Program-made: the position numbers and the translations under genes | Shown here: piece after piece, positions 1 to 64,000 of the stretch | How the letters are laid out: the number at the start of each line of letters is the position of its first letter | Position numbering within the stretch: the stretch's first letter is position 1 | Notes under the pieces: generated by a model | What the model saw: the letters and a program-made list of their open reading frames with translations, nothing else | Told to the model about the DNA's origin: nothing | Databases searched by the model: none | Assembly (NCBI RefSeq): GCF_004119495.1 | Contig: NZ_NRQU01000018.1 | Span: 1-64,000, forward strand | Direction of reading: 5' to 3' | From: Flavobacterium sp. YO12 | Lineage (GTDB): Bacteria; Bacteroidota; Bacteroidia; Flavobacteriales; Flavobacteriaceae | Length of the DNA: 64,000 nt

Positions 1-417
1 GATTATTTAAAATTTAAGGCATACGAACTAAAAGCATATAAAAAAGAAGTAGACAACAATAAGTTAAACTGGAAAGACACTTGTATATTATACTTTAACG
101 AAGAATCAACAAACTTTGGATTAGATTGGACAAAAGGACTTTTTTTTACTTTTCAATGGAGTTATCTTTTTTACATTTTGTATCTTATATCTTATTCATA
201 TTTTGTCTTAGATATAAATCTTATTCCTAAAATAGATGCTTATTTGGTCAACTATTTAAAATTCATAAATCCATTCTCTTTTTTAAAAGCACCTATTGAA
301 GATTCTGAAAATTACTTTTGGCCTTTTCTATTTTTTATGCTAGGCAAAATATTGGTTTCTTTCGGAATTTACCAAACAGTACAAGCATTCAGAAAATTTG
401 GCGTAAATGGAGGATAA
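1..417 (+). CDS. 3' end of a membrane protein gene (5' truncated by window)
   Basis: The frame is open from the first base to a TAA at 415-417, so this is the last 138 codons of a gene that starts outside the window. The visible part begins with a polar lysine-rich stretch and then has two strongly hydrophobic segments, one around codons 44-67 rich in F, Y and L, the other around codons 106-128, with a short polar C-terminus ending in GVNGG. It looks like a two-helix membrane anchor at the end of a larger protein. I do not recognise the family. A TTG at 178 could be called as a start, but the frame is open upstream, so it is internal. A terminator follows at once. Confidence 0.6.
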   Translation, partial: DYLKFKAYELKAYKKEVDNNKLNWKDTCILYFNEESTNFGLDWTKGLFFTFQWSYLFYILYLISYSYFVLDINLIPKIDAYLVNYLKFINPFSFLKAPIEDSENYFWPFLFFMLGKILVSFGIYQTVQAFRKFGVNGG

Positions 418-442
418 GAAACTCATTTGCTAAAAAATATAG

Positions 443-472
443 ACCCGGTAATTTATGTTATCGGGTTTTTCT
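443..472 (+). terminator. Rho-independent terminator
   Basis: Stem acccggtaa / ttatcgggt (443-451 with 458-466, one G-T wobble) followed by a T-run. It lies 25 nt after the stop of the truncated gene. Confidence 0.75.
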
Positions 473-681
473 TTTATATCAAAGTCACTATTAAAAACTA
501 GTAATCAATTCATTACAAAAAAAAAACAATTAAATCCAATTCAAATAAACATATGTAAAAAGCTACAAAAACAAAAATATTAACACCCTTCGCAGAATTT
601 TGATGCAGTTCGTCGAAATTAACACAGAATTTAACACAAAAATTATAACTTGTAATCTTACAACTTTAAAACCAGATAATT

Positions 682-1296
682 ATGAAAACTAAATTTTTTA
701 TTATTTTATCGATGTTAACTTTCTCGTTCGTTAATGCTCAACAAGAAGAAGTAGAGTCAGAAATGAAAACTGCAAAAGGAATCACTTTTGCGCATGGGGA
801 TATGTTTATAGAAGGTTCTATACAAATTAGCACTGGCGGCGACCAGGATTACTATGCTTTCAATCCTAAATTTGGATACTTTCTTAATAACAAATTTGCT
901 GTTGGAGGCCAATTAAATTATTCAAGTAACAAATATGAATCAACAAATACTAAAACAAGCATCTTTGGTATTGGAGGATTTGCAAGATATTATGTGCTTG
1001 AATTAGATAAAAAACGTTTCAAAGCATATGGTGAAGCCGGTCTTGGCTATGGCCGAAACAAAGTTGAAACAAGTGCAGGTTCTAACGACAGCAACAGTCT
1101 TACTGCCAATATTAATGTTGGTTTAAACTATTTTTTAACCAAAAATATCGCGGTTACATTTACTCTTGCTAACATTTTATCTTACAATAGTGTTTCTCCG
1201 GAAAATGGTCCTTCATCAGATACTTTTCAATTAAACATCAACTTATTTGAAAACATTTTTGACCAACCTAAGTTTGGACTTTTGTATAAATTTTAA
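682..1296 (+). CDS. Outer membrane beta-barrel protein
   Basis: This 204-aa protein has a clear Sec signal peptide (MKTKFFIILSMLTFSFVNA, then Q). The mature part is built of alternating hydrophobic/polar strands and ends in phenylalanine (LLYKF), the usual C-terminal signal of outer-membrane barrels. Repeated aromatic-glycine strands such as FGIGGFARYYV and AYGEAGLGYG fit the small OmpW/OmpX-like 'outer membrane beta-barrel' family with about eight strands. It is probably a small porin or structural barrel; substrate unknown. It stands alone, with terminators on both sides. No promoter matching the full -33/-7 consensus was found upstream. Confidence 0.8.
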   Translation: MKTKFFIILSMLTFSFVNAQQEEVESEMKTAKGITFAHGDMFIEGSIQISTGGDQDYYAFNPKFGYFLNNKFAVGGQLNYSSNKYESTNTKTSIFGIGGFARYYVLELDKKRFKAYGEAGLGYGRNKVETSAGSNDSNSLTANINVGLNYFLTKNIAVTFTLANILSYNSVSPENGPSSDTFQLNINLFENIFDQPKFGLLYKF

Positions 1297-1320
1297 TTCG
1301 TTTCTACGATTTACCTATAA

Positions 1321-1351
1321 AAGCTGTCTCAATTTGGGACAGCTTTTTTAT
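1321..1351 (+). terminator. Rho-independent terminator
   Basis: Stem aagctgtctc / gggacagctt (1321-1330 with 1336-1345, including a G-T wobble) followed by seven T. Ends the beta-barrel transcript. Confidence 0.85.
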
Positions 1352-1373
1352 TTCTTTAAACATCAAACCTTTG

Positions 1374-1381
1374 TAACTTTG
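1374..1381 (+). promoter_or_regulatory. -7 promoter element of the YafY-type regulator
   Basis: TAACTTTG matches the Bacteroidetes -7 consensus TAnnTTTG and lies 28 nt before the preferred start at 1409. No good -33 TTG is seen at the usual spacing. It supports the internal ATG over the long upstream extension, which would begin before this promoter. Confidence 0.5.
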
Positions 1382-1408
1382 AGCCTCTTAATCTTTGAAC
1401 CCAAAAAA

Positions 1409-2368
1409 ATGCTCGACGAAACTCCTAAAAGATTTGACCGAATTGTGGCTATCCTAATTCAATTACAATCAAAAAAGATTGTAAAAGCACAAGAATTGGC
1501 AGATCGATTTGATGTGAGTTTACGAACTATTTATAGAGACATTAGAACTCTTGAAGCGTCTGGAGTTCCAATCTACAGCGAAGCTGGCGTAGGCTACGCT
1601 TTAATGGAAGGCTACAGACTTCCGCCGGTTATGTTTACGCGTGAAGAAGTAAGCAGTTTTATTGCTGCCGAAAAACTAATGCAAAAGTTTACTGATCCTG
1701 CTCTTGGAAATCATTACGCATCGGCAATGTACAAGCTGAAATCGGTTCTACGAAGTACTGATAAGGACTGGCTTTCTAATATTGAATCTAAAGTTGTAAT
1801 GCAGACTGCAGAACCAATGTTTAATGATAATTCTCCAAATACTTTAGCGGTTCTTTTTGAAAGTATTGCTGAGAAAAAACAAATCCTGCTTTCATACAAA
1901 ACTTTTGAAAGTGATGAAACTAATGAACGAAATATTGAACCTGTCGGCGTTTTTCACGATCATAATAATTGGTATTTTTTAGGCTATTGCCATTTGCGAA
2001 AGGATTATCGCCAATTTAGAACGGACAGAATTCAAAAAATTCAGAAAACGGACTCTAATTTTACGATCGAACATAATTCGCTTGATACATATTTAACTAA
2101 AAACGAAACTATCCCAACTACAAAAGTCAGAATCTTAATTGACAAAAAAATATCCCGCTATTTAGGAACTGAAAAAAAATATCACGGCTTTATTTCAGAA
2201 AAAGAAGTGGATGGAAAAATCGAAATGACGTTTATGTGCAAGGATATTGAAAGTGGATTTCCGCGCTGGTTTTTAATGTTTGGTGATTATGCCGAAATCC
2301 TAGAACCTGAAAGACTAAAAACAAGAGCTTTAGAATTATTAGAAATTAACAGACTAAGACTTTTATAA
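1409..2368 (+). CDS. YafY-type HTH/WYL-domain transcriptional regulator
   Basis: This 319-aa regulator has an N-terminal winged helix-turn-helix of the DeoR/HTH_11 type (IVKAQELADRFDVSLRTIYR, residues about 22-45) and a C-terminal WYL domain; its signature is seen as NWYFLGYC followed by FRTDRIQKI. WYL domains bind ligands or nucleic acid and control the attached HTH. The frame is open upstream to 1247, but the family begins at MLDETPKRFDR and a -7 element lies between, so I place the start at 1409. It converges on two DinB-fold genes whose promoter carries a palindrome; YafY regulators are often found beside DinB genes, so they are its likely targets (inference). Confidence 0.85.
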   Translation: MLDETPKRFDRIVAILIQLQSKKIVKAQELADRFDVSLRTIYRDIRTLEASGVPIYSEAGVGYALMEGYRLPPVMFTREEVSSFIAAEKLMQKFTDPALGNHYASAMYKLKSVLRSTDKDWLSNIESKVVMQTAEPMFNDNSPNTLAVLFESIAEKKQILLSYKTFESDETNERNIEPVGVFHDHNNWYFLGYCHLRKDYRQFRTDRIQKIQKTDSNFTIEHNSLDTYLTKNETIPTTKVRILIDKKISRYLGTEKKYHGFISEKEVDGKIEMTFMCKDIESGFPRWFLMFGDYAEILEPERLKTRALELLEINRLRLL

Positions 2369-2405
2369 AAAAAACTCCTCGAGAGAATACTTCTAGAGTT
2401 TTTTT
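2368..2405. terminator. Bidirectional terminator between convergent genes
   Basis: An A-run plus aactc (2373-2377) pairs with gagtt (2396-2400) plus a T-run, giving U-tracts on both strands. It separates the YafY-type gene from the DinB pair. Confidence 0.6.
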
Positions 2406-2408
2406 GAT

Positions 2409-2906
2409 TTATTTCTGTTTAACAACGTTATAAAAATTATAATCTGTATTTGAAGCATCAGTAATTCCTATATTTCGCCCCATTGTAACAATCTGCCCTC
2501 TGTGATAAGTACCATGATTGATAACCTGAAGTAAATAATCAGAGATTGGAAGTTCGCACTCAAACCAAGGATTACTAATTTTAACTTCTTTAACCAAATC
2601 TTCTTCAGACAATGAATGGATAATGTCTTTCAACTTTGCAGATGAATTTAATAGTCCCGCAAATATTTCCTCTTTCGACAATTCATTTTCTGCTTTCTTT
2701 TCTATTGGAGAAGTTTCAGAAATGATCGAAAACCAATATTCTTCTGTAGACCAGATATGATCCAATGTTTTCATAATATTTGAAAAACTGGAAGATACCT
2801 CAGCATAAAGCAAGTCATCAGATTTCGGCGAAAGCCAATTCACAAATTGTTGATTTACCCATAAATTATAATCTGCATAATTAGACATTATCTTTTTTAA
2901 ACTCAT
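2409..2906 (-). CDS. DinB family protein
   Basis: This 165-aa protein has the DinB/YfiT four-helix-bundle pattern, with the three metal-binding histidines visible as H50 (LDHIWSTEEYW), H131 and H135 (NHGTYHRGQ). Family members include metal-dependent thiol transferases (bacillithiol, mycothiol) and many uncharacterised damage-inducible proteins; the substrate here is unknown. It lies 49 nt downstream of a second DinB-fold gene on the same strand and is probably cotranscribed. A second possible start is Met7 (MSNYADYN). Confidence 0.8.
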   Translation of the reverse strand: MSLKKIMSNYADYNLWVNQQFVNWLSPKSDDLLYAEVSSSFSNIMKTLDHIWSTEEYWFSIISETSPIEKKAENELSKEEIFAGLLNSSAKLKDIIHSLSEEDLVKEVKISNPWFECELPISDYLLQVINHGTYHRGQIVTMGRNIGITDASNTDYNFYNVVKQK

Positions 2907-2955
2907 AGCTGTTAATTTAGATTTTTAAAGTTAAACGAATTAAAAAGTAATCTGA

Positions 2956-3435
2956 TTATCTTTCCCAGAAAAATGGAGGCTCAATATTTAAAGCTCGCAA
3001 ATAAACGTAACCTTGCCCACGGTGATGCACTTCATTATCAATAAAATACAAAATATTCTGGATAATTGGAAATTCATATTGTCCAAATAGATTAAAGTTT
3101 TGATTAAAATCTTCTATCGACAATTTCTCCCAATATTTATTAATTTCCTCTGTTGCCTCGTCCCATTTTTCAAGGTACTGTGCTTTAAAAATCAATTTTT
3201 CTGTTCCTTCTGTGTAAGGCTGAACGTCACGATTAACTATTGATTTAAGTGCAGGTGCAGCAATAGCTAAAAGCTCATCTGCTAATTTTGCAAAAGGACG
3301 CATACCTCCGATCGAGAATTCAAAAAAATCTTTTTCAGGAAAAGCCTCAATCACATGACGTGTAAGTGCGCGATGTCCTTGCCAATGTTTCAATAATTCT
3401 TCTGAAGTAATTACTTGTGCTTCTAATGTTTTCAT
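2956..3435 (-). CDS. DinB-fold family protein
   Basis: This 159-aa protein has the DinB-like arrangement: an N-terminal helix with HWQGHRALTR and a C-terminal helix with NEVHHRGQGYVYLR. In the second helix, where a classical DinB has its first metal ligand, the sequence reads KLADELLAIA, without histidine, so metal binding may differ from the neighbouring paralogue. It is the first gene of a likely two-gene operon and is preceded by a -7 element and a perfect palindrome. Catalytic function is not predictable from sequence. Confidence 0.75.
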   Translation of the reverse strand: MKTLEAQVITSEELLKHWQGHRALTRHVIEAFPEKDFFEFSIGGMRPFAKLADELLAIAAPALKSIVNRDVQPYTEGTEKLIFKAQYLEKWDEATEEINKYWEKLSIEDFNQNFNLFGQYEFPIIQNILYFIDNEVHHRGQGYVYLRALNIEPPFFWER

Positions 3436-3463
3436 GATTTTAGTGTTTAATATTTCTATACTT

Positions 3464-3471
3464 CAAAAGTA
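3464..3471 (-). promoter_or_regulatory. -7 promoter element of the DinB pair
   Basis: On the minus strand this reads TACTTTTG, a match to TAnnTTTG, about 28 nt before the ATG. A TTG lies 14 nt upstream, shorter than the usual spacing, and sits inside the palindrome at 3483-3498. Confidence 0.5.
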
Positions 3472-3482
3472 AAATGAGCCGG

Positions 3483-3498
3483 TGACAACAGTTTGTCA
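3483..3498. promoter_or_regulatory. Palindromic operator candidate (TGACAA-N4-TTGTCA)
   Basis: TGACAA (3483-3488) and TTGTCA (3493-3498) form a perfect 6-4-6 inverted repeat immediately upstream of the -7 element of the DinB operon, overlapping the -33 region. This position suits repression by a dimeric HTH protein; the convergent YafY-type regulator is the obvious candidate. I saw no second copy in the window. Confidence 0.55.
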
Positions 3499-3599
3499 GC
3501 AGTAAAAAACAATTTTTAAATTATTTTTTTATCTAATTATAAAGATGCCCATTAGTACATACAACATACCAGAGATCTACACGTAATTTGTACAGTAAT

Positions 3600-3621
3600 G
3601 AGACGCACTGCCGTGCGCCTC
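3600..3621. repeat. Short hairpin repeat (REP-like)
   Basis: gagacgcac (3600-3608), a 4-nt loop, then gtgcgcctc (3613-3621), with one mismatch in the stem. Its GC-rich composition contrasts with the AT-rich surroundings. It resembles short palindromic intergenic repeats seen in Bacteroidetes genomes; copy number cannot be judged here. Confidence 0.5.
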
Positions 3622-3639
3622 TACAGTATAAACATGCTA

Positions 3640-3724
3640 GAAAAAAACTTAGAACCTTAGCCTCTCAGAATCTTAGTGTCTTTAGAAAAAACCTTTGTAC
3701 CTTTGCACCTTACAAACTTTGGAA
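3640..3724 (+). repeat. Low-complexity intergenic repeat (CTTAG / CTTTG type)
   Basis: A run of related short words (cttagaacctt, tctcagaatcttag, acctttgtacctttgc) in front of thiL. The first part resembles copies at 50359-50398, 50483-50520, 50577-50611 and 63283-63312. The second part contains the thiL -7 element, so the repeat may supply promoters. Confidence 0.5.
3698..3705 (+). promoter_or_regulatory. -7 promoter element of thiL
   Basis: TACCTTTG matches TAnnTTTG, 29 nt before the ATG at 3735. It lies inside the longer open frame that starts at 3588, which argues against that start. Confidence 0.5.
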
Positions 3725-3734
3725 CTTAAAAAAA

Positions 3735-4781
3735 ATGATCGAAGATAAAAATCCTCAACGTACCAGTATAGCGCAATTAGGCGAGTTTGGCTTGATTGAA
3801 CATTTAACCAAGAACTTTGATGTTACTCAAGAGTCTACTTTAAAAAGTATAGGCGATGATGCTGCTGTTCTTGATTTCAAAGCTAAAAAGGTGGTCGTTT
3901 CTACAGATTTATTAATAGAAGGTGTGCATTTTGATTTGGCTTATATGCCTTTAAAGCATTTAGGATACAAAGCTGTTGTGGTAAATGTATCTGACATTTG
4001 TGCTATGAATGCAAAACCAACGCAAATAACTGTTTCTGTAGCCGTTTCTAATCGTTTTCCATTAGAAGCCTTAGAAGAATTATTTGAAGGGATTACACAT
4101 GCCGCAAAAGAATATAAAGTAGACGTTATTGGTGGTGACACTACCTCATCGCAAAAAGGATTAATTATTAGTATAACGGCTATTGGAGAGGCTGATGAAG
4201 ATGAAATCGTTTATCGTAATGGCGCTAAGCAAACTGACTTATTAGTTGTAACCGGCGATATTGGTGCAGCATATATGGGATTGCAGGTTTTGGAACGTGA
4301 AAAACAGGTTTTCCAGGTTAATCCAAACAGTCAACCAGATTTGGACCCTTATACTTATTTGGTCGAAAGACAACTAAAACCTGAAGCACGCAAAGATGTT
4401 CGAACTCTTTTGCATGCGCTTGAAATAAAACCAACTTCGATGATTGACATTTCTGACGGCTTATCTTCAGAGATTATTCACATCTGCAAGCAGTCTAAAG
4501 TGGGTTGTAATTTATATGAAGATAAACTTCCTCTAGATCCGCAATTTATTTCGACTTGTGAAGAGTTTAATATTGACAGCACTACTGTTGCGATTAATGG
4601 CGGTGAAGATTATGAACTTCTTTTTACAATAGATATTAATGATTTTGATAAGATAAAAGGAAATCCAAACTTTTCAATTATTGGTCATATGGCTGATGAA
4701 AGCGAAGGAATTCATTTGGTAACTCGCGCTAATACGAAAATTGCCTTAAAAGCACGTGGCTGGGATGCTTTGAGTGAATAA
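3735..4781 (+). CDS. thiL: Thiamine-monophosphate kinase
   Basis: ThiL phosphorylates thiamine monophosphate to thiamine diphosphate with ATP, the last step of thiamine cofactor synthesis. The 348-aa product shows the family signatures in order: SIGDDAAVL near residue 36 (metal and ATP binding), STDLLIEGVHF, VIGGDTTSS, the Asp-rich MIDISDGLSSE, and NGGEDYELLF near the C-terminus. The length is normal for the family. The open frame extends upstream to 3588 through repeat-like DNA. The homologous N-terminus begins at MIEDKNPQRTSIAQLGEFG, so I start at 3735. It stands as a single gene with a terminator behind it. Confidence 0.93.
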   Translation: MIEDKNPQRTSIAQLGEFGLIEHLTKNFDVTQESTLKSIGDDAAVLDFKAKKVVVSTDLLIEGVHFDLAYMPLKHLGYKAVVVNVSDICAMNAKPTQITVSVAVSNRFPLEALEELFEGITHAAKEYKVDVIGGDTTSSQKGLIISITAIGEADEDEIVYRNGAKQTDLLVVTGDIGAAYMGLQVLEREKQVFQVNPNSQPDLDPYTYLVERQLKPEARKDVRTLLHALEIKPTSMIDISDGLSSEIIHICKQSKVGCNLYEDKLPLDPQFISTCEEFNIDSTTVAINGGEDYELLFTIDINDFDKIKGNPNFSIIGHMADESEGIHLVTRANTKIALKARGWDALSE

Positions 4782-4800
4782 ATTTTAAAAAATCAAATAA

Positions 4801-4850
4801 AAAATTCCAAATTCTAATGTGTTTTAAGCCATTGGAATTTGGAATTTTTT
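4801..4850. terminator. Strong bidirectional terminator
   Basis: A 19-bp near-perfect stem, 4801-4819 against 4830-4848, with A- and T-runs at the ends. It lies between thiL and the convergent response-regulator gene. The aattccaaatt word recurs in other intergenic regions of the window. Confidence 0.85.
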
Positions 4851-4867
4851 GTTTCGAAATTTTATTT

Positions 4868-5566
4868 TTAGAAGAGTCCTTTGCTCTTTGCTTCTTTTAC
4901 TAAATCATCATTTGAACCTGATTTTACTTTCAGCAGTTCCATTAAAGCAATCCTGCGTCTTTGAATTTCATTTAAAGAAATAGCAATATAATGGGGCATT
5001 TCAGAAAGTTCTGTTCCTTTTGAAAAGTGAAATAAAATCTGCTTATCAAACTCATCAATTTCTATAGAATTGTGCGGTGATTGATTTAGCATTTTTACAA
5101 CTGATTGGCTATAATACTTTTCACATTTCATTACTTTATCAAACGCAAAAAGCAATTCATCAAAAGTTAAATCATTTTTTATAACTAATCCATTCGGATT
5201 AATTGTCCTGATAATGGTTTTGATTTTCAGCAATTCTGTGTACATCGTAAGCAAAACGATTTTACAGTGCGGCATTTTTTTAATGATCAATTTTGCCAGA
5301 TCTTCGCCAGAAAAAAGATCTTTTTCTTCATAAGCCGGCATACTGATATCTAAAAAAGCAATGTCAAACTGAGGTGTATCCTCATCTTGCAATAACTCGT
5401 AAGCTGATTTACAATCGTGAGCTTGTGCAATTACAAACTCATATTCTTTGGGGTTATAGCGAGTTATTGCATTCTTATATCCTTCAATAATAAAAGGATG
5501 ATCATCGACAATTAATATATTGGGTTTTATTAATTCCGAAATTGGGGCATTGCTATCAGATGTCAT
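4868..5566 (-). CDS. NarL/FixJ-type response regulator
   Basis: This 232-aa protein has a receiver domain: acidic pair D21/D22 (ILIVDDHP), phospho-acceptor D73 (IAFLDISMP), T107 region (VLLTMY) and K129 (LVIKNDL). The C-terminal 60 residues are helical and in the position of a LuxR-type HTH, but the motif is weak. It overlaps the upstream histidine kinase gene by 11 nt, so the two are translated together and form a cognate pair. Its targets are unknown. It is the last gene of a minus-strand signalling block that also holds a small secreted protein and a LytTR regulator. Confidence 0.88.
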   Translation of the reverse strand: MTSDSNAPISELIKPNILIVDDHPFIIEGYKNAITRYNPKEYEFVIAQAHDCKSAYELLQDEDTPQFDIAFLDISMPAYEEKDLFSGEDLAKLIIKKMPHCKIVLLTMYTELLKIKTIIRTINPNGLVIKNDLTFDELLFAFDKVMKCEKYYSQSVVKMLNQSPHNSIEIDEFDKQILFHFSKGTELSEMPHYIAISLNEIQRRRIALMELLKVKSGSNDDLVKEAKSKGLF

Positions 5567-7568
5567 TTTTATGTAGGTTAATTTTTTGATCTATCGGAAC
5601 TTTAACAACTAGAAGTGTTCCTTCTCCTTTGGCAGATTTTATGGCGACTGTGCCCTTACATTCTGCGGCCCGATATTCTATATTATGCAAACCAATACCC
5701 TTTTTTTTACGTTTGGTATTAAATCCAACTCCATCATCCATAATTGACAATATAAGATAATCTATTTCGCTTTTAAACTCGACTTTTATGGTTTCTGCAT
5801 CTGCATACTTATTACAATTTTGAAGTGCTTCTTGAACAATTCTATACAAATTAATTTTAACCGTATTGTTTACAAGCTCCCATTTTATTTGAGAATCAAA
5901 AAAAGTAACCAATTTAGAATCGTATGTATTTCTTTGATTTTCAATTAGTTTATTCAAAATTAAAACAAAATTATTGACTAGTTCTGATTTCTCTCGATTT
6001 AAATCGTGCGATATTTCTCGAATATCTTCTTCAATACTTTTTAACTCAGCCAAATATTTTTTTCGTTTCGGCGCCGCAAGGCTTTCGTCTACTTTATCTA
6101 AACTATCCAAACTAATTCGAATTCCAAACATACGTCCTAAAACACCATCATGCAATTCCTGAGCAACATTTTTCTTTTCTCGAATTCGAGTTGCTTCTAT
6201 CTCATTTTGCTGCGAAATCATCAGATTATAAATGTCTTCATTTGCCACCTGCTGCTGCTGTTTAAAAAGCAGTTCTCTATTTCTTGCCTGCTGGGTTTTA
6301 TAAACATAAAAAAACAAACCTAGCAATGTACAAATACTAAAAACATACACCAGGGTTTTGTTTTTTTCTTGCAAGTTCGAGTTCTGGTCTTTTATTTCAT
6401 TTGTTTCATATTCGATACGAGAGAATTTTTCTCCCATTTTTCGCTCTGCTTTCAGCATTTTATCATTCAACCTGATATATTCCTTTGAATAAACCGACGC
6501 ATTGGCAGGATCAACAACAGCCAATTGTTTAAGTGCATCTAACGTACTAATCAATTTTGTTGTGCCTCGGGATGAATTTAACGCTTGTTTTGCAAATTGA
6601 ACGGCTCTTAAAGTATCTTTTTTTAAAGCAAAGTATTCAGACAAATGTATTTTACTAGAAACTACTCCTGATGTAAGACCTAAACTATCTCTAATTTTTA
6701 ATGATTTATAAAACAAATCCGGCAAGTTGTCAAATTCTTTTAATTTGAATTTAGAATAACCTAAATTATCAAGTAAAATGGCATATAGACTTACCCTGTC
6801 TTTAAAAAGGTTTTCTTGGTTTAAACCTTTTTCAAAAAATCCTTTTGCTTCTTTGTAATTATTCCAATTTAAATATATAAAACCTATATTATTTAATGAA
6901 GCCGCCTTATATTGAAACAATGTTGGTATTGATTTATCTTCCAAAGTCTTTAAAGCCTTGTTTTGAAACTCTAAAGCTTTTGTATATTCTCCTCTTTCAT
7001 TGTATAATATTCCTAGCAAATTATAACTTTCATAGTATAATTCATTTACGTTTTGCTGTTTTTTTAAACTGCCCAAAGCTTTAAAAACAGCTATTTCACT
7101 TTCAAAAAAATCTCCCTCGTTATATTGCAGACTTGCTTTGTTTAAAATTGTTTTTGACAGATTAAAATTATCATTCAACTTCAGATAAATTTTTTCTGCT
7201 TTATAGTAATGCATGAAAGCACTATCCGAAATGGATTGAGAAGCATAATAATCTCCCAAATAGCTGTATGCTTTTGCCATATGGACAGAATCACTAGAAT
7301 TAGTTGCTCTTTCTAAGATTAACTTGGTTACTTGAAGATAAGATTTCCAGTCACTTATATTATAATATCGATTGGCAACCTTAAAAAGATTTACTTTATT
7401 AAGAGAATCATCCTTCTGATTTAGAATTACATTTAACGCTTTCTCATTGTAACCCTTCTTAATATTCAAAGGAAGCTTATCTTCATTTGCTAATGATAGA
7501 TACGTAGACAAACTATCTATTGTAGGAATTGCATTTTTATCAAATTCTGTTTTCTTGGTACATGCCAT
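5556..7568 (-). CDS. TPR-containing sensor histidine kinase (HisKA_3 type)
   Basis: The 670-aa frame contains about seven TPR-like helical repeats (residues 60-350), one transmembrane helix (about 405-423), a coiled-coil linker, a HisKA_3 dimerisation domain with the phosphorylated H473 (AQELHDGVLG), and a HATPase_c domain (N-box VQEALQNCNKYADA, G-box DDGVGF). It pairs with the overlapping NarL-type regulator. The sensor region lies N-terminal to the only helix and should be periplasmic, yet the called start MACTKKTEF lacks a signal peptide. Upstream, another frame from TTG at 7612 encodes a Lys/Arg-rich hydrophobic leader ending at a stop that touches this ATG. Adding one nucleotide would make a lipoprotein leader running into LMAC. 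The 5' end is therefore probably frameshifted or misread. Confidence 0.85.
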   Translation of the reverse strand: MACTKKTEFDKNAIPTIDSLSTYLSLANEDKLPLNIKKGYNEKALNVILNQKDDSLNKVNLFKVANRYYNISDWKSYLQVTKLILERATNSSDSVHMAKAYSYLGDYYASQSISDSAFMHYYKAEKIYLKLNDNFNLSKTILNKASLQYNEGDFFESEIAVFKALGSLKKQQNVNELYYESYNLLGILYNERGEYTKALEFQNKALKTLEDKSIPTLFQYKAASLNNIGFIYLNWNNYKEAKGFFEKGLNQENLFKDRVSLYAILLDNLGYSKFKLKEFDNLPDLFYKSLKIRDSLGLTSGVVSSKIHLSEYFALKKDTLRAVQFAKQALNSSRGTTKLISTLDALKQLAVVDPANASVYSKEYIRLNDKMLKAERKMGEKFSRIEYETNEIKDQNSNLQEKNKTLVYVFSICTLLGLFFYVYKTQQARNRELLFKQQQQVANEDIYNLMISQQNEIEATRIREKKNVAQELHDGVLGRMFGIRISLDSLDKVDESLAAPKRKKYLAELKSIEEDIREISHDLNREKSELVNNFVLILNKLIENQRNTYDSKLVTFFDSQIKWELVNNTVKINLYRIVQEALQNCNKYADAETIKVEFKSEIDYLILSIMDDGVGFNTKRKKKGIGLHNIEYRAAECKGTVAIKSAKGEGTLLVVKVPIDQKINLHKNDI

Positions 7569-7631
7569 TAAAACAAAAATAAAAGCAATATTATTTTACG
7601 TTTTTTTTTCAATTGCGATTTAGAGTTTCAC

Positions 7632-7639
7632 CAAAAATA
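7632..7639 (-). promoter_or_regulatory. -7 promoter element of the kinase-regulator operon
   Basis: Minus strand TATTTTTG matches TAnnTTTG. Transcription would start near 7625, about a dozen nt before the TTG at 7612 that opens the leader-peptide frame. This supports translation beginning upstream of the ATG at 7568. Confidence 0.45.
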
Positions 7640-7655
7640 GTAAAACTATAGACAC

Positions 7656-7687
7656 AAAAAAAAAGCTGTCAAAAAATTGACAGCTTT
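7656..7687 (-). terminator. Rho-independent terminator
   Basis: Perfect 11-bp stem aaagctgtcaa / ttgacagcttt (7662-7672 with 7677-7687); read on the minus strand it ends in a long T-run. It terminates the small secreted-protein gene, separating it from the kinase promoter. Confidence 0.85.
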
Positions 7688-7710
7688 ACTATATATTATT
7701 CTAAGTTTAA

Positions 7711-8028
7711 TTAATCTAATTTTTTATCTGTTCCAATAGATTGATTAACACTTGCAAAATTTAAATGTGAATTACTTCTTACTTGATGAAAATCAGCTTT
7801 CTTTTGTCCGCCTGTAGCACCTGTTCCATCCGTATCCATTAATTGTTCTCTTACTTGATGAAAATCAGCTTTTTTCTGTCCGCCTGTAGCACCAGTTCCA
7901 TCTGTTTCTCCATCTCTCTCTATTGTCTGATTTTGTGCCAATAGTACTGAATTTGTTTTTGGTGTTGCAAAAGAAGTTGCTACCATTACTAAAGAAAATA
8001 ATCCGAAAGTTAAAGCTGTTTTTTTCAT
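7711..8028 (-). CDS. Small secreted protein with two tandem 24-residue units
   Basis: This 105-aa product has a signal peptide (MKKTALTFGLFSLVMVATSFA). The mature part is polar and contains two copies of TDGTGATGGQKKADFHQVR, spaced by 24 residues, the first followed by EQLMD. At DNA level the repeats lie at 7778-7836 and 7850-7908. Within the 19 repeated codons I count four differences, all synonymous, so the peptide sequence itself appears conserved. The frame is open upstream to 8076, but the signal peptide begins at 8028. It lies between a LytTR regulator and a TPR histidine kinase, all on one strand. I do not recognise a named family. A signal, ligand or propeptide role is inference. Confidence 0.72.
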   Translation of the reverse strand: MKKTALTFGLFSLVMVATSFATPKTNSVLLAQNQTIERDGETDGTGATGGQKKADFHQVREQLMDTDGTGATGGQKKADFHQVRSNSHLNFASVNQSIGTDKKLD

Positions 8029-8071
8029 GATTTGAGGTATTAATATTTTTAAATGATTTTTTTTGGAGTTG

Positions 8072-8086
8072 TTCACTTAGTGTGAA
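8072..8086. promoter_or_regulatory. Inverted repeat upstream of the small secreted-protein gene
   Basis: TTCAC (8072-8076), 5 nt, GTGAA (8082-8086), about 45-60 nt upstream of the start at 8028. No clear TAnnTTTG is seen on the minus strand here. It may be an operator; low confidence. Confidence 0.25.
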
Positions 8087-8202
8087 TCATGATGTAAAAC
8101 TAACACCGTAATCAAAAAAAATTTATACGAAAAAACAGGTTTATGGTAGATCATACCCAATTGATAGTCAATGAGCGTCAAATCAATGTAATCGCTTAAT
8201 TG

Positions 8203-9012
8203 TTAGACTTCTAAATAATTTCCGGCAGTAAAATCGGCAATAATTAAGTCAACATTTGATTTATAAGTTTTTGAAAAAGGGATCTTTTTCAATGAGTTTT
8301 TTATGTAACATACTGAGTGTCCGCTATGAATTCTTGCAATGTAATTTCGATTTATAATATAACTGTTATGAATTCGAATAAACGGATACACTAAAACGTT
8401 CTCGAAATGCTTTAATGTCTTAAAAGCTGTTATCATTTCACCAGAATTTAAATAAATATCTGTTGAATTATTATCGGCTTGAAAATATGCAATATCATCG
8501 GCATTTATATAACGATGATCTCCATATGATTTAATACAGATTATAAGTGGTCTATCAAATATTTGACCCGTTTTTGTATCTGAGCTAATTAACGTAGAAA
8601 CCTCTTGTTTAAAAACTTTTAAGTTTAGATCTTCGGTTATTTTGTTCAGTTTCAAAACTGTTTTCAACAAGTCTACAGGTATTATTGGTTTTATTAAATA
8701 ATCAAACACGCCAAATTTAATCGCATTAAAAGCTTGTTCTGTTTTTAATGTGGTAATAACAATGTGAGGAATTGTATCTAAAAACCTGTGCAATTCATTA
8801 ATAAAAGCAAGCGATAAATTACTTGAACTATCCTGGGGTTCAATTTCCAGAAAAACAATTGACGGCTTATGTTCTAAAACCAAATTTAAGCCATCTTGAT
8901 AATTAGAAGCTGAAGCCGCAAAGGACAACTCCGAAAAACCTTCAGCAATTGTTTTGGTTTTTGAAATACTCTCAGCATCATCATCAATAATTATATACGA
9001 ATACTTATTCAA
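8203..9012 (-). CDS. LytTR-family response regulator with Glu at the phospho-acceptor site
   Basis: This 269-aa protein has an N-terminal receiver domain (IIIDDDAES with acidic residues D10-D12; conserved Lys in FDYLIKP) and a C-terminal LytTR DNA-binding domain (IAYFQADNNSTDIYL, then FIRIHNSYIINRNYI). In the receiver the residue expected to be the phosphorylated Asp is E56, in IVFLEIEP. Glu here may mimic the phosphorylated state or leave the domain phosphorylation-independent. LytTR proteins bind direct repeats about two helical turns apart; such repeats occur upstream at 9161-9192. No kinase overlaps this gene; the nearest is the TPR kinase two genes downstream. Confidence 0.87.
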   Translation of the reverse strand: MNKYSYIIIDDDAESISKTKTIAEGFSELSFAASASNYQDGLNLVLEHKPSIVFLEIEPQDSSSNLSLAFINELHRFLDTIPHIVITTLKTEQAFNAIKFGVFDYLIKPIIPVDLLKTVLKLNKITEDLNLKVFKQEVSTLISSDTKTGQIFDRPLIICIKSYGDHRYINADDIAYFQADNNSTDIYLNSGEMITAFKTLKHFENVLVYPFIRIHNSYIINRNYIARIHSGHSVCYIKNSLKKIPFSKTYKSNVDLIIADFTAGNYLEV

Positions 9013-9160
9013 GATAGTTTATATTGCTTTTTCATTAATCCCTTCCAGTGCTTTCTATTTGAGATTAGAAAACAGTTTCATAAATACTTTAAGAAAAAAT
9101 TATTATTTTTCATTTTATCCGCATTTAAAAATACGAATTTCAATATTTTAAGCATTTCAT

Positions 9161-9192
9161 TGTTAATACATTACTTCAAAATGTTAACACAT
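9161..9192. promoter_or_regulatory. Direct repeats with 21-bp period, candidate LytTR site
   Basis: TGTTAATACAT (9161-9171) and TGTTAACACAT (9182-9192) agree at 10 of 11 positions, with start-to-start spacing of 21 bp. LytTR proteins such as AgrA bind direct repeats with a GTT core at about this spacing. The site lies in the long leader of the LytTR gene, so autoregulation is plausible (inference). Confidence 0.4.
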
Positions 9193-9194
9193 AC

Positions 9195-9229
9195 TGATGA
9201 AATGCAAAAATATCCGATGAATTGCATCA
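9195..9229. promoter_or_regulatory. -7 element flanked by repeated GATGAA-TGCA words (LytTR gene promoter)
   Basis: Minus-strand TATTTTTG at 9205-9212 matches TAnnTTTG. It is flanked by TGATGAAATGCA (9195-9206) and TGAATTGCATCA (9218-9229), an imperfect inverted repeat (10 of 12). CGATGAATTGCA at 9215-9226 is also a direct repeat of the first word, with a 20-bp period. A regulator could bind across the promoter. Leader length to the start codon would be about 185 nt. Confidence 0.35.
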
Positions 9230-9242
9230 TTTAAAATTAAAA

Positions 9243-9276
9243 AAATCCCAAACTCCTGCTAAGGAATTTGGGATTT
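9243..9276 (-). terminator. Terminator of glyS
   Basis: Stem aatcccaaactcc (9244-9256) against ggaatttgggatt (9263-9275), with A/T-runs on both sides, just past the glyS stop at 9298. Confidence 0.8.
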
Positions 9277-9297
9277 ATATTGTTCAGCATCCAAAGA

Positions 9298-10839
9298 TTA
9301 CATCTTCATCAACCAATTTTTCATTGAAACTTCGTTTTCAATAATACCTCTTAATTCAGAGATTTTTACACGATCTTGTTTCATTGTATCTCTATGACGA
9401 ATCGTTACCGTTTCATCTTCGATCGTTTGATGATCTACTGTGATACAAAACGGAGTTCCAAGTGCATCTTGTCTTCTATAACGGCGTCCTACAGCATCTT
9501 TTTCATCATAAGAAACATTGAAATCCCATTTTAGATCTTCTATAATCTTTTTCGAAATTTCTGGTAAACCATCTTTTTTAACCAATGGTAAAACTGCTGC
9601 TTTTGTTGGCGCTAAAACTGCCGGTAATTTTAAAACTGTTCTTGACGAACCGTCTTCTAATGTTTCTTCTTGTAATGATGTTGCAAATACAGCCAAGAAC
9701 ATACGATCTAAACCAACTGAAGTTTCTACTACATATGGCACATAGTTTTCATTCAATTCTGGATCAAAATACTGTAGTTTTCTACCAGAATATTGTTCGT
9801 GTGCTTTTAAGTCAAAATCGGTACGAGAGTGAATTCCTTCTAATTCTTTAAATCCGAATGGAAAGTTAAATTCAATATCTGCAGCAGCATTTGCGTAATG
9901 CGCTAATTTTTCGTGATCGTGAAAACGGTAATTATCTTTTCCTAAACCTAAAGATAAATGCCAGTTTAAACGTGTTTGTTTCCAATGTTCGTACCATTGC
10001 ATTTCTTCGCCCGGACGCACAAAAAATTGCATTTCCATTTGTTCGAATTCACGCATACGGAAAATAAACTGTCTCGCAACAATTTCATTTCTAAAAGCTT
10101 TTCCAGTTTGTGCAATTCCAAAAGGAACTTTCATACGACCTGATTTCTGCACATTTAAAAAGTTTACAAAAATACCTTGCGCTGTTTCTGGACGCAAATA
10201 CAAGTCCATTGCAGACTCTGCAGAAGCTCCTAACTTTGTTCCGAACATCAAGTTAAACTGCTTAACTTCTGTCCAGTTTCTAGAACCAGTTTCAGGATCA
10301 GCAATTTCCAGCTCTTCGATCAAAGCTTTTACATCTTCAAGATCGCCATTTCCTAAAGAACGTCCTAAACGCTCTCTAATTTCTCTTTCTTTAGCCAAAT
10401 ATTCAATTACTCGAGCATTTGTAGTTACAAATTCTTCTTCATTGAAAGCGTCTCCAAAGCGAGCTTTTGCTTTTTCGATTTCTTTTTTAGCTTTTAGATT
10501 AATCTTTTCAGCATAATCTTCAACTAAAACATCGGCTCTATATCTTTTTTTAGAATCTTTATTATCAATTAATGGATCATTGAAGGCATCAACGTGACCT
10601 GAAGCTTTCCAGGTAGTTGGGTGCATTAATATTGCTGCGTCTAAACCAACAATATTTTCATTCATCTGAACCATTGATTTCCACCAATATTCACGGATAT
10701 TCTTTTTTAATTCGACACCATTTTGTGCGTAATCATACACTGCACTCAATCCATCGTATACTTCGCTTGACGGAAATATAAATCCGTACTCTTTTGCGTG
10801 CGAAACCACATTCTTAAATAAATCGTCTTGTTTTGCCAT
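9298..10839 (-). CDS. glyS: Glycyl-tRNA synthetase (single-chain, alpha2 type)
   Basis: This 513-aa enzyme charges tRNA-Gly with glycine. It is the dimeric class II type (eukaryote/Gram-positive/Bacteroidetes style), not the alpha2-beta2 form. Motifs visible are: the N-terminal core FKNVVSHAKEYGFIFPSSE; motif 2 area FGIAQTGKAFRNEI and RMREFEQMEMQFF; motif 3 area VETSVGLDRMFLAV; and the anticodon-binding domain starting near VLAPTKAAVLPL. The open frame extends 21 codons further upstream, but the family begins at MAKQDDLFKNVV, so the start is 10839. A -7 element ends only 7 nt before that ATG, so the mRNA may be almost leaderless. Confidence 0.96.
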   Translation of the reverse strand: MAKQDDLFKNVVSHAKEYGFIFPSSEVYDGLSAVYDYAQNGVELKKNIREYWWKSMVQMNENIVGLDAAILMHPTTWKASGHVDAFNDPLIDNKDSKKRYRADVLVEDYAEKINLKAKKEIEKAKARFGDAFNEEEFVTTNARVIEYLAKEREIRERLGRSLGNGDLEDVKALIEELEIADPETGSRNWTEVKQFNLMFGTKLGASAESAMDLYLRPETAQGIFVNFLNVQKSGRMKVPFGIAQTGKAFRNEIVARQFIFRMREFEQMEMQFFVRPGEEMQWYEHWKQTRLNWHLSLGLGKDNYRFHDHEKLAHYANAAADIEFNFPFGFKELEGIHSRTDFDLKAHEQYSGRKLQYFDPELNENYVPYVVETSVGLDRMFLAVFATSLQEETLEDGSSRTVLKLPAVLAPTKAAVLPLVKKDGLPEISKKIIEDLKWDFNVSYDEKDAVGRRYRRQDALGTPFCITVDHQTIEDETVTIRHRDTMKQDRVKISELRGIIENEVSMKNWLMKM

Positions 10840-10846
10840 AGTAATG

Positions 10847-10854
10847 CAAAAATA
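10847..10854 (-). promoter_or_regulatory. -7 promoter element of glyS, very close to the ATG
   Basis: Minus-strand TATTTTTG; its last G is separated from the ATG by 7 nt. With the usual 4-7 nt to the transcription start, the 5' UTR would be a few bases at most. Confidence 0.45.
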
Positions 10855-10909
10855 TAAAAAGTACTTATAAAAAAAAGAAAAATTAAAAAGATTGAAGTTC
10901 AAATTTCTT

Positions 10910-10917
10910 TATTTTTG
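10910..10917 (+). promoter_or_regulatory. -7 promoter element of comF
   Basis: TATTTTTG, 20 nt before the GTG start; a TTG at 10892-10894 gives a 15-nt spacer, slightly short for the consensus. Confidence 0.4.
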
Positions 10918-10937
10918 TAACTAAATTCTTTCTATTT

Positions 10938-11621
10938 GTGTTTAAATTCATAATCGACCTCTTTTTCCCTAAAGTTTGCTCGGGATGCCGCTCTGTTTTA
11001 ATGACTAACGAAACCGTTTTATGTACTCGTTGCCGTCATGAAATACCTCTAACTCAGTATTATTTAGACCCAAATAATGGAGCTGTAAAGAAATTTTTCG
11101 GTAAGATTGAAATTGAACATGCTTCGGCATTTGTGTACTTCAACAAAAAAGGAATCGTTCAGGAACTCATTCACAACTTAAAATACAAAGGCCATGAAGA
11201 AATTGGAGTAGTATTAGGAAAATGGTATGTTGAAGATTTAAAAGAACTGCAATTAAAAACGCCTTTTGATATAATTATTCCTGTGCCGCTGCATCCAAAG
11301 AAATTTAAAGAGCGCGGCTATAATCAAGTTGCTTCTTTCGGGAAAGCACTTGCCGAAGGCTTAAAAATACCATATGATGATTCTGTTTTATATCGAACGA
11401 AGTATTCCAAAACGCAGTCAAAAAAGAATCTTTTAGGACGGTCCGAAAATATCGAAAATATATTTGATGTGATTTTAAAAGAAGAAAATCATAATAAGCA
11501 TTTTTTAATTGTTGATGATGTACTCACAACTGGAGCAACTCTGGAGGCTTGTTCTCGTGCTTTATTAAAAATTGAAGGAGCAAAAATCAGCATTGCATGT
11601 ATGGCAATGGCAAATTCTTAA
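10938..11621 (+). CDS. comF: ComF-family phosphoribosyltransferase-like protein
   Basis: This 227-aa protein has an N-terminal zinc ribbon (CSGC near residue 15 and CTRC near residue 32) and a C-terminal PRTase domain. It has the RGYNQ segment (FKERGYNQVASF) and the PRPP-binding loop FLIVDDVLTTGATLE. ComF/GntX proteins take part in DNA uptake or processing in competent bacteria; in Bacteroidetes the role is not established. Translation starts at a GTG. It is divergent from glyS and converges on the metalloprotease gene with an 18-nt gap and no terminator that I can see. Confidence 0.88.
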   Translation: MFKFIIDLFFPKVCSGCRSVLMTNETVLCTRCRHEIPLTQYYLDPNNGAVKKFFGKIEIEHASAFVYFNKKGIVQELIHNLKYKGHEEIGVVLGKWYVEDLKELQLKTPFDIIIPVPLHPKKFKERGYNQVASFGKALAEGLKIPYDDSVLYRTKYSKTQSKKNLLGRSENIENIFDVILKEENHNKHFLIVDDVLTTGATLEACSRALLKIEGAKISIACMAMANS

Positions 11622-11639
11622 AGAGAAATTCCAAATACT

Positions 11640-14315
11640 TTAATTAACTATTATTTTCTTAACCGTTCTTCTGTCTCCATCAATTACGGTAACGAGATAA
11701 ATTCCAGCTGCTGCGTTTGGTAAGTGAATATTTTGATTGAAAACTCCAGAACTTTCAAAAGTGTTTTCGTAAACTTTTTTCCCTAAAATATCATGAACAA
11801 ATACTTTACATCCTGTTGCTGACTCACTTTGAAACTGAATCGAAAAGCTGCCTTTATTAGGATTTGGATAAAGTGCAAAATCAATATTTTCGAAATCATC
11901 AAGTCCTAAAGTAAAACTCTGTGTACAAATATTTACAGAAGCTGAATTAATGGTTCCAGACATTCCCGAAACGGCATCACGAACTCCAAATGTCCAGTTT
12001 CCTTCTGGATTTTCTCCATTAAAAACACTTAATTGATCTACAGGAATAACGATTTGTTCTGTTGTTTTACTGCAATCTAAAACAGCACCGGAATCATCAA
12101 ATCGGAAAATTAAAGTTGAATTCAAACTTGGACAGGATCTATTAAACAAACGAGCGACAGTTCCTTTTGGGCTTACAATTTGAATTTCAAGGTCTGACAT
12201 TCTTTCGTGTGTTACATTTACTGAAACATTTACATCTGATACTGTACCTGTGGCGGCAGGAACACTAACGGTTTTTGTTGTAAATGTAGTTCCACCTGGA
12301 ATACTAAACGAACTTCCAAAACTATAAGAAGCGCAAGTGGTTGATGGCGTATAACCCACCGCAAAAGGTTTGCTGTTTATCGCATAATAAATATTAGCCG
12401 TTGGCTCAATCAATAGTCGGCAATTAGTTGATGAAGCAACACTTGTTGGAAGTATAATGGTTTCTGAACCATCATTTGGAGTATTTGCCGCAAGTATTAT
12501 TGGAAAAGTTAAACCACCATCTGTAGACAATTTAATGTTTACCTGCGATGATCCCTGAAGCGTATTGGTATTATTAACATTCCAAGTTACAGTTTCACTT
12601 AAGCCCTGCCACCAGCTTACGTCAGTACCATTATGAGAAGAAATCGTAAATGGTCCCGCAGTAGAAACGACATTTACTACCATAGCATCTGTATTGGTTT
12701 GTCCTGAATCTAAAGTTGAATTGTCTCTGCCTGTTAAAGTAAAGTTTAGTGTTCTTGGGATAGAAGAAACTGATTCCCAAGTTGTAGTGAGTCTATTGTC
12801 TAAAACATAACTCAACCTTGGCATATATCGAATTGGAGAACTATTAGGAATTACTGATCGAAACAAAGGCCCATCTGGTTTTGTTGGATAAGCAATACTT
12901 GTTGAGCCTGAAGTTGTTACTGCATTATCATTTTCTTCCCAATTAAAAGTAACGGTATCGCCATCGGGATCTGAACCACTGCCTTTTAAAACGAATGCAG
13001 TACTTATTGGGATGGTATAATCTAAACCGGCATCAATTACTGGCGGATTGTTAGTCAAGCTTGTATTGACAGGACAGCTTTTTCCTGCAAGGTTATTTTG
13101 GATCTGCAAAATACTTACATAGGCAAAATAATCATCTGAATTATCTTGTATATCATAATCCCCGCTTACTCCTGCATATCCCATTATTGTAGAACCGCTT
13201 CCGGGTTCAACATTTACATTGGTTCTTTCGGTAGAATCGTATGAAAAAGTATGACTTGCTCCTAATTGATGACCAAATTCATGTACAACAAAATCAACAT
13301 CAAAAGTATCTCCTTGAGGTTTCCCATCGCCTGGAGATGTATAAGCACTTCCTTTTGCCAAAGAATCATTAGAAGTTGGATTTGTGCAAACACAGCCTAT
13401 ACAACCCGCATTTCCGCCTCCGCCAGAAGCACCAAACAAATGTCCTATATCGTAATTATTGTTGCCTATTACACTCGTTAAAGTAGTTTGTACTTCTTTA
13501 TTCCAAGCTCCTTTAACCCCTGTTGATGCAACAGAATAGGGATCTGTCGACGCATCTGTATAAATTACGGCATCATTATTTGCAATTAAAACCAATTTCA
13601 CAGCAAGATCTTTATTCAAAATTCCGTTGACTCTGGTCATTGTTGCATTCATTCCTTCTAAAGCTTTCGCTTTTGTACCGCCAAAATATGCCGTATATTC
13701 TCCCGTACAAGACAATGCTAAACGCAGGGTTTTTAAAACTTTTGTGTTTGCTACTGTTTTTGCTGTTTTACCAAAACTAGAATTGGCAATAAGTTCGTCT
13801 GATGTTTTACAATCTAACTTAACTTTTGAAGTTTTATCTTTAGACGTAAATAAAACGTATTCCGTTTTATTCTCTGGGTTTTCTTCTATAAACTCGGTAG
13901 CTTTATCTACTCTCAAAACCATTGTTTGTATTCCGCTTTCAGAAACACTGAAATGTATTCTAGCCGATTTATCATCTAATCCTCTTCCTTGATAAGCTCT
14001 AATTTCTGGATATTTGGCTTGTAATTCAGGTTCAAAATTGGAAGATTCCCAAACTTGAAACCGCTCTAAAACTCCATTTGAATTTGGGATTGTAATTTCT
14101 GCGGTATTATTTACTGCCGATTTTTCGGTTGTTTTTGCCAATTTTGAGGTTAAAAAACCAGCATTCAATTTGTAATACTGTTTACCAGAATCTAAAACGA
14201 CTGTCTTTTTACTAAAAACTGAAGCAGTATTGACTTTCTGCCACAAATCATCGCTTTGAGCCTGCAATCCTGACCAACTAAAAAGTAAAAATAAGAATAG
14301 TAGAGTTTTTTTCAT
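11640..14315 (-). CDS. Secreted reprolysin-like metalloprotease with P-domain and T9SS sorting domain
   Basis: This 891-aa protein has a signal peptide (MKKTLLFLFLLFSWSGLQA, then Q) and a propeptide of about 180 residues. The metzincin catalytic domain has the zinc motif HEFGHQLGASH at 345-355 and a Met-turn at M378 (STIMGY). Then come an Ig/fibronectin-like region (about 425-650), a proprotein-convertase P-domain (about 670-800, with SDLEIQIVSPKGT and GNWTFGVRD), and a type A T9SS C-terminal domain (LYPNPNKGSFSI to TVKKIIVN). It is exported by Sec, crosses the outer membrane by the type IX system and is anchored or released. The substrate is unknown; probably extracellular protein breakdown. 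Confidence 0.93.
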   Translation of the reverse strand: MKKTLLFLFLLFSWSGLQAQSDDLWQKVNTASVFSKKTVVLDSGKQYYKLNAGFLTSKLAKTTEKSAVNNTAEITIPNSNGVLERFQVWESSNFEPELQAKYPEIRAYQGRGLDDKSARIHFSVSESGIQTMVLRVDKATEFIEENPENKTEYVLFTSKDKTSKVKLDCKTSDELIANSSFGKTAKTVANTKVLKTLRLALSCTGEYTAYFGGTKAKALEGMNATMTRVNGILNKDLAVKLVLIANNDAVIYTDASTDPYSVASTGVKGAWNKEVQTTLTSVIGNNNYDIGHLFGASGGGGNAGCIGCVCTNPTSNDSLAKGSAYTSPGDGKPQGDTFDVDFVVHEFGHQLGASHTFSYDSTERTNVNVEPGSGSTIMGYAGVSGDYDIQDNSDDYFAYVSILQIQNNLAGKSCPVNTSLTNNPPVIDAGLDYTIPISTAFVLKGSGSDPDGDTVTFNWEENDNAVTTSGSTSIAYPTKPDGPLFRSVIPNSSPIRYMPRLSYVLDNRLTTTWESVSSIPRTLNFTLTGRDNSTLDSGQTNTDAMVVNVVSTAGPFTISSHNGTDVSWWQGLSETVTWNVNNTNTLQGSSQVNIKLSTDGGLTFPIILAANTPNDGSETIILPTSVASSTNCRLLIEPTANIYYAINSKPFAVGYTPSTTCASYSFGSSFSIPGGTTFTTKTVSVPAATGTVSDVNVSVNVTHERMSDLEIQIVSPKGTVARLFNRSCPSLNSTLIFRFDDSGAVLDCSKTTEQIVIPVDQLSVFNGENPEGNWTFGVRDAVSGMSGTINSASVNICTQSFTLGLDDFENIDFALYPNPNKGSFSIQFQSESATGCKVFVHDILGKKVYENTFESSGVFNQNIHLPNAAAGIYLVTVIDGDRRTVKKIIVN

Positions 14316-14337
14316 GGCAAGTTGTTCTTTACTACAT

Positions 14338-14345
14338 CAAAATTA
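14338..14345 (-). promoter_or_regulatory. -7 promoter element of the metalloprotease
   Basis: Minus-strand TAATTTTG matches TAnnTTTG, 22 nt before the ATG at 14315. No -33 TTG at the usual distance. Confidence 0.4.
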
Positions 14346-14486
14346 AAGGAATTAAATCAAATTCTTACTTTTAACCGACATTTAATATTTTTTAATCGAC
14401 AAGTCTCACTTTTTTGTCGTCAAGGGAAACTTAATCTTCTTAAAAAAAATCAATTCGCCTAAGCCTAAAATTTAAAATAGATAGTA

Positions 14487-14494
14487 TAAATTTG
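14487..14494 (+). promoter_or_regulatory. -7 promoter element of ribF
   Basis: TAAATTTG, 21 nt before the TTG start at 14516. It overlaps the TTG at 14492, so that upstream start would lie inside the promoter. Confidence 0.45.
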
Positions 14495-14515
14495 CAGCAT
14501 CTTAAATTATTTGTT

Positions 14516-15445
14516 TTGAAGCTCTTTCATTCTATAAACGATTTTCATTCGACCAAGAAAACAATTTTAACTCTTGGTACTTTTGATGGTGTGCATATTG
14601 GTCATAAAAAAATTCTGGAACGAATTACTCAAAATACCGAAAATGGCAAATACGAAAGTTTGGTGCTTACCTTTTTTCCGCATCCAAGAATGGTTTTACA
14701 GGAAAAATCAGAAATAAAACTTTTAAACACGATTGCTGAAAAAACAAAACTTCTGGAAGCGACAGGAATCGAAAATTTAATCATTCATCCTTTCGACGAA
14801 AGTTTTTCGAGACTGACTGCTGAAGAATTTGTGCATTCGATTTTGGTAGATCAATTTCATATTCAAAAAATAATTATTGGTCACGATCATCGTTTTGGAA
14901 GAAATCGAACTGCCAATATTGATAATTTAATTGCTTATGGCGCTGAATATGGTTTTGAAGTTGAACAAATTTCAGCACAAGAAATTCAAGATGTCTCTGT
15001 AAGTTCTACTAAAATTAGAAAAGCTCTTACCGAAGGAAAAATGGATTTAGCCAATGAATATCTAGGTTATGACTATTTTTTGAGCGGTAAAATTGTAAAA
15101 GGAAAACAGTTAGGAAGAACAATTGGTTTTCCAACGGCTAATATAGAAATTGAAGAGGATTATAAATTGATTCCCAAAACTGGTGTTTATGCCGTTAAAG
15201 CTCTTATCGATCAAAAGGAGGTTTTTGGAATGATGAATATTGGTTTTAATCCAACTGTAAACGGTCAGAAACAAACTATCGAGGTGAATCTTTTTGATTT
15301 CGATGCTGATATTTATGACAAAGAAATCGAGGTTTCATTATTGCATTTTCTACGTGAAGAACAAAAGTTTGGATCGATAGATTTATTAAAAGAGCAGTTA
15401 AATCAAGATCGAATAAATGCACTGGCATTTATAAATCAATTGTAA
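14516..15445 (+). CDS. ribF: Bifunctional riboflavin kinase / FAD synthetase
   Basis: RibF phosphorylates riboflavin to FMN and adenylates FMN to FAD. This 309-aa protein has the N-terminal nucleotidyltransferase domain (LTLGTFDGVHIGHKKIL, FFPHPRMVL, IIGHDHRFGRNRT, SVSSTKIRKAL) and the C-terminal kinase domain (GRTIGFPTANIE, GVYAVKAL, MNIGFNPTV, EVNLFDFDADIYDKEI). Homologues begin near LKLFHSINDF, so I choose the TTG at 14516 (L read as Met) over the TTG at 14492. It is a monocistronic gene with a -7 element just upstream. Confidence 0.94.
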   Translation: MKLFHSINDFHSTKKTILTLGTFDGVHIGHKKILERITQNTENGKYESLVLTFFPHPRMVLQEKSEIKLLNTIAEKTKLLEATGIENLIIHPFDESFSRLTAEEFVHSILVDQFHIQKIIIGHDHRFGRNRTANIDNLIAYGAEYGFEVEQISAQEIQDVSVSSTKIRKALTEGKMDLANEYLGYDYFLSGKIVKGKQLGRTIGFPTANIEIEEDYKLIPKTGVYAVKALIDQKEVFGMMNIGFNPTVNGQKQTIEVNLFDFDADIYDKEIEVSLLHFLREEQKFGSIDLLKEQLNQDRINALAFINQL

Positions 15446-15501
15446 GCAAATCTTAAGATATACTTTTCTTTAATTTTAAACCATCGTAGTTATTTTTTTA
15501 G

Positions 15502-15509
15502 TAAATTTG
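15502..15509 (+). promoter_or_regulatory. -7 promoter element of the small membrane protein gene
   Basis: TAAATTTG, 55 nt before the ATG at 15565; -33 element not evident. Confidence 0.35.
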
Positions 15510-15564
15510 ATATACAACTCTGTTTATCAAAACTTTACTATTAACTTCTTTAAAAATAACCACT

Positions 15565-16002
15565 ATGAAACTACCTAAAGAAATAACCAACGGTTTTTTG
15601 ATATTCCTCGGAATTGGCATTTACTTTTTATTGATGAATGTATTGGGTTTAGCTGATTTGTTTTACCTGCGTGTCTTAAATGTATTTTTTATTTTCTGGG
15701 GTGTAAACAGAACTATGCAAATGAATCTTCACGAGGGAGAAACGAATTTTGTATCTAATGCTGTTTCGGCAATGGCAACTTCAGTGGTTGGTGTTGCATT
15801 GAGCGTTTTCGGATTATTAGTATATAGTTACGCAAGAGGCGGTGATGCTTATGTGAGTACACTCTCAAAAACTTTCATGTTTGGAGGAAATCCTTCTGTT
15901 CCTACTTATTGCATCTGTCTACTTTTTGAAGGGCTTGCTTCATCTGTAATTGTTACTTTATTGATGATGTTATATTGGAATAATAAATATGTTGCTGATT
16001 AA
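15565..16002 (+). CDS. Small integral membrane protein, unknown function
   Basis: This 145-aa protein has about four predicted transmembrane segments: residues 10-27, 31-49, a GV-rich helix around 68-88, and a final one around 115-138. Between helices 2 and 3 lies a polar loop with NRTMQMNLHEGETNF. There is no catalytic motif and I do not recognise a named family. It lies between ribF and bioB on the same strand but has its own -7 element and a strong terminator, so it is probably transcribed alone. Confidence 0.65.
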   Translation: MKLPKEITNGFLIFLGIGIYFLLMNVLGLADLFYLRVLNVFFIFWGVNRTMQMNLHEGETNFVSNAVSAMATSVVGVALSVFGLLVYSYARGGDAYVSTLSKTFMFGGNPSVPTYCICLLFEGLASSVIVTLLMMLYWNNKYVAD

Positions 16003-16028
16003 TATATCAGAAAAAACATTCATTTAAA

Positions 16029-16082
16029 AAAACACTCTAAAATCATAAAAGCTTTAATTTGATGATTTTAGAGTGTTTCTTT
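16029..16082 (+). terminator. Rho-independent terminator
   Basis: A 17-bp perfect stem, 16030-16046 with 16062-16078, a 15-nt loop and a T-rich tail. It ends the membrane-protein transcript. Confidence 0.85.
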
Positions 16083-16123
16083 TTTGAAAATAATGCACTA
16101 ATATTCATTTGCAGCGTTCCCTA

Positions 16124-16153
16124 TTGCTGATTAGGACAATTTAATTACTTTTG
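16124..16153 (+). promoter_or_regulatory. Full -33/-7 promoter of bioB
   Basis: TTG at 16124-16126, a 19-nt spacer and TACTTTTG at 16146-16153. This is the best match in the window to the flavobacterial consensus TTG-N17-23-TAnnTTTG. Transcription should begin near 16160. No BirA-like operator was recognised. Confidence 0.65.
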
Positions 16154-16176
16154 AAGCTTCAAAAACAATGTATTCG

Positions 16177-17265
16177 ATGAGCATTACAAAACACAACTGG
16201 ACCAAAGACGAAATAATCGCAATCTACAATAAACCTTTAATGGAATTGCTTTATGAAGCTGCGACAATTCATAGACAACAACATGATCCGAATGTAGTTC
16301 AGGTATCTACCTTACTTTCGATCAAAACGGGCGGCTGCCCTGAAGATTGTGGTTATTGCCCACAAGCTGCACGTTATAATACTGGTGTTGAAGGAAATGA
16401 TTTAATGAGTGTAAGTCAGGTAAAAGCACAAGCTTTGCGTGCAAAATCAAGCGGATCTTCACGCGTTTGTATGGGAGCGGCTTGGCGAAATGTAAAAGAC
16501 GGCGAAGAATTTGATCAGGTTTTAGAAATGGTTCGTACCATTAATAAACTAGATATGGAAGTTTGCTGTACTCTAGGTATGATTACTGAAAATCAAGCGC
16601 AGCGTTTAGCCGAAGCTGGTTTATATGCCTACAATCACAACTTAGATACTTCTGAAGAATATTATAAAGACGTGATTTCTACGCGTGGTTTTGAAGATCG
16701 TTTGCAGACTATCGAGAATGTTCGAAAAACAAATGTTACGGTTTGCAGCGGCGGAATCATTGGTATGGGAGAAAGTATAGAGGACAGAGCTGGAATGCTA
16801 GTTGCTCTTTCTACATTAAACCCACAACCAGAATCTGTGCCAATTAATGCTTTGGTTGCTGTTGAGGGAACTCCAATGGAAGAGGAAAAACCAGTTGAAA
16901 TTTGGGAAATGATTCGTATGGTGGCTACAACTCGAATTGTAATGCCGGAAACTCAGGTTCGTTTATCTGCTGGAAGAACCAATATGACTCGTGAAGGACA
17001 GGCAATGTGCTTTTTTGCGGGAGCAAACTCAATTTTTGCAGGTGACAAATTACTTACTACTCCAAACCCAGATGTAAACGAAGATATGAAGATGTTCGAA
17101 ACATTAGGAATGGTGCCTCAAAAACCTTTTATCAAGGTAATGCAGCCTAAAACTGTTGAAGCAGCCGATTCTCAATTTACTTCATTGGGTGAAAAACCTA
17201 AATGGTCAAGACCTGGACATACTATCGAAAAAAATATTGAAGCTTCAGTTAAATCAAAAATTTAA
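16177..17265 (+). CDS. bioB: Biotin synthase
   Basis: BioB is a radical SAM enzyme that inserts sulfur into dethiobiotin to make biotin. The 362-aa product has the radical-SAM cysteines in CPEDCGYC (CxxxCxxC) and the downstream features of the family: YNHNLDTSEEYY, CSGGIIGMGES, VRLSAGRTNMTREGQ. Length is normal. An ATG three codons upstream (16168) is also possible, but homologues begin at MSITKHNW. It is transcribed alone, away from bioA, bioD and bioF, which lie 7-13 kb downstream on the other strand. Confidence 0.96.
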   Translation: MSITKHNWTKDEIIAIYNKPLMELLYEAATIHRQQHDPNVVQVSTLLSIKTGGCPEDCGYCPQAARYNTGVEGNDLMSVSQVKAQALRAKSSGSSRVCMGAAWRNVKDGEEFDQVLEMVRTINKLDMEVCCTLGMITENQAQRLAEAGLYAYNHNLDTSEEYYKDVISTRGFEDRLQTIENVRKTNVTVCSGGIIGMGESIEDRAGMLVALSTLNPQPESVPINALVAVEGTPMEEEKPVEIWEMIRMVATTRIVMPETQVRLSAGRTNMTREGQAMCFFAGANSIFAGDKLLTTPNPDVNEDMKMFETLGMVPQKPFIKVMQPKTVEAADSQFTSLGEKPKWSRPGHTIEKNIEASVKSKI

Positions 17266-17300
17266 TTGACAAAGCTCAAAATCTCGATAAATATTTTTAA

Positions 17301-17337
17301 ATTGCTTATAACTTGTGTGTTATAAGCAATTTTTTTA
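17301..17337 (+). terminator. Rho-independent terminator of bioB
   Basis: Perfect stem attgcttataac (17301-17312) / gttataagcaat (17319-17330) followed by seven T. It ends just before the next gene on the same strand. Confidence 0.85.
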
Positions 17338-17345
17338 TTTAGAAG

Positions 17346-18212
17346 ATGGAGTTAAAACAAATCGAAAGGGTAAAAAAAATCTCTAAGGCCGATTTTATTT
17401 CCCAATATGTAAAAAAACAAATCCCAGTAGTTGTTGAGGAACTGACCGAAGATTGGCCAGCCTATAAAAATTGGAAACTTTCTTATATAAAGAAAGTCGC
17501 AGGAGATTTAATTGTGCCCTTGTACGATAATAGACCCGTTAATCATGAAGACGGTTTTAATGAAGCTCACACTAAAATGAAAATGAGCGATTATATAAAT
17601 CTTCTGGAACAAAAACCAACAAATTATCGCATCTTTCTTTATAATTTAATGAAAGAAGTTCCGGCATTAAATCAAGATTTTTTATGGCCTGATATTGGCT
17701 TAAAACTTGTAAAGCAAATGCCAATGTTGTTTTTTGGCGGTGAAAACTCTAAAGTGTTCATGCATTTTGATATTGACTATTCAAATATTCTTCACTTTCA
17801 TTTTCATGGAGAAAAACAATGTATGCTTTTTGCTCCTGACCAATCCAAATATATGTATAAAGTACCTCACGCTTTAATTTCGAGAGAAGATATAAATTTT
17901 GATGATCCTGATTACGAAAAATTTCCTGCTCTAAAAAATGCAAAAGGCTACATTACAAACTTAAAACATGGCGAAATGCTGTATATGCCAGAGGGTTATT
18001 GGCATTATATGAAATATTTAACTCCAGGATTTTCTATGAGCCTGCGCTCCTTTCCTAAAAACATAACCAATTTATCAAAAGCGGCTTATAATGTTTTTAT
18101 TATGCGCTATTTTGATATTATGATGCGAAAGGTAAAAGGACAAAAATGGATTGATTATAAGAATGAAAAAGCAATTCAAAACACTCATGAAAAACTGCAA
18201 AAGACTTTTTGA
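17346..18212 (+). CDS. JmjC/cupin-like Fe(II)/2-oxoglutarate oxygenase
   Basis: This 288-aa protein belongs to the Cupin_8 (JmjC-like) family. The iron-binding facial triad is visible as H140 and D142 (MHFDIDYSN) and H220 (PEGYWHYM). The N-terminal segment IPVVVEELTEDWPAYKNW is typical of FIH-like hydroxylases, which hydroxylate protein side chains or small molecules using 2-oxoglutarate and O2. The target is unknown. Its start is 8 nt after the bioB terminator, and it converges with the delta-60 protein gene at a 6-nt gap. Confidence 0.85.
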   Translation: MELKQIERVKKISKADFISQYVKKQIPVVVEELTEDWPAYKNWKLSYIKKVAGDLIVPLYDNRPVNHEDGFNEAHTKMKMSDYINLLEQKPTNYRIFLYNLMKEVPALNQDFLWPDIGLKLVKQMPMLFFGGENSKVFMHFDIDYSNILHFHFHGEKQCMLFAPDQSKYMYKVPHALISREDINFDDPDYEKFPALKNAKGYITNLKHGEMLYMPEGYWHYMKYLTPGFSMSLRSFPKNITNLSKAAYNVFIMRYFDIMMRKVKGQKWIDYKNEKAIQNTHEKLQKTF

Positions 18213-18218
18213 GAAAAA

Positions 18219-21200
18219 TTAATGAAAAACAATCTTTTGAGCTGCTGATTTTCCGCTGTCAAAAACTACATTAATTAACAATATCTGATCACTGGATTTG
18301 AAGTTTACAATCTGGTATTCTGTATTATTAATTGTTTTGTTATTGAATAACATTTTTCCTGAAACATCAAAAATTGATAGTTCTTTCATAATATCTTTTG
18401 TCGAATTTAATACTATATTTTTTCCTTTAACCGAAACGCAAAGTGAACTGTCTTGATTCTTAAATTGATCCGCACCTAATGTTTCAATATTATACCGAAT
18501 TACAAAACGATCTAAAAAAGTTCCAGCTGTGGTTGTAAATTTATAGCTGCTTTCTAGAAGATTATGCATAACATTTTCGTTTTTGTCTTCTAAATAAACA
18601 GCGTGAGTACTCAAATCGCCATCTGCATGATCAATTGAAATTGAAAATTCGCCGGCAATTGTTGAGCTATATCCTAAAGCAACAAAATCTGATTCTGAAA
18701 AAGGTAAAGCACGCCCTTGAATTACAAGCTTTTTATCGTCAATTAAACTGTAAAAATCAACAAATTGATTTCCGTCTAATGATTCCGCATCATACTTTAA
18801 ATCATAAAAATTAGTAGCCTCTTCGAGATATCCAATCAAAATTTGCTTAAAAGCTCCTTTTGAATTTTGAAAATTCAACCACAATCGATGTTTCTCTGTT
18901 TCATCACTATTCCGAAAACTTTGAACTTTAGAGGGTTTTAAAAAAGCATTATTATTTCCAAGAATTCGCATGCTGTCATCAAATTCTACTGTCCCGACTG
19001 CATTACTTGTAACAAAAAAGGACTGCCCTGAAGCTATTTTTCCGTCAGGAATTGTTTCATTTACCCCAGAAGATGATGCTTCTGTACCCACTCCTCCAAC
19101 CAGATTATAGGACGCATAGTCATCTGAATTGTATTCAAAATTAGTTACCGGCGTATTATGTGTCCAAAAGTAAAGTGCGCCTTTGGTTTTAAGATTGTTT
19201 TTTTTCAAAAAAACTGCAGCATCTATTGCCGATGGATAGGGATTTCCGACTAAACTAAAACTATCTGTTTCTCCCAATTCAATTTCTACTTTTCCATTAT
19301 TTGGGATTCCTTTAAAAACGGCTTCATAAACTGCTCTTGATGTTATCGAAAATTCCTGCGGTCCTCTTATTGCATATCCTTTACCTAACAGCATATTATT
19401 TAAACGTGATTCTTCTTTCCAGCCCGCGGCAGTATCAAATGACAAATATTTATCAAACAAGGTATTGGGCGATACATCTATTAATTTTTGATTATCGACA
19501 GGTGAAGACCAAAACGTATAGTCGTATCTTAAAATTGGTTTTGTTTTTCGATAAAGGTTAATAATCCCAGTATTTATAATACTATCGTCTGATTGATACA
19601 AACTTGCTGTATCTTCTAAAACTAATGTTCCTAAACCTGAATAAGAAAATTCTACACCTAAAGTGTTTCCGCTTAAAAGTGTCACCGTTTTGGCTGATTC
19701 AATTGTGCAGCTGCAAATATTTGCTGCAATTAAATTTGGATAACTTTCTTTAAAGAACACTTCTTTTCCGCTGGACGGGTAACCTTTTGTCCAAGAAAAG
19801 CCATCCCAAATTGTTGAATCTACACAAAGTTTTAATCGTGCTGCTCGATGTTTAGAAACTCCGTTGACCGAATTAAAATCACCACCTATCAAAAGTCTAT
19901 AATCGTTGGTGAAATTTAAAGTTAAAAGATTTTTATTGAGCCGCGCATCAAATGAGTTATCAAAATCGCCTGTTTTCAAGAGTCTTATTAATCGCAGTGC
20001 CTGACTGTTTTTATAAGTTCCTGAAAAGGCGCCTCCAACTAAAAGTTTATCATCTGGCTGTACCAAAATACACCGCACGTCGCCGTTACTAAAGCCTGTT
20101 CCCGCAGAAAAACTATCGTCCAGACTTCCATTGGAGTTTAAACGGATAATTCTTTTTTGTGAAGAGCCTTTAAATGTCAAAAATGTACCACCAGCAATTA
20201 TTTTTCCGTCTGATTGCATTGCAAGTGCGTAGATGTGTTTATCAAAACCGGTGCCTATATTAAAACTTAAATCGACACTTCCGTCTTCATTTAGACGAAC
20301 TAAATGAGGATAGGACAGTCCGTTAAAAGTGGTAAATCTGCCTGCAGCCAATATTTTCCCATCTGGCTGAATTAAAACATCTTCAATAATAGCATCTGCA
20401 CCTGTACCAACATTAAAAGTAACATCTCGTGATCCATCGGGCAATAATCTTACTATTCTAGCAGCAGATAAATCGTTATTGAACCGAGTGAAGTTACCAG
20501 CCGCAATAATTTTATTGTCTGACTGTACTGCTAAAGCATAAACTTGAGCATTAAATCCAGTACCGCTATTGAAAGTATTATCTAAAGAGCCGTTTGGTAA
20601 TATTCTAGCAATTCTATTAGAAACTGCGTCATTGTACTTGGCAAAATTTCCTCCAAAAACAATTTTTTCTCCTTCTTGAACTACAGCTGCTTTTATTAGT
20701 TTATCGGCTCCTGATTTACCTGTATTAAAATCCAAATCAAGCGAGCCGTCTTCTAAAAGTCGTGCAATTCGATTAACTGGTAAATTATTGAATTTGCTGA
20801 AATTACCAAAAATCATTGTTTTTAAATTTGCTACTGGCAAAATCTTTAACACTGAATTATCAAAGCCAACTCCTGCTGACAAATAACCTGTATCTTGTTC
20901 TCCATTAGAATCTGTTTTAGCTAAACCTCCTTGATTTTGCCCATCAAAAACCGCAAATGAACCGCCAATAAACCATGATCCTTCTTGATCTTCTGCTAAT
21001 GCAAAAACAGAAGCTGACCCAGGACCTGCGCCCAAATCAAAGTCAGATTTTATAGTTCCGTCGGCGTTTAAAAGTACTGCTCTATTTACATCATCATTTC
21101 CATATCTGCTGGAAAAAGATCCTCCCACCATTATATTTCCTAAAAGATCTTCTTTGATTATTTGCACTGAACCGTTATTAAAACCTAATCTTTGAAAACT

Positions 21201-22073
21201 TTGATCTAATGATCCATCTTCATAAATGCGAATAATTCTATTTGCGGTATTTCCATTATAAAGTGTGAAATTACCTCCTAGAAGAATTTTTCCGTCTCGT
21301 TGTACAGCAATGGCATTTACATCATCATTAAATCCAGAACCAATATTAAAACTATTATCAACGCTTCCGTCAGAATTCAATCGAATAATCCTGTTACTTA
21401 ATGTGCCATTAAATGAAATAAAATTTCCTGTAATTAGGATTTTTCCATTTGATAGGATTCTAACATTAGTAATATTTGTAGAAGATCCGGTTCCTGTCGC
21501 AAATGTTCGATCTAAGGAGCCATTTGGAAGAACTCGTGCTATGCGGTTTACAGTTACATTATTGTATTTTGTAAAGCTTCCTACAATTATAATTTTTCCA
21601 TCTGGCTGTTCTGCAATACTATAAATAATACCACTGCCGGCTCCCACAGAAGTATCAAAAGTTGAATCACGGGAACCATCTGCATTTAAACGAATTAATC
21701 TTCCTGAATTTACCGCATTATAACCTGTAAATCCTCCGCCAACTATTATTTTCCCATCGAGCTGTAAATAAGCGGTATAAACTTTACCACTGAACCCTGA
21801 ACCTACAGTAAAACTTTCATCGATTGTTCCATCTGGTTTTAAACGTATTAACGATGGTGATGGAATTCCGTTTAGGCTGGAAAAATCACCCCCAACTATT
21901 AAATTATTATTGGGCTGCAAAAGTAAAGTTCTAACGGCACTATCGAAACCATCACCTTTTGTACCATCATCAAATGTATTAAAAGTGGTATCCAATTTTC
22001 CTTGCTGTGCATTAATGAAAGTACAGGAGAGAAAAGAAACCCAAAACAGCAGGTAAAGTAGTTTTTTTATCAA
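18219..22073 (-). CDS. Giant secreted delta-60 repeat protein with T9SS type C sorting domain
   Basis: This 1284-aa protein has a signal peptide (about 22 residues, ending INAQ). I count 14 consecutive delta-60 repeats of about 53 residues (residues about 40-770), each of the form QxDGKIIVGGxFTxxNG...RIxRLxxDGSxDxSF. Fourteen units would suit two seven-bladed propellers (inference). A middle region (about 780-1150) resembles the large domains found before T9SS signals. The last 75 residues (KELSIFDVSGKMLFNNK to QKIVFH) look like the type C T9SS sorting domain. It is a cell-surface or secreted protein, possibly an adhesin; no enzymatic motif seen. Confidence 0.88.
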   Translation of the reverse strand: MIKKLLYLLFWVSFLSCTFINAQQGKLDTTFNTFDDGTKGDGFDSAVRTLLLQPNNNLIVGGDFSSLNGIPSPSLIRLKPDGTIDESFTVGSGFSGKVYTAYLQLDGKIIVGGGFTGYNAVNSGRLIRLNADGSRDSTFDTSVGAGSGIIYSIAEQPDGKIIIVGSFTKYNNVTVNRIARVLPNGSLDRTFATGTGSSTNITNVRILSNGKILITGNFISFNGTLSNRIIRLNSDGSVDNSFNIGSGFNDDVNAIAVQRDGKILLGGNFTLYNGNTANRIIRIYEDGSLDQSFQRLGFNNGSVQIIKEDLLGNIMVGGSFSSRYGNDDVNRAVLLNADGTIKSDFDLGAGPGSASVFALAEDQEGSWFIGGSFAVFDGQNQGGLAKTDSNGEQDTGYLSAGVGFDNSVLKILPVANLKTMIFGNFSKFNNLPVNRIARLLEDGSLDLDFNTGKSGADKLIKAAVVQEGEKIVFGGNFAKYNDAVSNRIARILPNGSLDNTFNSGTGFNAQVYALAVQSDNKIIAAGNFTRFNNDLSAARIVRLLPDGSRDVTFNVGTGADAIIEDVLIQPDGKILAAGRFTTFNGLSYPHLVRLNEDGSVDLSFNIGTGFDKHIYALAMQSDGKIIAGGTFLTFKGSSQKRIIRLNSNGSLDDSFSAGTGFSNGDVRCILVQPDDKLLVGGAFSGTYKNSQALRLIRLLKTGDFDNSFDARLNKNLLTLNFTNDYRLLIGGDFNSVNGVSKHRAARLKLCVDSTIWDGFSWTKGYPSSGKEVFFKESYPNLIAANICSCTIESAKTVTLLSGNTLGVEFSYSGLGTLVLEDTASLYQSDDSIINTGIINLYRKTKPILRYDYTFWSSPVDNQKLIDVSPNTLFDKYLSFDTAAGWKEESRLNNMLLGKGYAIRGPQEFSITSRAVYEAVFKGIPNNGKVEIELGETDSFSLVGNPYPSAIDAAVFLKKNNLKTKGALYFWTHNTPVTNFEYNSDDYASYNLVGGVGTEASSSGVNETIPDGKIASGQSFFVTSNAVGTVEFDDSMRILGNNNAFLKPSKVQSFRNSDETEKHRLWLNFQNSKGAFKQILIGYLEEATNFYDLKYDAESLDGNQFVDFYSLIDDKKLVIQGRALPFSESDFVALGYSSTIAGEFSISIDHADGDLSTHAVYLEDKNENVMHNLLESSYKFTTTAGTFLDRFVIRYNIETLGADQFKNQDSSLCVSVKGKNIVLNSTKDIMKELSIFDVSGKMLFNNKTINNTEYQIVNFKSSDQILLINVVFDSGKSAAQKIVFH

Positions 22074-22329
22074 AACCAGATGATTATTTAAAATTGTAAG
22101 AATTAACCGAAATTAAACTGTTCTGATTTTAAAAACAATACCCACTTTTAGTGATTTTTTATAATGCCTAAAAAATGTTTTTTTCGCTTTAGGTATAAAA
22201 AATGAACACTCAAAAGTAAATTTTGAATCTTATAAACTGGGGGATTTATTTAAATTTGCTTTTGCTTTGATAGAATTTTCAAGAAAATGACTATTTGAAG
22301 CACTAAAAGATAAAAAGAAAGAAAAACAC

Positions 22330-22800
22330 ATGAATCCGACCTGTACTCCGAAAGAAGCTTTACAAAAACTAGAACACTTTTGTGCTTATCAGGAGCGTTG
22401 TCATGATGAAGTTGTATCAAAACTTTATAGTTTAAAAATGACTTCTGACGAAATAGATCTTATTCTGGTTCAATTAATTGAAGGTAACTTCTTGAATGAA
22501 ACCCGTTTTGCATGCAGTTTTGCCAGAGGAAAACATCGCATTAAACATTGGGGAAAACTTAGAATTACAAATGAACTGAAGTTTCGAAATATTTCCAGCA
22601 CAAATATAACTCTCGCACTCAAAGAGATTTCGCAAGAAGAATATATTGAAACTTTTGAAGCTCTTTCTGAAAGATGCTGGAACGGTATACAGGAGAAAAA
22701 TATATTAAAAAAACGCAAAAAGTTCTGCGACTATATGCTTCGAAGAGGGTATGAAAGTAATCTGGTTTATGAAAAAGTAAAAGATCTTGAAAACCTTTAA
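22330..22800 (+). CDS. recX: Regulatory protein RecX
   Basis: RecX binds RecA and limits its filament activity in recombination and SOS. This 156-aa protein shows the three-helix repeat structure of the family: CAYQERCHDEVVSKL, LIEGNFLNETRFACSFARGK (with F/R residues typical of RecX) and CDYMLRRGYESNLVYEKV at the C-terminus. Length matches. recA is not in the window. It is monocistronic, with a 256-nt gene-free region upstream in which I see no clear promoter. Confidence 0.88.
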   Translation: MNPTCTPKEALQKLEHFCAYQERCHDEVVSKLYSLKMTSDEIDLILVQLIEGNFLNETRFACSFARGKHRIKHWGKLRITNELKFRNISSTNITLALKEISQEEYIETFEALSERCWNGIQEKNILKKRKKFCDYMLRRGYESNLVYEKVKDLENL

Positions 22801-22838
22801 ACTATTTTAAGCAAAATAGTTCCTAGATATAAAAAACA

Positions 22839-22873
22839 AAAAATCCATTTACCTGTGATAAATGGATTTTTTT
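22839..22873. terminator. Bidirectional terminator
   Basis: Stem aaaaatccattt (22839-22850) / aaatggattttt (22860-22871) between the convergent recX and ketoacyl-synthase genes. Confidence 0.8.
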
Positions 22874-22889
22874 ATTTTGAAGCTTTAAA

Positions 22890-24059
22890 CTATGCTTTTT
22901 CGATTAAAATACTAACCGCATTTCCGCCAAAACCAACAGCATTAATCAAAACTTTTTTAATTGATCGGTCTTTAGTTATTGCTTTTGAAAAAGGAGTTTC
23001 GATAAAAATATCATGTTCCATCATTAAAAGCGCAAGCTCTACACTCAATATTCCAGACGCTCCAAAAGTATGTCCGATTTTCCATTTATTAGTGGTCAAC
23101 AAAGGCTGTTTTGAACCAAAAACTTTTTCAATTGCACGAAGTTCTGTCAAATCTCCTTTAATTGTTCCGGGTGCATGCATTACAATAACATCAACACTAT
23201 TTAAATCGGTATCTTTTAAAGCCATTTTCATAGACTTCTGAAAACAATCAGCTTCGGCAGAAATTGAGATATTATGTTCTAAAATTTCAGTTGCATAACC
23301 CACTCCCGTAACGTATGCAATAGCATTTTCTTTTTCTCCAGATTCTAAGCAGCATACTGCAGCACCTTCACCCAAAATCATGGTATTTTGTGTTTTCTCA
23401 AAATCAAAAGCAAGGTTGGGCCAAGAATCATTTTCTTGATCGATGCGTGAATATATTTTTAACGCACGCATTTGTCCAATAGTAAAATCTGTTAAAGGCG
23501 CTTCGCTGCCTCCTACCAAAAACTTATCAGCCATTCCCGATTTTAACCATGCAACACCGTTTAAAAGTGAATGTAATGCTGTTGAACAAGTTATTGAATG
23601 TGAAATTTCTGGTCCTGCACTTTGCAAATCATGCGCAATCCATGAAGAAATATTTCCTAAAGTTGTTGTAGGTGATGCTAAAGTCTGCGCTTTTCCTGTT
23701 TCTATATACTCAGCATAATGTTTTTCAAACAAATCTGTAGCTCCTCTTGAAGATCCAATATTTATACCAAAAACATCTTCGGAATTCCAACCAGCTTTTT
23801 GGACTGCTTTTCGTGAAGCTGCTAATGCAAACAAAACAGAATCGTCTAAAAATTTATATTTAGGATCTGATTCCCGTATTTGAGCAATCAATTGTTTTGA
23901 ATTTGTACTTAAAGCTGCAACAAAAGTATCTTGCTGATCTAAAAATCGTTTAATAAAACAATGTTTTCCGTCCAGATATTTATTCCAAACCTCGTCTTTA
24001 TCGCTTCCTAAAGGAGAAATAGAAGAAAAGGCTGTTATGGCAATTTTTTGTGTATTCAC
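22890..24059 (-). CDS. Beta-ketoacyl-[ACP] synthase (FabF-like), biotin-linked
   Basis: This 389-aa condensing enzyme has a complete Cys-His-His triad: C158 (SITCSTALHS), H295 (MHAPGTIKGD) and H330 (KIGHTFGASG), plus the C-terminal NAVGFGGNAV loop. It should therefore catalyse decarboxylative acyl-chain condensation on ACP. It is not next to fab genes; it is the last gene of a minus-strand series after bioD and bioA. In that context it may make the pimeloyl precursor of biotin or have a specialised lipid role (inference). It lies 130 nt after bioA; the gap holds a CGCAAAG-type repeat and no obvious terminator. Confidence 0.88.
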   Translation of the reverse strand: MNTQKIAITAFSSISPLGSDKDEVWNKYLDGKHCFIKRFLDQQDTFVAALSTNSKQLIAQIRESDPKYKFLDDSVLFALAASRKAVQKAGWNSEDVFGINIGSSRGATDLFEKHYAEYIETGKAQTLASPTTTLGNISSWIAHDLQSAGPEISHSITCSTALHSLLNGVAWLKSGMADKFLVGGSEAPLTDFTIGQMRALKIYSRIDQENDSWPNLAFDFEKTQNTMILGEGAAVCCLESGEKENAIAYVTGVGYATEILEHNISISAEADCFQKSMKMALKDTDLNSVDVIVMHAPGTIKGDLTELRAIEKVFGSKQPLLTTNKWKIGHTFGASGILSVELALLMMEHDIFIETPFSKAITKDRSIKKVLINAVGFGGNAVSILIEKA

Positions 24060-24068
24060 ATTATTTTA

Positions 24069-24115
24069 TTTAACCGCAAAGTTCGCAAAAGTTTATGCAA
24101 AGTTCAACGGGTTTT
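24069..24115. repeat. CGCAAAGTT-type intergenic repeat
   Basis: Three related words in a row (cgcaaagtt, cgcaaaagttt, tgcaaagttc) followed by caacgggtt, between bioA and the ketoacyl synthase gene. A similar stretch occurs at 62824-62905; caacgggtt recurs at 31329. Confidence 0.45.
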
Positions 24116-24189
24116 AGAGTAAAAAATAAAACGATATAAGCAATATATGTTACTAAAAATGACAGCATTACTTATACAAATCTATAGAA

Positions 24190-25461
24190 CTATACCATTT
24201 CAATGGCTTCTTCAATTGTTTTATATACTTTTTGAAGCTGTTCGTTAGTCATGATATAAGGCGGCAATATGTAAACAATATTTCCCACGGGGCGCAGAAC
24301 TACTCCGTTTTCTATGAAAAAATTATAAAGCTTTGTTCGCATCGACCCATAATAACTTTCTTCTGAGTCTGATTTAATTTCAACTGCAAAAATAACTCCC
24401 AATGTTCTAGCGGTAATTACTTTTGAATGGTTTTCGATTTTCTTTTGAAATTCTAAATGACTGGCATTAATTCTTTCAATATTAGCCTGCATTTCTGCAG
24501 TCTGCAATAAATCGATACTTGCCAGCACCGCAGCACAACCTGTTGGATTTGCTGTAAAAGTATGTCCATGAAATAATGCTTTATTAATATCATCATCATA
24601 AAAGGCATCGAAAATGTCTTGTGTAAAAGTCGTAATTGCCATAGGAATAGTTCCTCCAGTTAAGGCTTTAGACAAGCAAATCATGTCTGGCTCTTCAGAA
24701 ACGTAATCCATTGCAAATGTTTTTCCAGTTTTACCAAAACCAGTCATCACTTCATCAGCAATTGTCAATACCTTATTTGCTGCACAAATCTGAATTAATT
24801 TTGCCAGCGCTTCTGGTTCGTACATTACCATTCCGGCTGCACCTTGTACCAATGGTTCAAATATAAAACCGGCACAATTATGATTTTGAATTACATTCGT
24901 CAAAGCATCAAAACTTGCCTGTTCCTGTCCTTTTATCGGCACTGGAATTCGAACAACATCAATAAACATTCCCTGAAAAGCCTGCGTATAAAAAGAGATT
25001 CCGCTTGCCGCCATTGCCGCAAAAGTATCGCCATGAAAAGCATTTTCGAAAGCAATTATAGTAGTACGCTTTTCATTTTTATTGAAAAAATATTGCAAAG
25101 CTACTTTTATTGCTACCTCGACTGCGGTAGAACCATTATCAGAAAAAAAGATCTTCTGTTGGTTTTTCGGTAAAATTTCAATCAGCTTTTCTGCTACTTT
25201 TATGGCTGGCTCATGTGTAAAACCGCCAAACAAAACATGCTCTAGAGTTGTTAATTGCTTATAAACAGCATCGGCAATAAATTTATTACTGTGTCCAAAA
25301 GGATTTACCCACCACGATGCAATTGCATCAATATATTCTTTACCATTTTCATCCCATAATAAAGCGCCTTCACCTCTAGAAATTGCAATTGGAGTTTGAG
25401 CTGTTTTGTGCTGTGTATAAGGATGCCAAAGATATTGGCTGTCTTTTTCTGTTAATGTCAT
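24190..25461 (-). CDS. bioA: Adenosylmethionine--8-amino-7-oxononanoate aminotransferase
   Basis: BioA transfers the amino group of SAM to 7-keto-8-aminopelargonate to give 7,8-diaminopelargonate, the third-last step of biotin synthesis. The 423-aa PLP enzyme shows SRGEGALLWDENGKEYID, the BioA-type SWWVNPFGHSN, the DEVMTGFGKTG motif and catalytic K265 (CLSKALTGG). Length is normal. It follows bioD by 98 nt on the same strand and has a -7 element in that gap. Confidence 0.95.
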   Translation of the reverse strand: MTLTEKDSQYLWHPYTQHKTAQTPIAISRGEGALLWDENGKEYIDAIASWWVNPFGHSNKFIADAVYKQLTTLEHVLFGGFTHEPAIKVAEKLIEILPKNQQKIFFSDNGSTAVEVAIKVALQYFFNKNEKRTTIIAFENAFHGDTFAAMAASGISFYTQAFQGMFIDVVRIPVPIKGQEQASFDALTNVIQNHNCAGFIFEPLVQGAAGMVMYEPEALAKLIQICAANKVLTIADEVMTGFGKTGKTFAMDYVSEEPDMICLSKALTGGTIPMAITTFTQDIFDAFYDDDINKALFHGHTFTANPTGCAAVLASIDLLQTAEMQANIERINASHLEFQKKIENHSKVITARTLGVIFAVEIKSDSEESYYGSMRTKLYNFFIENGVVLRPVGNIVYILPPYIMTNEQLQKVYKTIEEAIEMV

Positions 25462-25516
25462 TTTTAAGAAAATAGAAGAAAGAGAATAGAAAAAAGACTA
25501 AACTCAATTGTTTAAG

Positions 25517-25524
25517 CAAAGATA
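25517..25524 (-). promoter_or_regulatory. -7 promoter element of bioA
   Basis: Minus-strand TATCTTTG, 55 nt before the bioA ATG, in the bioD-bioA gap. It suggests bioA can be transcribed separately from bioD. Confidence 0.4.
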
Positions 25525-25559
25525 GGAAAGTCTATATTCTATTTTCTATAATCTTTGCT

Positions 25560-26177
25560 CTATAAATGAAGCAGATTTTCTCGAAACAAATCAGCGTATT
25601 CGCGAATTACATTCTGATCAAAATAAGGCTCTTCGTCGATTCTTCCAATTAATTTAATTCCAGTTCTTTCTAGAATTATACTTTCTGTTGCTTTATTTTC
25701 GCTTCCGCTAAAGATAATTCCAGCGATTTCAAAACCTCGATTTTTAATTGCTTCAATCGTCAGCAAAGTATGATTAATGCTTCCTAGATAATGTCTTGAA
25801 ACGATGACTATTTTATAATCCGGCTGCATTAAATCAATAATAGAATCTTTGTCGTTTAAAGGAACAAAAATACCTCCTGCACCTTCAATTACTAAATGAC
25901 TATTGGTTTTAGGTTCTTGTATTTGTTTTAAATCGATCGTAATACCGTCAATCTCCGCGGCTAAATGCGGACTTTCAGGCGTGTTTAATTTGTAGCTGTT
26001 CTCGAATATTTGAGACTTATTATTCGAGATTTTTATTTTGATTTTATAACTGTCTGAATTATCTAAATCTCCTGCCTGAACAGGTTTCCAATAATCAGCC
26101 TCTAAGGCTTCTACAATAATAGACGATGCAATTGTTTTTCCAACATCTGTTGAAATTCCGGTAACAAATATTTTCAT
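25560..26177 (-). CDS. bioD: Dethiobiotin synthetase
   Basis: BioD closes the ureido ring of biotin using CO2 and ATP. The 205-aa protein has the P-loop TGISTDVGKT with K14, the WKPVQAGD segment, and VIEGAGGIFVPL, all characteristic of the family. It precedes bioA on the same strand. A strong terminator separates it from the sigma-factor operon upstream, so it has its own promoter; a -7 match lies at 26243-26250. Confidence 0.94.
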   Translation of the reverse strand: MKIFVTGISTDVGKTIASSIIVEALEADYWKPVQAGDLDNSDSYKIKIKISNNKSQIFENSYKLNTPESPHLAAEIDGITIDLKQIQEPKTNSHLVIEGAGGIFVPLNDKDSIIDLMQPDYKIVIVSRHYLGSINHTLLTIEAIKNRGFEIAGIIFSGSENKATESIILERTGIKLIGRIDEEPYFDQNVIREYADLFRENLLHL

Positions 26178-26242
26178 AGTTTTTTATTTCATAACTATTC
26201 TAAAAAGACTTTTTATTCCTAAAAAACTATAGAATAATTTCA

Positions 26243-26250
26243 ACAAAAAT
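26243..26250 (-). promoter_or_regulatory. -7 promoter element of bioD
   Basis: Minus-strand TATTTTTG, 65 nt before the bioD ATG and directly after the terminator of the upstream operon. Confidence 0.35.
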
Positions 26251-26261
26251 ACCAATAAAAA

Positions 26262-26288
26262 CAAAACCCATCATGGCGATGGGTTTTT
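26262..26288 (-). terminator. Terminator of the sigma-factor operon
   Basis: Stem aaaacccatc (26262-26271) / gatgggtttt (26277-26286) with flanking A/T-runs, 10 nt past the stop of the membrane protein gene. Confidence 0.8.
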
Positions 26289-26296
26289 ATTATTTC

Positions 26297-26911
26297 TTAT
26301 TCTTCTTTTAATTCGTCTATTACTTTTCGGATTTCCTTAGCGTATTTTCCATAGGAGTAATGTACCCACCATTCTGTTAGCACACCTATAAGTAAAATCG
26401 TGATTACAAAAACAAACACAATCAATCCTAATTTCTTGTTGGCAAAACCTTCATTTAAAATCTGCAGAAAATCAGGCATTTCATAAAGAATAAATCCAAA
26501 GAAATAAATTAGAAAAAAAGGTGATAACGAAAAAGTAAATGTCTTATAAAGCTGCATATTCAGCCTGATGTCAAGATACGTTTCGTACAAACTATCTTTA
26601 GTTTTCAATGCAGCCTTATCTAATCTTCTGTAAAACAAAAAAAGCTGTGTTAGATAATAAATACAAATAGCAACCAATATCCCAAATATAAAGTAATATG
26701 GCACCATTAAATTTGATGGAAACTTACTATGCAATGGCAAAAGACCTATAATCACCAAGGACAAAAACTGAATAAAGAATTCTATCCTTAAACTTTTTCT
26801 AATTCTATCCAAGGGCATACTTGCCGATTGTATTTTCTCTAAATTATTAGGAACAACAACATTATCTGTCTTTTCGCTATTCCAGGCGTTTTGTATATCG
26901 TTAAAATCCAT
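26297..26911 (-). CDS. Membrane protein coupled to ECF sigma factor
   Basis: This 204-aa protein has a soluble N-terminus of about 45 residues (DFNDIQNAWNSEKTDN) and four predicted transmembrane helices (about 47-64, 68-92, 122-145, 162-185), with a charged C-terminal tail. The gene overlaps the ECF sigma gene by 11 nt, the usual place for an anti-sigma factor. The membrane topology and a cytoplasmic N-terminus fit such a role, although no zinc-binding anti-sigma (ZAS) motif is visible. Anti-sigma function is inferred from position only. Confidence 0.7.
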   Translation of the reverse strand: MDFNDIQNAWNSEKTDNVVVPNNLEKIQSASMPLDRIRKSLRIEFFIQFLSLVIIGLLPLHSKFPSNLMVPYYFIFGILVAICIYYLTQLFLFYRRLDKAALKTKDSLYETYLDIRLNMQLYKTFTFSLSPFFLIYFFGFILYEMPDFLQILNEGFANKKLGLIVFVFVITILLIGVLTEWWVHYSYGKYAKEIRKVIDELKEE

Positions 26912-27404
26912 ATCCTTGATTTTTAATTATTTCTTTTAATTTTTCTTTTGCTCTGTTTAATTTCACTCTTGCATTTCCCTCTGATATTCCCAGATTCTCT
27001 CCTATTTCTTTATGAGAGAAACCTTCGAGCTGATAAAAAATGATTGCTTTATCAATTTTTTCTAGTTTTTGAACTGCTTTATAAAAATGATCTATCTGGC
27101 TTTCTTTGATATGTGAATCTCCTTCATCTTCCTTGATATTTTCAGAAGCGATTTCATATTTATCCACTTTTCGTTTTTCTTTTTTCAAGAAAACAATTGC
27201 TGTATTTACGGCAACCCGATACATCCATGTCGAAAACTGACTTTCGTTTCTAAAAGAATCATACGATTTCCAAAGCTGACAAATAATCTCCTGAAACAAA
27301 TCTTGTTGATCATCATGATTATCCATGTACATTTTAGAAACTTTGTATAGTATTCCTTTATGACTTTCGATCCGATTTAAAAATTCTTGTTCTTTTTCTT
27401 TCAA
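26901..27404 (-). CDS. ECF-type RNA polymerase sigma factor
   Basis: This 167-aa sigma-70 family protein has region 2 (MYMDNHDDQQDLFQEIICQLWKSYDSF style -10 recognition; WMYRVAVNTAI) and region 4 with a helix-turn-helix (FSHKEIGENLGISEGNARVK). Size and layout are those of extracytoplasmic-function sigma factors. It lies 7 nt after a TraB/GumN gene and overlaps a membrane protein gene, forming a three-gene operon closed by a terminator. Target promoters are unknown. Confidence 0.92.
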   Translation of the reverse strand: MKEKEQEFLNRIESHKGILYKVSKMYMDNHDDQQDLFQEIICQLWKSYDSFRNESQFSTWMYRVAVNTAIVFLKKEKRKVDKYEIASENIKEDEGDSHIKESQIDHFYKAVQKLEKIDKAIIFYQLEGFSHKEIGENLGISEGNARVKLNRAKEKLKEIIKNQGYGF

Positions 27405-27411
27405 AATAATA

Positions 27412-28275
27412 CTAATTCATTACTGGTTTTACTTTGTATCCTGCCTTTCTTAACAAATTAATTACTCCTTCATCTCCAGCCAAATGTGCTGAACCAACTG
27501 CTACAAACAGTGCTTCATTTTTCATCATATCCTTCATTTTCTTCACCCAGTCACTATTTCTATCATCAAGAATATATTTTTTAGCTTTTTTACTCATTAC
27601 CTTTTCATTGGCAATATCTCCATAAAGATCCATTATATTTTCATTTTTATAGTCCTTTACCATTTTTTTTGTTTGAGCTTTGCTCGCATCACCTAATGAT
27701 TTGATCAGTTCTGAATCTGTGTAAGCATTAGAAAGCATATTCAACTGTCCTTTTACCGTTTCGAAACCACCTACACTTTTCTTTTCTTTCTGTGCCAAAT
27801 CTGTAAAATCTGATTCGTATGATTTTAAGGTTTCACAATCAAACGTTTTAATAGTAATTAAACTCATAACTGTTGCTAAACTGTAACTGTCTACCTGCTG
27901 CACTTTTATACCTGTAGTTTTTTGTAAAATGGAATCTAATTCTGATAATTGTTCAGGCGTTAATTTTTTACTTAACAACTCTGGAGAAACTGCTAATTTT
28001 TGAGCGTCTGCCATTTCATTTGGATCAGAAAAGTTGATTTCGACAATTAACTTATCTGATTTTTGAAAAGCATTCTTCGTTTTTTCTGTCAAAAAATAAT
28101 CTGTTGGACAAATAGAATGAATCGTTCCGTACAAATATGATGGTTTTGATAATCCATTTCCTGAAACTTCCCATAAAAGAGAGTTTTCAAGTTTTGCAGA
28201 TTTTGTTTGAGCTTGTGTTGTTCCGCCGAAAACTAATGTGATGGCTGCAATTGCTGATGTAAATAAATTTTTCAT
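27412..28275 (-). CDS. TraB/GumN family protein
   Basis: This 287-aa protein has a signal peptide (about 22 residues, ending TTQAQ). The TraB/GumN fold is marked by LYGTIHSICPTDYF near the N-terminus, VEINFSDP, and FVAVGSAHLAGDEGVINLL near the C-terminus. The conserved His and Glu residues resemble those of metalloprotease-like Tiki proteins; bacterial members lack firm function. It is the first gene of the operon with the ECF sigma factor, so it may act in the same envelope response (inference). Confidence 0.87.
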   Translation of the reverse strand: MKNLFTSAIAAITLVFGGTTQAQTKSAKLENSLLWEVSGNGLSKPSYLYGTIHSICPTDYFLTEKTKNAFQKSDKLIVEINFSDPNEMADAQKLAVSPELLSKKLTPEQLSELDSILQKTTGIKVQQVDSYSLATVMSLITIKTFDCETLKSYESDFTDLAQKEKKSVGGFETVKGQLNMLSNAYTDSELIKSLGDASKAQTKKMVKDYKNENIMDLYGDIANEKVMSKKAKKYILDDRNSDWVKKMKDMMKNEALFVAVGSAHLAGDEGVINLLRKAGYKVKPVMN

Positions 28276-28325
28276 TTTTGATTGATTTTAAATTTTGATT
28301 GATTTTGAATGATTGAAACTCCTCT

Positions 28326-28499
28326 TTAATATTTATTATTTTTATTTCTCTTCCACCAAACTGCAGCTAAAAAAACTACCAAAATGATGCTGAGTGCTTT
28401 TATTAAAAAGAAACTTATTAAACCTAAGATGAATCCTATCGAAGAAAAAAAGATAAAATCAAAGATTTTCCCGCTTATTGAAGTTGATGTTGTTTTCAT
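28326..28499 (-). CDS. Small single-pass or hairpin membrane protein (57 aa)
   Basis: A short frame from ATG (28499) to TAA (28326) encodes 57 residues: a polar Ser/Thr-rich N-terminus (MKTTSTSISGKIFDF), a hydrophobic core with two segments split at about residue 34 (FFLIKALSI), and a basic tail (WWKRNKNNKY). The amino-acid pattern is that of a real small membrane protein, not random AT-rich sequence. It lies 50 nt upstream of the TraB gene on the same strand and may be part of that operon. Family unknown. Confidence 0.6.
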   Translation of the reverse strand: MKTTSTSISGKIFDFIFFSSIGFILGLISFFLIKALSIILVVFLAAVWWKRNKNNKY

Positions 28500-28634
28500 A
28501 ATTGTTTTGATTTATTTGATTACGACTCGTAAGTAATCAAACATTTTAAAACGTTACAAAAAAATTTTTATTTTTTTTTAAAACATCAATAAAATAAAGG
28601 GATTGCGAACATAAAAATTTAAAAATGATTTCAA

Positions 28635-29042
28635 TCAATCAAATTCAAACTTACATTTATTGCATTTATACCTGTGTTTTGAATAAATAGGAATCAAAAC
28701 AAGAAGTAATGAAAGAACAAAAGCTAAAAGTGTTTTTAAATCTTTTATTGAAGTTACCATTTCTATTTCTTCGGCTCCGCAACGCGGGCATTTAATCAAT
28801 TCATTATTTTCATTTAGAGAATAGGGACTGATTTCTGATAGAATTTTATTTGCTTTTTCAAAATCCTGATTTTTTACAAAAAGCTTGACACCACCTACTG
28901 CATTGCTCCAAATAGGGTTTGAGTCTACAGTATTAATGTCTCTTAAATACACATCTACACCTTCTGACTCAAGCTTACTACAAAAAACCTGAGCTTCATA
29001 GGAATACTGATAACTTCTAACTAGTTTAAAATCCTCTTCCAT
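28635..29042 (-). CDS. DUF2007-type protein with split zinc ribbon
   Basis: This 135-aa protein has an N-terminal DUF2007 (putative signal-transducing) domain (residues 1-75, with YSYEAQVFCSKLESEGVDVYL and GGVKLFVKNQDFEKA) that resembles a PII-like/ACT fold. It is followed by a CPRC knuckle, a hydrophobic segment of about 18 residues, and a second knuckle CNKC at the C-terminus. The two halves of a zinc ribbon are thus separated by a transmembrane-like stretch. It begins 2 nt after the bioF stop and is cotranscribed with bioF. No enzymatic role is apparent. Confidence 0.78.
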   Translation of the reverse strand: MEEDFKLVRSYQYSYEAQVFCSKLESEGVDVYLRDINTVDSNPIWSNAVGGVKLFVKNQDFEKANKILSEISPYSLNENNELIKCPRCGAEEIEMVTSIKDLKTLLAFVLSLLLVLIPIYSKHRYKCNKCKFEFD

Positions 29043-29044
29043 AA

Positions 29045-30181
29045 TTAAAATATAAAACCGCTTAATAATTGCAGAACTTGATTAATTTCTTCTTCTGAAT
29101 TATAACTATGGATACAAAAACGCAAGCGCTCTTGTCCTTCAGGAACTGTAGGCGAAAGTATTGGTTTTACATCATAACCTTTGTCCTGAAGCTGCTGCGC
29201 CAATTTTTTTACATTTTCATTCCCCGGCACAATTGCCGATTGTATTGCCGATTTACTTCGAACAAACATTGGTTTTAAACCTAGTAAGTTTTTTTGCTGA
29301 TTAAAAAAAATGATGTTTTGTCTTAATTTTTCAATCGTTTCTTTTTCAATATTCAATTGCTGATAAGCGGTAAAAACGGTGGAAACAGAATGTGGAGATA
29401 ATCCTGTTGTATAAATAAAACTTCTGGCAAAGTTTACCAAATAATCTCTAAGATCTATACTGCCCAAAACTGCGGCACCATGACAGCCTAAACCTTTTCC
29501 GAAAGTCATAATTCGAGCAAAGATTCGATTATGCAATTTCAAATACTGTGTTAAACCTTCACCTTTTTCGCCAAAAACACCCAAAGTGTGTGCTTCATCG
29601 ACTACTAAATAACAATTATACTTTTCCGATAATTCTACCAATTCTTCTAGATTTGGACTGTCGCCATCCATAGAAAAAACCGTTTCGGTAACGATATAAA
29701 TATTCGTATCGGGGAATTTCAAGATCAATCGTTCGAGATCTTCAAAATCATTATGATTGAATTTATACGATTTAGCATTCGACATAAGGATTCCGTCTCT
29801 AATAGAAGCATGACTTAATTCATCATATAAAATAATATCATTTCGCTGCGGTACAGCGCTAAAAAAACCAACATTGGCATCGTAACCCGAATTAAAAATT
29901 AAAGCCGATTCAGCTTCATGAAACTGCGCAATAAAAGCTTCCGTAATTTGATATAAGGAATGATTTCCAGAAATTAATCTTGAACCCGTTGCACCGTTCT
30001 GAATAATCTCATTTTCGATTAAATAATGGTGTGATATTTTAAAAATCAGTTCTGATTTTGAAAAACCGATATAATCATTTGACGAAAAATCGACAAGATT
30101 ATTAAAACTTGGCAATTGTCGTAACGAATTATTCAGCCTTCTATTTTCAAGCTTTTGAACTAGATTTTTAGGTAATTTCAT
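29045..30181 (-). CDS. bioF: 8-amino-7-oxononanoate synthase
   Basis: BioF condenses pimeloyl-ACP (or -CoA) with alanine to give 7-keto-8-aminopelargonate. The 378-aa PLP enzyme of the alpha-oxoamine synthase family shows NYDYIGFS-type N-terminus (SSNDYIGFS), NGATGSRLISGNH, the VVDEAHTLGVFG motif and catalytic K229 (TFGKGLGCHGA). A -7 element lies 5 nt before the ATG. It is separated from bioD/bioA by the small membrane protein and the sigma-factor operon. Confidence 0.94.
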   Translation of the reverse strand: MKLPKNLVQKLENRRLNNSLRQLPSFNNLVDFSSNDYIGFSKSELIFKISHHYLIENEIIQNGATGSRLISGNHSLYQITEAFIAQFHEAESALIFNSGYDANVGFFSAVPQRNDIILYDELSHASIRDGILMSNAKSYKFNHNDFEDLERLILKFPDTNIYIVTETVFSMDGDSPNLEELVELSEKYNCYLVVDEAHTLGVFGEKGEGLTQYLKLHNRIFARIMTFGKGLGCHGAAVLGSIDLRDYLVNFARSFIYTTGLSPHSVSTVFTAYQQLNIEKETIEKLRQNIIFFNQQKNLLGLKPMFVRSKSAIQSAIVPGNENVKKLAQQLQDKGYDVKPILSPTVPEGQERLRFCIHSYNSEEEINQVLQLLSGFIF

Positions 30182-30186
30182 AAAAG

Positions 30187-30194
30187 CAAAGTTA
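30187..30194 (-). promoter_or_regulatory. -7 promoter element of bioF, very close to the ATG
   Basis: Minus-strand TAACTTTG; only 5 nt separate it from the bioF ATG. The predicted mRNA would be leaderless or nearly so. Confidence 0.45.
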
Positions 30195-30345
30195 TAAAAA
30201 TTGAAGTCGGTTTTAAATAATCAGCGGGTTTGATACTGATTAAAGTTTATAATTTAAATTTCAAACAATTGTTAATTGTTTTTTTGTCTAATTTTAAACT
30301 ACGAACTAACTACCACTAATTTAATTATTTATTAAAAAGAAAAAA

Positions 30346-31147
30346 ATGAAAACCATTTGCAAAAACTGTGAAACACCCAATTATCCTGACTTTAATTATT
30401 GCCCTAATTGCAGTCAGAAAATCCATTTACATCGCATAAATCCACACGAAATTTTTCACGAAGCCGTTCATTATTTTACACATGCCGACAAAGGTATTTT
30501 TCAACTCGTTAGAGATCTCACATTAAAAAGCGGCGTTGTAGCTAAGGAATATATAAATGGCAAAAGAAAAAAGTACTTCGCACCGCTTAATTTTTTTTGC
30601 TGGTAGCAGCGGTCTTTGTTTTCATATCCAATATCCCAAAAGAAACATCTGCTATCAATATCTCACAGGAAAATACAGAGCTGAGCGCTATTTCTGATCC
30701 TATCCAAAAGGAAAAACCATACATCTTTACGAACGAAAAGAAAAAATGGTTCATTTCATGAAAAAATATTCCAACTTAATGGCAATGATGGCTTTACCTC
30801 TTACAGCATTCTTTTTCTGGTTGTTTTATAAAAAAGAAAACTACAACTATACAGAGCATTTGGTTGCTGGAATGTATATGTTAGGCTTTTGCATATTAGT
30901 CAATACGCTTTTAATTTTGCCTATTTCTTTATTATTTCATCTATCGTCTAATTATCAAGCTTTGCTATTCCTGCTCTTTCAGCTCTTTTACTTTACGCTT
31001 TTTTATTACAGGTTTTTAAATAAAAGCACCAAACTTCAATTAGTAAAAGCCTTTTCTACAAGTGCTTTCGGAATTATCTCTTGGGGGATTATCTCAGGTC
31101 TTACTGTTAACGCCTATGTTTCTACTGGTTTTTGGGGAATATTATAA
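30346..31147 (+). pseudogene. DUF3667 membrane protein gene broken by two 1-nt frameshifts
   Basis: Three frames join into one protein of about 267 residues. Frame 1 (30346 to a TAG at 30604) encodes an N-terminal zinc ribbon (CKNC and CPNC) and the DUF3667 helix HEIFHEAVHYFTHADKGIF. A second frame continues from the T8 tract at 30591-30598 as LLVAAVFVFISNIPKE. A third frame continues from the short A-tract at 30712-30716 as KTIHLYERKEKMVHFMKKYS and on through four hydrophobic helices to the stop at 31147. Each junction needs one added nucleotide and lies in a homopolymer. Either the gene is dead or the assembly has two indel errors. The intact family member is an inner-membrane protein of unknown function. 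Confidence 0.75.
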
Positions 31148-31178
31148 TAACCATTGAGTGTAATTCAAAAAAAAATCT

Positions 31179-31313
31179 AACACATAGAAACATAGATTTT
31201 ATATCTAAAAAAGGAGACAAAAAGAAACACTTTTCTTCCACATAGTGAAGCTATGTATTAAAAAGAAGTAAAACGCCTAATTTTCAACTGCAAAAGCTAT
31301 GTTTCTATGTGTT
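31179..31313. repeat. Long-range inverted repeat (CACATAGAAACATAG family)
   Basis: A perfect 17-bp inverted repeat, AACACATAGAAACATAG (31179-31195) and CTATGTTTCTATGTGTT (31297-31313), flanks about 100 nt that contain a nested hairpin acatag-tgaag-ctatgt (31240-31256). It is followed by ccaacgggtt. No coding frame. It looks like a non-autonomous palindromic repeat; no transposase is nearby. Confidence 0.6.
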
Positions 31314-31371
31314 GAAAATAATTACAGCCAACGGGTTATAATAATATGAAATCATCAATCTAAACAAAAAC

Positions 31372-31402
31372 AAAAAAGCCAAACATTTCTGTTTGGCTTT
31401 TT
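31372..31402 (-). terminator. Terminator of the atpD-atpC operon
   Basis: Stem agccaaac / gtttggct (31377-31384 with 31391-31398), with T-runs on both strands, 20 nt past the atpC stop. Confidence 0.85.
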
Positions 31403-31421
31403 CTTTATTCAAAAATTGTCT

Positions 31422-31703
31422 TTAGTCAACTAAAACAATTACTTTATTGTCTTTCATCTCGATAGTACCAGACGTAATCTCTAATGTATAAGTCTGATCG
31501 TTTACCTTTGTGAATTTACCTACTACTTCTTTAGAAAAGTTAAAACTTGGCGCTGCAATTTTTACAGTTCCTTTTTCTAAAATAGAAACAATAGGAGCGT
31601 GATTATTCAATATTTGAAAGCTTCCATCAACTCCTGGTACAGTAACTGCTGTTACTTCTCCCGAAAATAATTTTGCTTCTGGTGATACTATTTCTAAAAT
31701 CAT
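31422..31703 (-). CDS. atpC: ATP synthase F1 subunit epsilon
   Basis: The epsilon subunit of F1 couples the rotor stalk to catalysis. This 93-aa protein contains the N-terminal beta-sandwich domain (MILEIVSPEAKLFSGEV, VPGVDGSFQILNNHAP, FTKVNDQTYTLEI) and lacks the C-terminal two-helix domain found in the 139-aa E. coli subunit. Short forms of this kind are usual in Bacteroidetes. The frame is open 20 codons upstream through a heptamer-repeat spacer, but homology begins at 31703. It follows atpD; the other ATP synthase subunits are elsewhere. Confidence 0.92.
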   Translation of the reverse strand: MILEIVSPEAKLFSGEVTAVTVPGVDGSFQILNNHAPIVSILEKGTVKIAAPSFNFSKEVVGKFTKVNDQTYTLEITSGTIEMKDNKVIVLVD

Positions 31704-31713
31704 CTTTTTTTTA

Positions 31714-31779
31714 GTTAATAGTTGATGGTTGATGGTTGATGGTTGCTCTCTAACAACTAACAACTAACAACTGACAACC
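31714..31779. repeat. Tandem heptamers between atpD and atpC
   Basis: Three to four copies of gttgatg/gttgatgg (31721-31745) face four copies of aacaact (31752-31775). The two arrays are partly complementary and could fold in the atpD-atpC mRNA, where they might tune relative translation. Confidence 0.5.
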
Positions 31780-31781
31780 AA

Positions 31782-33296
<1,515 letters not shown>

Positions 33297-33471
33297 TTAT
33301 GTGTTTATTAAATAGCTATTTAGGTTTATCGAAAATACCTCTTTTTTCAGAGCGCAAAGATAATTTTTTAAAATATAAAATCAATTTTTTTTTCATAAAA
33401 AATAGCATGATTTTGTTTGATTCTAAAAATGAGAGCTTCAAACTCCCATTTTAAGCATTTTTTACACTAAC

Positions 33472-33512
33472 AAAAAAAGCCGCTGCTTTTAAAAAACAAA
33501 CGGCTTTTTAAT
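33472..33512 (-). terminator. Terminator of the GDSL lipoprotein gene
   Basis: Stem aaaaaagccg (33473-33482) / cggctttttt-like (33501-33509), T-runs on both sides, 15 nt past the stop at 33527. Confidence 0.75.
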
Positions 33513-33526
33513 TAAAAAAAATGGTT

Positions 33527-35119
33527 TTATGGCAATACAGCAGGATATAAAACTGGATAATTACCCACATTTACACCTTTTAAATTTGATCCGTATTTAG
33601 CATTAATTGCTTCAATGAATTTATTTGCTATAAATGCATACCCTCTTGGCGAAGGATGAACCCCATCTAAAGAAAAAGTCCCTCCAGTTACAAATGTCGA
33701 TGCCATTGTAAAACTATTGGCAGAAATTCCGCCTTGATCAATTTGTTTCATAATTGCATTTGCATCTACAAAAGCAAGACCTTTAGATTCTGCAATAGAT
33801 TTTATAGTTGCATTAAACGCATTTGTCGCCACTTCAAGTTCTGCAACTTCAGTTGGTATCAAAACATATTTATCTTGCAAAGGATATGTAATTCCAAAAT
33901 TATTCAAAGGAGCCGGCGGAGCCATTCCTATTCCTGAATTTTCAGCTGTAGGCGCTGTTCCAATAGCCGATTGCGTAGTTAAAAGAACTAAATCAGTCTT
34001 TGTAGCTTGACGAGCCTGACCAAAAACATTACCATAAAAAACTGCAGTCTGAGCTCCAAGTGTAGGCGTAAAAGCCGCTGTTAATTGCGCAGATAAGTTT
34101 GGAAGCGATTCGTCTTTTATCAATAATGGATTTGCCGCAGTTGTTGACAGCAAATTAATTCTTGATCCCGCTCCAAAAGCTGTCAAAGCTTGTTTTAACG
34201 GACCATATAATTGTGTATTTAATGCTGAAATAAGCGCAAGGCCTTGAGCAGCATTCCCTTTACCTATAGCAGAAGCCGTTAAAGGATTATAAGGAACAGT
34301 CTTAAAAAACGGAATTGATGTTACGTATGGAATATTTGCCACAACTCCTTTTGCTCCTCCCGAAGTCAAAGTAGTTACTAAAGCCGCGTATGTTCCATCA
34401 AAACCAACACCCGCAGCTCCAGAAGCTGGCGTAATTGGGTTCGTACCATCTCCTCCAGTGGTTGCATAACCCAAAACATCATTATTACCAATCCATAAAG
34501 AAAAGAATGTTGGCGTTTGGCTCATTGCGTAAGCAAGAACAGAAGTTGTTCCATTTGGAGCAAATCGCACATAATAAGGATTTGCCGTTCCGTTTGCTAA
34601 ACCAGCCGCCGCTCCATAAGTTGGAGACAGCAAATGAAAACTTTTAGCACCAGGAACACCTGTATTATTATAAGGACCTGCAGCTGCAACCGCAGGATTC
34701 ATCACTTCTGTTGTTGGAGTTCCGCTTACAGGATCAACTGTCGAACTAGGATGAGTTGGAGAAACTGTAGTATTAAAATAAAGTCTCGGACCAAATGCTA
34801 TATTAGGCTGTCCTCCAAAAAGCAAACCACCAATATTATCATTAGTATAAGGAATTTTAAATTCTCCTCCTCCAACAAGTTTAAATTGCTGCGCCATTAT
34901 ATTGGTATACGCTCCTTCTTGTCCCTTTTTAAAAAGAGCACCATCACTAAAACCAGACGTTAAGGAATTTCCTAATGCAACATATTTAGAGAAATTAGCA
35001 GAACCAGATGTTAGAGGCAATCCGTCTGACGAATCAACAACAGTTACTGCATCGTCATCACTATTACAAGCCATAAAGGTCAAAGAAACCAATAAAAGCC
35101 ATTTGAAATTTTTTATCAT
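33527..35119 (-). CDS. SGNH/GDSL-family lipoprotein hydrolase
   Basis: This 530-aa protein has a lipoprotein signal peptide ending LTFMAC (C18 lipidated). SGNH blocks are present: block I VALGNSLTSG with catalytic S52, block III LWIGNNDVLGY, and block V LDGVHPSPRG with Asp and His. It should therefore be an active esterase or lipase-like enzyme, probably held in the outer membrane. It is rich in Ala, Gly and Thr. It lies 85 nt downstream of a TonB-dependent receptor gene and is probably cotranscribed, so it may process what the receptor imports (inference). Confidence 0.85.
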   Translation of the reverse strand: MIKNFKWLLLVSLTFMACNSDDDAVTVVDSSDGLPLTSGSANFSKYVALGNSLTSGFSDGALFKKGQEGAYTNIMAQQFKLVGGGEFKIPYTNDNIGGLLFGGQPNIAFGPRLYFNTTVSPTHPSSTVDPVSGTPTTEVMNPAVAAAGPYNNTGVPGAKSFHLLSPTYGAAAGLANGTANPYYVRFAPNGTTSVLAYAMSQTPTFFSLWIGNNDVLGYATTGGDGTNPITPASGAAGVGFDGTYAALVTTLTSGGAKGVVANIPYVTSIPFFKTVPYNPLTASAIGKGNAAQGLALISALNTQLYGPLKQALTAFGAGSRINLLSTTAANPLLIKDESLPNLSAQLTAAFTPTLGAQTAVFYGNVFGQARQATKTDLVLLTTQSAIGTAPTAENSGIGMAPPAPLNNFGITYPLQDKYVLIPTEVAELEVATNAFNATIKSIAESKGLAFVDANAIMKQIDQGGISANSFTMASTFVTGGTFSLDGVHPSPRGYAFIANKFIEAINAKYGSNLKGVNVGNYPVLYPAVLP

Positions 35120-35204
35120 AATTTTTATATTTTAAAATTACCTGTTTCTAAGTCACATCTTCAGAAACATAAATAACGTATTTGACCTATAGTTAATAAT
35201 CGAT

Positions 35205-38033
35205 TTATGGATTAATAGTCCATGATACAAAATATTGCTGCCCGATTAATCCAGCTCCAATTACTTGATAATACTCTTTACCGCCAATATTAGCAGCTCC
35301 AAGTTTCACAACAGATTTCAACTTTGGAATTCCGTAATTTATCTGCGCATCTATTACTGTAGCAGATTTAATTGTACCATCGGCGAAGCCTGATTGCCAC
35401 TCATATTCACTATTCCATCTTCCGCTGACATTAAACCCAAAATTCTCGAACAATTTATCATTCCCAACAGACAATTTAATTCTATGTTTTGGAGTATTAA
35501 ATCCTGCTTCAAAACTTGGATCTTTTGCTTGATCAAAATCAAACTGAGCATAATTATAGTTCAACCCTAATTCAAAATTTGAAATTATTTTTTTAGTAAG
35601 TCCAACTCCAAATCCTAACGAATGTATCTCTACATCTGAATTTGTATACAATTGATACACTCTATACTCTCCATTTTGAATCGCTCTTACTGATTGAACC
35701 CCTGGATCTGTAACTCCTGCCGCAAGATTTGGATTGTCTTGAGCCGTTCCGTAATAAGGAGAAATTACATTTAAATTACCAATAAAGTTGTTGTATATAT
35801 TATAGTAACCATTAATATCTATTGACATCCCTTCAAAAACAGAACGATATCCTAACTCAAAAGCTTTTACTTCTTCAGGCTTAACAAGATTAGCTCTTGT
35901 TTTTGTTAACAATGCTGCCGCTGCAATAGGATTACTTCCTGCCATAGCTGAAAAAGCACTAACAGAACTTGCCAAATACGAATTATAATAAGCATCATTA
36001 CCACTCATAACTTTAGTTGGGCCTCCGTTATACACCTGTCCTTCTGCACTTAAATTAAAAGTTTCATTAAATCTTGTTAAGTTATCTGGCGCAGACCCAA
36101 CCAATACCGCACTTCCAATATTAAATCCGATATATTGATCTTGAGTTGATGGGTTTCTGAAACCTGTTTGAAACGAAGCTCTAATATTATGATTTTTTCT
36201 CTCTCCTCCTGAATACACTAAAGATAAACGCGGTGAATAATTACCGTCAAAGTTTTTAGATTTATCATAACGTAGAGAACCAGTAAACTTCAATCTATCT
36301 TCTAAAAATTTCTTCATCAACTGAGCATAAGCTCCGTACTCGTTATAATTAATCGGTCCATTTGCATCTGTATAAATTCTGCCATGAGAATTAAGCTCAT
36401 AAGCTCTAAACGAACCTCCTACTTGAATTTCGGCAAATTTTATCAAATCTCTAAAGTTATAATTTGCATCAGAATGATAAATTTTGGAATTATCTACCAA
36501 TTTCGAACCCGTACGAACATCTGGATCAGCTATAACCTGATTAAAAGCATTTTTAAACTCTGTTGTACCTGGCATAAAACGACCTGTATCAGCCGTAGCC
36601 CTTCCAGCAGCATGCGCTTGTTGCGGCGTCATACCAGCTAACGTTCCTTGAATATAGGCTCCAGCGTATTGACCAAACCAAGTATTATCATCTTTCCATT
36701 TTCTATTTACATTAAGACCTGTAAAAATCATATCATAAGAATGCCCTCCATCTTCAGATGTTGTATAACCTCTCACAAAAAAATTCTTTCCTTTAACTTC
36801 TAATTTATGCTGCTGCATAAAAAAATCATTCAAGTAATATCTATTTCCTCCTTGATAAACTGCATTACCAGTACCAAATTTACTTTGCCAGATAATTTCC
36901 AATCTCTCATCTCCAAAAGGTCTTCCGTGAAAAGAGAAATCAACTTTTGTATTTCCTGCCTTATTATTAGTCAAATCAACTTCATTATACCCAGTTCTAC
37001 TTACATTTGAATCTGGCAAAAGATTAGATGCTCCTGCAGGAATCAAACCCATTGCTTCTAATTTTTTACCTACTCCTTTAATATTTGTCGCAGCCTCGTC
37101 ACCATAAACATTAATACCATCATAACTCGGATTAGTTCTATCAATGCCCGCTCTAGTTTTATCATCATAATTTGTTGCATACCAATCTGTAGCTTCCATA
37201 TAGGTAAAGTTAGCTTTGGCCGCGAAATATTTATTAAAAGCATGTGCGAATCGAATACCAAAATCATAATACCCATTTGTACCCGCAGCCTCTTGTGAAG
37301 TCACACCATATTTAAAATAAGTTGAAATACCTTGATAAGTAAATGGACTTTTACTATTCATAAACAAAATCCCATTAAAAGCATTTGCCCCATACAAAGC
37401 AGAAGATGCTCCCGGCAGAAGTTCAACACTCTGCACATCAATTTCCGAAACCCCAATCATGTTTCCTAACACAAAATTCAACAACGGAGACGAGTTATCC
37501 ATACCATCTACTAATTGCATAAAACGTGTATTAGCAACTGAAGCAAATCCTCTAGTATTAATCGACTTAAAAGTCATACTACTCGTATTCATCTGCACCT
37601 CTTTTAAATTTTCCAATCCATCATAAAATGACGGTGAAGCCGTTTTTTTAATATCCTGAATACCCATTCTTTCAATAGTAACAGGAGACTCAAAAACACG
37701 TTCAGGTGTTCTAGACGCAGAAACAACTATTTCATCAAGTTTAGTTTCTTCATCTTTTAAGATTACATTTACTTTTTGATTTACTGATGTAACACTAATA
37801 ATTTTTGTTTCAAATCCTACCGCAGAAACCTTTATAGAAAAAGGCAGTTTAGCTTTAGTAGTTAATTTAAACGATCCGTCAAAATCAGTAGACGCACCAC
37901 TGTTTTCTCCAGCAACAACAACATTAGCACCAGGAATAGATTGTTTGTTACCATCTGTAACCGAACCTGTTATTGTATTCTGCGCAAAAGATATTCCGCT
38001 GAACAATAACATAATTAGCAAGTAGACTCTCAT
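35205..38033 (-). CDS. TonB-dependent receptor with carboxypeptidase-regulatory-like domain
   Basis: This 942-aa outer-membrane transporter has a signal peptide (residues 1-17, ending SFA), an N-terminal beta-sandwich (GSVTDGNKQSIPGANVVV, about 22-100), a TonB-box region (DEIVVSAS), a plug domain with GVSEIDVQSVELLPGASSAL, and a 22-strand barrel of about 700 residues. It is not SusC-like in length, and no SusD gene follows. The substrate is not evident; the partner gene is a GDSL lipoprotein. It may take up esters, lipids or siderophore-like compounds. Energy comes from TonB-ExbB-ExbD, not encoded here. Confidence 0.93.
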   Translation of the reverse strand: MRVYLLIMLLFSGISFAQNTITGSVTDGNKQSIPGANVVVAGENSGASTDFDGSFKLTTKAKLPFSIKVSAVGFETKIISVTSVNQKVNVILKDEETKLDEIVVSASRTPERVFESPVTIERMGIQDIKKTASPSFYDGLENLKEVQMNTSSMTFKSINTRGFASVANTRFMQLVDGMDNSSPLLNFVLGNMIGVSEIDVQSVELLPGASSALYGANAFNGILFMNSKSPFTYQGISTYFKYGVTSQEAAGTNGYYDFGIRFAHAFNKYFAAKANFTYMEATDWYATNYDDKTRAGIDRTNPSYDGINVYGDEAATNIKGVGKKLEAMGLIPAGASNLLPDSNVSRTGYNEVDLTNNKAGNTKVDFSFHGRPFGDERLEIIWQSKFGTGNAVYQGGNRYYLNDFFMQQHKLEVKGKNFFVRGYTTSEDGGHSYDMIFTGLNVNRKWKDDNTWFGQYAGAYIQGTLAGMTPQQAHAAGRATADTGRFMPGTTEFKNAFNQVIADPDVRTGSKLVDNSKIYHSDANYNFRDLIKFAEIQVGGSFRAYELNSHGRIYTDANGPINYNEYGAYAQLMKKFLEDRLKFTGSLRYDKSKNFDGNYSPRLSLVYSGGERKNHNIRASFQTGFRNPSTQDQYIGFNIGSAVLVGSAPDNLTRFNETFNLSAEGQVYNGGPTKVMSGNDAYYNSYLASSVSAFSAMAGSNPIAAAALLTKTRANLVKPEEVKAFELGYRSVFEGMSIDINGYYNIYNNFIGNLNVISPYYGTAQDNPNLAAGVTDPGVQSVRAIQNGEYRVYQLYTNSDVEIHSLGFGVGLTKKIISNFELGLNYNYAQFDFDQAKDPSFEAGFNTPKHRIKLSVGNDKLFENFGFNVSGRWNSEYEWQSGFADGTIKSATVIDAQINYGIPKLKSVVKLGAANIGGKEYYQVIGAGLIGQQYFVSWTINP

Positions 38034-38346
38034 TGGGTTAGTTTTTTTGTTAGTATGTAGCCAAAATACATAAATATTTTAATATGCATAAAAAACGTTA
38101 AAAAAATTAATATTTATACACGTATTTATGCAATATTTTAACTATTTGCTAATTCAATTTATTAAAATAAAACAAAGAAAACCTAAAGAAAAACTAATTT
38201 ACTATGCATACATATTAATTTTCATCAAAAAATTGAAAAATTCACAAAAATACATAGACTCAAAAAAAAATCTGACAATAAAAAAAAGCGAGACCTAAAT
38301 CTCGCTTTTTTAACATATTTAACATATTTAATATTTTAAAATATCT
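38034..38346. other. Gene-free AT-rich region between the TonB receptor and glmS
   Basis: 313 nt with no plausible frame. It holds the unmapped promoter of the TonB receptor gene (near matches to TAnnTTTG only) and the glmS terminator at 38281-38312. I see nothing else in it. Confidence 0.6.
38281..38312 (-). terminator. Terminator of glmS operon
   Basis: Stem aaaaaagcgaga / tctcgctttttt (about 38282-38293 with 38300-38311) and long A/T-runs; it lies 35 nt past the glmS stop. Confidence 0.85.
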
Positions 38347-40197
38347 TTATTCTACTGTAACAGATTTTGCTAAGTTACGTGGTTGATCAACATTACAACC
38401 TCTCATAACTGCAATATAGTAAGATAACAATTGTAAAGGTATCGTAGTAATAAGCGGCGACAATGCATCTGAAGTTTCTGGAATTTCGATTACATAATCT
38501 GCTAATTCACGAACTTGTGTATCACCTTTAGTTACAACAGCAATAATTTTACCGCTTCGAGATTTAATCTCTTGAATGTTACTTACAATTTTATCGTAGT
38601 GACCTTGCTTTGGAGCAATTACAATAACCGGCATATGCTCATCGATTAAAGCAATTGGACCGTGTTTCATTTCGGCTGCAGGATAACCTTCAGCATGAAT
38701 ATAAGAGATCTCTTTAAGCTTTAATGCTCCTTCTAGCGCTACTGGAAAATTATATCCTCTTCCTAAGTAAAGACAGTTTGGCGCATCTTTAAAAGCCGCA
38801 GCAATTTCTTTAGCACGATCATTAGTCTCTAAAGCTTCGCTTACCTTTTCAGGAATTAATTCTAATTCTTGTAAATAAGCATGAAAATCAGGATTCGACA
38901 AAGTTCCCTTTGCTTTTCCTAACTTCAAAGCAATCATCGTTAAAACCGTGATTTGAGTTGTAAATGCTTTTGTAGAAGCTACTCCAATTTCTGGTCCCGC
39001 ATGCGTATAAGCCCCTGCGTGGCTTTCTCTTGAAATAGAAGAACCTACAACATTACAAACTCCAAATACAAAAGCTCCGTTTTCCTTAGCCAGCTTAATA
39101 GCCGCCATAGTATCTGCTGTTTCACCTGATTGAGAGATCGCAATTACTACATCATCTTTATTGATAATTGGGTTTCTGTATCTAAATTCAGAAGCATATT
39201 CTACCTCTACTGGAATTCTTGTAAATTCCTCAAAAATATACTCTGCCACTAAACCTGCGTGCCATGAAGTTCCACATGCAACAATCAAAATACGTTTTGC
39301 ATTTAGGAATTTCTCTAAATTATCCTCAACACCAGCCATTTGAACGATTCCTTCATTTGCATGAAGTCTTCCTCTGTACGTATCTTTAATTACACTTGGC
39401 TGCTCGTAGATTTCTTTAAGCATGAAATGATCGTAACCGCCTTTTTCAATTTGCTCCAAGTTCATTTGAAGCTCTTGAATATAAGGGTCTACTAAAGAAT
39501 CATCTTTAATTTTTCTGATTTTTAGAGGCTTGTGCAATCTAATATTTGCCATTTCACCATCTTCTAAATATACTGCATTTGAAGTATACTCAATAAACGG
39601 AGAAGCATCAGAAGCGATAAAGTATTCTCCTTCACCCACTCCAATTGCCAATGGACTTCCTAGTCTTGCTGCCACAATTTCATTTGGATTCTTTTTATCA
39701 AATACTGCTATAGCATAAGCCCCAACAACCTGATTTAAAGCCACCTGAACCGCTTTCCCAAGCTTTATATTCTCATTTTTCTGAACTTCCTCAATTAAGT
39801 TAACTAAAACTTCTGTATCAGTATCAGACTTAAAAGTATAACCTCTTTTAATCAGCTCTTCTTTTAGAGGAGCATAATTCTCAATAATACCGTTATGAAT
39901 GATTACTAAATCGCCAGAATTTGAAGCATGAGGATGCGAGTTCACATCATTTGGAACACCGTGAGTTGCCCAACGCGTGTGTCCAATTCCAATATTCCCA
40001 TTGATTGTAAAACCTTCTTTTGCTTTAGCTTCAAGATCTGAAACCTTACCTTTTGTTTTACAAATTTTAACTCCTGCCTTGTCATCGTATAACATAACGC
40101 CGGCGCTATCATATCCTCTGTACTCAAGACGCTTTAATCCTTTTATAACAATAGGATAAGCCTCTCTATGACCGATATACCCAACAATTCCACACAT
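38347..40197 (-). CDS. glmS: Glutamine--fructose-6-phosphate aminotransferase (isomerizing)
   Basis: GlmS makes glucosamine-6-phosphate from fructose-6-phosphate and glutamine, the entry to UDP-GlcNAc, peptidoglycan and LPS. The 616-aa protein starts MCGIVGYIG, where Cys2 becomes the N-terminal nucleophile. It has the glutaminase motifs (GIGHTRWATHG, NGIIENY) and two SIS domains (CGTSWHAG, SQSGETADT). The C-terminus ends DQPRNLAKSVTVE as expected. It begins 9 nt after the DUF4270 gene and is the last gene of a three-gene operon. No glmS ribozyme is seen in the 9-nt leader, as expected outside Firmicutes. Confidence 0.97.
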   Translation of the reverse strand: MCGIVGYIGHREAYPIVIKGLKRLEYRGYDSAGVMLYDDKAGVKICKTKGKVSDLEAKAKEGFTINGNIGIGHTRWATHGVPNDVNSHPHASNSGDLVIIHNGIIENYAPLKEELIKRGYTFKSDTDTEVLVNLIEEVQKNENIKLGKAVQVALNQVVGAYAIAVFDKKNPNEIVAARLGSPLAIGVGEGEYFIASDASPFIEYTSNAVYLEDGEMANIRLHKPLKIRKIKDDSLVDPYIQELQMNLEQIEKGGYDHFMLKEIYEQPSVIKDTYRGRLHANEGIVQMAGVEDNLEKFLNAKRILIVACGTSWHAGLVAEYIFEEFTRIPVEVEYASEFRYRNPIINKDDVVIAISQSGETADTMAAIKLAKENGAFVFGVCNVVGSSISRESHAGAYTHAGPEIGVASTKAFTTQITVLTMIALKLGKAKGTLSNPDFHAYLQELELIPEKVSEALETNDRAKEIAAAFKDAPNCLYLGRGYNFPVALEGALKLKEISYIHAEGYPAAEMKHGPIALIDEHMPVIVIAPKQGHYDKIVSNIQEIKSRSGKIIAVVTKGDTQVRELADYVIEIPETSDALSPLITTIPLQLLSYYIAVMRGCNVDQPRNLAKSVTVE

Positions 40198-40206
40198 ATA
40201 TATTTA

Positions 40207-41808
40207 TTAATTTGGTTTCGTGTAGTAAACCTCAAGCCTCAATCTTTTATCCTCTGGTACTGAAGATTTCCCTCCATATAAAATAGTCCCAAGCGGATTC
40301 ATAACTGACGCTCTTGGCGCTTGAGAGATATTCTCATTCTTATTCTTTAAAAAATTCGAAGTCGAAATCGCTATACTCTCCGTTACAACCAATCCTAAAT
40401 CAACATTTTTGGCTGTTTTATCTTTTATAAGATTACGGATATGTTCTGTAATTCTAATTTTATAATTTTTTCCTCGTTTATTATCATCAAGGTTAATCAT
40501 ACCTCCATAAATATACTTAGCTGTTTTAGGATCTGATAATACAAGATTTCCACTTCCATCAACAAGGTAATCTACAACTGGAACATTATTAGTTAAATCA
40601 TACAAATAAACTCTTTTGGGCTCTCTAGTCCCTGTCATTTTATCTGCATCGATATTAAACACCAAATTAGCTTCGTTTACTTTCCAGTTTTTAGCTCTGA
40701 TGTCTTCTAGTTTTGCGACAAAATCATTAAGCTTAATAATAGCAAGAGAACCTTGACCACCTTTCACATAAAGCCTTTCATCTCCTTCAGTTTTATTTAT
40801 GTTTGCCGTTGTAATAGCATTCTGATAATTAGCAGACTTTACATCTTGAAGCAAATTGGCATTTGCACTAGAATTTGCAGGATTTACAATTGTCATTGTA
40901 ATTGTTTTGTCTTCTTTCTCTGTATCAGCATCTGTTGTACTTGCCGTTTTGGCTTTATAAGTAATTACAATTTTTCCTCCTGAGAAATCCAACAAAGCCA
41001 TATTACCAGGACTTCCATCTGCTTTTTCAACACTAAAGTACAAACCTCTAAAATACTCCTGAAACAAATCTGGAGCAGAAAGCTTTGAAGCCGGAGCATT
41101 CAATATTTTTTGCTGAAAATAAGCGGTATTTAAATCCAAACGCATTTCTGGCGGAGTATAAGTTGTTGTTTCTTTTCCTGCCGCATCTGTCGTCTTATCC
41201 ACATATTCTGCTGAACTAAAAAAGAATTGATCATTCTGTAGCACATTGCTTGAATTATTTAAACGAGCCCCCACTTTATACTGATTAAAAACATTGTTTT
41301 CATCTGTATAATAAAACTGCGGCAACGAAACTCCATTGCTCACATATGAACTACGCATTTGAACACCAGATTCATAAACACTTAACTTAAGTTTTCCTTC
41401 TGCCGGCCCATAAATAGAATCTAAAGTATAAGTATGAGTTCCATCACTATTAGTCGTTTTCAGCTTCTTAAAATAAGGTATACTTAATCTCACACTTGTA
41501 ATTACAGGCTCTTCACCAATAATCAATGGATACGTAGTGCTTAAATCTACCTGTGTAGCAAAATTAGCAGTCGTTGTTCCAAAAACAGGATTATCGTAAA
41601 TACCTAATGCATTAACCGCTAAAACATTTGACTGTATAGGTGTAACCTCCTGATTAAAAGCTACAACATCATATTTTTCAGACTCAAGTCCAAAATGATC
41701 GTCACCAATTAAATCATCTCCAATTGCATTAAAATCTTTATCGCACGAATATAAAAGAACAACCGTAAGAGCTAAAAGTATTTTCTTAATAAAAGAAGTA
41801 TTGTACAT
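40207..41808 (-). CDS. DUF4270 family lipoprotein
   Basis: This 533-aa protein has a lipoprotein signal ending LLYSC (C22 lipidated). The mature part begins DKDFNAIGDDLIGDDHFGLE, characteristic of DUF4270, a family restricted to Bacteroidetes and of unknown function. It is rich in beta-strand pattern and polar residues, and probably sits in the outer membrane or on the cell surface. It lies in an operon between a glycogen-synthase-like gene (21 nt upstream) and glmS (9 nt downstream), suggesting a link to envelope amino-sugar metabolism (inference). Confidence 0.87.
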   Translation of the reverse strand: MYNTSFIKKILLALTVVLLYSCDKDFNAIGDDLIGDDHFGLESEKYDVVAFNQEVTPIQSNVLAVNALGIYDNPVFGTTTANFATQVDLSTTYPLIIGEEPVITSVRLSIPYFKKLKTTNSDGTHTYTLDSIYGPAEGKLKLSVYESGVQMRSSYVSNGVSLPQFYYTDENNVFNQYKVGARLNNSSNVLQNDQFFFSSAEYVDKTTDAAGKETTTYTPPEMRLDLNTAYFQQKILNAPASKLSAPDLFQEYFRGLYFSVEKADGSPGNMALLDFSGGKIVITYKAKTASTTDADTEKEDKTITMTIVNPANSSANANLLQDVKSANYQNAITTANINKTEGDERLYVKGGQGSLAIIKLNDFVAKLEDIRAKNWKVNEANLVFNIDADKMTGTREPKRVYLYDLTNNVPVVDYLVDGSGNLVLSDPKTAKYIYGGMINLDDNKRGKNYKIRITEHIRNLIKDKTAKNVDLGLVVTESIAISTSNFLKNKNENISQAPRASVMNPLGTILYGGKSSVPEDKRLRLEVYYTKPN

Positions 41809-41829
41809 GTTTAATAATAAAGTTAAAAT

Positions 41830-42636
41830 TTAAAGTCCCATTTCTTTATAGAAATTTGTATACGCTTCAGCGAATGCATCTTTCGTGGCGAAAGGTAAAA
41901 AAGGTTTTCCTGAAGATTCTATAAATTTTGTTAAACTTGGAGAAACGTTTTCTGAAGCAATAATTACAGCATCAGAATGCAATATACTAGCTTTTAAGAT
42001 GTTCTCATAGTTAGGAACTTCTAGATCTGATACAGATTCATGCGGAACTCCGTCAAATTTTACTTTGTTAATCATCTCCATATCTAGATTCTCATCAAAA
42101 GACTGACCATAAACTGATGTTACAATTTTTGTTTCAGAGAATAAAGCTTCATTTTTATAATAGTGCTTCATATAGATTGGCAGCATAGATGCCAGCCAGC
42201 CATGTACATGAATAATATCAGGAACCCAGTTTAATTTTTTTACTGTTTCAACAACACCTTTAGCAAAAAATATGGCTCTTTCGTCATTATCAGGATACAA
42301 AACACCTTCTTCATCAGCAAAAGTTGCTTTGCGTTTAAAGTATTCATCATTATCGATAAAGTAAACCTGAATTCTCTCTTTAGGAATTGAAGCCACCTTA
42401 ATAATCAATGGCATATCTAAATCATTCACTACCAAATTCATCCCTGAAAGCCTAATTACTTCGTGTAATTGATGTCTTCTCTCGTTGATATTTCCATATC
42501 TTGGCATGAAAATTCTTATCTGACCTCCTTGATCGTTAATCATTTTCGGAACGTCATAAGACATTAAAGAAACTTCATTTTCAGCCAAATAAGGCACGAC
42601 TTCAGATGATACATATAATATCCTCTTATCTTTCAT
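41830..42636 (-). CDS. Glycogen/starch-synthase N-domain-like protein, probable pseudoenzyme
   Basis: This 268-aa protein matches only the N-terminal GT5 catalytic domain of glycogen synthase (MKDKRILYVSSEVVPYL, IRIFMPRYG, DNDERAIFFAKGVVE, DIIHVHGWLASMLPIYMK). The C-terminal GT-B half (about 200 residues) is absent. The ADP-glucose-binding KTGGL motif after SEV-P is replaced by AENEV, and the HxHDW-type motif reads HVHGW. It therefore probably lacks synthase activity and may bind sugar nucleotides or regulate. The frame is open 14 codons upstream, but homology begins at 42636. It is cotranscribed with DUF4270 and glmS and divergent from panC. Confidence 0.8.
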   Translation of the reverse strand: MKDKRILYVSSEVVPYLAENEVSLMSYDVPKMINDQGGQIRIFMPRYGNINERRHQLHEVIRLSGMNLVVNDLDMPLIIKVASIPKERIQVYFIDNDEYFKRKATFADEEGVLYPDNDERAIFFAKGVVETVKKLNWVPDIIHVHGWLASMLPIYMKHYYKNEALFSETKIVTSVYGQSFDENLDMEMINKVKFDGVPHESVSDLEVPNYENILKASILHSDAVIIASENVSPSLTKFIESSGKPFLPFATKDAFAEAYTNFYKEMGL

Positions 42637-42675
42637 AAATAGTATTTTACTTAATTTTTGGTAATAAAAACGTTG

Positions 42676-42683
42676 CAAAATTA
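42676..42683 (-). promoter_or_regulatory. -7 promoter element of the glmS operon
   Basis: Minus-strand TAATTTTG, 39 nt before the ATG at 42636; it shares the short divergent region with the panC promoter. Confidence 0.45.
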
Positions 42684-42714
42684 CAAAAATTTATGCAGTT
42701 ATTAACTAATATAT

Positions 42715-42722
42715 TATGTTTG
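42715..42722 (+). promoter_or_regulatory. -7 promoter element of panC
   Basis: TATGTTTG matches TAnnTTTG and contains the ATG at 42716. Transcription should begin near 42728, so that ATG cannot be the translation start. Confidence 0.5.
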
Positions 42723-42745
42723 CACTAAATTTTAATAATACCGCC

Positions 42746-43594
42746 ATGCATATTTTCTACGGCAAAGTAGCTCTGATAGCTTATTTAAAAACTATCAAAA
42801 CCGCAAATTCAACTATCGGATTTGTACCAACAATGGGAGCTTTGCACCAAGGGCATCTGGCTTTAATGCAGCGATCGCTCAAAGAAAACGACGACACTGT
42901 TGTAAGCATTTTCGTAAATCCAACCCAATTTAACAATCCTGAAGATCTCGAAAAATACCCTCGAACTCTTGAAGAAGATGTAAAAAAAATGCGAGGATTA
43001 AGCGATAAAATAATTTTATACGCTCCTTCTGTAGATGATATTTATGAAGGACAAACTATTTCGCAGTCATTTGACTTTGACGGATTAGAAAATCAAATGG
43101 AAGGCAAGTTTAGACCTGGACATTTTAACGGAGTTGGAACTATTGTAAAACGTTTGTTTGAAATCGTCACTCCAACTAACGCTTATTTTGGAGAAAAAGA
43201 TTTTCAGCAGCTGCAAATTGTTAAAAAACTAGTCGAAAAAAATGACTTACCTGTAAATGTTATAGGCTGTCCAATTTTTAGAGAAGATAATCTGCTTGCC
43301 ATGAGTTCTAGAAATGAACGACTGACTGCAGACGAAAGAAAAGAAGCGTCAATAATTTACAAAGTTCTTACTGAAGCTAAAGAAATCTTTCAAAACGGTA
43401 CTCCTGAAGAAACCATCAAATTTGTTGAAGAATCTTTTAAAGACAACAAAAGATTCGAACTCGAATATTTTGTCATTGCTGACGAATCTACATTATTATC
43501 AATCGATCATAAAATTAACGATAAAAAATACCGTGCGTTTATAGCAGTATTTGTTAATTCTATAAGGTTAATAGACACCATTTCATTTAATTAA
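42746..43594 (+). CDS. panC: Pantothenate synthetase
   Basis: PanC joins pantoate and beta-alanine with ATP to make pantothenate. The 282-aa protein has FVPTMGALHQGHLALM, SIFVNPTQFNN, the GKFRPGHFNGV loop, FGEKDFQQL and MSSRNERL, all family motifs. An upstream ATG at 42716 lies within the -7 promoter element, so I start at 42746 (MHIFYGKVAL). panD follows after 14 nt; the two supply coenzyme A synthesis together. Confidence 0.95.
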   Translation: MHIFYGKVALIAYLKTIKTANSTIGFVPTMGALHQGHLALMQRSLKENDDTVVSIFVNPTQFNNPEDLEKYPRTLEEDVKKMRGLSDKIILYAPSVDDIYEGQTISQSFDFDGLENQMEGKFRPGHFNGVGTIVKRLFEIVTPTNAYFGEKDFQQLQIVKKLVEKNDLPVNVIGCPIFREDNLLAMSSRNERLTADERKEASIIYKVLTEAKEIFQNGTPEETIKFVEESFKDNKRFELEYFVIADESTLLSIDHKINDKKYRAFIAVFVNSIRLIDTISFN

Positions 43595-43596
43595 AT

Positions 43597-43604
43597 TACC
43601 TTTG
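43597..43604 (+). promoter_or_regulatory. -7 element immediately before panD
   Basis: TACCTTTG ends 4 nt before the panD ATG at 43609, inside the panC-panD gap. It could drive a leaderless panD transcript in addition to read-through from panC. Confidence 0.4.
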
Positions 43605-43608
43605 CAAC

Positions 43609-43959
43609 ATGCAAATTCAAGTTATAAAATCAAAAATTCATCGAGTTAAAGTAACTGGAGCCGATTTAAATTACATTGGCAGTATTACTATTGATGAAAC
43701 ATTACTAGAAGCTTCAAACATCATTGAAGGCGAAAAAGTAGCTATCGTTAACATTAATAACGGAGAACGTTTTGAAACTTATGCCATTAAAGGAGAAAAA
43801 AATTCAGGCGAAATTACGCTGAATGGTCCTGCAGCTAGAAAAGTTCAAAAAGATGACATTATCATCATTATTTCATATGCAACCCTAGAATTTGAAGAAG
43901 CAAAAACCTTCAAACCATGGATTATTTTCCCTAATGAAAATGACAATTCATTAACCTAG
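43609..43959 (+). CDS. panD: Aspartate 1-decarboxylase
   Basis: PanD decarboxylates aspartate to beta-alanine, the substrate for PanC. The proenzyme of 116 aa is self-cleaved between G24 and S25 (NYIGSITIDE) to form the pyruvoyl cofactor; both residues are in the canonical positions. The segment LNGPAARKVQKDDIIIIISYA is typical of the family. Cotranscribed with panC. Confidence 0.95.
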   Translation: MQIQVIKSKIHRVKVTGADLNYIGSITIDETLLEASNIIEGEKVAIVNINNGERFETYAIKGEKNSGEITLNGPAARKVQKDDIIIIISYATLEFEEAKTFKPWIIFPNENDNSLT

Positions 43960-44166
43960 GTTTCAACCTCAAATTATATCTTATTTTGCTATTTGTCAAA
44001 AATTTATTTTGCACAAATAGGACTACTTTTGCCTAAACCCAAACAAACGCAAAAGCACAAATACTATTGCTTTTTTTAAAATCCCAAATAAATAAAAGAG
44101 CAAATAAAAGTATTATATTGCCATTCTATTTTCAATACTTTTTAATTCACTGAAATGCCACAAATC

Positions 44167-45321
44167 ATGAAAAAAGTTTACCTACTAATTGCATTTATTT
44201 CCATTTCTGTTTTTTCGCAGAAAAAATTCGACAACATTCAATCCCAAAAACTCGGAGAAGAAAGAAGGATAACAATTGGACTTCCGGCTTCATATGAAGC
44301 TAAGCCAGACAAAAAATATCCAGTTTTATATCTTTTAGACGGCGATTATTTGTTTGACCCTTTTTCTGGAGCCGTAAGTTATGGTACTTATTGGGATGAT
44401 ATTCCAGAAATGATCATAATCGGGATTCATCAAAACAAAGATGAGGAACGTTACGACGACACAACAATTGATCAAAACGAGGGACTACCTTTTGAAAAAG
44501 GAGCAAAGTTTTTTGAATTTATAGGAGCAGAATTAGTTCCTTATATTGAAAAAAAATACAGAACCTCGCCTTTTAGAATTATTGCTGGACATGATGTAAC
44601 GGCGAGTTTTGCCAATTTTTATTTATATAAAGAAAACCCGCTTTTCAGTGCGTATATTTGTCTAAGTCCAGAATTGGCTCCAAAAATGGAAGTACGTATT
44701 GCCGAAAAGTTTGCCAAAATACAAAAACCAATATTCTATTATCTTTCTGCGGGAGAAGGAGACATAAAAAAAATTAAAGAACCGATAGAAAAATTAGACA
44801 ACAATATTAAAATCGCAAATAATCCGTTAGTAAATTATAAATACGAATTATTTAAAAACGCAACTCATTATACTGAAGTTTTACATTCGATTCCGAGTGC
44901 GTTATATCAGATTTTTGAAGTTTACAGACCAATAAATTCTGCAGAATACGCAAACAAAATCGCTGTACTTGAAACAGGTTATGCTGATTATTTAGAAAAA
45001 AAATACAATACAATGTCAGAAGTTTTAGGCGTTCAGATTCCAGTTCGAATGAGCGACTTTAAAGTGATTGAAAATGTAATCTTGAAAAAGAACGCATACG
45101 ACGAACTAGGAAAAATGGCCGAAATAGGAAATGTAAATTATCCAAAAGCAATGCTGGGAGAATACGAACTAGGCTTAATGTATGAAAAAATGGGCGATGC
45201 AAAACATGCCTCAAAAAAATATCAAAACGCTTCTCAAATGGAACCTATCGGCGATTTGAACAAGGATTTAATGTATGAGAAGATGGACGAAATGAACGCA
45301 CTTACTAAAAAAAGTAAATAA
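44167..45321 (+). CDS. Esterase_D-like alpha/beta hydrolase with Asp at the nucleophile position
   Basis: This 384-aa protein has a signal peptide (MKKVYLLIAFISISVFS), an esterase-D-type alpha/beta fold (KYPVLYLLDGDYLFDP, IGIHQNKDEERYDD) and a short TPR-like C-terminus (LGEYELGLMYEKMGDAKHAS). At the nucleophile elbow, where GHSxGG is expected, it reads AGHDVTAS, with D143 replacing Ser. A later His (NATHYTEVLH) remains. It may use an Asp nucleophile or be inactive. An ATG four codons upstream (44155) is possible, but the signal peptide starts at 44167. Its stop overlaps the radA start (TAATG). Confidence 0.82.
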   Translation: MKKVYLLIAFISISVFSQKKFDNIQSQKLGEERRITIGLPASYEAKPDKKYPVLYLLDGDYLFDPFSGAVSYGTYWDDIPEMIIIGIHQNKDEERYDDTTIDQNEGLPFEKGAKFFEFIGAELVPYIEKKYRTSPFRIIAGHDVTASFANFYLYKENPLFSAYICLSPELAPKMEVRIAEKFAKIQKPIFYYLSAGEGDIKKIKEPIEKLDNNIKIANNPLVNYKYELFKNATHYTEVLHSIPSALYQIFEVYRPINSAEYANKIAVLETGYADYLEKKYNTMSEVLGVQIPVRMSDFKVIENVILKKNAYDELGKMAEIGNVNYPKAMLGEYELGLMYEKMGDAKHASKKYQNASQMEPIGDLNKDLMYEKMDEMNALTKKSK

Positions 45322-46682
45322 TGTCAAAAGTTAAAACTTCCTTTTTCTGCCAAAATTGCGGCACCCAATATTCAAAATGGCAAGGCCAATGCAATGCGTG
45401 CAAAGAATGGAATACTATTGCTGAAGAAATTATTCAGAAGCAGGAAAAAGTGGCTTGGAAAAGCGAACCAACTTCATCAGGCAAAGCGCCGAGACCTTTA
45501 AAAATAAACGAAATCGACTCGGCTCAGGAAATTCGCATGAACACTACTGACGGCGAATTAAATCGTGTTTTGGGCGGTGGAATCGTTCCTGGCTCTTTAA
45601 CTCTTTTGGGTGGCGAACCAGGAATAGGAAAAAGTACACTTTTACTTCAAATCTCACTAAAATTACCTTATAAAACTTTATATGTTTCTGGAGAAGAAAG
45701 TCAGAAACAAATAAAAATGCGCGCCGAAAGGATAACGCCAAACAGCGATAACTGTTATATCCTTACAGAAACAAAAACGCAGAATATCTTTAAACAAATC
45801 GAAGCAATTCAGCCCGAAATTGTAATCATCGATTCGATTCAGACTTTACATACTGATTATATTGAATCAACGGCGGGAAGTATTTCTCAAATTAGAGAAA
45901 CCACTGCAGAATTAATCAAATTTGCTAAAGAAACCAATACTCCAGTTATTTTAATAGGACATATTACAAAGGACGGAAATATTGCAGGACCAAAAATTCT
46001 GGAGCATATGGTGGATACTGTTCTTCAATTTGAAGGCGACAGAAACCACGTTTACCGAATTTTGCGTTCGCTTAAAAACCGTTTTGGCTCGACGGCCGAA
46101 TTGGGAATTTATGAAATGCTTGGTAGCGGTTTACGAGAAGTAAGCAATCCGTCAGAAATATTGATTTCGCACAAAGACGAAGAATTATCAGGAACTGCGA
46201 TTGCCACAACACTCGAAGGCATGCGTCCGCTTATGATCGAAATTCAATCACTTGTAAGCACAGCAGTTTATGGAACTCCGCAAAGAAGCACAACAGGATA
46301 CAATGCTAAAAGATTAAACATGATTTTGGCGGTTTTAGAAAAAAGAGCAGGATTTCGTTTGGGCGCAAAAGACGTTTTCTTAAATGTAACGGGCGGAATT
46401 TCTGTTGATGACCCCGCAATTGATCTTGCTGTTGTTGCTGCGATTTTATCTTCAAACGAAGACATTCCAGTTGGAAAAGGTTTTTGTTTTGCCGGCGAAG
46501 TAGGACTTTCTGGAGAAATTCGCCCTGTAAATCGTGTTGATCAGCGTATTCAGGAAGCCGAAAAACTAGGTTTTGATACTATTTTTGTTTCTAAATACAA
46601 TAAAATCACTTTAAAAAACACTGGAATTAAAATTGAACTTGTTGCTAAAATTGAAGATGTTGCCAGTATTCTTTTCGGGTAA
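45321..46682 (+). CDS. radA: DNA repair protein RadA
   Basis: RadA (Sms) is a RecA-like ATPase and branch-migration helicase in homologous recombination. The 453-aa protein has a four-cysteine zinc finger (C10, C13, C24, C27), Walker A GGEPGIGKSTLLLQ, Walker B-like IVIIDSIQTL, the RadA-specific KNRFG motif, and a C-terminal Lon-like domain (GGISVDDPAIDLAVVAAIL). Its start codon overlaps the stop of the esterase-like gene by one nucleotide. Confidence 0.97.
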   Translation: MSKVKTSFFCQNCGTQYSKWQGQCNACKEWNTIAEEIIQKQEKVAWKSEPTSSGKAPRPLKINEIDSAQEIRMNTTDGELNRVLGGGIVPGSLTLLGGEPGIGKSTLLLQISLKLPYKTLYVSGEESQKQIKMRAERITPNSDNCYILTETKTQNIFKQIEAIQPEIVIIDSIQTLHTDYIESTAGSISQIRETTAELIKFAKETNTPVILIGHITKDGNIAGPKILEHMVDTVLQFEGDRNHVYRILRSLKNRFGSTAELGIYEMLGSGLREVSNPSEILISHKDEELSGTAIATTLEGMRPLMIEIQSLVSTAVYGTPQRSTTGYNAKRLNMILAVLEKRAGFRLGAKDVFLNVTGGISVDDPAIDLAVVAAILSSNEDIPVGKGFCFAGEVGLSGEIRPVNRVDQRIQEAEKLGFDTIFVSKYNKITLKNTGIKIELVAKIEDVASILFG

Positions 46683-46687
46683 TTTTT

Positions 46688-46720
46688 TTCGCCGCGAATT
46701 CCACAAATTAAACACGAATT
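46688..46720. repeat. CGAATT-type intergenic repeat fragment
   Basis: The stretch cgccgcgaattcc...aaacacgaattttt after radA contains repeated cgaatt words and looks like a member of the short intergenic repeat families in the window. Low confidence; no clear full copy elsewhere here. Confidence 0.3.
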
Positions 46721-46840
46721 TTTATTTAATTTTAAAATCTAAATTTAGACATTTACTAAATTCGAGAAATTAGTACAATTTGTAGCTGAAAAAACAACAC
46801 TTCATTCTAATAGTTCTAAATTCTTTCGAAAACTGCTGAT

Positions 46841-48805
46841 ATGAATTTTCCAAAACAAAAAATATACAAAGCCCTAAAAATACTAGCCGTTATATTGGTT
46901 TTGCTTTGCATCGGATTGTACTTTTTTCGCAACTCGCTTCTAAAACAAGCTGTCGCAAAAGTCACTCACAAAATGGCTGTTGATTACAACAGTGATTTTT
47001 CTATAAAAGAAGCTTCCTTCAGCGGATTGTCCAGCATAAAACTTACAGATGTTGTTTTGGTTCCAAAAAACGCAGACACACTTTTAAAAATCAAAAACAT
47101 TGAAACCAGTGTCAGCTTAAGCAACTTATTAATCGGCGATGTTCAAGTTGGTACTTTAAAAGTTAACAACGGCTACATTCAATTGGTTAAAAAGGGAAAA
47201 ATTCGAAATTTTGATGCTTTCCTAAAAAGAAACCGTGATGATTCTGAGAAAAACGAAAAACGCAAATACGGTGCTTTTGCTTATCGCATTATTTCTAAAC
47301 TATTAAATCTGGTTCCGACAGATATGAATTTGGAAAACTTCCAATTCAAAATCGATGATAATGGCAAAAAAACAGCTGTTGCAATCAATAAACTGGTTTT
47401 AAACAACAAACAGCTCGAAACTAATATTCATGTTCAAAGCAAAGATTTTGATCAGCGCTGGAACTTAAAAGGTTTTGCTGACCCAAGAAATCAAAAAGCC
47501 GACATTCGTTTCTTTAATTTAGATACTGGAGCCATTCGCGTTCCTTATCTTGATGAACGCTACAATTTAAAAGCAAGCTTTGATTCTATTCGCTTGAATG
47601 TTCAAAACATTGACAAAAGCGGCAGCGAATTGCACATTGACGGTTTCACCTCGATTGTTAATCTGAAAATTAATCATCCAAAAATTGCCAGTAAAGATGT
47701 TGTCATAAAAAATGCTCGTTTTGATTACCGCTTTTTACTGGGTGATGATTTTATATCAATTGACAGTACTTCAGCAATGCAATTGAATAAGATTAAAGTA
47801 AAACCATACGTCTCTTACAGCACAGAAAAAGATACTGTTTATACTTTGAAGGTGAATATTCCGAAAATGAAAGCGCAAGATTTCATTGTTTCGCTACCTG
47901 ATGGTTTATTTACGCATTTTCAAGGTATGCAGGCAACGGGAAATTTTGATTATAAACTCGATTTCAAATTCAATAAAAACAAACCGAATACACTTGTTTT
48001 TGACAGTAAACTAAACAAAGAAGATTTACATATTACTAAGTACGGTGAAGCCGATTTGAATAAACTAAACGGTGAATTTGTGTATCGTGCCATTATTCAA
48101 AATGTACTGCAGCGTCCCGTTTTAGTTGGAAATGCAAATCCAAATTATACGCCATTAGATCAAATTTCGCCATATTTACGAAAATGTGTTTTAACAACTG
48201 AAGATCCTTCTTTCTTCTCGCATCGTGGTTTTATAAATGAAGCTTTCAAACAGTCTATTCTTAAAAACATTAGAACTAAGAAGTTCTCACGCGGTGCCAG
48301 CACGATAAGCATGCAGCTGATTAAAAATGTATTCTTAACGAGAGAAAAAACGCTTTCGCGAAAGCTTGAAGAAATCCTTTTGGTTTATATTTTAGAAAAT
48401 AACCGAATTGTAAGCAAGGAAAGAATGCTGGAGGTTTATTTCAATATTATTGAATGGGGACCAAATGTATACGGAATTGGCGAAGCAAGTCATTTTTATT
48501 TCCAAAAAAGCCCATCCGCTTTAAGCGTAGACGAATGTTTATATTTAGCAACGATTATTCCGAAACCAAGAAAATTCATGTATCAATTTAATGATGAAGG
48601 TAATTTGAAAGATTTCGCCATCAAAAACCAGAAATTCTTAAAGAATCTAATGTTTCGCCGAGGTTTATTGATTCCAGAAGATACAATTGGACAATTACCC
48701 GTTTACATTTCTGGAAATGCACGCTCATTAATACGAATCAAAGCTCCAGATTCTACTGCAGTTCCTGCGGACTCTTTATCTATCAGCGACGAATTTGATT
48801 TGTAA
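46841..48805 (+). CDS. GT51 peptidoglycan transglycosylase with AsmA-like N-terminal region
   Basis: This 654-aa protein has one N-terminal transmembrane helix (about 10-28), a long AsmA-like beta-rich periplasmic region (about 45-430) and a GT51 glycosyltransferase domain. It shows the catalytic TTEDPSFFSHRGF (Glu near residue 454), RGASTISMQLIKN and RKLEEILLVYILE with the second conserved Glu. No penicillin-binding transpeptidase domain follows, so it should only polymerise glycan strands. The AsmA-GT51 combination is seen in Bacteroidetes. It is cotranscribed with a small RDD protein 2 nt downstream. Confidence 0.9.
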   Translation: MNFPKQKIYKALKILAVILVLLCIGLYFFRNSLLKQAVAKVTHKMAVDYNSDFSIKEASFSGLSSIKLTDVVLVPKNADTLLKIKNIETSVSLSNLLIGDVQVGTLKVNNGYIQLVKKGKIRNFDAFLKRNRDDSEKNEKRKYGAFAYRIISKLLNLVPTDMNLENFQFKIDDNGKKTAVAINKLVLNNKQLETNIHVQSKDFDQRWNLKGFADPRNQKADIRFFNLDTGAIRVPYLDERYNLKASFDSIRLNVQNIDKSGSELHIDGFTSIVNLKINHPKIASKDVVIKNARFDYRFLLGDDFISIDSTSAMQLNKIKVKPYVSYSTEKDTVYTLKVNIPKMKAQDFIVSLPDGLFTHFQGMQATGNFDYKLDFKFNKNKPNTLVFDSKLNKEDLHITKYGEADLNKLNGEFVYRAIIQNVLQRPVLVGNANPNYTPLDQISPYLRKCVLTTEDPSFFSHRGFINEAFKQSILKNIRTKKFSRGASTISMQLIKNVFLTREKTLSRKLEEILLVYILENNRIVSKERMLEVYFNIIEWGPNVYGIGEASHFYFQKSPSALSVDECLYLATIIPKPRKFMYQFNDEGNLKDFAIKNQKFLKNLMFRRGLLIPEDTIGQLPVYISGNARSLIRIKAPDSTAVPADSLSISDEFDL

Positions 48806-48807
48806 TT

Positions 48808-49221
48808 ATGAAACCCACTTATTTATTTAAAAGAGTATTCGCCTTTGGAATTGACTTTATCATTTTAGCTCTTACAGTTAAAATACTATTTCCATATATC
48901 TCCTATAAAAATAGCAGTGGTGAGAGCTTCATTAAAACGGAAATTGGTCTTTTAATTTATTATCTCTTTTTTATTCTGCAGGATGTTTTTATGAATAAAA
49001 CTATTGGAAAGCACATCTTCAAGCTGCAAATGACATTTGATCATCCTATGAAAATAAAAGGATACAAAAAATATTTTAGAATAATTATTAGACGAATTTT
49101 TGATCTGCTTGAATTAGTTTGTCCTTTCCTTTATTTAATCACAATTGCTTTGACAAAGAAGAATCAAAAATTGGGTGATTTAATCGCAAAAATAGTGGTA
49201 ACACAAAAACCGAATAATTAA
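48808..49221 (+). CDS. RDD family membrane protein
   Basis: This 137-aa protein has three predicted transmembrane helices and the RDD signature region (FKRVFAFGIDFIILALTV with the conserved Arg and Asp in helix 1; NKTIGKHIFKLQM after helix 2). RDD proteins are small membrane proteins; some have been linked to ion antiport, but most are of unknown function. It is 2 nt downstream of the GT51 gene and in its operon, ending at a terminator. Confidence 0.82.
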   Translation: MKPTYLFKRVFAFGIDFIILALTVKILFPYISYKNSSGESFIKTEIGLLIYYLFFILQDVFMNKTIGKHIFKLQMTFDHPMKIKGYKKYFRIIIRRIFDLLELVCPFLYLITIALTKKNQKLGDLIAKIVVTQKPNN

Positions 49222-49245
49222 GACAGCTGCTTTTGACGGCACAAA

Positions 49246-49295
49246 AAAAGCCACAAATTATCACGGATTAGTCTGTGTTACTTTGTGGCTTTTGT
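49246..49295. terminator. Bidirectional terminator
   Basis: Stem aaaagccacaaa (49246-49257) / tttgtggctttt (49282-49293), A/T-runs at the ends, between the convergent RDD and aldo/keto reductase genes. Confidence 0.8.
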
Positions 49296-49314
49296 GTTTA
49301 TTACAAAATTGAAA

Positions 49315-50352
49315 TTAAGGCGCTGGATCAGGAATTATGGCCTGAACTTGATTAATTTCGGCAATAATATCTTTTGAAAGCACGACATCAATTGTGGCAA
49401 TATTTTCTTTTAATTGTTCTAAAGTTGTTGCACCAATAATTGCACTTGTTAAAAACGGCTGCTGCAATACAAATCCCATTGCCAATTCTGTCAAAGTTAA
49501 ACCGTGTTTTTCAGCAATTTCTAAATACAACTTTGTTGCTTTTGTGCATTGTTCACTATTGTAACGCGTGTATTGAGGAAAAAGTTTTATTCTAGAATTG
49601 GGATGTGCTTCTCCTGTCAAAAATTTACCCGTTAAAACCCCAAATGCTAAAGGCGAATAAGCCAGCAACCCAACATTTTCATGCATTGAAACTTCGGCTG
49701 AATTCACTTCAAAAAGACGGTTTAATAATGAATACGGATTTTGAACGGTTTTAATTCTAGGCAGATTATGATATTTACTTTCTTCTAAAAGACGCATCAT
49801 TCCCCAAGAATTCTCATTTGAAACACCAATATGTTTAATTTTTCCTTCTTTAATTAATCCGTCAAACGTTTCTAAAATTTCTCTAAAGTTGTCTTCCCAT
49901 GCATCTTCAAAACCTGTAAATGCACGGTGCCCAAAATTATTAGTTTTTCTTTCCGGCCAATGCATTTGATACAAATCAATATAATCTGTCTGCAAACGCT
50001 TTAAACTGTTTTCTAAAGCATATTTAATACTTGCAGGCGAAAAATCTAATTTCTCACGCATATAACCAAAATTCGGATTTGGCCCTGCTATTTTAGAAGC
50101 TAAAACGACTTTATCACGGTTTCCTGATTTTTTAAACCAAGTTCCAATAATTTTTTCAGTACTTCCGTAAGTCGCTTCACTTGCCGGCACCGAATACATC
50201 TCTGCAGTATCAAAAAAGTTCACGCCTTGTTCCAGTGCATAATCCATTTGAGCATGACCTTCTGCCTCTGTATTCTGTTGACCAAAAGTCATGGTTCCAA
50301 GATTGATTTTACTAACTTTTATATTGGTATTGGGTAATGTAGTGTATTTCAT
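49315..50352 (-). CDS. Tas-like NADP(H)-dependent aldo/keto reductase
   Basis: This 345-aa TIM-barrel oxidoreductase has the full AKR catalytic tetrad: D48 and Y53 (FFDTAEMYSV), K87 (VLASKIAG) and H131 (LYQMHWPER). The long form with an AEMYSVPASEATYGSTE insert matches E. coli Tas. It reduces aldehydes or ketones with NADPH; the substrate is unknown. It is transcribed alone, with a repeat-rich region upstream. Confidence 0.9.
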   Translation of the reverse strand: MKYTTLPNTNIKVSKINLGTMTFGQQNTEAEGHAQMDYALEQGVNFFDTAEMYSVPASEATYGSTEKIIGTWFKKSGNRDKVVLASKIAGPNPNFGYMREKLDFSPASIKYALENSLKRLQTDYIDLYQMHWPERKTNNFGHRAFTGFEDAWEDNFREILETFDGLIKEGKIKHIGVSNENSWGMMRLLEESKYHNLPRIKTVQNPYSLLNRLFEVNSAEVSMHENVGLLAYSPLAFGVLTGKFLTGEAHPNSRIKLFPQYTRYNSEQCTKATKLYLEIAEKHGLTLTELAMGFVLQQPFLTSAIIGATTLEQLKENIATIDVVLSKDIIAEINQVQAIIPDPAP

Positions 50353-50358
50353 TTTTTT

Positions 50359-50398
50359 CTAAGGTACTAAGGTTCTGAGAAACTAAGATTCTAAGGTT
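50359..50398. repeat. CTAAGG/TTCTGAG intergenic repeat, copy 1
   Basis: Words ctaaggtactaaggttctgag and actaagattctaagg run together directly upstream of the aldo/keto reductase start. Related copies follow at 50483-50520 and 50577-50611. Confidence 0.5.
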
Positions 50399-50482
50399 TC
50401 TTTTTTGAATAATAAGCTTCAAAGATACGATGCTATTCTTCAAATGAAAATCTCAGAATAGTTAAAAAAACTACAAGTTTTT

Positions 50483-50520
50483 CTTAGAGGCTAAGGTTCT
50501 GAGGAACTAAGGAACTAAGC
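50483..50520. repeat. CTAAGG/TTCTGAG intergenic repeat, copy 2
   Basis: GGTTCTGAGGAACTAAG at 50495-50511 is the exact reverse complement of 50584-50600, a 17-bp perfect inverted repeat with the third copy. The interval between them contains the OmpA-gene terminator. Confidence 0.55.
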
Positions 50521-50536
50521 TGAATTTAGAGCAATA

Positions 50537-50573
50537 AAAAAGGCTCAAAGCATAAACTTTGAACCTTTTAAAA
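50537..50573 (-). terminator. Terminator of the OmpA-family lipoprotein gene
   Basis: Stem aaaggctcaaag / ctttgaaccttt with one wobble (G-U in the minus-strand RNA) and T-runs, 36 nt past the stop at 50609. Confidence 0.65.
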
Positions 50574-50576
50574 ATC

Positions 50577-50611
50577 TCAGCATCTTAGTTCCTCAGAACC
50601 TCAGCACCTTA
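50577..50611. repeat. CTAAGG/TTCTGAG intergenic repeat, copy 3 (inverted)
   Basis: CTTAGTTCCTCAGAACC at 50584-50600 inversely repeats copy 2. The element runs up to and includes the stop codon of the OmpA-family gene. Confidence 0.55.
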
Positions 50612-51553
50612 ATTAATACTATTAAGCATCTCCGCAATCTCGTCTAATCTTGGAGTTAAAATAATTTCGATTCTGCGGTTTTTAGCTTTTCCTTCTGGAG
50701 TCGCATTACTTGCTAAAGGAGAGAATTCACTTCTTCCAGCCGCAGTTAATTTTTGTTTGTTGATTTTAGCATTTTCACTTAAAATAGCCACAATTGCAGT
50801 CGCTCTTTTAGTAGATAAATCCCAGTTGTTTGCAATTGGCCCAGAACCAGCATATGGATCATCATCTGTATGTCCTTCAATAAGAACCGAAAGATCAGGA
50901 TTGTCGCCTAGAACTTTTCCTAATTCTACAACAGCCTTTCTTCCCTCTGTTCCAACAGCCCAGCTTCCAGAATTGAAAAGCAGTTTATTTTCCATAGAAA
51001 CATAAACTTTTCCGTTCTTTTGTTCCACCGTCAAACCTTTACCTTCAAAACCATTTAAAGCTTTCGATAAAGTTTCTTTCAGCTTGCGCATTGATTCCTC
51101 TTTTGCAGCAATCATATCTTCAAGCTCTTTTAATCGACTTGCCGTTTTATCAAGACTTGCTTGTTCTTCAGCCAATTTCTTTGATTTTGCTTCCAACTGC
51201 GCTAACAATTCGCGGTTTTTATTCATGTTTTTCTCCAATGCGTCATTGCTGTTTTTTTCAAGAGCATTGTACGAATCTTGTAAAACCTTATATTTATTTT
51301 GCGCAGCGGCTAAATCAGCTTTTTGTTTCGCCAATTCATCTTTCGTGCTATTTAAATCTTTGGTTAAATTATCGCGTTCTAATTCCAGCTGATTCTTTGA
51401 TTTTTGCAAATCGGCATTTTGATCCGCAATAGAACGATTTTCTTTTTTAAGATCTGAATACTTTGTTTCCAAATCATTATAAATCTTTTTAGACACACAA
51501 GAAGTCATAGACAAAGCCAAAACCACTAATCCTATCGAAGCTTTTTTAATCAT
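50609..51553 (-). CDS. OmpA-family peptidoglycan-associated lipoprotein
   Basis: This 314-aa protein has a lipoprotein signal ending LSMTSC (C19). A long alpha-helical coiled coil follows (residues about 25-165, rich in K, E, L, N, Q), and then a C-terminal OmpA domain (about 190-305). That domain shows VLIEGHTDDDPYAG and NWDLSTKRA, the Asp and Arg that bind diaminopimelate. It should tether the outer membrane to peptidoglycan. It stands alone. Confidence 0.9.
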   Translation of the reverse strand: MIKKASIGLVVLALSMTSCVSKKIYNDLETKYSDLKKENRSIADQNADLQKSKNQLELERDNLTKDLNSTKDELAKQKADLAAAQNKYKVLQDSYNALEKNSNDALEKNMNKNRELLAQLEAKSKKLAEEQASLDKTASRLKELEDMIAAKEESMRKLKETLSKALNGFEGKGLTVEQKNGKVYVSMENKLLFNSGSWAVGTEGRKAVVELGKVLGDNPDLSVLIEGHTDDDPYAGSGPIANNWDLSTKRATAIVAILSENAKINKQKLTAAGRSEFSPLASNATPEGKAKNRRIEIILTPRLDEIAEMLNSIN

Positions 51554-51712
51554 TTTATTTTCTGTTTTTTTTATTTGAAACGTATTATTAATTCCTGATT
51601 TAAACGATAATTCGAATAAAATCTAAATGAACATTTTCTTTAAAATCAAAGTAAAATTCAATTTATCAGAATTTCCGAATCCCATTTCTCTCAACAAGAA
51701 CAATACCAAATT

Positions 51713-52474
51713 TTACTCAATCTCAACTAAAACCGGACAATGATCTGAATGCATCGCATCCGGAAGAATCACAGCACGTTTTAAACGATGTTCCATCTGA
51801 GCACTTACCAAATTGTAATCGATGCGCCAGCCTTTGTTATTTCCTCTCGCTCCTGCACGATAGCTCCACCACGAATAATGATGCGGATCTTTATTAAAAT
51901 GACGGAAACTGTCAATAAAACCAGATTTCATAAAAGCATCAAGCCACGCACGTTCAGCAGGCAAAAATCCTGAAACTGTTTTATTACGTACTGGATCATG
52001 AATATCTATTGCTTCGTGGCAAATGTTATAATCACCGCAAATAATTAGATTCGGAATAGCTAACTTCAATTCATTAATATACGTTTGAAAATCATCCATA
52101 AACATAAATTTATGATCTAATCTTTCAATATTAGTTCCAGACGGAAGGTATAAACTCATTACCGAAACATCATCAAAATCAGCGCGAAGATTACGTCCTT
52201 CAAAATCCATATGATGAATTCCTGTACCGTAGACTACATTATTGGGTTTTGTTTTGGATAAAATTGCAACACCGCTGTAACCTTTTTTTGTTGCTGGATA
52301 ATAATATTGATAAGGATAGCCCGCGGCCGTAATATCGTCAACCGGAATTTGATCCTGCGTAGCTTTGATTTCCTGAAGGCAGATTACATCAGGATTTGCC
52401 TGTTGCAGCCATTCGATAAAACCTTTGTTAATTGCAGCACGAATTCCGTTTACATTATAAGAAATAATTTTCAT
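51713..52474 (-). CDS. xth: Exodeoxyribonuclease III (AP endonuclease)
   Basis: This 253-aa EEP-fold nuclease acts in base excision repair, cutting at abasic sites and degrading 3' ends. Family motifs are visible: SYNVNGIRAA, ICLQEIKA (metal-binding Glu), YNICHEAIDIHDP, and the C-terminal WRIDYNLVS ... SDHCPVLVEIE with the catalytic Asp-His. A -7 element lies 22 nt upstream of the ATG at 52474. It is divergent from olsF. Confidence 0.95.
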   Translation of the reverse strand: MKIISYNVNGIRAAINKGFIEWLQQANPDVICLQEIKATQDQIPVDDITAAGYPYQYYYPATKKGYSGVAILSKTKPNNVVYGTGIHHMDFEGRNLRADFDDVSVMSLYLPSGTNIERLDHKFMFMDDFQTYINELKLAIPNLIICGDYNICHEAIDIHDPVRNKTVSGFLPAERAWLDAFMKSGFIDSFRHFNKDPHHYSWWSYRAGARGNNKGWRIDYNLVSAQMEHRLKRAVILPDAMHSDHCPVLVEIE

Positions 52475-52496
52475 CAGATTGTATTTTTAAGGATTT

Positions 52497-52504
52497 CAAA
52501 TGTA
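52497..52504 (-). promoter_or_regulatory. -7 promoter element of xth
   Basis: Minus-strand TACATTTG matches TAnnTTTG, 22 nt before the xth ATG. Confidence 0.4.
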
Positions 52505-52556
52505 ATAAAAAAGTGGAAAGTTTGCGTTTGAATAAACGAAAAGTAGAGTTTTTTGT

Positions 52557-52564
52557 TATCTTTG
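52557..52564 (+). promoter_or_regulatory. -7 promoter element of olsF
   Basis: TATCTTTG, 30 nt before the ATG at 52595. Confidence 0.45.
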
Positions 52565-52594
52565 TTGGCTGCTCTAATAATTTAAAAATAGTAC

Positions 52595-54397
52595 ATGGGT
52601 TTAGTTACCGCGAAAGAAGTTGCAAAAGCAATAAATGTTGATAAGTACGGAGTGTTTGGTACTTTTTCAGGCTGGATTCTTATGAAGGTCCTTAAGATCT
52701 CTACCCTAAATAAAATTTACGATCACAATAAACACTTAGAGGATGTTGCGTTTTTAAACGGGATTTTGGATGAAATGGAAATCAAATTTGAAATTCCTGA
52801 AGAAGATCTAAAACGTTTACCTAAAGATGGCGCTTATATTACCATTTCAAATCATCCGCTTGGAGGAATTGATGGTATTTTGCTTTTGAAATTAATGCTC
52901 GAAAGAGAACCAAATTTCAAGATTATCGCTAATTTTTTATTGCACCGAATTGTTCCTCTTAAAAAATACATCATGCCCGTAAATCCTTTTGAAAATCATA
53001 AGGATGTTAAATCGAGTGTGGTCGGAATTAAAGAAACTTTACGCCACTTAAGCGACGGAAAACCTTTAGGAATATTCCCTGCTGGTGAAGTTTCGACTTA
53101 TAAAGATGGAAAATTAGTAGTTGACAAACCTTGGGAAGAAGGCGCTTTAAAATTAATTAGAAAAGCCAAAGTTCCAGTTGTACCCATTTATTTTCATGCT
53201 AAAAACAGTAAATTATTCTACTGGCTTTCTAAAATTGATGATACTTTGCGTACGGCAAAATTACCTTCGGAATTACTGACACAGAAAGATCGTGTGATTA
53301 AAGTTCGTATTGGAAAACCAATTTCAGTAAACGAGCAAAACGAAATCGAATCGTTTGAAGAATATTCTGAATTCTTGAGAAAGAAAACTTATATGTTGGC
53401 TAATCCGTTTGAAAAAGATACCAAATTGATTGACACTGCTAGTTTAAAAATAGCAAAAGCACCTAAAAAAATTGTTACGCCGGCGAACGAATCAAAAATG
53501 ATTGACGAGGTTAATGCGCTAAGAAATAGTGATTGCCGCTTGCTGCAGAGCAAAAATTACGAAGTGTTTTTTGCACGTGCAAAATCGATTCCTAATATTC
53601 TGCATGAAATAGGTCGTCTGCGTGAAATCACCTTTAGAGAAGTAGGTGAAGGAACCAACGAATCTATTGACTTAGACGAATACGACAAATATTATCACCA
53701 TATGTTTTTATGGGATGATGAAACCAAAAAAATAGCAGGTGCTTACCGCATGGGATTAGGTTCTGAGATTTATCCAAAATATGGTATCGAAGGTTTCTAC
53801 TTGACAGATCTTTTTAGATTTGAACCAGAACTTCACGATATGATGCACAAATCTATTGAAATGGGACGTGCTTTTATCATTCGTGAATATCAGCAAAAAC
53901 CGATGCCTTTGTTCTTGTTATGGAAAGGAATTATACACACTACTCTTCGCCATCCTGAACACAAATATTTATTAGGCGGCGTAAGTATCAGTAATCAATT
54001 TTCTGATTTCTCTAAATCGTTGATGATCGAGTTCATGAAATCAAATTATTACGATCCTTATATTGCGCAATACATTCATCCGAAGAAAGCTTATAAAGTA
54101 AAATTAAAAGATGCTGACAAAGACTTTATCTTCGACGAAGCGGAATCTGATTTAAATAAATTTGACAAAATCATTGATGAATTAGAACCAGGAAATTTAC
54201 GTTTACCTGTTTTAATTAAAAAGTACATCAAGCAAAATGCGCGTGTTGTTGCTTTCAACGTAGATCCTTTGTTTAATAACGCTGTTGACGGCTTAATGTA
54301 CATTAGAATCGCTGATATTCCAGAAAGCACTATGAAGCCCGTTATTGAAGAATTTCAAATAGAATTAGAGCGTAAATTATCTGAAAAAGAAGATTAA
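52595..54397 (+). CDS. olsF: OlsF-type bifunctional ornithine/amino-acid lipid acyltransferase
   Basis: This 600-aa fused enzyme has an N-terminal PlsC-like O-acyltransferase domain (SNHPLGGIDG, with H87 and D93 separated by five residues rather than the usual four; FPAGEVSTYKDGK) and a C-terminal GNAT-like N-acyltransferase domain (residues about 310-560, with AGAYRMGLGSEI and FIIREYQQKPMPLFLLW). OlsF of Flavobacterium and Serratia makes ornithine lipids by N- then O-acylation of the amino acid. The amino-acid substrate here is inferred from the family. A terminator follows. Confidence 0.87.
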   Translation: MGLVTAKEVAKAINVDKYGVFGTFSGWILMKVLKISTLNKIYDHNKHLEDVAFLNGILDEMEIKFEIPEEDLKRLPKDGAYITISNHPLGGIDGILLLKLMLEREPNFKIIANFLLHRIVPLKKYIMPVNPFENHKDVKSSVVGIKETLRHLSDGKPLGIFPAGEVSTYKDGKLVVDKPWEEGALKLIRKAKVPVVPIYFHAKNSKLFYWLSKIDDTLRTAKLPSELLTQKDRVIKVRIGKPISVNEQNEIESFEEYSEFLRKKTYMLANPFEKDTKLIDTASLKIAKAPKKIVTPANESKMIDEVNALRNSDCRLLQSKNYEVFFARAKSIPNILHEIGRLREITFREVGEGTNESIDLDEYDKYYHHMFLWDDETKKIAGAYRMGLGSEIYPKYGIEGFYLTDLFRFEPELHDMMHKSIEMGRAFIIREYQQKPMPLFLLWKGIIHTTLRHPEHKYLLGGVSISNQFSDFSKSLMIEFMKSNYYDPYIAQYIHPKKAYKVKLKDADKDFIFDEAESDLNKFDKIIDELEPGNLRLPVLIKKYIKQNARVVAFNVDPLFNNAVDGLMYIRIADIPESTMKPVIEEFQIELERKLSEKED

Positions 54398-54414
54398 CTG
54401 CAATCTTTCAAAAT

Positions 54415-54450
54415 AAAAAAATCCCATTTGTAATAACAAATGGGATTTTT
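54415..54450. terminator. Bidirectional terminator
   Basis: Stem aaaatcccatttgt / acaaatgggatttt with A/T-runs between olsF and the convergent DUF805 gene. Similar stems (aatcccatt) occur behind both TM2 genes. Confidence 0.85.
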
Positions 54451-54484
54451 CAGTTTCAACGCTTATTTAAAAACAAATTAGACT

Positions 54485-54850
54485 TTATTCTTTTCCAATT
54501 TCATCTAATTCTTCTAATCCATTTTTAGGATCTGCACCATATTGATTTGGTCCTTTTTCACCTTCAGTAGCAAGTAATACAATATTATAAAGTGGAATAA
54601 GAATATACCATCCGCTTTTACCGATATCGTGCATTCTTCTAATTGCGACAGCGATTCCAGGAATTAAGACCGCTAAACTATAAATAGTGCTTACGATTGT
54701 TAATTTAGGAGAAATAAAGCCTAAACCAAACAACAAACCATAACCTATAATAACATTCAACAAAGTGAACAACCAATATTCTCTTCTTCTAGCTCTTCCG
54801 TTAAAGTTTGCGTAGTTTTCCAAAACTACTTTTTTGTACATTTCTAACAT
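54485..54850 (-). CDS. DUF805 family membrane protein (copy 1)
   Basis: This 121-aa protein has the DUF805 pattern: N-terminal FNGRARRREYW (conserved R-x-R-R-x-E-[FY]-W), about four transmembrane helices and RRMHDIGKSGW before the last helix. DUF805 proteins are small inner-membrane proteins of unknown role. It is a paralogue of the protein encoded at 55710-56117 (N-termini YKKVVLENYANFNGRARR versus YKKVVFENYANFSGRARR). It is the last of four minus-strand genes in a duplicated DUF805/TM2 cluster. Confidence 0.85.
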   Translation of the reverse strand: MLEMYKKVVLENYANFNGRARRREYWLFTLLNVIIGYGLLFGLGFISPKLTIVSTIYSLAVLIPGIAVAIRRMHDIGKSGWYILIPLYNIVLLATEGEKGPNQYGADPKNGLEELDEIGKE

Positions 54851-55013
54851 AATAAAATCTTTAAAATTGCCCTACTCTTTATGGATTTTCAGTTACTCCA
54901 TTACTTTTTAACAAAGTTCAAGATTACTTACTTTTACAATTATTTAAAGAAACTAACCGACATTATAGTATCAAAAAAAGACATTTTTTTTAAGAACGAA
55001 CTGCTTACAAACA

Positions 55014-55046
55014 AAAATCCCATTCATTACTGAATGGGATTTTTTA
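55014..55046 (-). terminator. Terminator of TM2 copy 1
   Basis: Stem aaaatcccattca (55014-55026) / tgaatgggatttt (55031-55043) plus T-run, just past the TM2 gene stop at 55052. Confidence 0.8.
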
Positions 55047-55051
55047 TATTT

Positions 55052-55315
55052 TTAGAACCAAGTTTTCTGACCAACCTGATAAGTCTGATAAAACTCTTCA
55101 TCGCTCTTCGTTAAATAAATAATGCCTTCTATAAGACCAATTATGGCACCTATACCGCATAATAATCCTAAAATAAGCTGAATAATACCCTCTTTAGTAT
55201 AACCTAAATAAAATTTATGCACTCCTAATCCTCCAAGCAAAATCGCAAAAATTCCTGCTACAACTTTTTTATTCTCTGGTTTAGCATTTCCAAACTCCGA
55301 TTGTGTGTTTTCCAT
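55052..55315 (-). CDS. TM2 domain protein (copy 1)
   Basis: This 87-aa protein has a short polar N-terminus (MENTQSEFGNAKPENKK) and a TM2 domain of two hydrophobic helices joined by the conserved GGLGVHKFYLGYTKEGI turn, ending in WF. TM2 proteins are small membrane proteins; the cellular role in bacteria is unknown. It is a near-duplicate of the protein at 55408-55683. Confidence 0.87.
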   Translation of the reverse strand: MENTQSEFGNAKPENKKVVAGIFAILLGGLGVHKFYLGYTKEGIIQLILGLLCGIGAIIGLIEGIIYLTKSDEEFYQTYQVGQKTWF

Positions 55316-55362
55316 AATTTATATTTTTAAGTTCAATAGTTAATTAAATAATATGGGGTAAT

Positions 55363-55397
55363 CAAAAAAAAATCCCATTTGCTAATTGCAAATGGGA
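55363..55397 (-). terminator. Terminator of TM2 copy 2
   Basis: Stem tcccatttgc / gcaaatggga (55374-55383 with 55388-55397); on the minus strand followed by a T-run (A-run at 55363-55372). Confidence 0.8.
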
Positions 55398-55407
55398 ATA
55401 CATATTT

Positions 55408-55683
55408 TTAGAACCAGCCTTTTTTTCCAACTTGATACGTTTGATAAAAGTCTTCTTCACTTTTAGTAAGGTAAATTATTCCTTCTATAAATCCTATTAA
55501 ACTACCTAGTCCACATAAAAGATTAAGAAGTATTTGAATTATTCCTTCTTTCGTGTAACCCAAATAGAATTTATGAATTCCTAAAGCTCCAACTAAAATT
55601 CCTAAAATTCCGGCAGCAACTTTTTTATTTTCTTGTCTTGGAGCTGACGGAGTATTCCAAGCTTCTGGTTTTGTATTTTCCAT
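55408..55683 (-). CDS. TM2 domain protein (copy 2)
   Basis: This 91-aa protein has an N-terminus MENTKPEAWNTPSAPRQENK, then the two-helix TM2 domain with GALGIHKFYLGYTKEGI and LLNLLCGLGSLIGFIEGIIY, ending GWF. It is strongly similar to copy 1 along its whole length, so they arose by duplication. It lies 26 nt downstream of the DUF805 copy 2 gene on the same strand and is probably cotranscribed with it. Confidence 0.87.
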   Translation of the reverse strand: MENTKPEAWNTPSAPRQENKKVAAGILGILVGALGIHKFYLGYTKEGIIQILLNLLCGLGSLIGFIEGIIYLTKSEEDFYQTYQVGKKGWF

Positions 55684-55709
55684 GTTTATATTATTGTATT
55701 TTAGATTAT

Positions 55710-56117
55710 TTATATTTCAGCACGTCCTATTTCGTTTATTTCTTCAAAATCGTCCTTAGGATCAGGTCCGTACGCATTTACACCGCTATTACCTTCTGTA
55801 CACAAGACAATAAGTAACCAGATAACTCCCGCTAACGGAATAAGTACAACCAGAAAAAACCAACCGCTTTTACCCACGTCGTGTAAACGTCTTACCATTA
55901 CTCCTAAACCAGGTAAAAAAACCAATAAGCTATAAATCGACGATAATATTCCTGAATCTGCAAGACCAAAAGTCAAACCAGCAATATTATCCAAAGTTGA
56001 AAGTATTATAGAAACAATTATAGAAGCTAGTGTATAATACCAATACTCACTTCTTCTTGCACGACCTGAAAAATTCGCATAGTTCTCAAAAACTACTTTC
56101 TTGTACCACTCAATCAT
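55710..56117 (-). CDS. DUF805 family membrane protein (copy 2)
   Basis: This 135-aa protein carries NFSGRARRSEYWYYT at the N-terminus, four predicted helices and RRLHDVGKSGWFF, the DUF805 signatures, and a polar C-terminus GPDPKDDFEEINEIGRAE. It is slightly longer than copy 1 because of a longer helix 2 region. It is first in the four-gene minus-strand series DUF805, TM2, TM2, DUF805. Confidence 0.86.
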   Translation of the reverse strand: MIEWYKKVVFENYANFSGRARRSEYWYYTLASIIVSIILSTLDNIAGLTFGLADSGILSSIYSLLVFLPGLGVMVRRLHDVGKSGWFFLVVLIPLAGVIWLLIVLCTEGNSGVNAYGPDPKDDFEEINEIGRAEI

Positions 56118-56297
56118 AAATAATAAATTAGTTTGTTAATATTTATCGCATTTGAAGACTTTGATTATTTCTTCCTTTAATTTTTGTTAAAATCGCAACA
56201 ATATTATCAAAAATTAATTTTATAAACTAATTATGACGTGAGTTTTTTCACAAGAAAAAACTCGTTATAAAATGTTAACTATTACAGTTGTCTTTGT

Positions 56298-57245
56298 TTA
56301 CTTTTTATAAATGGCTTTTATCTTATCTACAATAACCTGCGCAAGGCGCTCATGGCTTTCAAAAGTCCATCCGGCAATATGCGGTGTTAAGATTACTTTT
56401 CTTCCATCTAAAAGATATTGGAAGGCTTCTGGTGTATTTTTGTCTTGAAAAAGCGTTTCAAAAGACAGTTTTTCATACTCTAAAACATCCAAACCTGCAC
56501 CCAATACTTTTCCTAACTTCATTGTTGCGACCAAATCTGCCGTTACAATATTTTTACCTCGTGAAGTATTAATGATCCATATTGGCTTTTTAAACTCATT
56601 AATAAATGCCGCATCAACCATTTTATCCGTTTCAGGAGTCCACGGAATATGCAAACTCAATACATCGGTTTTTTCATGAAGTTCTTTTAACGATACTTGT
56701 CTGGCATTTTCATCACCTACATTATCTTGAATGTCATAACATAAAACTTCAACATCAAATCCTCTCAGTTTTTTGGCAAAAGCTTTACCCATATTTCCAT
56801 ATCCAATAATCCCAACGGTTTTACCATCAAGTTCATGACCACGATTACTTTCTCTATTCCATTGACCTGAACGAATTTCATAATCAGCAATATTCAATTT
56901 ATTAAAAAGAGAAAGAATCATTCCTAAAGTATGTTCTGCCACGGCATTGCAATTTCCTTCAGGAGCAGCAATTAATTCAATATCTTTATCCAAGGCGTAA
57001 TCACAATCAATACTTTCTAAACCTGCGCCAACTCTTGCGATAAACTGCAAATTGACCGCTTTATCAAGAAACGTTTTGTCGATTTTGAATCGGCTGCGAA
57101 TTACGATTCCATTATAATCTTGAATCTTCGCCTCAATTTCTTCTTTAGAAGAAGTAAAATCGGCATAATTTTCAAAACCAGCCTCTTCCAACTGTTTCCA
57201 TAAAATTGGATGGTTACTGTCAATATGTAGAATTTTTACACTCAT
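56298..57245 (-). CDS. D-2-hydroxyacid dehydrogenase (SerA-like)
   Basis: This 315-aa NAD-dependent enzyme has the Rossmann motif VGIIGYGNMGKAFAKKL, the NTSRGKNIV segment with catalytic Arg, the Glu in GLDVLEYE and the catalytic His in LTPHIAGWT. The N-terminal half binds the hydroxyacid (VIRSRFKID, RVGAGLESID). It most resembles phosphoglycerate-dehydrogenase-like oxidoreductases, but without the ACT/ASB regulatory domain. Substrate undetermined; it could make 3-phosphohydroxypyruvate for serine synthesis. Confidence 0.88.
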   Translation of the reverse strand: MSVKILHIDSNHPILWKQLEEAGFENYADFTSSKEEIEAKIQDYNGIVIRSRFKIDKTFLDKAVNLQFIARVGAGLESIDCDYALDKDIELIAAPEGNCNAVAEHTLGMILSLFNKLNIADYEIRSGQWNRESNRGHELDGKTVGIIGYGNMGKAFAKKLRGFDVEVLCYDIQDNVGDENARQVSLKELHEKTDVLSLHIPWTPETDKMVDAAFINEFKKPIWIINTSRGKNIVTADLVATMKLGKVLGAGLDVLEYEKLSFETLFQDKNTPEAFQYLLDGRKVILTPHIAGWTFESHERLAQVIVDKIKAIYKK

Positions 57246-57613
57246 TTTTATTTAATTTATTAAAACAAAAATACGGTTAATTCTCTTAGTTTTTTATTGA
57301 TTTATTAATCTCATAAACACTGCCCGTTTTCACTAAACCTGCACATCCTATTCAATAATTTAAAGAAATCCCTTTCAAGCCAACTAACGGCTTCCGCATT
57401 CCTTAACTTTAACATCACAAAAATTAAATCACTAATAAGAGTTAATCAATTAATTTTCATAATTTTATAGATACCTGTTACTTTAAAAACAAATCATAAA
57501 CCTGCCTCATTTTTTCTTAACCTAAAAAAATAATTGACCAATCGTTTAAACAAACTGATATTAAATTCTAATTAAGCAATTTACATTTTAACCACTTAAA
57601 CAATAAAACAATT
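57246..57613. other. Gene-free region upstream of the alpha/beta hydrolase
   Basis: 368 nt with no plausible frame. An imperfect palindrome ttgaccaatcgtttaa (57534-57549), resembling TetR-family operators, lies about 65 nt before the hydrolase start; this is weak evidence. No clear TAnnTTTG or terminator was found. Confidence 0.4.
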
Positions 57614-58303
57614 ATGGCAACACAAGATTTAACCATTATTTTGGTTCACGGAGCATGGGGAGATGGATCACATTGGCAATATGTAATTCCTGAACTGGCA
57701 AAAAAAGGATACAAAGTGCGCAGTGTTCAAAATCCTTTAACTTCTTTACAAGACGATATAAATAAAACAAAAGATTTAATTGATGCTCAAGAAGGCAAAG
57801 TACTTCTGGTTGGTCATTCATACGGGGGAGCTGTAATTTCTGGAGCGGGAAACCACGACAAAGTTGCGGGTTTAGTTTATATTGCTGCATTTGCACCAGA
57901 TGCAGGAGACAGTTTAGGAGCGCTTTTAGGACGCAGAGCCGGCTCAGGAGGCGCCAGTATCTATCCTGATCCTAAAGGATTTTTGTGGATCAAGTATGAT
58001 GAATTTCACAAATCGTTTGGACAGGATTTAGACGAAGAAAGAGCTTTAGTTATGGCACTCGCTCAAAAACCAATACATGGTCAATGTTTTGGAGATCAAG
58101 CAGGCGAACCTGCTTGGAAAACGAAACCTAGCTGGTATCAAATTTCTAATCACGATAATATGATTCCGCCAGAAACTCAAAAAGAAATGGCAGAACAATT
58201 AAATCCTAAAAAAATTATTCATTTAGACGCTGGTCACGCATCTCTGGCATCAAAACCTAAAGAGGTAAGTGCTTTAATTCTAGAAGCCGCAGCAGCTCTC
58301 TAA
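57614..58303 (+). CDS. Alpha/beta hydrolase
   Basis: This 229-aa protein has the classic fold: oxyanion region LVHGAWGDGSHW, nucleophile elbow VGHSYGG with S69, and a C-terminal catalytic His in DAGHASLASKP. It resembles small esterases of the salicylate-esterase/MhpC-like group often found in soil bacteria. There is no signal peptide, so it is cytoplasmic. The substrate is unknown. It stands alone and ends at a terminator. Confidence 0.87.
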   Translation: MATQDLTIILVHGAWGDGSHWQYVIPELAKKGYKVRSVQNPLTSLQDDINKTKDLIDAQEGKVLLVGHSYGGAVISGAGNHDKVAGLVYIAAFAPDAGDSLGALLGRRAGSGGASIYPDPKGFLWIKYDEFHKSFGQDLDEERALVMALAQKPIHGQCFGDQAGEPAWKTKPSWYQISNHDNMIPPETQKEMAEQLNPKKIIHLDAGHASLASKPKEVSALILEAAAAL

Positions 58304-58338
58304 AAAAACTTAAAACCGCCAATTTAGGCGGTTTTTTT
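58304..58338 (+). terminator. Rho-independent terminator
   Basis: Stem aaaaccgcc / ggcggtttt (58312-58320 with 58327-58335) with a T-run, directly after the hydrolase stop. Confidence 0.85.
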
Positions 58339-58461
58339 ATGGCTTTGGAAAAGAAATACCTCATTACAAAACATCAGAATTTTTTATTGGTTATATTTTT
58401 TTAACTTTGAAAAACAAGAGTTAAAGAAAATTCTTTCTTTCTAAATTATTATACCTTTCAA

Positions 58462-59604
58462 ATGAAACTAACCAAAACTTTTAAAGCCTTTTTTGAAAAC
58501 GAAAAATCAGGCGGGCTGCTTCTATTATTTGTTACGATTGTTTCGTTGTATCTTGCTAATTCTTCTTATTCTGCTGAATATATATCGTTTTGGGAAAAAG
58601 ATTTCAATGGTCATTCTATCACGCATTGGATTAATGACGGTTTAATGACTATTTTCTTTTTATTAATTGGTTTAGAATTAGAGAGAGAAATTTATCATGG
58701 TGAATTGTCCAGCATAAAAAATGCTTCACTGCCTATAATGGCCGCTTTTGGAGGAATGCTGGTTCCTGCCGCTATATTTCTAGCGTTAAACTTTGGAACA
58801 GCAACTCAAAACGGCGCAGGAATTCCGATGGCAACTGACATTGCTTTTGCAATTGGTATTCTTTCCCTCTTAGGAAGCAAAGTTCCGTCGTCGTTAAAAG
58901 TTTTTTTAACAGCTCTTGCTGTTATTGATGACTTGGGCGCTATAATTGTAATTGCAGTATTTTACACCACTTCGATTGCTTTTGTAAATCTTGCTATTGC
59001 TTTAGGAATATGGGTTTTCTTGTTTGTTTTGAATCGAATGAAAATTCACAATCTAATTCCATATCTAATTGGTGGAGTTGTTATGTGGTATTTTATGCTT
59101 AATTCAGGTGTTCATGCAACTATTACGGGTGTTATTCTCGCTTTTGTAATTCCGTTTGGCAATGGAGATGAGCAATCTTCTTCTTATAAGCTGCAGCATT
59201 TTTTACATAAACCTGTTGCCTTTGTAATTTTACCTCTTTTTGCTGTTGCAAACACTTGTATCGCGATTGAATCTGACTGGCATGAAGGATTAAATCACCC
59301 AAATACTTTTGGAATTATTCTCGGATTGGTCGTTGGAAAACCTTTAGGAATTTTACTATTTTCGTCAATTGGTGTTAGTGCCGGATTATGCGCTTTACCT
59401 AAAAACTTAAAATGGGCGCATATTTTAGGAGCAGGAATGCTTGGAGGTATTGGTTTTACAATGTCTATTTTTATCACAATTCTTGCTTTTACAGATCCTG
59501 AAACTATTGTATTTTCTAAAATAGCGATTTTAATTGCTTCTGTTCTATCTGGTCTATTTGGTTTTGTTTACCTCAAATATGTTTTAGGAAAGAAAAAAGT
59601 CTAA
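58462..59604 (+). CDS. nhaA: Na+/H+ antiporter NhaA
   Basis: NhaA expels Na+ (or Li+) in exchange for protons at the inner membrane and controls internal pH and salt tolerance. The 380-aa protein has about 12 transmembrane segments and the key residues: MATDIAFAIGILSLLG (Asp equivalent to E. coli Asp133) and VIDDLGAI (the Asp163/Asp164 pair). The N-terminal ANSSYSAEYISFWE and the GGIGFTMSIFI segment are also typical. It is monocistronic with a terminator. Confidence 0.96.
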   Translation: MKLTKTFKAFFENEKSGGLLLLFVTIVSLYLANSSYSAEYISFWEKDFNGHSITHWINDGLMTIFFLLIGLELEREIYHGELSSIKNASLPIMAAFGGMLVPAAIFLALNFGTATQNGAGIPMATDIAFAIGILSLLGSKVPSSLKVFLTALAVIDDLGAIIVIAVFYTTSIAFVNLAIALGIWVFLFVLNRMKIHNLIPYLIGGVVMWYFMLNSGVHATITGVILAFVIPFGNGDEQSSSYKLQHFLHKPVAFVILPLFAVANTCIAIESDWHEGLNHPNTFGIILGLVVGKPLGILLFSSIGVSAGLCALPKNLKWAHILGAGMLGGIGFTMSIFITILAFTDPETIVFSKIAILIASVLSGLFGFVYLKYVLGKKKV

Positions 59605-59606
59605 AA

Positions 59607-59656
59607 AATAAAAAATCCTAATTCCCCACTTATCAAGTTTGGAATTAGGATTTTTA
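59607..59656. terminator. Bidirectional terminator
   Basis: Stem aaaaatcctaattcc (59611-59625) / ggaattaggattttt (59641-59655) between the convergent nhaA and proC genes. Confidence 0.85.
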
Positions 59657-59676
59657 AATATTGATTTTATTTATTC

Positions 59677-60453
59677 TCAGCCTTTAATTTGTTTCAAAGA
59701 AGTCTTAATTCCTTTTATCAATGACGAACTGAAACCATTGTGTTCCATTTCATTTAAACCAACAATTGTACAGCCTTGAGGCGTTGTTACACGGTCGATT
59801 AATTGTTCTGGATGTACTTTTTCTTCTAATAACATTTTTGCTGCTCCTTTTACGGTTTGTGCCGCAATTGCTAAAGCTGTGTTTGAATCGAATCCAATCT
59901 CAATTCCTGCCTGCATAGAGGCACGAATGTAACGCAAAGCATACGCAGTACCGCACGCACCTAAAACAGTCGCTGCATCCATTAATTTTTCATCAATTAC
60001 TGGAGCTGTTCCTAAATCTTGAAATAGATCAACAATTGGCAGCGCTTTTTCACGGTCTTTTTCTGGAAAAGAAATACAAGTTGCCGATTCTCCAAACTGC
60101 GCCGCAATATTTGGCATAATGCGCACAACTGGATATTCGTTATTTGTTTTTGATTGAAGAATATCCAAAGACAATCCGCTTACTGCCGAAGCAATTGTTT
60201 TATTTTGAATAACTGGCAGAATTTCAGCTAAAACGGTATCAACTTGATACGGTTTTATCGTTAAAATCACTACATCAGCTTCCTGAATATTATGTTTATT
60301 GTCATTAGAAACTGTAATTCCATATTCAGATAAATATTGAATACTTGCAGTGTTTCTTCTCGTTACGGTAACTTGATTGTTTTTTGAAAATTTTGCAATT
60401 CCTAAGGCAATAGAAACGCCTAGGTTTCCTCCCCCTATAATGTGTACTTTCAT
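59677..60453 (-). CDS. proC: Pyrroline-5-carboxylate reductase
   Basis: ProC reduces pyrroline-5-carboxylate to proline with NADPH. The 258-aa protein has an N-terminal Rossmann motif (IIGGGNLGVSIALGI), VVILTIKPYQVD, the RIMPNIAAQFGES segment and the C-terminal dimerisation domain motif AAQTVKGAAKMLLE followed by RVTTPQGCTIVGL. It is monocistronic; proA/proB are not nearby. Confidence 0.93.
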   Translation of the reverse strand: MKVHIIGGGNLGVSIALGIAKFSKNNQVTVTRRNTASIQYLSEYGITVSNDNKHNIQEADVVILTIKPYQVDTVLAEILPVIQNKTIASAVSGLSLDILQSKTNNEYPVVRIMPNIAAQFGESATCISFPEKDREKALPIVDLFQDLGTAPVIDEKLMDAATVLGACGTAYALRYIRASMQAGIEIGFDSNTALAIAAQTVKGAAKMLLEEKVHPEQLIDRVTTPQGCTIVGLNEMEHNGFSSSLIKGIKTSLKQIKG

Positions 60454-60634
60454 CCTGCTTGGTTTTAATTTATTGTTGGCTGATTAACAGCCTGTTTTTC
60501 GGCATGTAAATTACGTAGATTTTACCCATTTTAAATCACTGTAACGTATCAATTTGTGGCAAAAATCTAAAGTCGAGAATCCTTTAGCGGCTGTAAAAAC
60601 CCTAATTCAATGCAGTAAACAAACTTATTTTATT

Positions 60635-62041
60635 TTATAACAACTTCCCTTTTAGGAGTAAGGACGCAATTGTAAAGTAAATCACTAATCCGGTTACATC
60701 AACCAAAGTAGCTACAAAAGGTGCTGATGAAGTTGCGGGATCCAGTTTAAGTTTTTTCAATAGAAAGGGTATCATTGATCCTGAAAGTGTTCCCCACAAA
60801 ACAATAAATACTAATGAAAGTGAAACTGTCATTCCTATCGCCAACCAATGCTCGCCATATTCATACAATCCGCTTTGCTGCCAAACTAAAATTCTAATAA
60901 AACCAACAATACCTAAAATCGCACCAAGCAAAAATCCAGATGCAATTTCTTTTTTCATTACATACCACCAGTCTTTTAAAGTAAGTTCTTTTAAGGCCAT
61001 GGCACGAATAATCAATGTTGCAGCTTGCGAACCAGAATTTCCTCCACTCGAAATAATAAGCGGTACAAATAAAGCTAGAACAACGGCTTTTTCGATTTCT
61101 CCTTCAAAAAATCCCATTGCCGAAGCGGTAAACATTTCACCAATAAACAGAACAACTAACCAAGTTGCTCTCTTTTTTACCATTTCACCAAGTCGGGTTT
61201 GAACGTAAGGAAGTTCTAACGCTTCAAGTCCTCCAAACTTTTGAATATCTTCGGTATCTCTTTTTTCAATTTCATCTTTGATTACGTCGATAATATCATC
61301 AATTGTAATGCGACCTACTAAACGTCCTAATTCATCTACAACAGGAATTGCTTCTAGATCGTATTTATCCATCATTCGAGCAACCTCAACATCTGGTGTT
61401 TCAACATTTACATAGTATAATTTTCTAATGTAAATATCTGAAATTTGTGTTTTTGTAGAAGTAGTCAGCAAATCTTTAAGTGATAATCTGCCTTTAAGAC
61501 GATTTTCATCATCGACTACATAAATAGAATGTACTCTTGAAACATTTTCGGCTTGAATACGCATTTCCTTCACACAAGTAAGAACGTTCCAGTTTTCATT
61601 CACTTTCACTAACTCTTTATGCATGATACCTCCGGCAGTATCCTCATCGTAACGAAGTAAGTCTACAATGCTTTTTGCGTGCTCAACATCCTGAAGTTCC
61701 GAAATTACTTCAGCTTTTCTGTCTTTCGAAAGTTCACCAATAATATCTGCCGCATCATTTGTTTCAAGCTCATCAAGCTCTTCAGCAATTTCCTTTGGCG
61801 AAAGTCGGTTTAAGATTTTCTCACGCAAATCATCCTCTAATTCTAAAAGAATTTCGGCTGTTTTTTCACTGTCTAAAACCTTAAAAATATAAGTAGCATC
61901 TGCAATGTCAATTTCGTCAAGTATTTCGGCGAAATCAGCATGGTGCATGTCATTCAATAAAATTTCTAGCTCTTTATTGTTCTTAGCTTGAATAAGCTGT
62001 GCTATTTCCTTAATGAGCTCTTTACTGATTTTAAACTCCAT
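60635..62041 (-). CDS. mgtE: Magnesium transporter MgtE
   Basis: MgtE is a Mg2+ channel gated by cytoplasmic Mg2+. The 468-aa protein has the N-terminal helical superhelix domain ([20 protein letters not shown]), two CBS domains (residues about 135-255), a long plug helix, and five transmembrane helices at the C-terminus with the ion-path segment [19 protein letters not shown]. Its start overlaps the end of rsmA by 11 nt, so they are cotranscribed. Confidence 0.95.
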
Positions 62042-62810
62042 CGGCTTCTATTTTTTGAGTCAAAACAATAAATTCCTCGACACTAAGCTGTTCCGGACGT
62101 TTATCAAAGATAGTGTCTTCTCGCAGATTATCAGATAAATTTAATGTTTTCAAACTGTTACGTAATGTTTTTCGTCTTTGTTGAAAAGCCGTTTTTACTA
62201 CTGTAAAAAATAACTTTTCACCACAAGGAAGGCTATAATCTTCCTTTCGGGTCATTTTCATCACACCCGACTTGACCTTGGGCGGAGGAATAAAAACATT
62301 TTCATCTACCGTAAACAGATACTCAGTATCATAGAAAGCCTGTGCTAAAACAGATAAGATTCCATAGGCTTTGGAGCCCTTTTTCTCGCAGATTCGTTCT
62401 GCAACTTCTTTTTGAAACATTCCCGAAAACTCAGGAATCTGATCTCTAAACTCTAATGTTCTAAAAACAATTTGAGTAGAGATATTGTAAGGGAAATTTC
62501 CAATTATTGCAAATTGTTTATCTCCGTATACTTCATGTATATTGTATTTCAGAAAATCTTTAGAGATAATCTGATCTTTTAGTTTTGGATAGTTCTCACC
62601 TAAATACGCCACAGATTCGGTATCAATTTCGATCACGTGAGTATTAATTGGTTTCTCGAGCAAATACTTAGTAAGCACACCCATCCCAGGTCCTATTTCT
62701 AAAACCTCTTCATATCCTTTTAAGCTCAAAGTATCGGCAATTGCTTTTGCGATGCTTTCGTCTTTAAGGAAATGCTGTCCTAAGTGTTTTTTGGCTTTTA
62801 CTTTTTCCAT
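62031..62810 (-). CDS. rsmA: 16S rRNA dimethyladenosine transferase RsmA (KsgA)
   Basis: RsmA dimethylates two adjacent adenines near the 3' end of 16S rRNA during 30S maturation. The 259-aa SAM-dependent enzyme shows [15 protein letters not shown], the SAM motif [16 protein letters not shown], the catalytic NFPYNIST and [12 protein letters not shown] at the C-terminus. It is upstream of mgtE with an 11-nt overlap. Upstream lies a repeat-rich gap and the DUF4286 gene. Confidence 0.96.
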
Positions 62811-62823
62811 TTTCTATCTTGTT

Positions 62824-62905
62824 TTGCCGCGAGGGCGCAAAAGTATTCTTTTTGCTGCAAAGGCTCAAACTTTTTTACTACTAAGACTCAAAGACACAAA
62901 GTTTT
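62824..62905. repeat. CGCAAAAG / ACTTTG-type intergenic repeat
   Basis: Words gcgagggcgcaaaag, gctgcaaagg and gactcaaagacacaaagt between rsmA and the DUF4286 gene resemble the repeat at 24069-24115. Confidence 0.4.
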
Positions 62906-62964
62906 ATTTAGTTTTTGTCTCAATTCTCTAACTAAAAATGCAAAACCGAGGTTAAAACTCAAAC

Positions 62965-63276
62965 TTAGTGCTCTGAAATCAGCTCCAACTCTGTTCTAAA
63001 AGAGAGCATTTTATCAGCAAATAATTCTAATGCTTCTTGTCGTAATTTAGGCGCATCTTCAAGATAATACCTTTCTAAAGTAGCCTTGCTGTCTGTTATA
63101 TATTGAACGGAATATGTGATACCTCCCATTTCTTCTTCAACTAAAACTCTCACAATTCTTGCCGATGAGAATTTTTGAGTTGCCAAAACTTCTGGTATGT
63201 GTTTTTCCTGCATCCATTTTAACCATTGGTCGTGAACGCTTTCGTGTATATTGGTTGTAACGTTGTAAATAATCAT
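62965..63276 (-). CDS. DUF4286 family protein
   Basis: This 103-aa protein matches DUF4286, a small ferredoxin-like-fold family common in Bacteroidetes: MIIYNVTTNIHESVHDQWLKW at the N-terminus (the first 20 residues), KHIPEVLATQKFSSARIVRVL and ITYSVQYITDSKATLERYY. Function unknown. It lies between the truncated TPR gene and rsmA on the minus strand, a neighbourhood often conserved in Flavobacterium. Confidence 0.85.
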   Translation of the reverse strand: MIIYNVTTNIHESVHDQWLKWMQEKHIPEVLATQKFSSARIVRVLVEEEMGGITYSVQYITDSKATLERYYLEDAPKLRQEALELFADKMLSFRTELELISEH

Positions 63277-63282
63277 TTTTTC

Positions 63283-63312
63283 TAAAGATTCTGAGATTCT
63301 AAGGTATCAAGT
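63283..63312. repeat. CTAAGG/TTCTGAG intergenic repeat, short copy
   Basis: aaagattctgagattctaaggtatc resembles the copies at 3640-3724 and 50359-50611. It lies just upstream of the DUF4286 start. Confidence 0.4.
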
Positions 63313-63380
63313 TTCTTTTTAGGCACTTAATCCCTTATTGAATCATCGTATTATTAATTCTTTTCTTTGGAATTTGGAAT

Positions 63381-64000
63381 TTATAAATTCTTATCCCCTC
63401 TTAACTCTCGGTATTTTTTTCTGGCATCAACAAAGTAAATACTATCCTGATGATTAAAAATTACCTTTTCATATAAAGGCTTTGCCTTTTCTGTATCATG
63501 CAATTCATCGTTGTAAATTTCTGCCGAAAAAAACAGCGCTTCATCAACATAAATTCCGTCACTGTGGTGATCGATAATTTGCTGGTATTGGCTTAAAGCC
63601 GAATTGTAATCCTTCAAACTTTCGTAAATCTTACCTAAACGCAACATTGTAACAGCTTCAATTTCCTGTCCTTTATAAGCCTTTAATATGCTTTGAAACT
63701 GTGCAATTGCTTCTTGTTTTTTATTCTGATAAATTAAAAAATCACCTTTTGCAAACTGTTTCAAAGCGGTTTGTGTCGAATCTGCAGCTTTATTATCGTT
63801 TATTAACAAAAAATACTCTAGAGCATCATTAGCAATCAATTGAGTGTTTGCCGATTTTAATGCTTTAAACTGTGTTAAAGCCCACTCAAAATCAGTTTTA
63901 AAATAACTTGTTTTAGCGGCTTTTAAACTTGCTTCATACACCATAACATCATTCTTTAGATCTAATTGAATCTGCGAATAATAAATTAATGCCTGATTAA
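63381..64000 (-). CDS. TPR protein, 5' truncated by window end
   Basis: The frame is open from the stop at 63381 to the end of the window (206 codons visible), so an ATG at 63944 is internal. The visible C-terminal part consists of at least four tetratricopeptide helical pairs, for example AIAQFQSILKAYKGQEIEAV, YNSALSQYQQIIDHHSDGIY and AKPLYEKVIFNHQDSIYFVD, and ends RELRGDKNL. Such proteins act as scaffolds, often in the periplasm. The N-terminus, where a signal peptide would be, is outside the window. Exact function unknown. Confidence 0.78.
   Translation of the reverse strand, partial: NQALIYYSQIQLDLKNDVMVYEASLKAAKTSYFKTDFEWALTQFKALKSANTQLIANDALEYFLLINDNKAADSTQTALKQFAKGDFLIYQNKKQEAIAQFQSILKAYKGQEIEAVTMLRLGKIYESLKDYNSALSQYQQIIDHHSDGIYVDEALFFSAEIYNDELHDTEKAKPLYEKVIFNHQDSIYFVDARKKYRELRGDKNL

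Follow-up and report, generated by a model that had tools for sequence, protein, structure and literature searches.

A candidate peptide pheromone cassette of Flavobacteriaceae in which the exported precursor and a predicted periplasmic TPR sensor appear to change together

The described systems closest to the locus reported here are ComQXPA of Bacillus and Agr of Staphylococcus (AgrBDCA). ComP, with its multi-pass sensor, and ComA are likewise a HisKA_3-type kinase and a LuxR-type regulator, and Agr, whose peptide is cyclised through Cys (or Ser), comprises a LytTR regulator, a small peptide precursor and a kinase and falls into specificity groups. RRNPP receptors (Rap, PlcR, PrgX, Rgg) are cytoplasmic and depend on peptide import, the sex pheromones of Enterococcus are lipoprotein-derived and cut from the signal peptide itself, and the yeast alpha-factor precursor is exported and carries tandem near-identical pheromone units. 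ComQXPA is described in a passage of PMC4008528 as polymorphic, with communication impaired between pherotype groups. Among the papers listed by full-text searches of open-licence PMC articles, none described the present cassette or any peptide pheromone of Flavobacteriaceae.

The window is a stretch of 64,000 nucleotides from Flavobacterium sp. YO12 (contig NZ_NRQU01000018.1), for which the original prediction had named four minus-strand genes with two regulators, a TPR kinase and a small secreted protein. All were confirmed by open reading frames and, except for the small protein, by Pfam; in the direction of transcription they are a LytTR regulator, a small exported protein, a TPR kinase and a NarL/LuxR-type regulator. 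On the strength of sequence comparison we consider it quite probable that these genes make up a peptide pheromone system, in which the small exported protein adjoins the kinase that most likely reads its peptide. The features of the cassette are as follows.

8203 to 9012, minus strand: LytTR regulator with a Glu receiver lacking the phospho-acceptor Asp (Pfam LytTR and Response_reg)
8140 to 8168, minus strand: two direct repeats (ACTATCAA and ACCATAAA) with a 21-bp step, probably a LytTR-type operator
8094 to 8102, minus strand: TAGTTTTAC, promoter element of the small gene, -7-like and conserved (shared block when 61 upstream regions are aligned)
7711 to 8028, minus strand: small exported peptide precursor, 105 aa (open reading frame and relatives)
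7966 to 8028, minus strand: signal peptide, set by eye at residues ~1-21 (conserved throughout the genus)
7849 to 7905, minus strand: peptide unit 1, TDGTGATGGQKKADFHQVR (sequence)
7777 to 7833, minus strand: peptide unit 2, identical to unit 1 as protein (sequence)
7714 to 7755, minus strand: C-terminal diverged unit-like tail ASVNQSIGTDKKLD, which closes the precursor and ends in KxD-COOH
7662 to 7687, minus strand: terminator-like hairpin after the small gene, 11-bp stem and T-run (0.1 expected in shuffles)
5556 to 7568, minus strand: TPR-lipoprotein histidine kinase, HisKA_3 / DesK-type (Pfam, structure model, Foldseek)
6354 to 7568, minus strand: TPR sensor region of the kinase, reaching to the transmembrane helix (structure model)
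4868 to 5566, minus strand: NarL/LuxR-type response regulator with the canonical Asp intact (Response_reg)

As in ComQXPA, a small precursor lies beside a kinase and a response regulator, and the peptide and the sensor part of the kinase are polymorphic and matched between conserved flanks; the cassette differs in the absence of the ComQ prenyltransferase, in a TPR lipoprotein domain as sensor instead of the multi-pass sensor of ComP, in a precursor that carries a signal peptide and often several unit copies, in an extra LytTR regulator and in its diderm host. With Agr it shares a LytTR regulator, a small precursor, a kinase and specificity types, but it has no AgrB, the mature precursors of the genus are without Cys, the phospho-acceptor Asp is missing from the LytTR protein, and the kinase family and sensor are different. 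No ComQ isoprenyl transferase or AgrB processing protease lies beside the precursor in the 61 loci of the genus, and no RiPP modifying enzyme inside the cassette, because the gaps flanking the small gene (169-182 bases before, 0-115 after) are too small to hold one; neither does any gene of the cassette resemble a dedicated protease or an exporter of the outer membrane. RRNPP receptors resemble it in having a TPR domain as the presumed peptide receptor, and the earlier analogy with Rap and PlcR stands for the fold, which resembles Rap, but not for the location, as those receptors are cytoplasmic and the TPR domain of the cassette, a predicted periplasmic kinase sensor, lies behind a lipobox. 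Enterococcus likewise ties a peptide signal to a lipoprotein-type precursor, but in the cassette the peptide that varies lies in the C-terminal part of the precursor and not in the signal peptide. The likeness to yeast alpha-factor lies in the exported precursor with tandem near-identical units, with no homology claimed, the yeast system being eukaryotic with a G-protein receptor.

All four genes were present in 60 of the 61 loci of the window's genus, which were fetched by a match to the small gene so that only the neighbouring genes count as evidence. When loci of other genera were fetched with the LytTR regulator only, the small gene, the TPR kinase and the LuxR-type regulator were found in 38 of 40 loci (drawn from the upper part of a list of 107 genomes of other genera with a match), so the four genes do co-occur in other genomes; in the other two (L157 and L165) the small gene and the kinase were both missing. 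Named-genome loci with enough DNA had a kinase match in 76/76 and a small exported ORF in 76/76, two of these partly masked. The cassette adjoins the glycyl-tRNA synthetase gene in 60 of the 61 genus loci. Simple conservation of the neighbourhood was ruled out, since the order was held in 38 of the 40 loci of other genera, stretches in which the ComF, GlyRS and ThiL queries gave no match. In a phylum sample of 296 genomes, 21 matches exceeded 270 bits, and a wider ancient system was rejected because every one of them came from the family to which the window belongs. The two matches found after these (159 and 160 bits) were LytTR regulators carrying Asp, and no small gene of this kind was seen downstream of them.

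The LytTR regulator (PF04397 at 57 bits, Pfam cut-off 22.6) has Glu at the phospho-acceptor place of its receiver in 59/59 aligned loci of the genus, including the window (L077 and L099 were left out of the alignments). At the same position 40 loci of other genera have N (29), D (5), E (4), H (1) or C (1), and the phospho-acceptor Asp was found in 4 of 80 loci of other genera, a set that overlaps with the 40 (5/40). Because of this Glu, the LytTR protein is probably not phosphorylated by the TPR kinase as its partner; a role at the small gene's promoter is more likely. LytTR (AgrA-type) operators are two direct repeats about 21 bp apart. A direct-repeat pair was found upstream of the small gene in 47 of 61 regions, with a step of exactly 21 bp in 47/47, compared to a mean of 0.7 of 61 regions in 20 plain letter shuffles, the motif for this count having been picked after the upstream alignment had been viewed. 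A genome scan with the promoter motif (two mismatches or fewer) gave 28 matches against 11 for a control pattern, many of them low-complexity, and therefore no regulon is claimed from it.

Pfam detects TPR_12 and HATPase_c in the kinase, the latter above its cut-off, and HisKA_3 at 23.2 bits, below the cut-off of 24; the conserved His (ELHD) is present in 59/59 aligned loci of the genus. The structure model (pLDDT 83) has helices over residues 19-352, and a transmembrane helix was placed by eye at about residues 406-423. In Foldseek the TPR part resembled LGN and Rap and the kinase part VraS and DesK, and the TPR model aligned to the phage Phi3T Rap with its pheromone at E 1.3e-7, at rank 35 and below LGN/Pins TPR proteins. 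The lipobox Cys is found in 59/59 aligned kinases of the genus and a hydrophobic helix precedes the kinase part; in the window kinase the stretch coding for the signal peptide is out of frame with the lipobox Cys and the TPR part, and in the kinases of the relatives compared the hydrophobic stretch and the Cys share one frame. The TPR domain, behind the lipobox and before the transmembrane helix, is thus predicted to be a periplasmic sensor. The NarL/LuxR-type regulator retains its phospho-acceptor Asp in 59/59 aligned loci (Pfam gives Response_reg, and the NarL-family matches in NCBIfam lie below their cut-offs). It, and not the Glu-bearing LytTR protein, is probably where the signal of the kinase goes.

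For the small protein the most likely start codon is the ATG at 8028, which matches the relatives, the longer GTG frame being only mechanical; the protein had no Pfam or NCBIfam match at E <= 1. Across the genus the median p-distance of the precursor was 0.20 for residues 1-20 versus 0.69 for the remainder. The repeat seen originally as two near-identical 24-residue units is real, but the identity covers 19 residues (42-60 and 66-84) and 24 is the period. A chance or low-complexity match was ruled out as its source because the 19 identical residues differ at 4 synonymous and 0 amino-acid-changing codons. Units are near-identical inside one genome and different between species. Repeats were detected by script in 46 of 154 precursors and not in the other 108; this set omits masked-letter precursors, duplicates, loci with the wrong ORF (L260, L271, L285, L294) and loci without an ORF (L291, L293, L300, L301), and these eight loci were all read by eye. 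Within the 46 repeat-bearing precursors, 1722 paired codons showed 378 synonymous versus 59 amino-acid-changing differences. The K-x-D C-terminus occurs in 59 of the 61 precursors of the genus, none of which has a Cys after residue 20. EEVD is the ligand end bound by the TPR domains of Hop/CHIP, and, as an idea only, K-x-D might meet a TPR carboxylate clamp in the same way. Many other genera have a lipoprotein-type signal on the precursor, and CxxC units occur outside the genus; when six precursors from other loci were compared with curated families, only PF08274 in L134 reached a cut-off (34.6 bits, cut-off 30.8), and this zinc-ribbon match to CxxC repeats was taken as spurious. The terminator-like hairpin was detected on both strands and is one hairpin.

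Comparative genomics strongly supports the peptide of the small protein as the presumed ligand of the TPR kinase. We compared 46 species pairs whose kinase domains are near-identical (the pairs share genomes). The last unit differed at 0-3 of 14 positions in the 18 pairs with a common TPR sensor type and at 4-10 of 14 positions in the 28 pairs with different sensor types, an agreement without exception (18/18 and 28/28). In the DNA profiles of four pairs with different sensor types the difference is one block between 85-100% identical flanks, reaching from roughly where the signal peptide of the small gene ends to roughly where the TPR sensor does. Against its nearest fetched relative (L042), the window shows 40-77% DNA identity in the block and 85-99% in the flanking bins, with ends that are only rough because the profile uses 150-base bins.

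6460 to 7960, minus strand: approximate pherotype block, mature precursor and TPR sensor (profile of the window versus L042)

Eight genomes with near-identical kinases hold 5 sensor/peptide types. By analogy, such matched switching of peptide and sensor between near-identical species is the pherotype pattern of ComQXPA, carried by unrelated parts. The original prediction did not include this joint switching; its suggestion that the secreted repeats act as ligand or processed signal gains support from the co-occurrence and the joint block switch.

Mantel tests, which leave some phylogenetic structure in the covariation figures, gave a partial r between last unit and TPR sensor of 0.34 over the full set of 55 loci (the 59 aligned loci minus 4 without a ComF or ThiL match) and of 0.63 among the 31 loci of tail type (p 0.002 for each). 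The divergence of the last unit thus follows that of the sensor and not that of the kinase domain. The last unit gave -0.07 with the kinase domain of the same protein in both sets, 0.115 (31 tail-type) and 0.07 (all 55) with ComF, and 0.15 (all 55), 0.23 (31 tail-type) and 0.38 (24 others) with LytTR; in the 24 non-tail-type loci the values for GlyRS (0.20) and ComF (0.18) were about equal to that for TPR (0.22). For the first unit the partial r with the sensor was 0.02 over all loci and 0.42 in the tail-type subgroup, in which first and last unit both covary with the sensor. The C-terminal unit is preferred as ligand because the first unit shows no covariation over all loci, and the first unit, covarying only in that subgroup, is not preferred as the main ligand.

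We propose that the LytTR protein, without a phospho-acceptor Asp, would turn on the small gene via the direct repeats 21 bp apart, that the precursor would leave the cytoplasm by its signal peptide, and that the unit, in 1 to ~10 near-identical copies depending on the species, may be released or displayed. Covariation and block exchange suggest that the unit, chiefly its C-terminal K-x-D copy, would bind the groove of the periplasmic lipoprotein-anchored TPR domain, and adjacency together with the intact His and Asp suggests that the TPR kinase would signal to the NarL/LuxR-type regulator encoded alongside. Precursor and TPR sensor would form a matched specificity pair, swapped as one DNA block, and this exchange would give different pherotypes in near-identical species.

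The lipoprotein-type signal of many genera would tether the precursor, so that a self-sensed or contact ligand is possible. We regard it as unlikely that the small protein acts as an accessory ligand of the own cell's kinase (CpxP-like or a lipoprotein tuner), periplasmic or tethered to the membrane and not diffusible between cells. That signal and the lack of an exporter or protease gene fit such a role, under which joint conservation and covariation with the TPR domain would be expected as well, but it leaves unexplained the 1, 7 and 10 unit copies in three Zobellia species and the 5 types among 8 genomes with near-identical kinases, which look like selection for discrimination.

It is very unlikely that the TPR sensor was diversified by another driver (phage, host or small molecules that change) and that the small gene hitch-hiked because it is linked. 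Peptide-less paralogues in the matched pairs also have faster-evolving sensors (84-92% versus 94-99.5% for the kinase part). These peptide-free sensors are much less variable than those of the cassette in the same species pairs. The controls were TPR-kinase paralogues of L331-L334 with no small exported ORF in the fetched upstream DNA; another paralogue considered as a control carries a small precursor upstream. Hitch-hiking sits poorly with the concordance of sensor and peptide in the 46 near-identical pairs (which share genomes), with units held constant within a genome despite DNA drift, and with the joint absence of small gene and kinase at L157 and L165, and phages could hardly reach the TPR domain because it is predicted to be periplasmic.

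Fainter still is the chance that the peptide is an antagonistic agent (a bacteriocin or kin-discrimination effector) that the kinase system senses or protects against. Its short units are charged or glycine-rich, and hypervariable exported peptides with a matched partner, as seen here, are also typical of toxin-immunity pairs, but the 169-182 and 0-115 bases leave almost no space for an immunity, exporter or maturation gene, and what varies with the peptide is a sensor kinase whose His is intact and not an immunity protein. A repeat protein that is only structural or of low complexity and plays no part in signalling, which the Gly/Asp-rich units might recall, retains next to no probability: the fixed position among two regulators and a kinase, the conserved signal peptide, the unit protein sequence held constant within genomes and the covariation with the sensor speak against it, and the block exchange largely refutes it.

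The wider proposition that Flavobacteriaceae have a private family of peptide pheromones read by periplasmic TPR-lipoprotein kinases, with several pairs per genome and pherotypes traded between species by homologous recombination of a block bounded by signal-peptide codons and transmembrane-kinase codons, is in our judgement only slightly favoured. If true, Bacteroidota would gain their first known peptide pheromone language, as far as the papers listed from open-licence PMC show; a large family of soil and water bacteria would own peptide signalling with pherotypes, and TPR sensor domains of Gram-negative kinases would join the known peptide receptors. It would also provide a natural collection of matched and mismatched ligand-receptor pairs, and many-copy precursors with sharp block exchange would make a clean system for signal-receptor coevolution. 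The pherotype idea is testable now, as the predicted ligands are short and synthesisable and the adjoining gene encodes the predicted receptor. The window's genome itself has two more TPR kinases with a small lipoprotein-type precursor directly upstream.

The cassette comprises four minus-strand genes in a row, encoding a LytTR regulator, a small protein predicted to be an exported precursor, a TPR kinase and a NarL/LuxR-type regulator (the last assigned by Pfam/NCBIfam), flanked by a glycyl-tRNA synthetase (GlyRS) gene and a putative ThiL/PurM-like gene.

End at 9298: glycyl-tRNA synthetase gene, flank of the cassette
9012-8203, minus strand: LytTR regulator, receiver and LytTR domains (Pfam/NCBIfam)
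3588-4781, plus strand: gene at the other flank, which we take to be ThiL/PurM-like

In the same databases the kinase shows TPR repeats and HATPase, with HisKA_3 near the cut-off, and the small protein has zero matches. It carries TDGTGATGGQKKADFHQVR in two copies with a 24-residue period, the codons of which show four synonymous and no amino-acid-changing differences, and its C-terminus is a diverged unit-like stretch, ASVNQSIGTDKKLD; a terminator-like hairpin lies 3' of its gene. At 7560-7620 the stretch coding for the kinase signal peptide (SQLKKKRKIILLLFLF) is out of frame with the lipobox Cys and the TPR part, which share one frame with it in the relatives examined, so either the assembly is wrong here or the frame is genuinely broken.

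We file the cassette, known here from genomes alone, among the peptide pheromone two-component systems, with the precursor as the putative ligand of the TPR kinase. It is proposed to work like ComQXPA and like Agr, yet falls outside both by their membership tests. ComQXPA of Bacillus subtilis is polymorphic, and communication is impaired between its pherotype groups (PMC4008528). The main rival reading is that the ligand is sensed only by the cell that produces it. A full-text literature search, judged from listings and the starts of abstracts, found no description of the cassette; passages of a survey of Bacteroidales RiPP clusters, which reports TPR genes with possible signalling roles in two clusters, do not describe it either (PMC10352776).

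Within the genus, the small protein has matches in 185 of 398 genomes (E <= 0.01), probably an undercount because its signal peptide is almost the only conserved part. Sixty of the matching loci were fetched, giving 61 with the window; they were chosen via the small gene, so its presence is circular and that of its neighbours is not. The LytTR gene and a kinase match occur at 61/61 and the LuxR-type regulator at 60/61, with 169-182 bases between the LytTR stop and the small-gene start at every locus. The single locus lacking the LuxR-type gene (L099) has a truncated kinase frame: within 5764-10620 it stops after 166 codons and gives way to unrelated frames, at a guess a Mu-like mobile element; the peptide gene is intact. 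In a draw across the phylum, a LytTR orthologue was present in 15 of the 18 genomes of the genus, the window's own included.

Outside the genus the small protein is too variable to serve as a query, and therefore matched only 3 of 397 family genomes, all three from the window's genus. A LytTR profile matched 97 of 339 family genomes (76 of 237 genera) at E <= 1e-40, nine of them only below 230 bits, and the 21 matches above 270 bits in a phylum sample of 296 genomes all came from the window's family. The original prediction would be refuted if the four genes did not occur together in other genomes. They do: of 40 other-genus loci, picked chiefly from the upper end of the list of 107 matching genomes outside the genus, 38 carry the small gene, a TPR kinase and a LuxR-type regulator in the same order. 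The remaining two (L157, L165) keep the LytTR and LuxR-type genes with, at the locus itself, neither a kinase nor a small exported ORF of at least 45 codons between them, so these two regulators may also serve some separate function. In a partly overlapping set of named genomes (the best 80 of 559 loci, 76 with sufficient downstream DNA), all 76 have a kinase match and a small exported ORF, two of the ORFs (L277, L284) being partly masked and eight having been identified by eye where the script missed or mispicked them; a LuxR-type gene was not found in five of the 76, four of these on short contigs.

Covariation of precursor and sensor was assessed by rank-based partial Mantel tests, with the kinase domain, LytTR, LuxR-type regulator, GlyRS, ComF and ThiL as controls. 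The last unit of the precursor covaries with the TPR sensor (partial r 0.34 over 55 loci and 0.63 over 31 NQ-tail loci; p 0.002 in both, the minimum with 499 permutations). For the same two sets the values were -0.07 and -0.07 with the kinase domain fused to that sensor, 0.07 and 0.115 with ComF, a neighbour gene of speed similar to the kinase domain, and 0.15 and 0.23 with LytTR. The other 24 loci gave 0.22 with the TPR sensor (p 0.006) beside 0.38 with LytTR, 0.20 with GlyRS and 0.18 with ComF, and this subset is therefore not clean. The first unit was null against the sensor over all loci (0.02) and gave 0.42 in the tail-type subset.

Over 59 loci of the genus the mature precursor has a median p-distance of 0.69, compared with 0.38 for the TPR sensor, 0.34 for LytTR, 0.30 for the kinase domain, 0.28 for the LuxR-type regulator and 0.075 for GlyRS. 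In 46 close pairs (kinase distance <0.10; because pairs share genomes, a Fisher p for the split overstates its significance as a fair probability), TPR distances leave the range 0.15-0.25 empty; the last unit differs at 0-3 of 14 positions in the 18 pairs below this gap and at 4-10 in the 28 above it, with similar LytTR distances in both groups (medians 0.105 and 0.098, respectively). One cluster of eight kinases (distances <=0.124) holds five TPR types, with like units among genomes of the same type. L060 and L064 differ by 0.2% in GlyRS, 1.9% in the kinase domain, 33% in the TPR sensor and at 10/14 positions of the last unit, and the window's nearest fetched relative (L042), of another type, has 97% kinase and 67% TPR identity. 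DNA identity profiles of four switched pairs (150-base bins) each show a single trough, which opens near where the small gene's signal-peptide codons end and closes a little ahead of the transmembrane helix, between flanks mostly 90-100% identical (minimum 85%). The pair L094/L095 is the reverse, with a block 93-99% identical, LytTR 67-92% and kinase/LuxR 81-93%.

The precursors share an N-terminal signal peptide, which in most other genera belongs to the lipoprotein type (..SC), and vary in the remainder, as in the following repeats:

L055 precursor: LIGSGATGGNKKVD, four copies
L134 precursor: CDDCAHDSDDRETLA, six copies
L163 precursor: TDGDDTPTDDRQS, five copies
Zobellia barbeyronii precursor: STDGDDVQIDRRGS, ten copies (one copy in Z. 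uliginosa)

By eye, many open with a TDG- or ATG-like motif and close with basic residues plus Asp, and 59 of 61 precursors of the genus have a K-x-D C-terminus. Repeats were detected by script in 46 of 154 precursors, and their 1722 paired codons hold 378 synonymous versus 59 residue-changing differences (25 of the latter from two Arenibacter loci), a ratio biased by detection through protein similarity; the synonymous differences nevertheless show the units to be more than fresh DNA copies. L293 and L301 (Aquimarina) and L300 (a Bacteroidia bin) have two tandem precursor genes with differing C-terminal peptides between LytTR and kinase, unlike Aquimarina L291 with its single gene. In L260, L271 and L294 (Allomuricauda/Flagellimonas) a second small lipoprotein-type ORF lies 3' of the first precursor, the ends seen being DDRKL, DDREL and DEREL.

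As a control we used two adjacent TPR-kinase paralogues in two pherotype-switched pairs (G503/G601, G700/G760): their sensors are 84-92% identical, against 94-99.5% beyond the membrane helix, and none of the four genomes has a small exported ORF immediately upstream. A third paralogue has sensors 71% (G700/G760, both tandem copies) or 80% (G000/G581) identical and is 96-98% identical after the helix. Directly upstream of it in G000, G581 and G700, and of one of its two tandem copies in G760, lies a small lipoprotein-type ORF whose start is conserved and whose end varies. The window's own genome (L339, contig C4) has two TPR kinases besides that of the cassette:

3600-5588: TPR kinase, small lipoprotein-type ORF just upstream
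11645-13615: TPR kinase, small lipoprotein-type ORF just upstream

Upstream ORFs in relatives of the second are conserved at the start and variable at the end. These kinases and ORFs are a candidate second family of peptide/TPR-kinase pairs, and TPR kinases may thus be paired with variable small precursors in general.

The lipobox Cys is present in 59/59 aligned kinases, and the structural model (mean pLDDT 83) places a TPR superhelix (helices 19-352) first, then a long helix that spans the presumed membrane segment, and last the kinase. For the TPR part Foldseek ranks LGN/Pins TPR domains highest (E 5.5e-11; structures with bound partner segments), and phage Phi3T Rap together with its pheromone comes at rank 35 (E 1.3e-7). 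The kinase part matches VraS and DesK. The phosphosite of the LytTR receiver is Glu in 59/59 of the genus and mostly Asn elsewhere (Asp in 5/40 and 4/80 of the overlapping other-genus sets). In 47 of the 61 regions preceding the small gene, ACYAYNA[AT]-like repeats occur as a pair with a step of exactly 21 bp (0.7 in plain shuffles, for a motif picked after viewing the alignment), followed by TAGTTTTAC; 63 named other-genus loci have, by eye, TACT-type repeats at a similar step plus TAnnTTTG. AgrA-type LytTR regulators bind two direct repeats approximately two helical turns apart. From this likeness in spacing and the receiver residues we propose that the LytTR regulator would drive the peptide gene and the kinase the LuxR-type regulator. 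At L134, two tandem LytTR genes of cassette type (4436-6289) lie ahead of the CxxC-repeat precursor.
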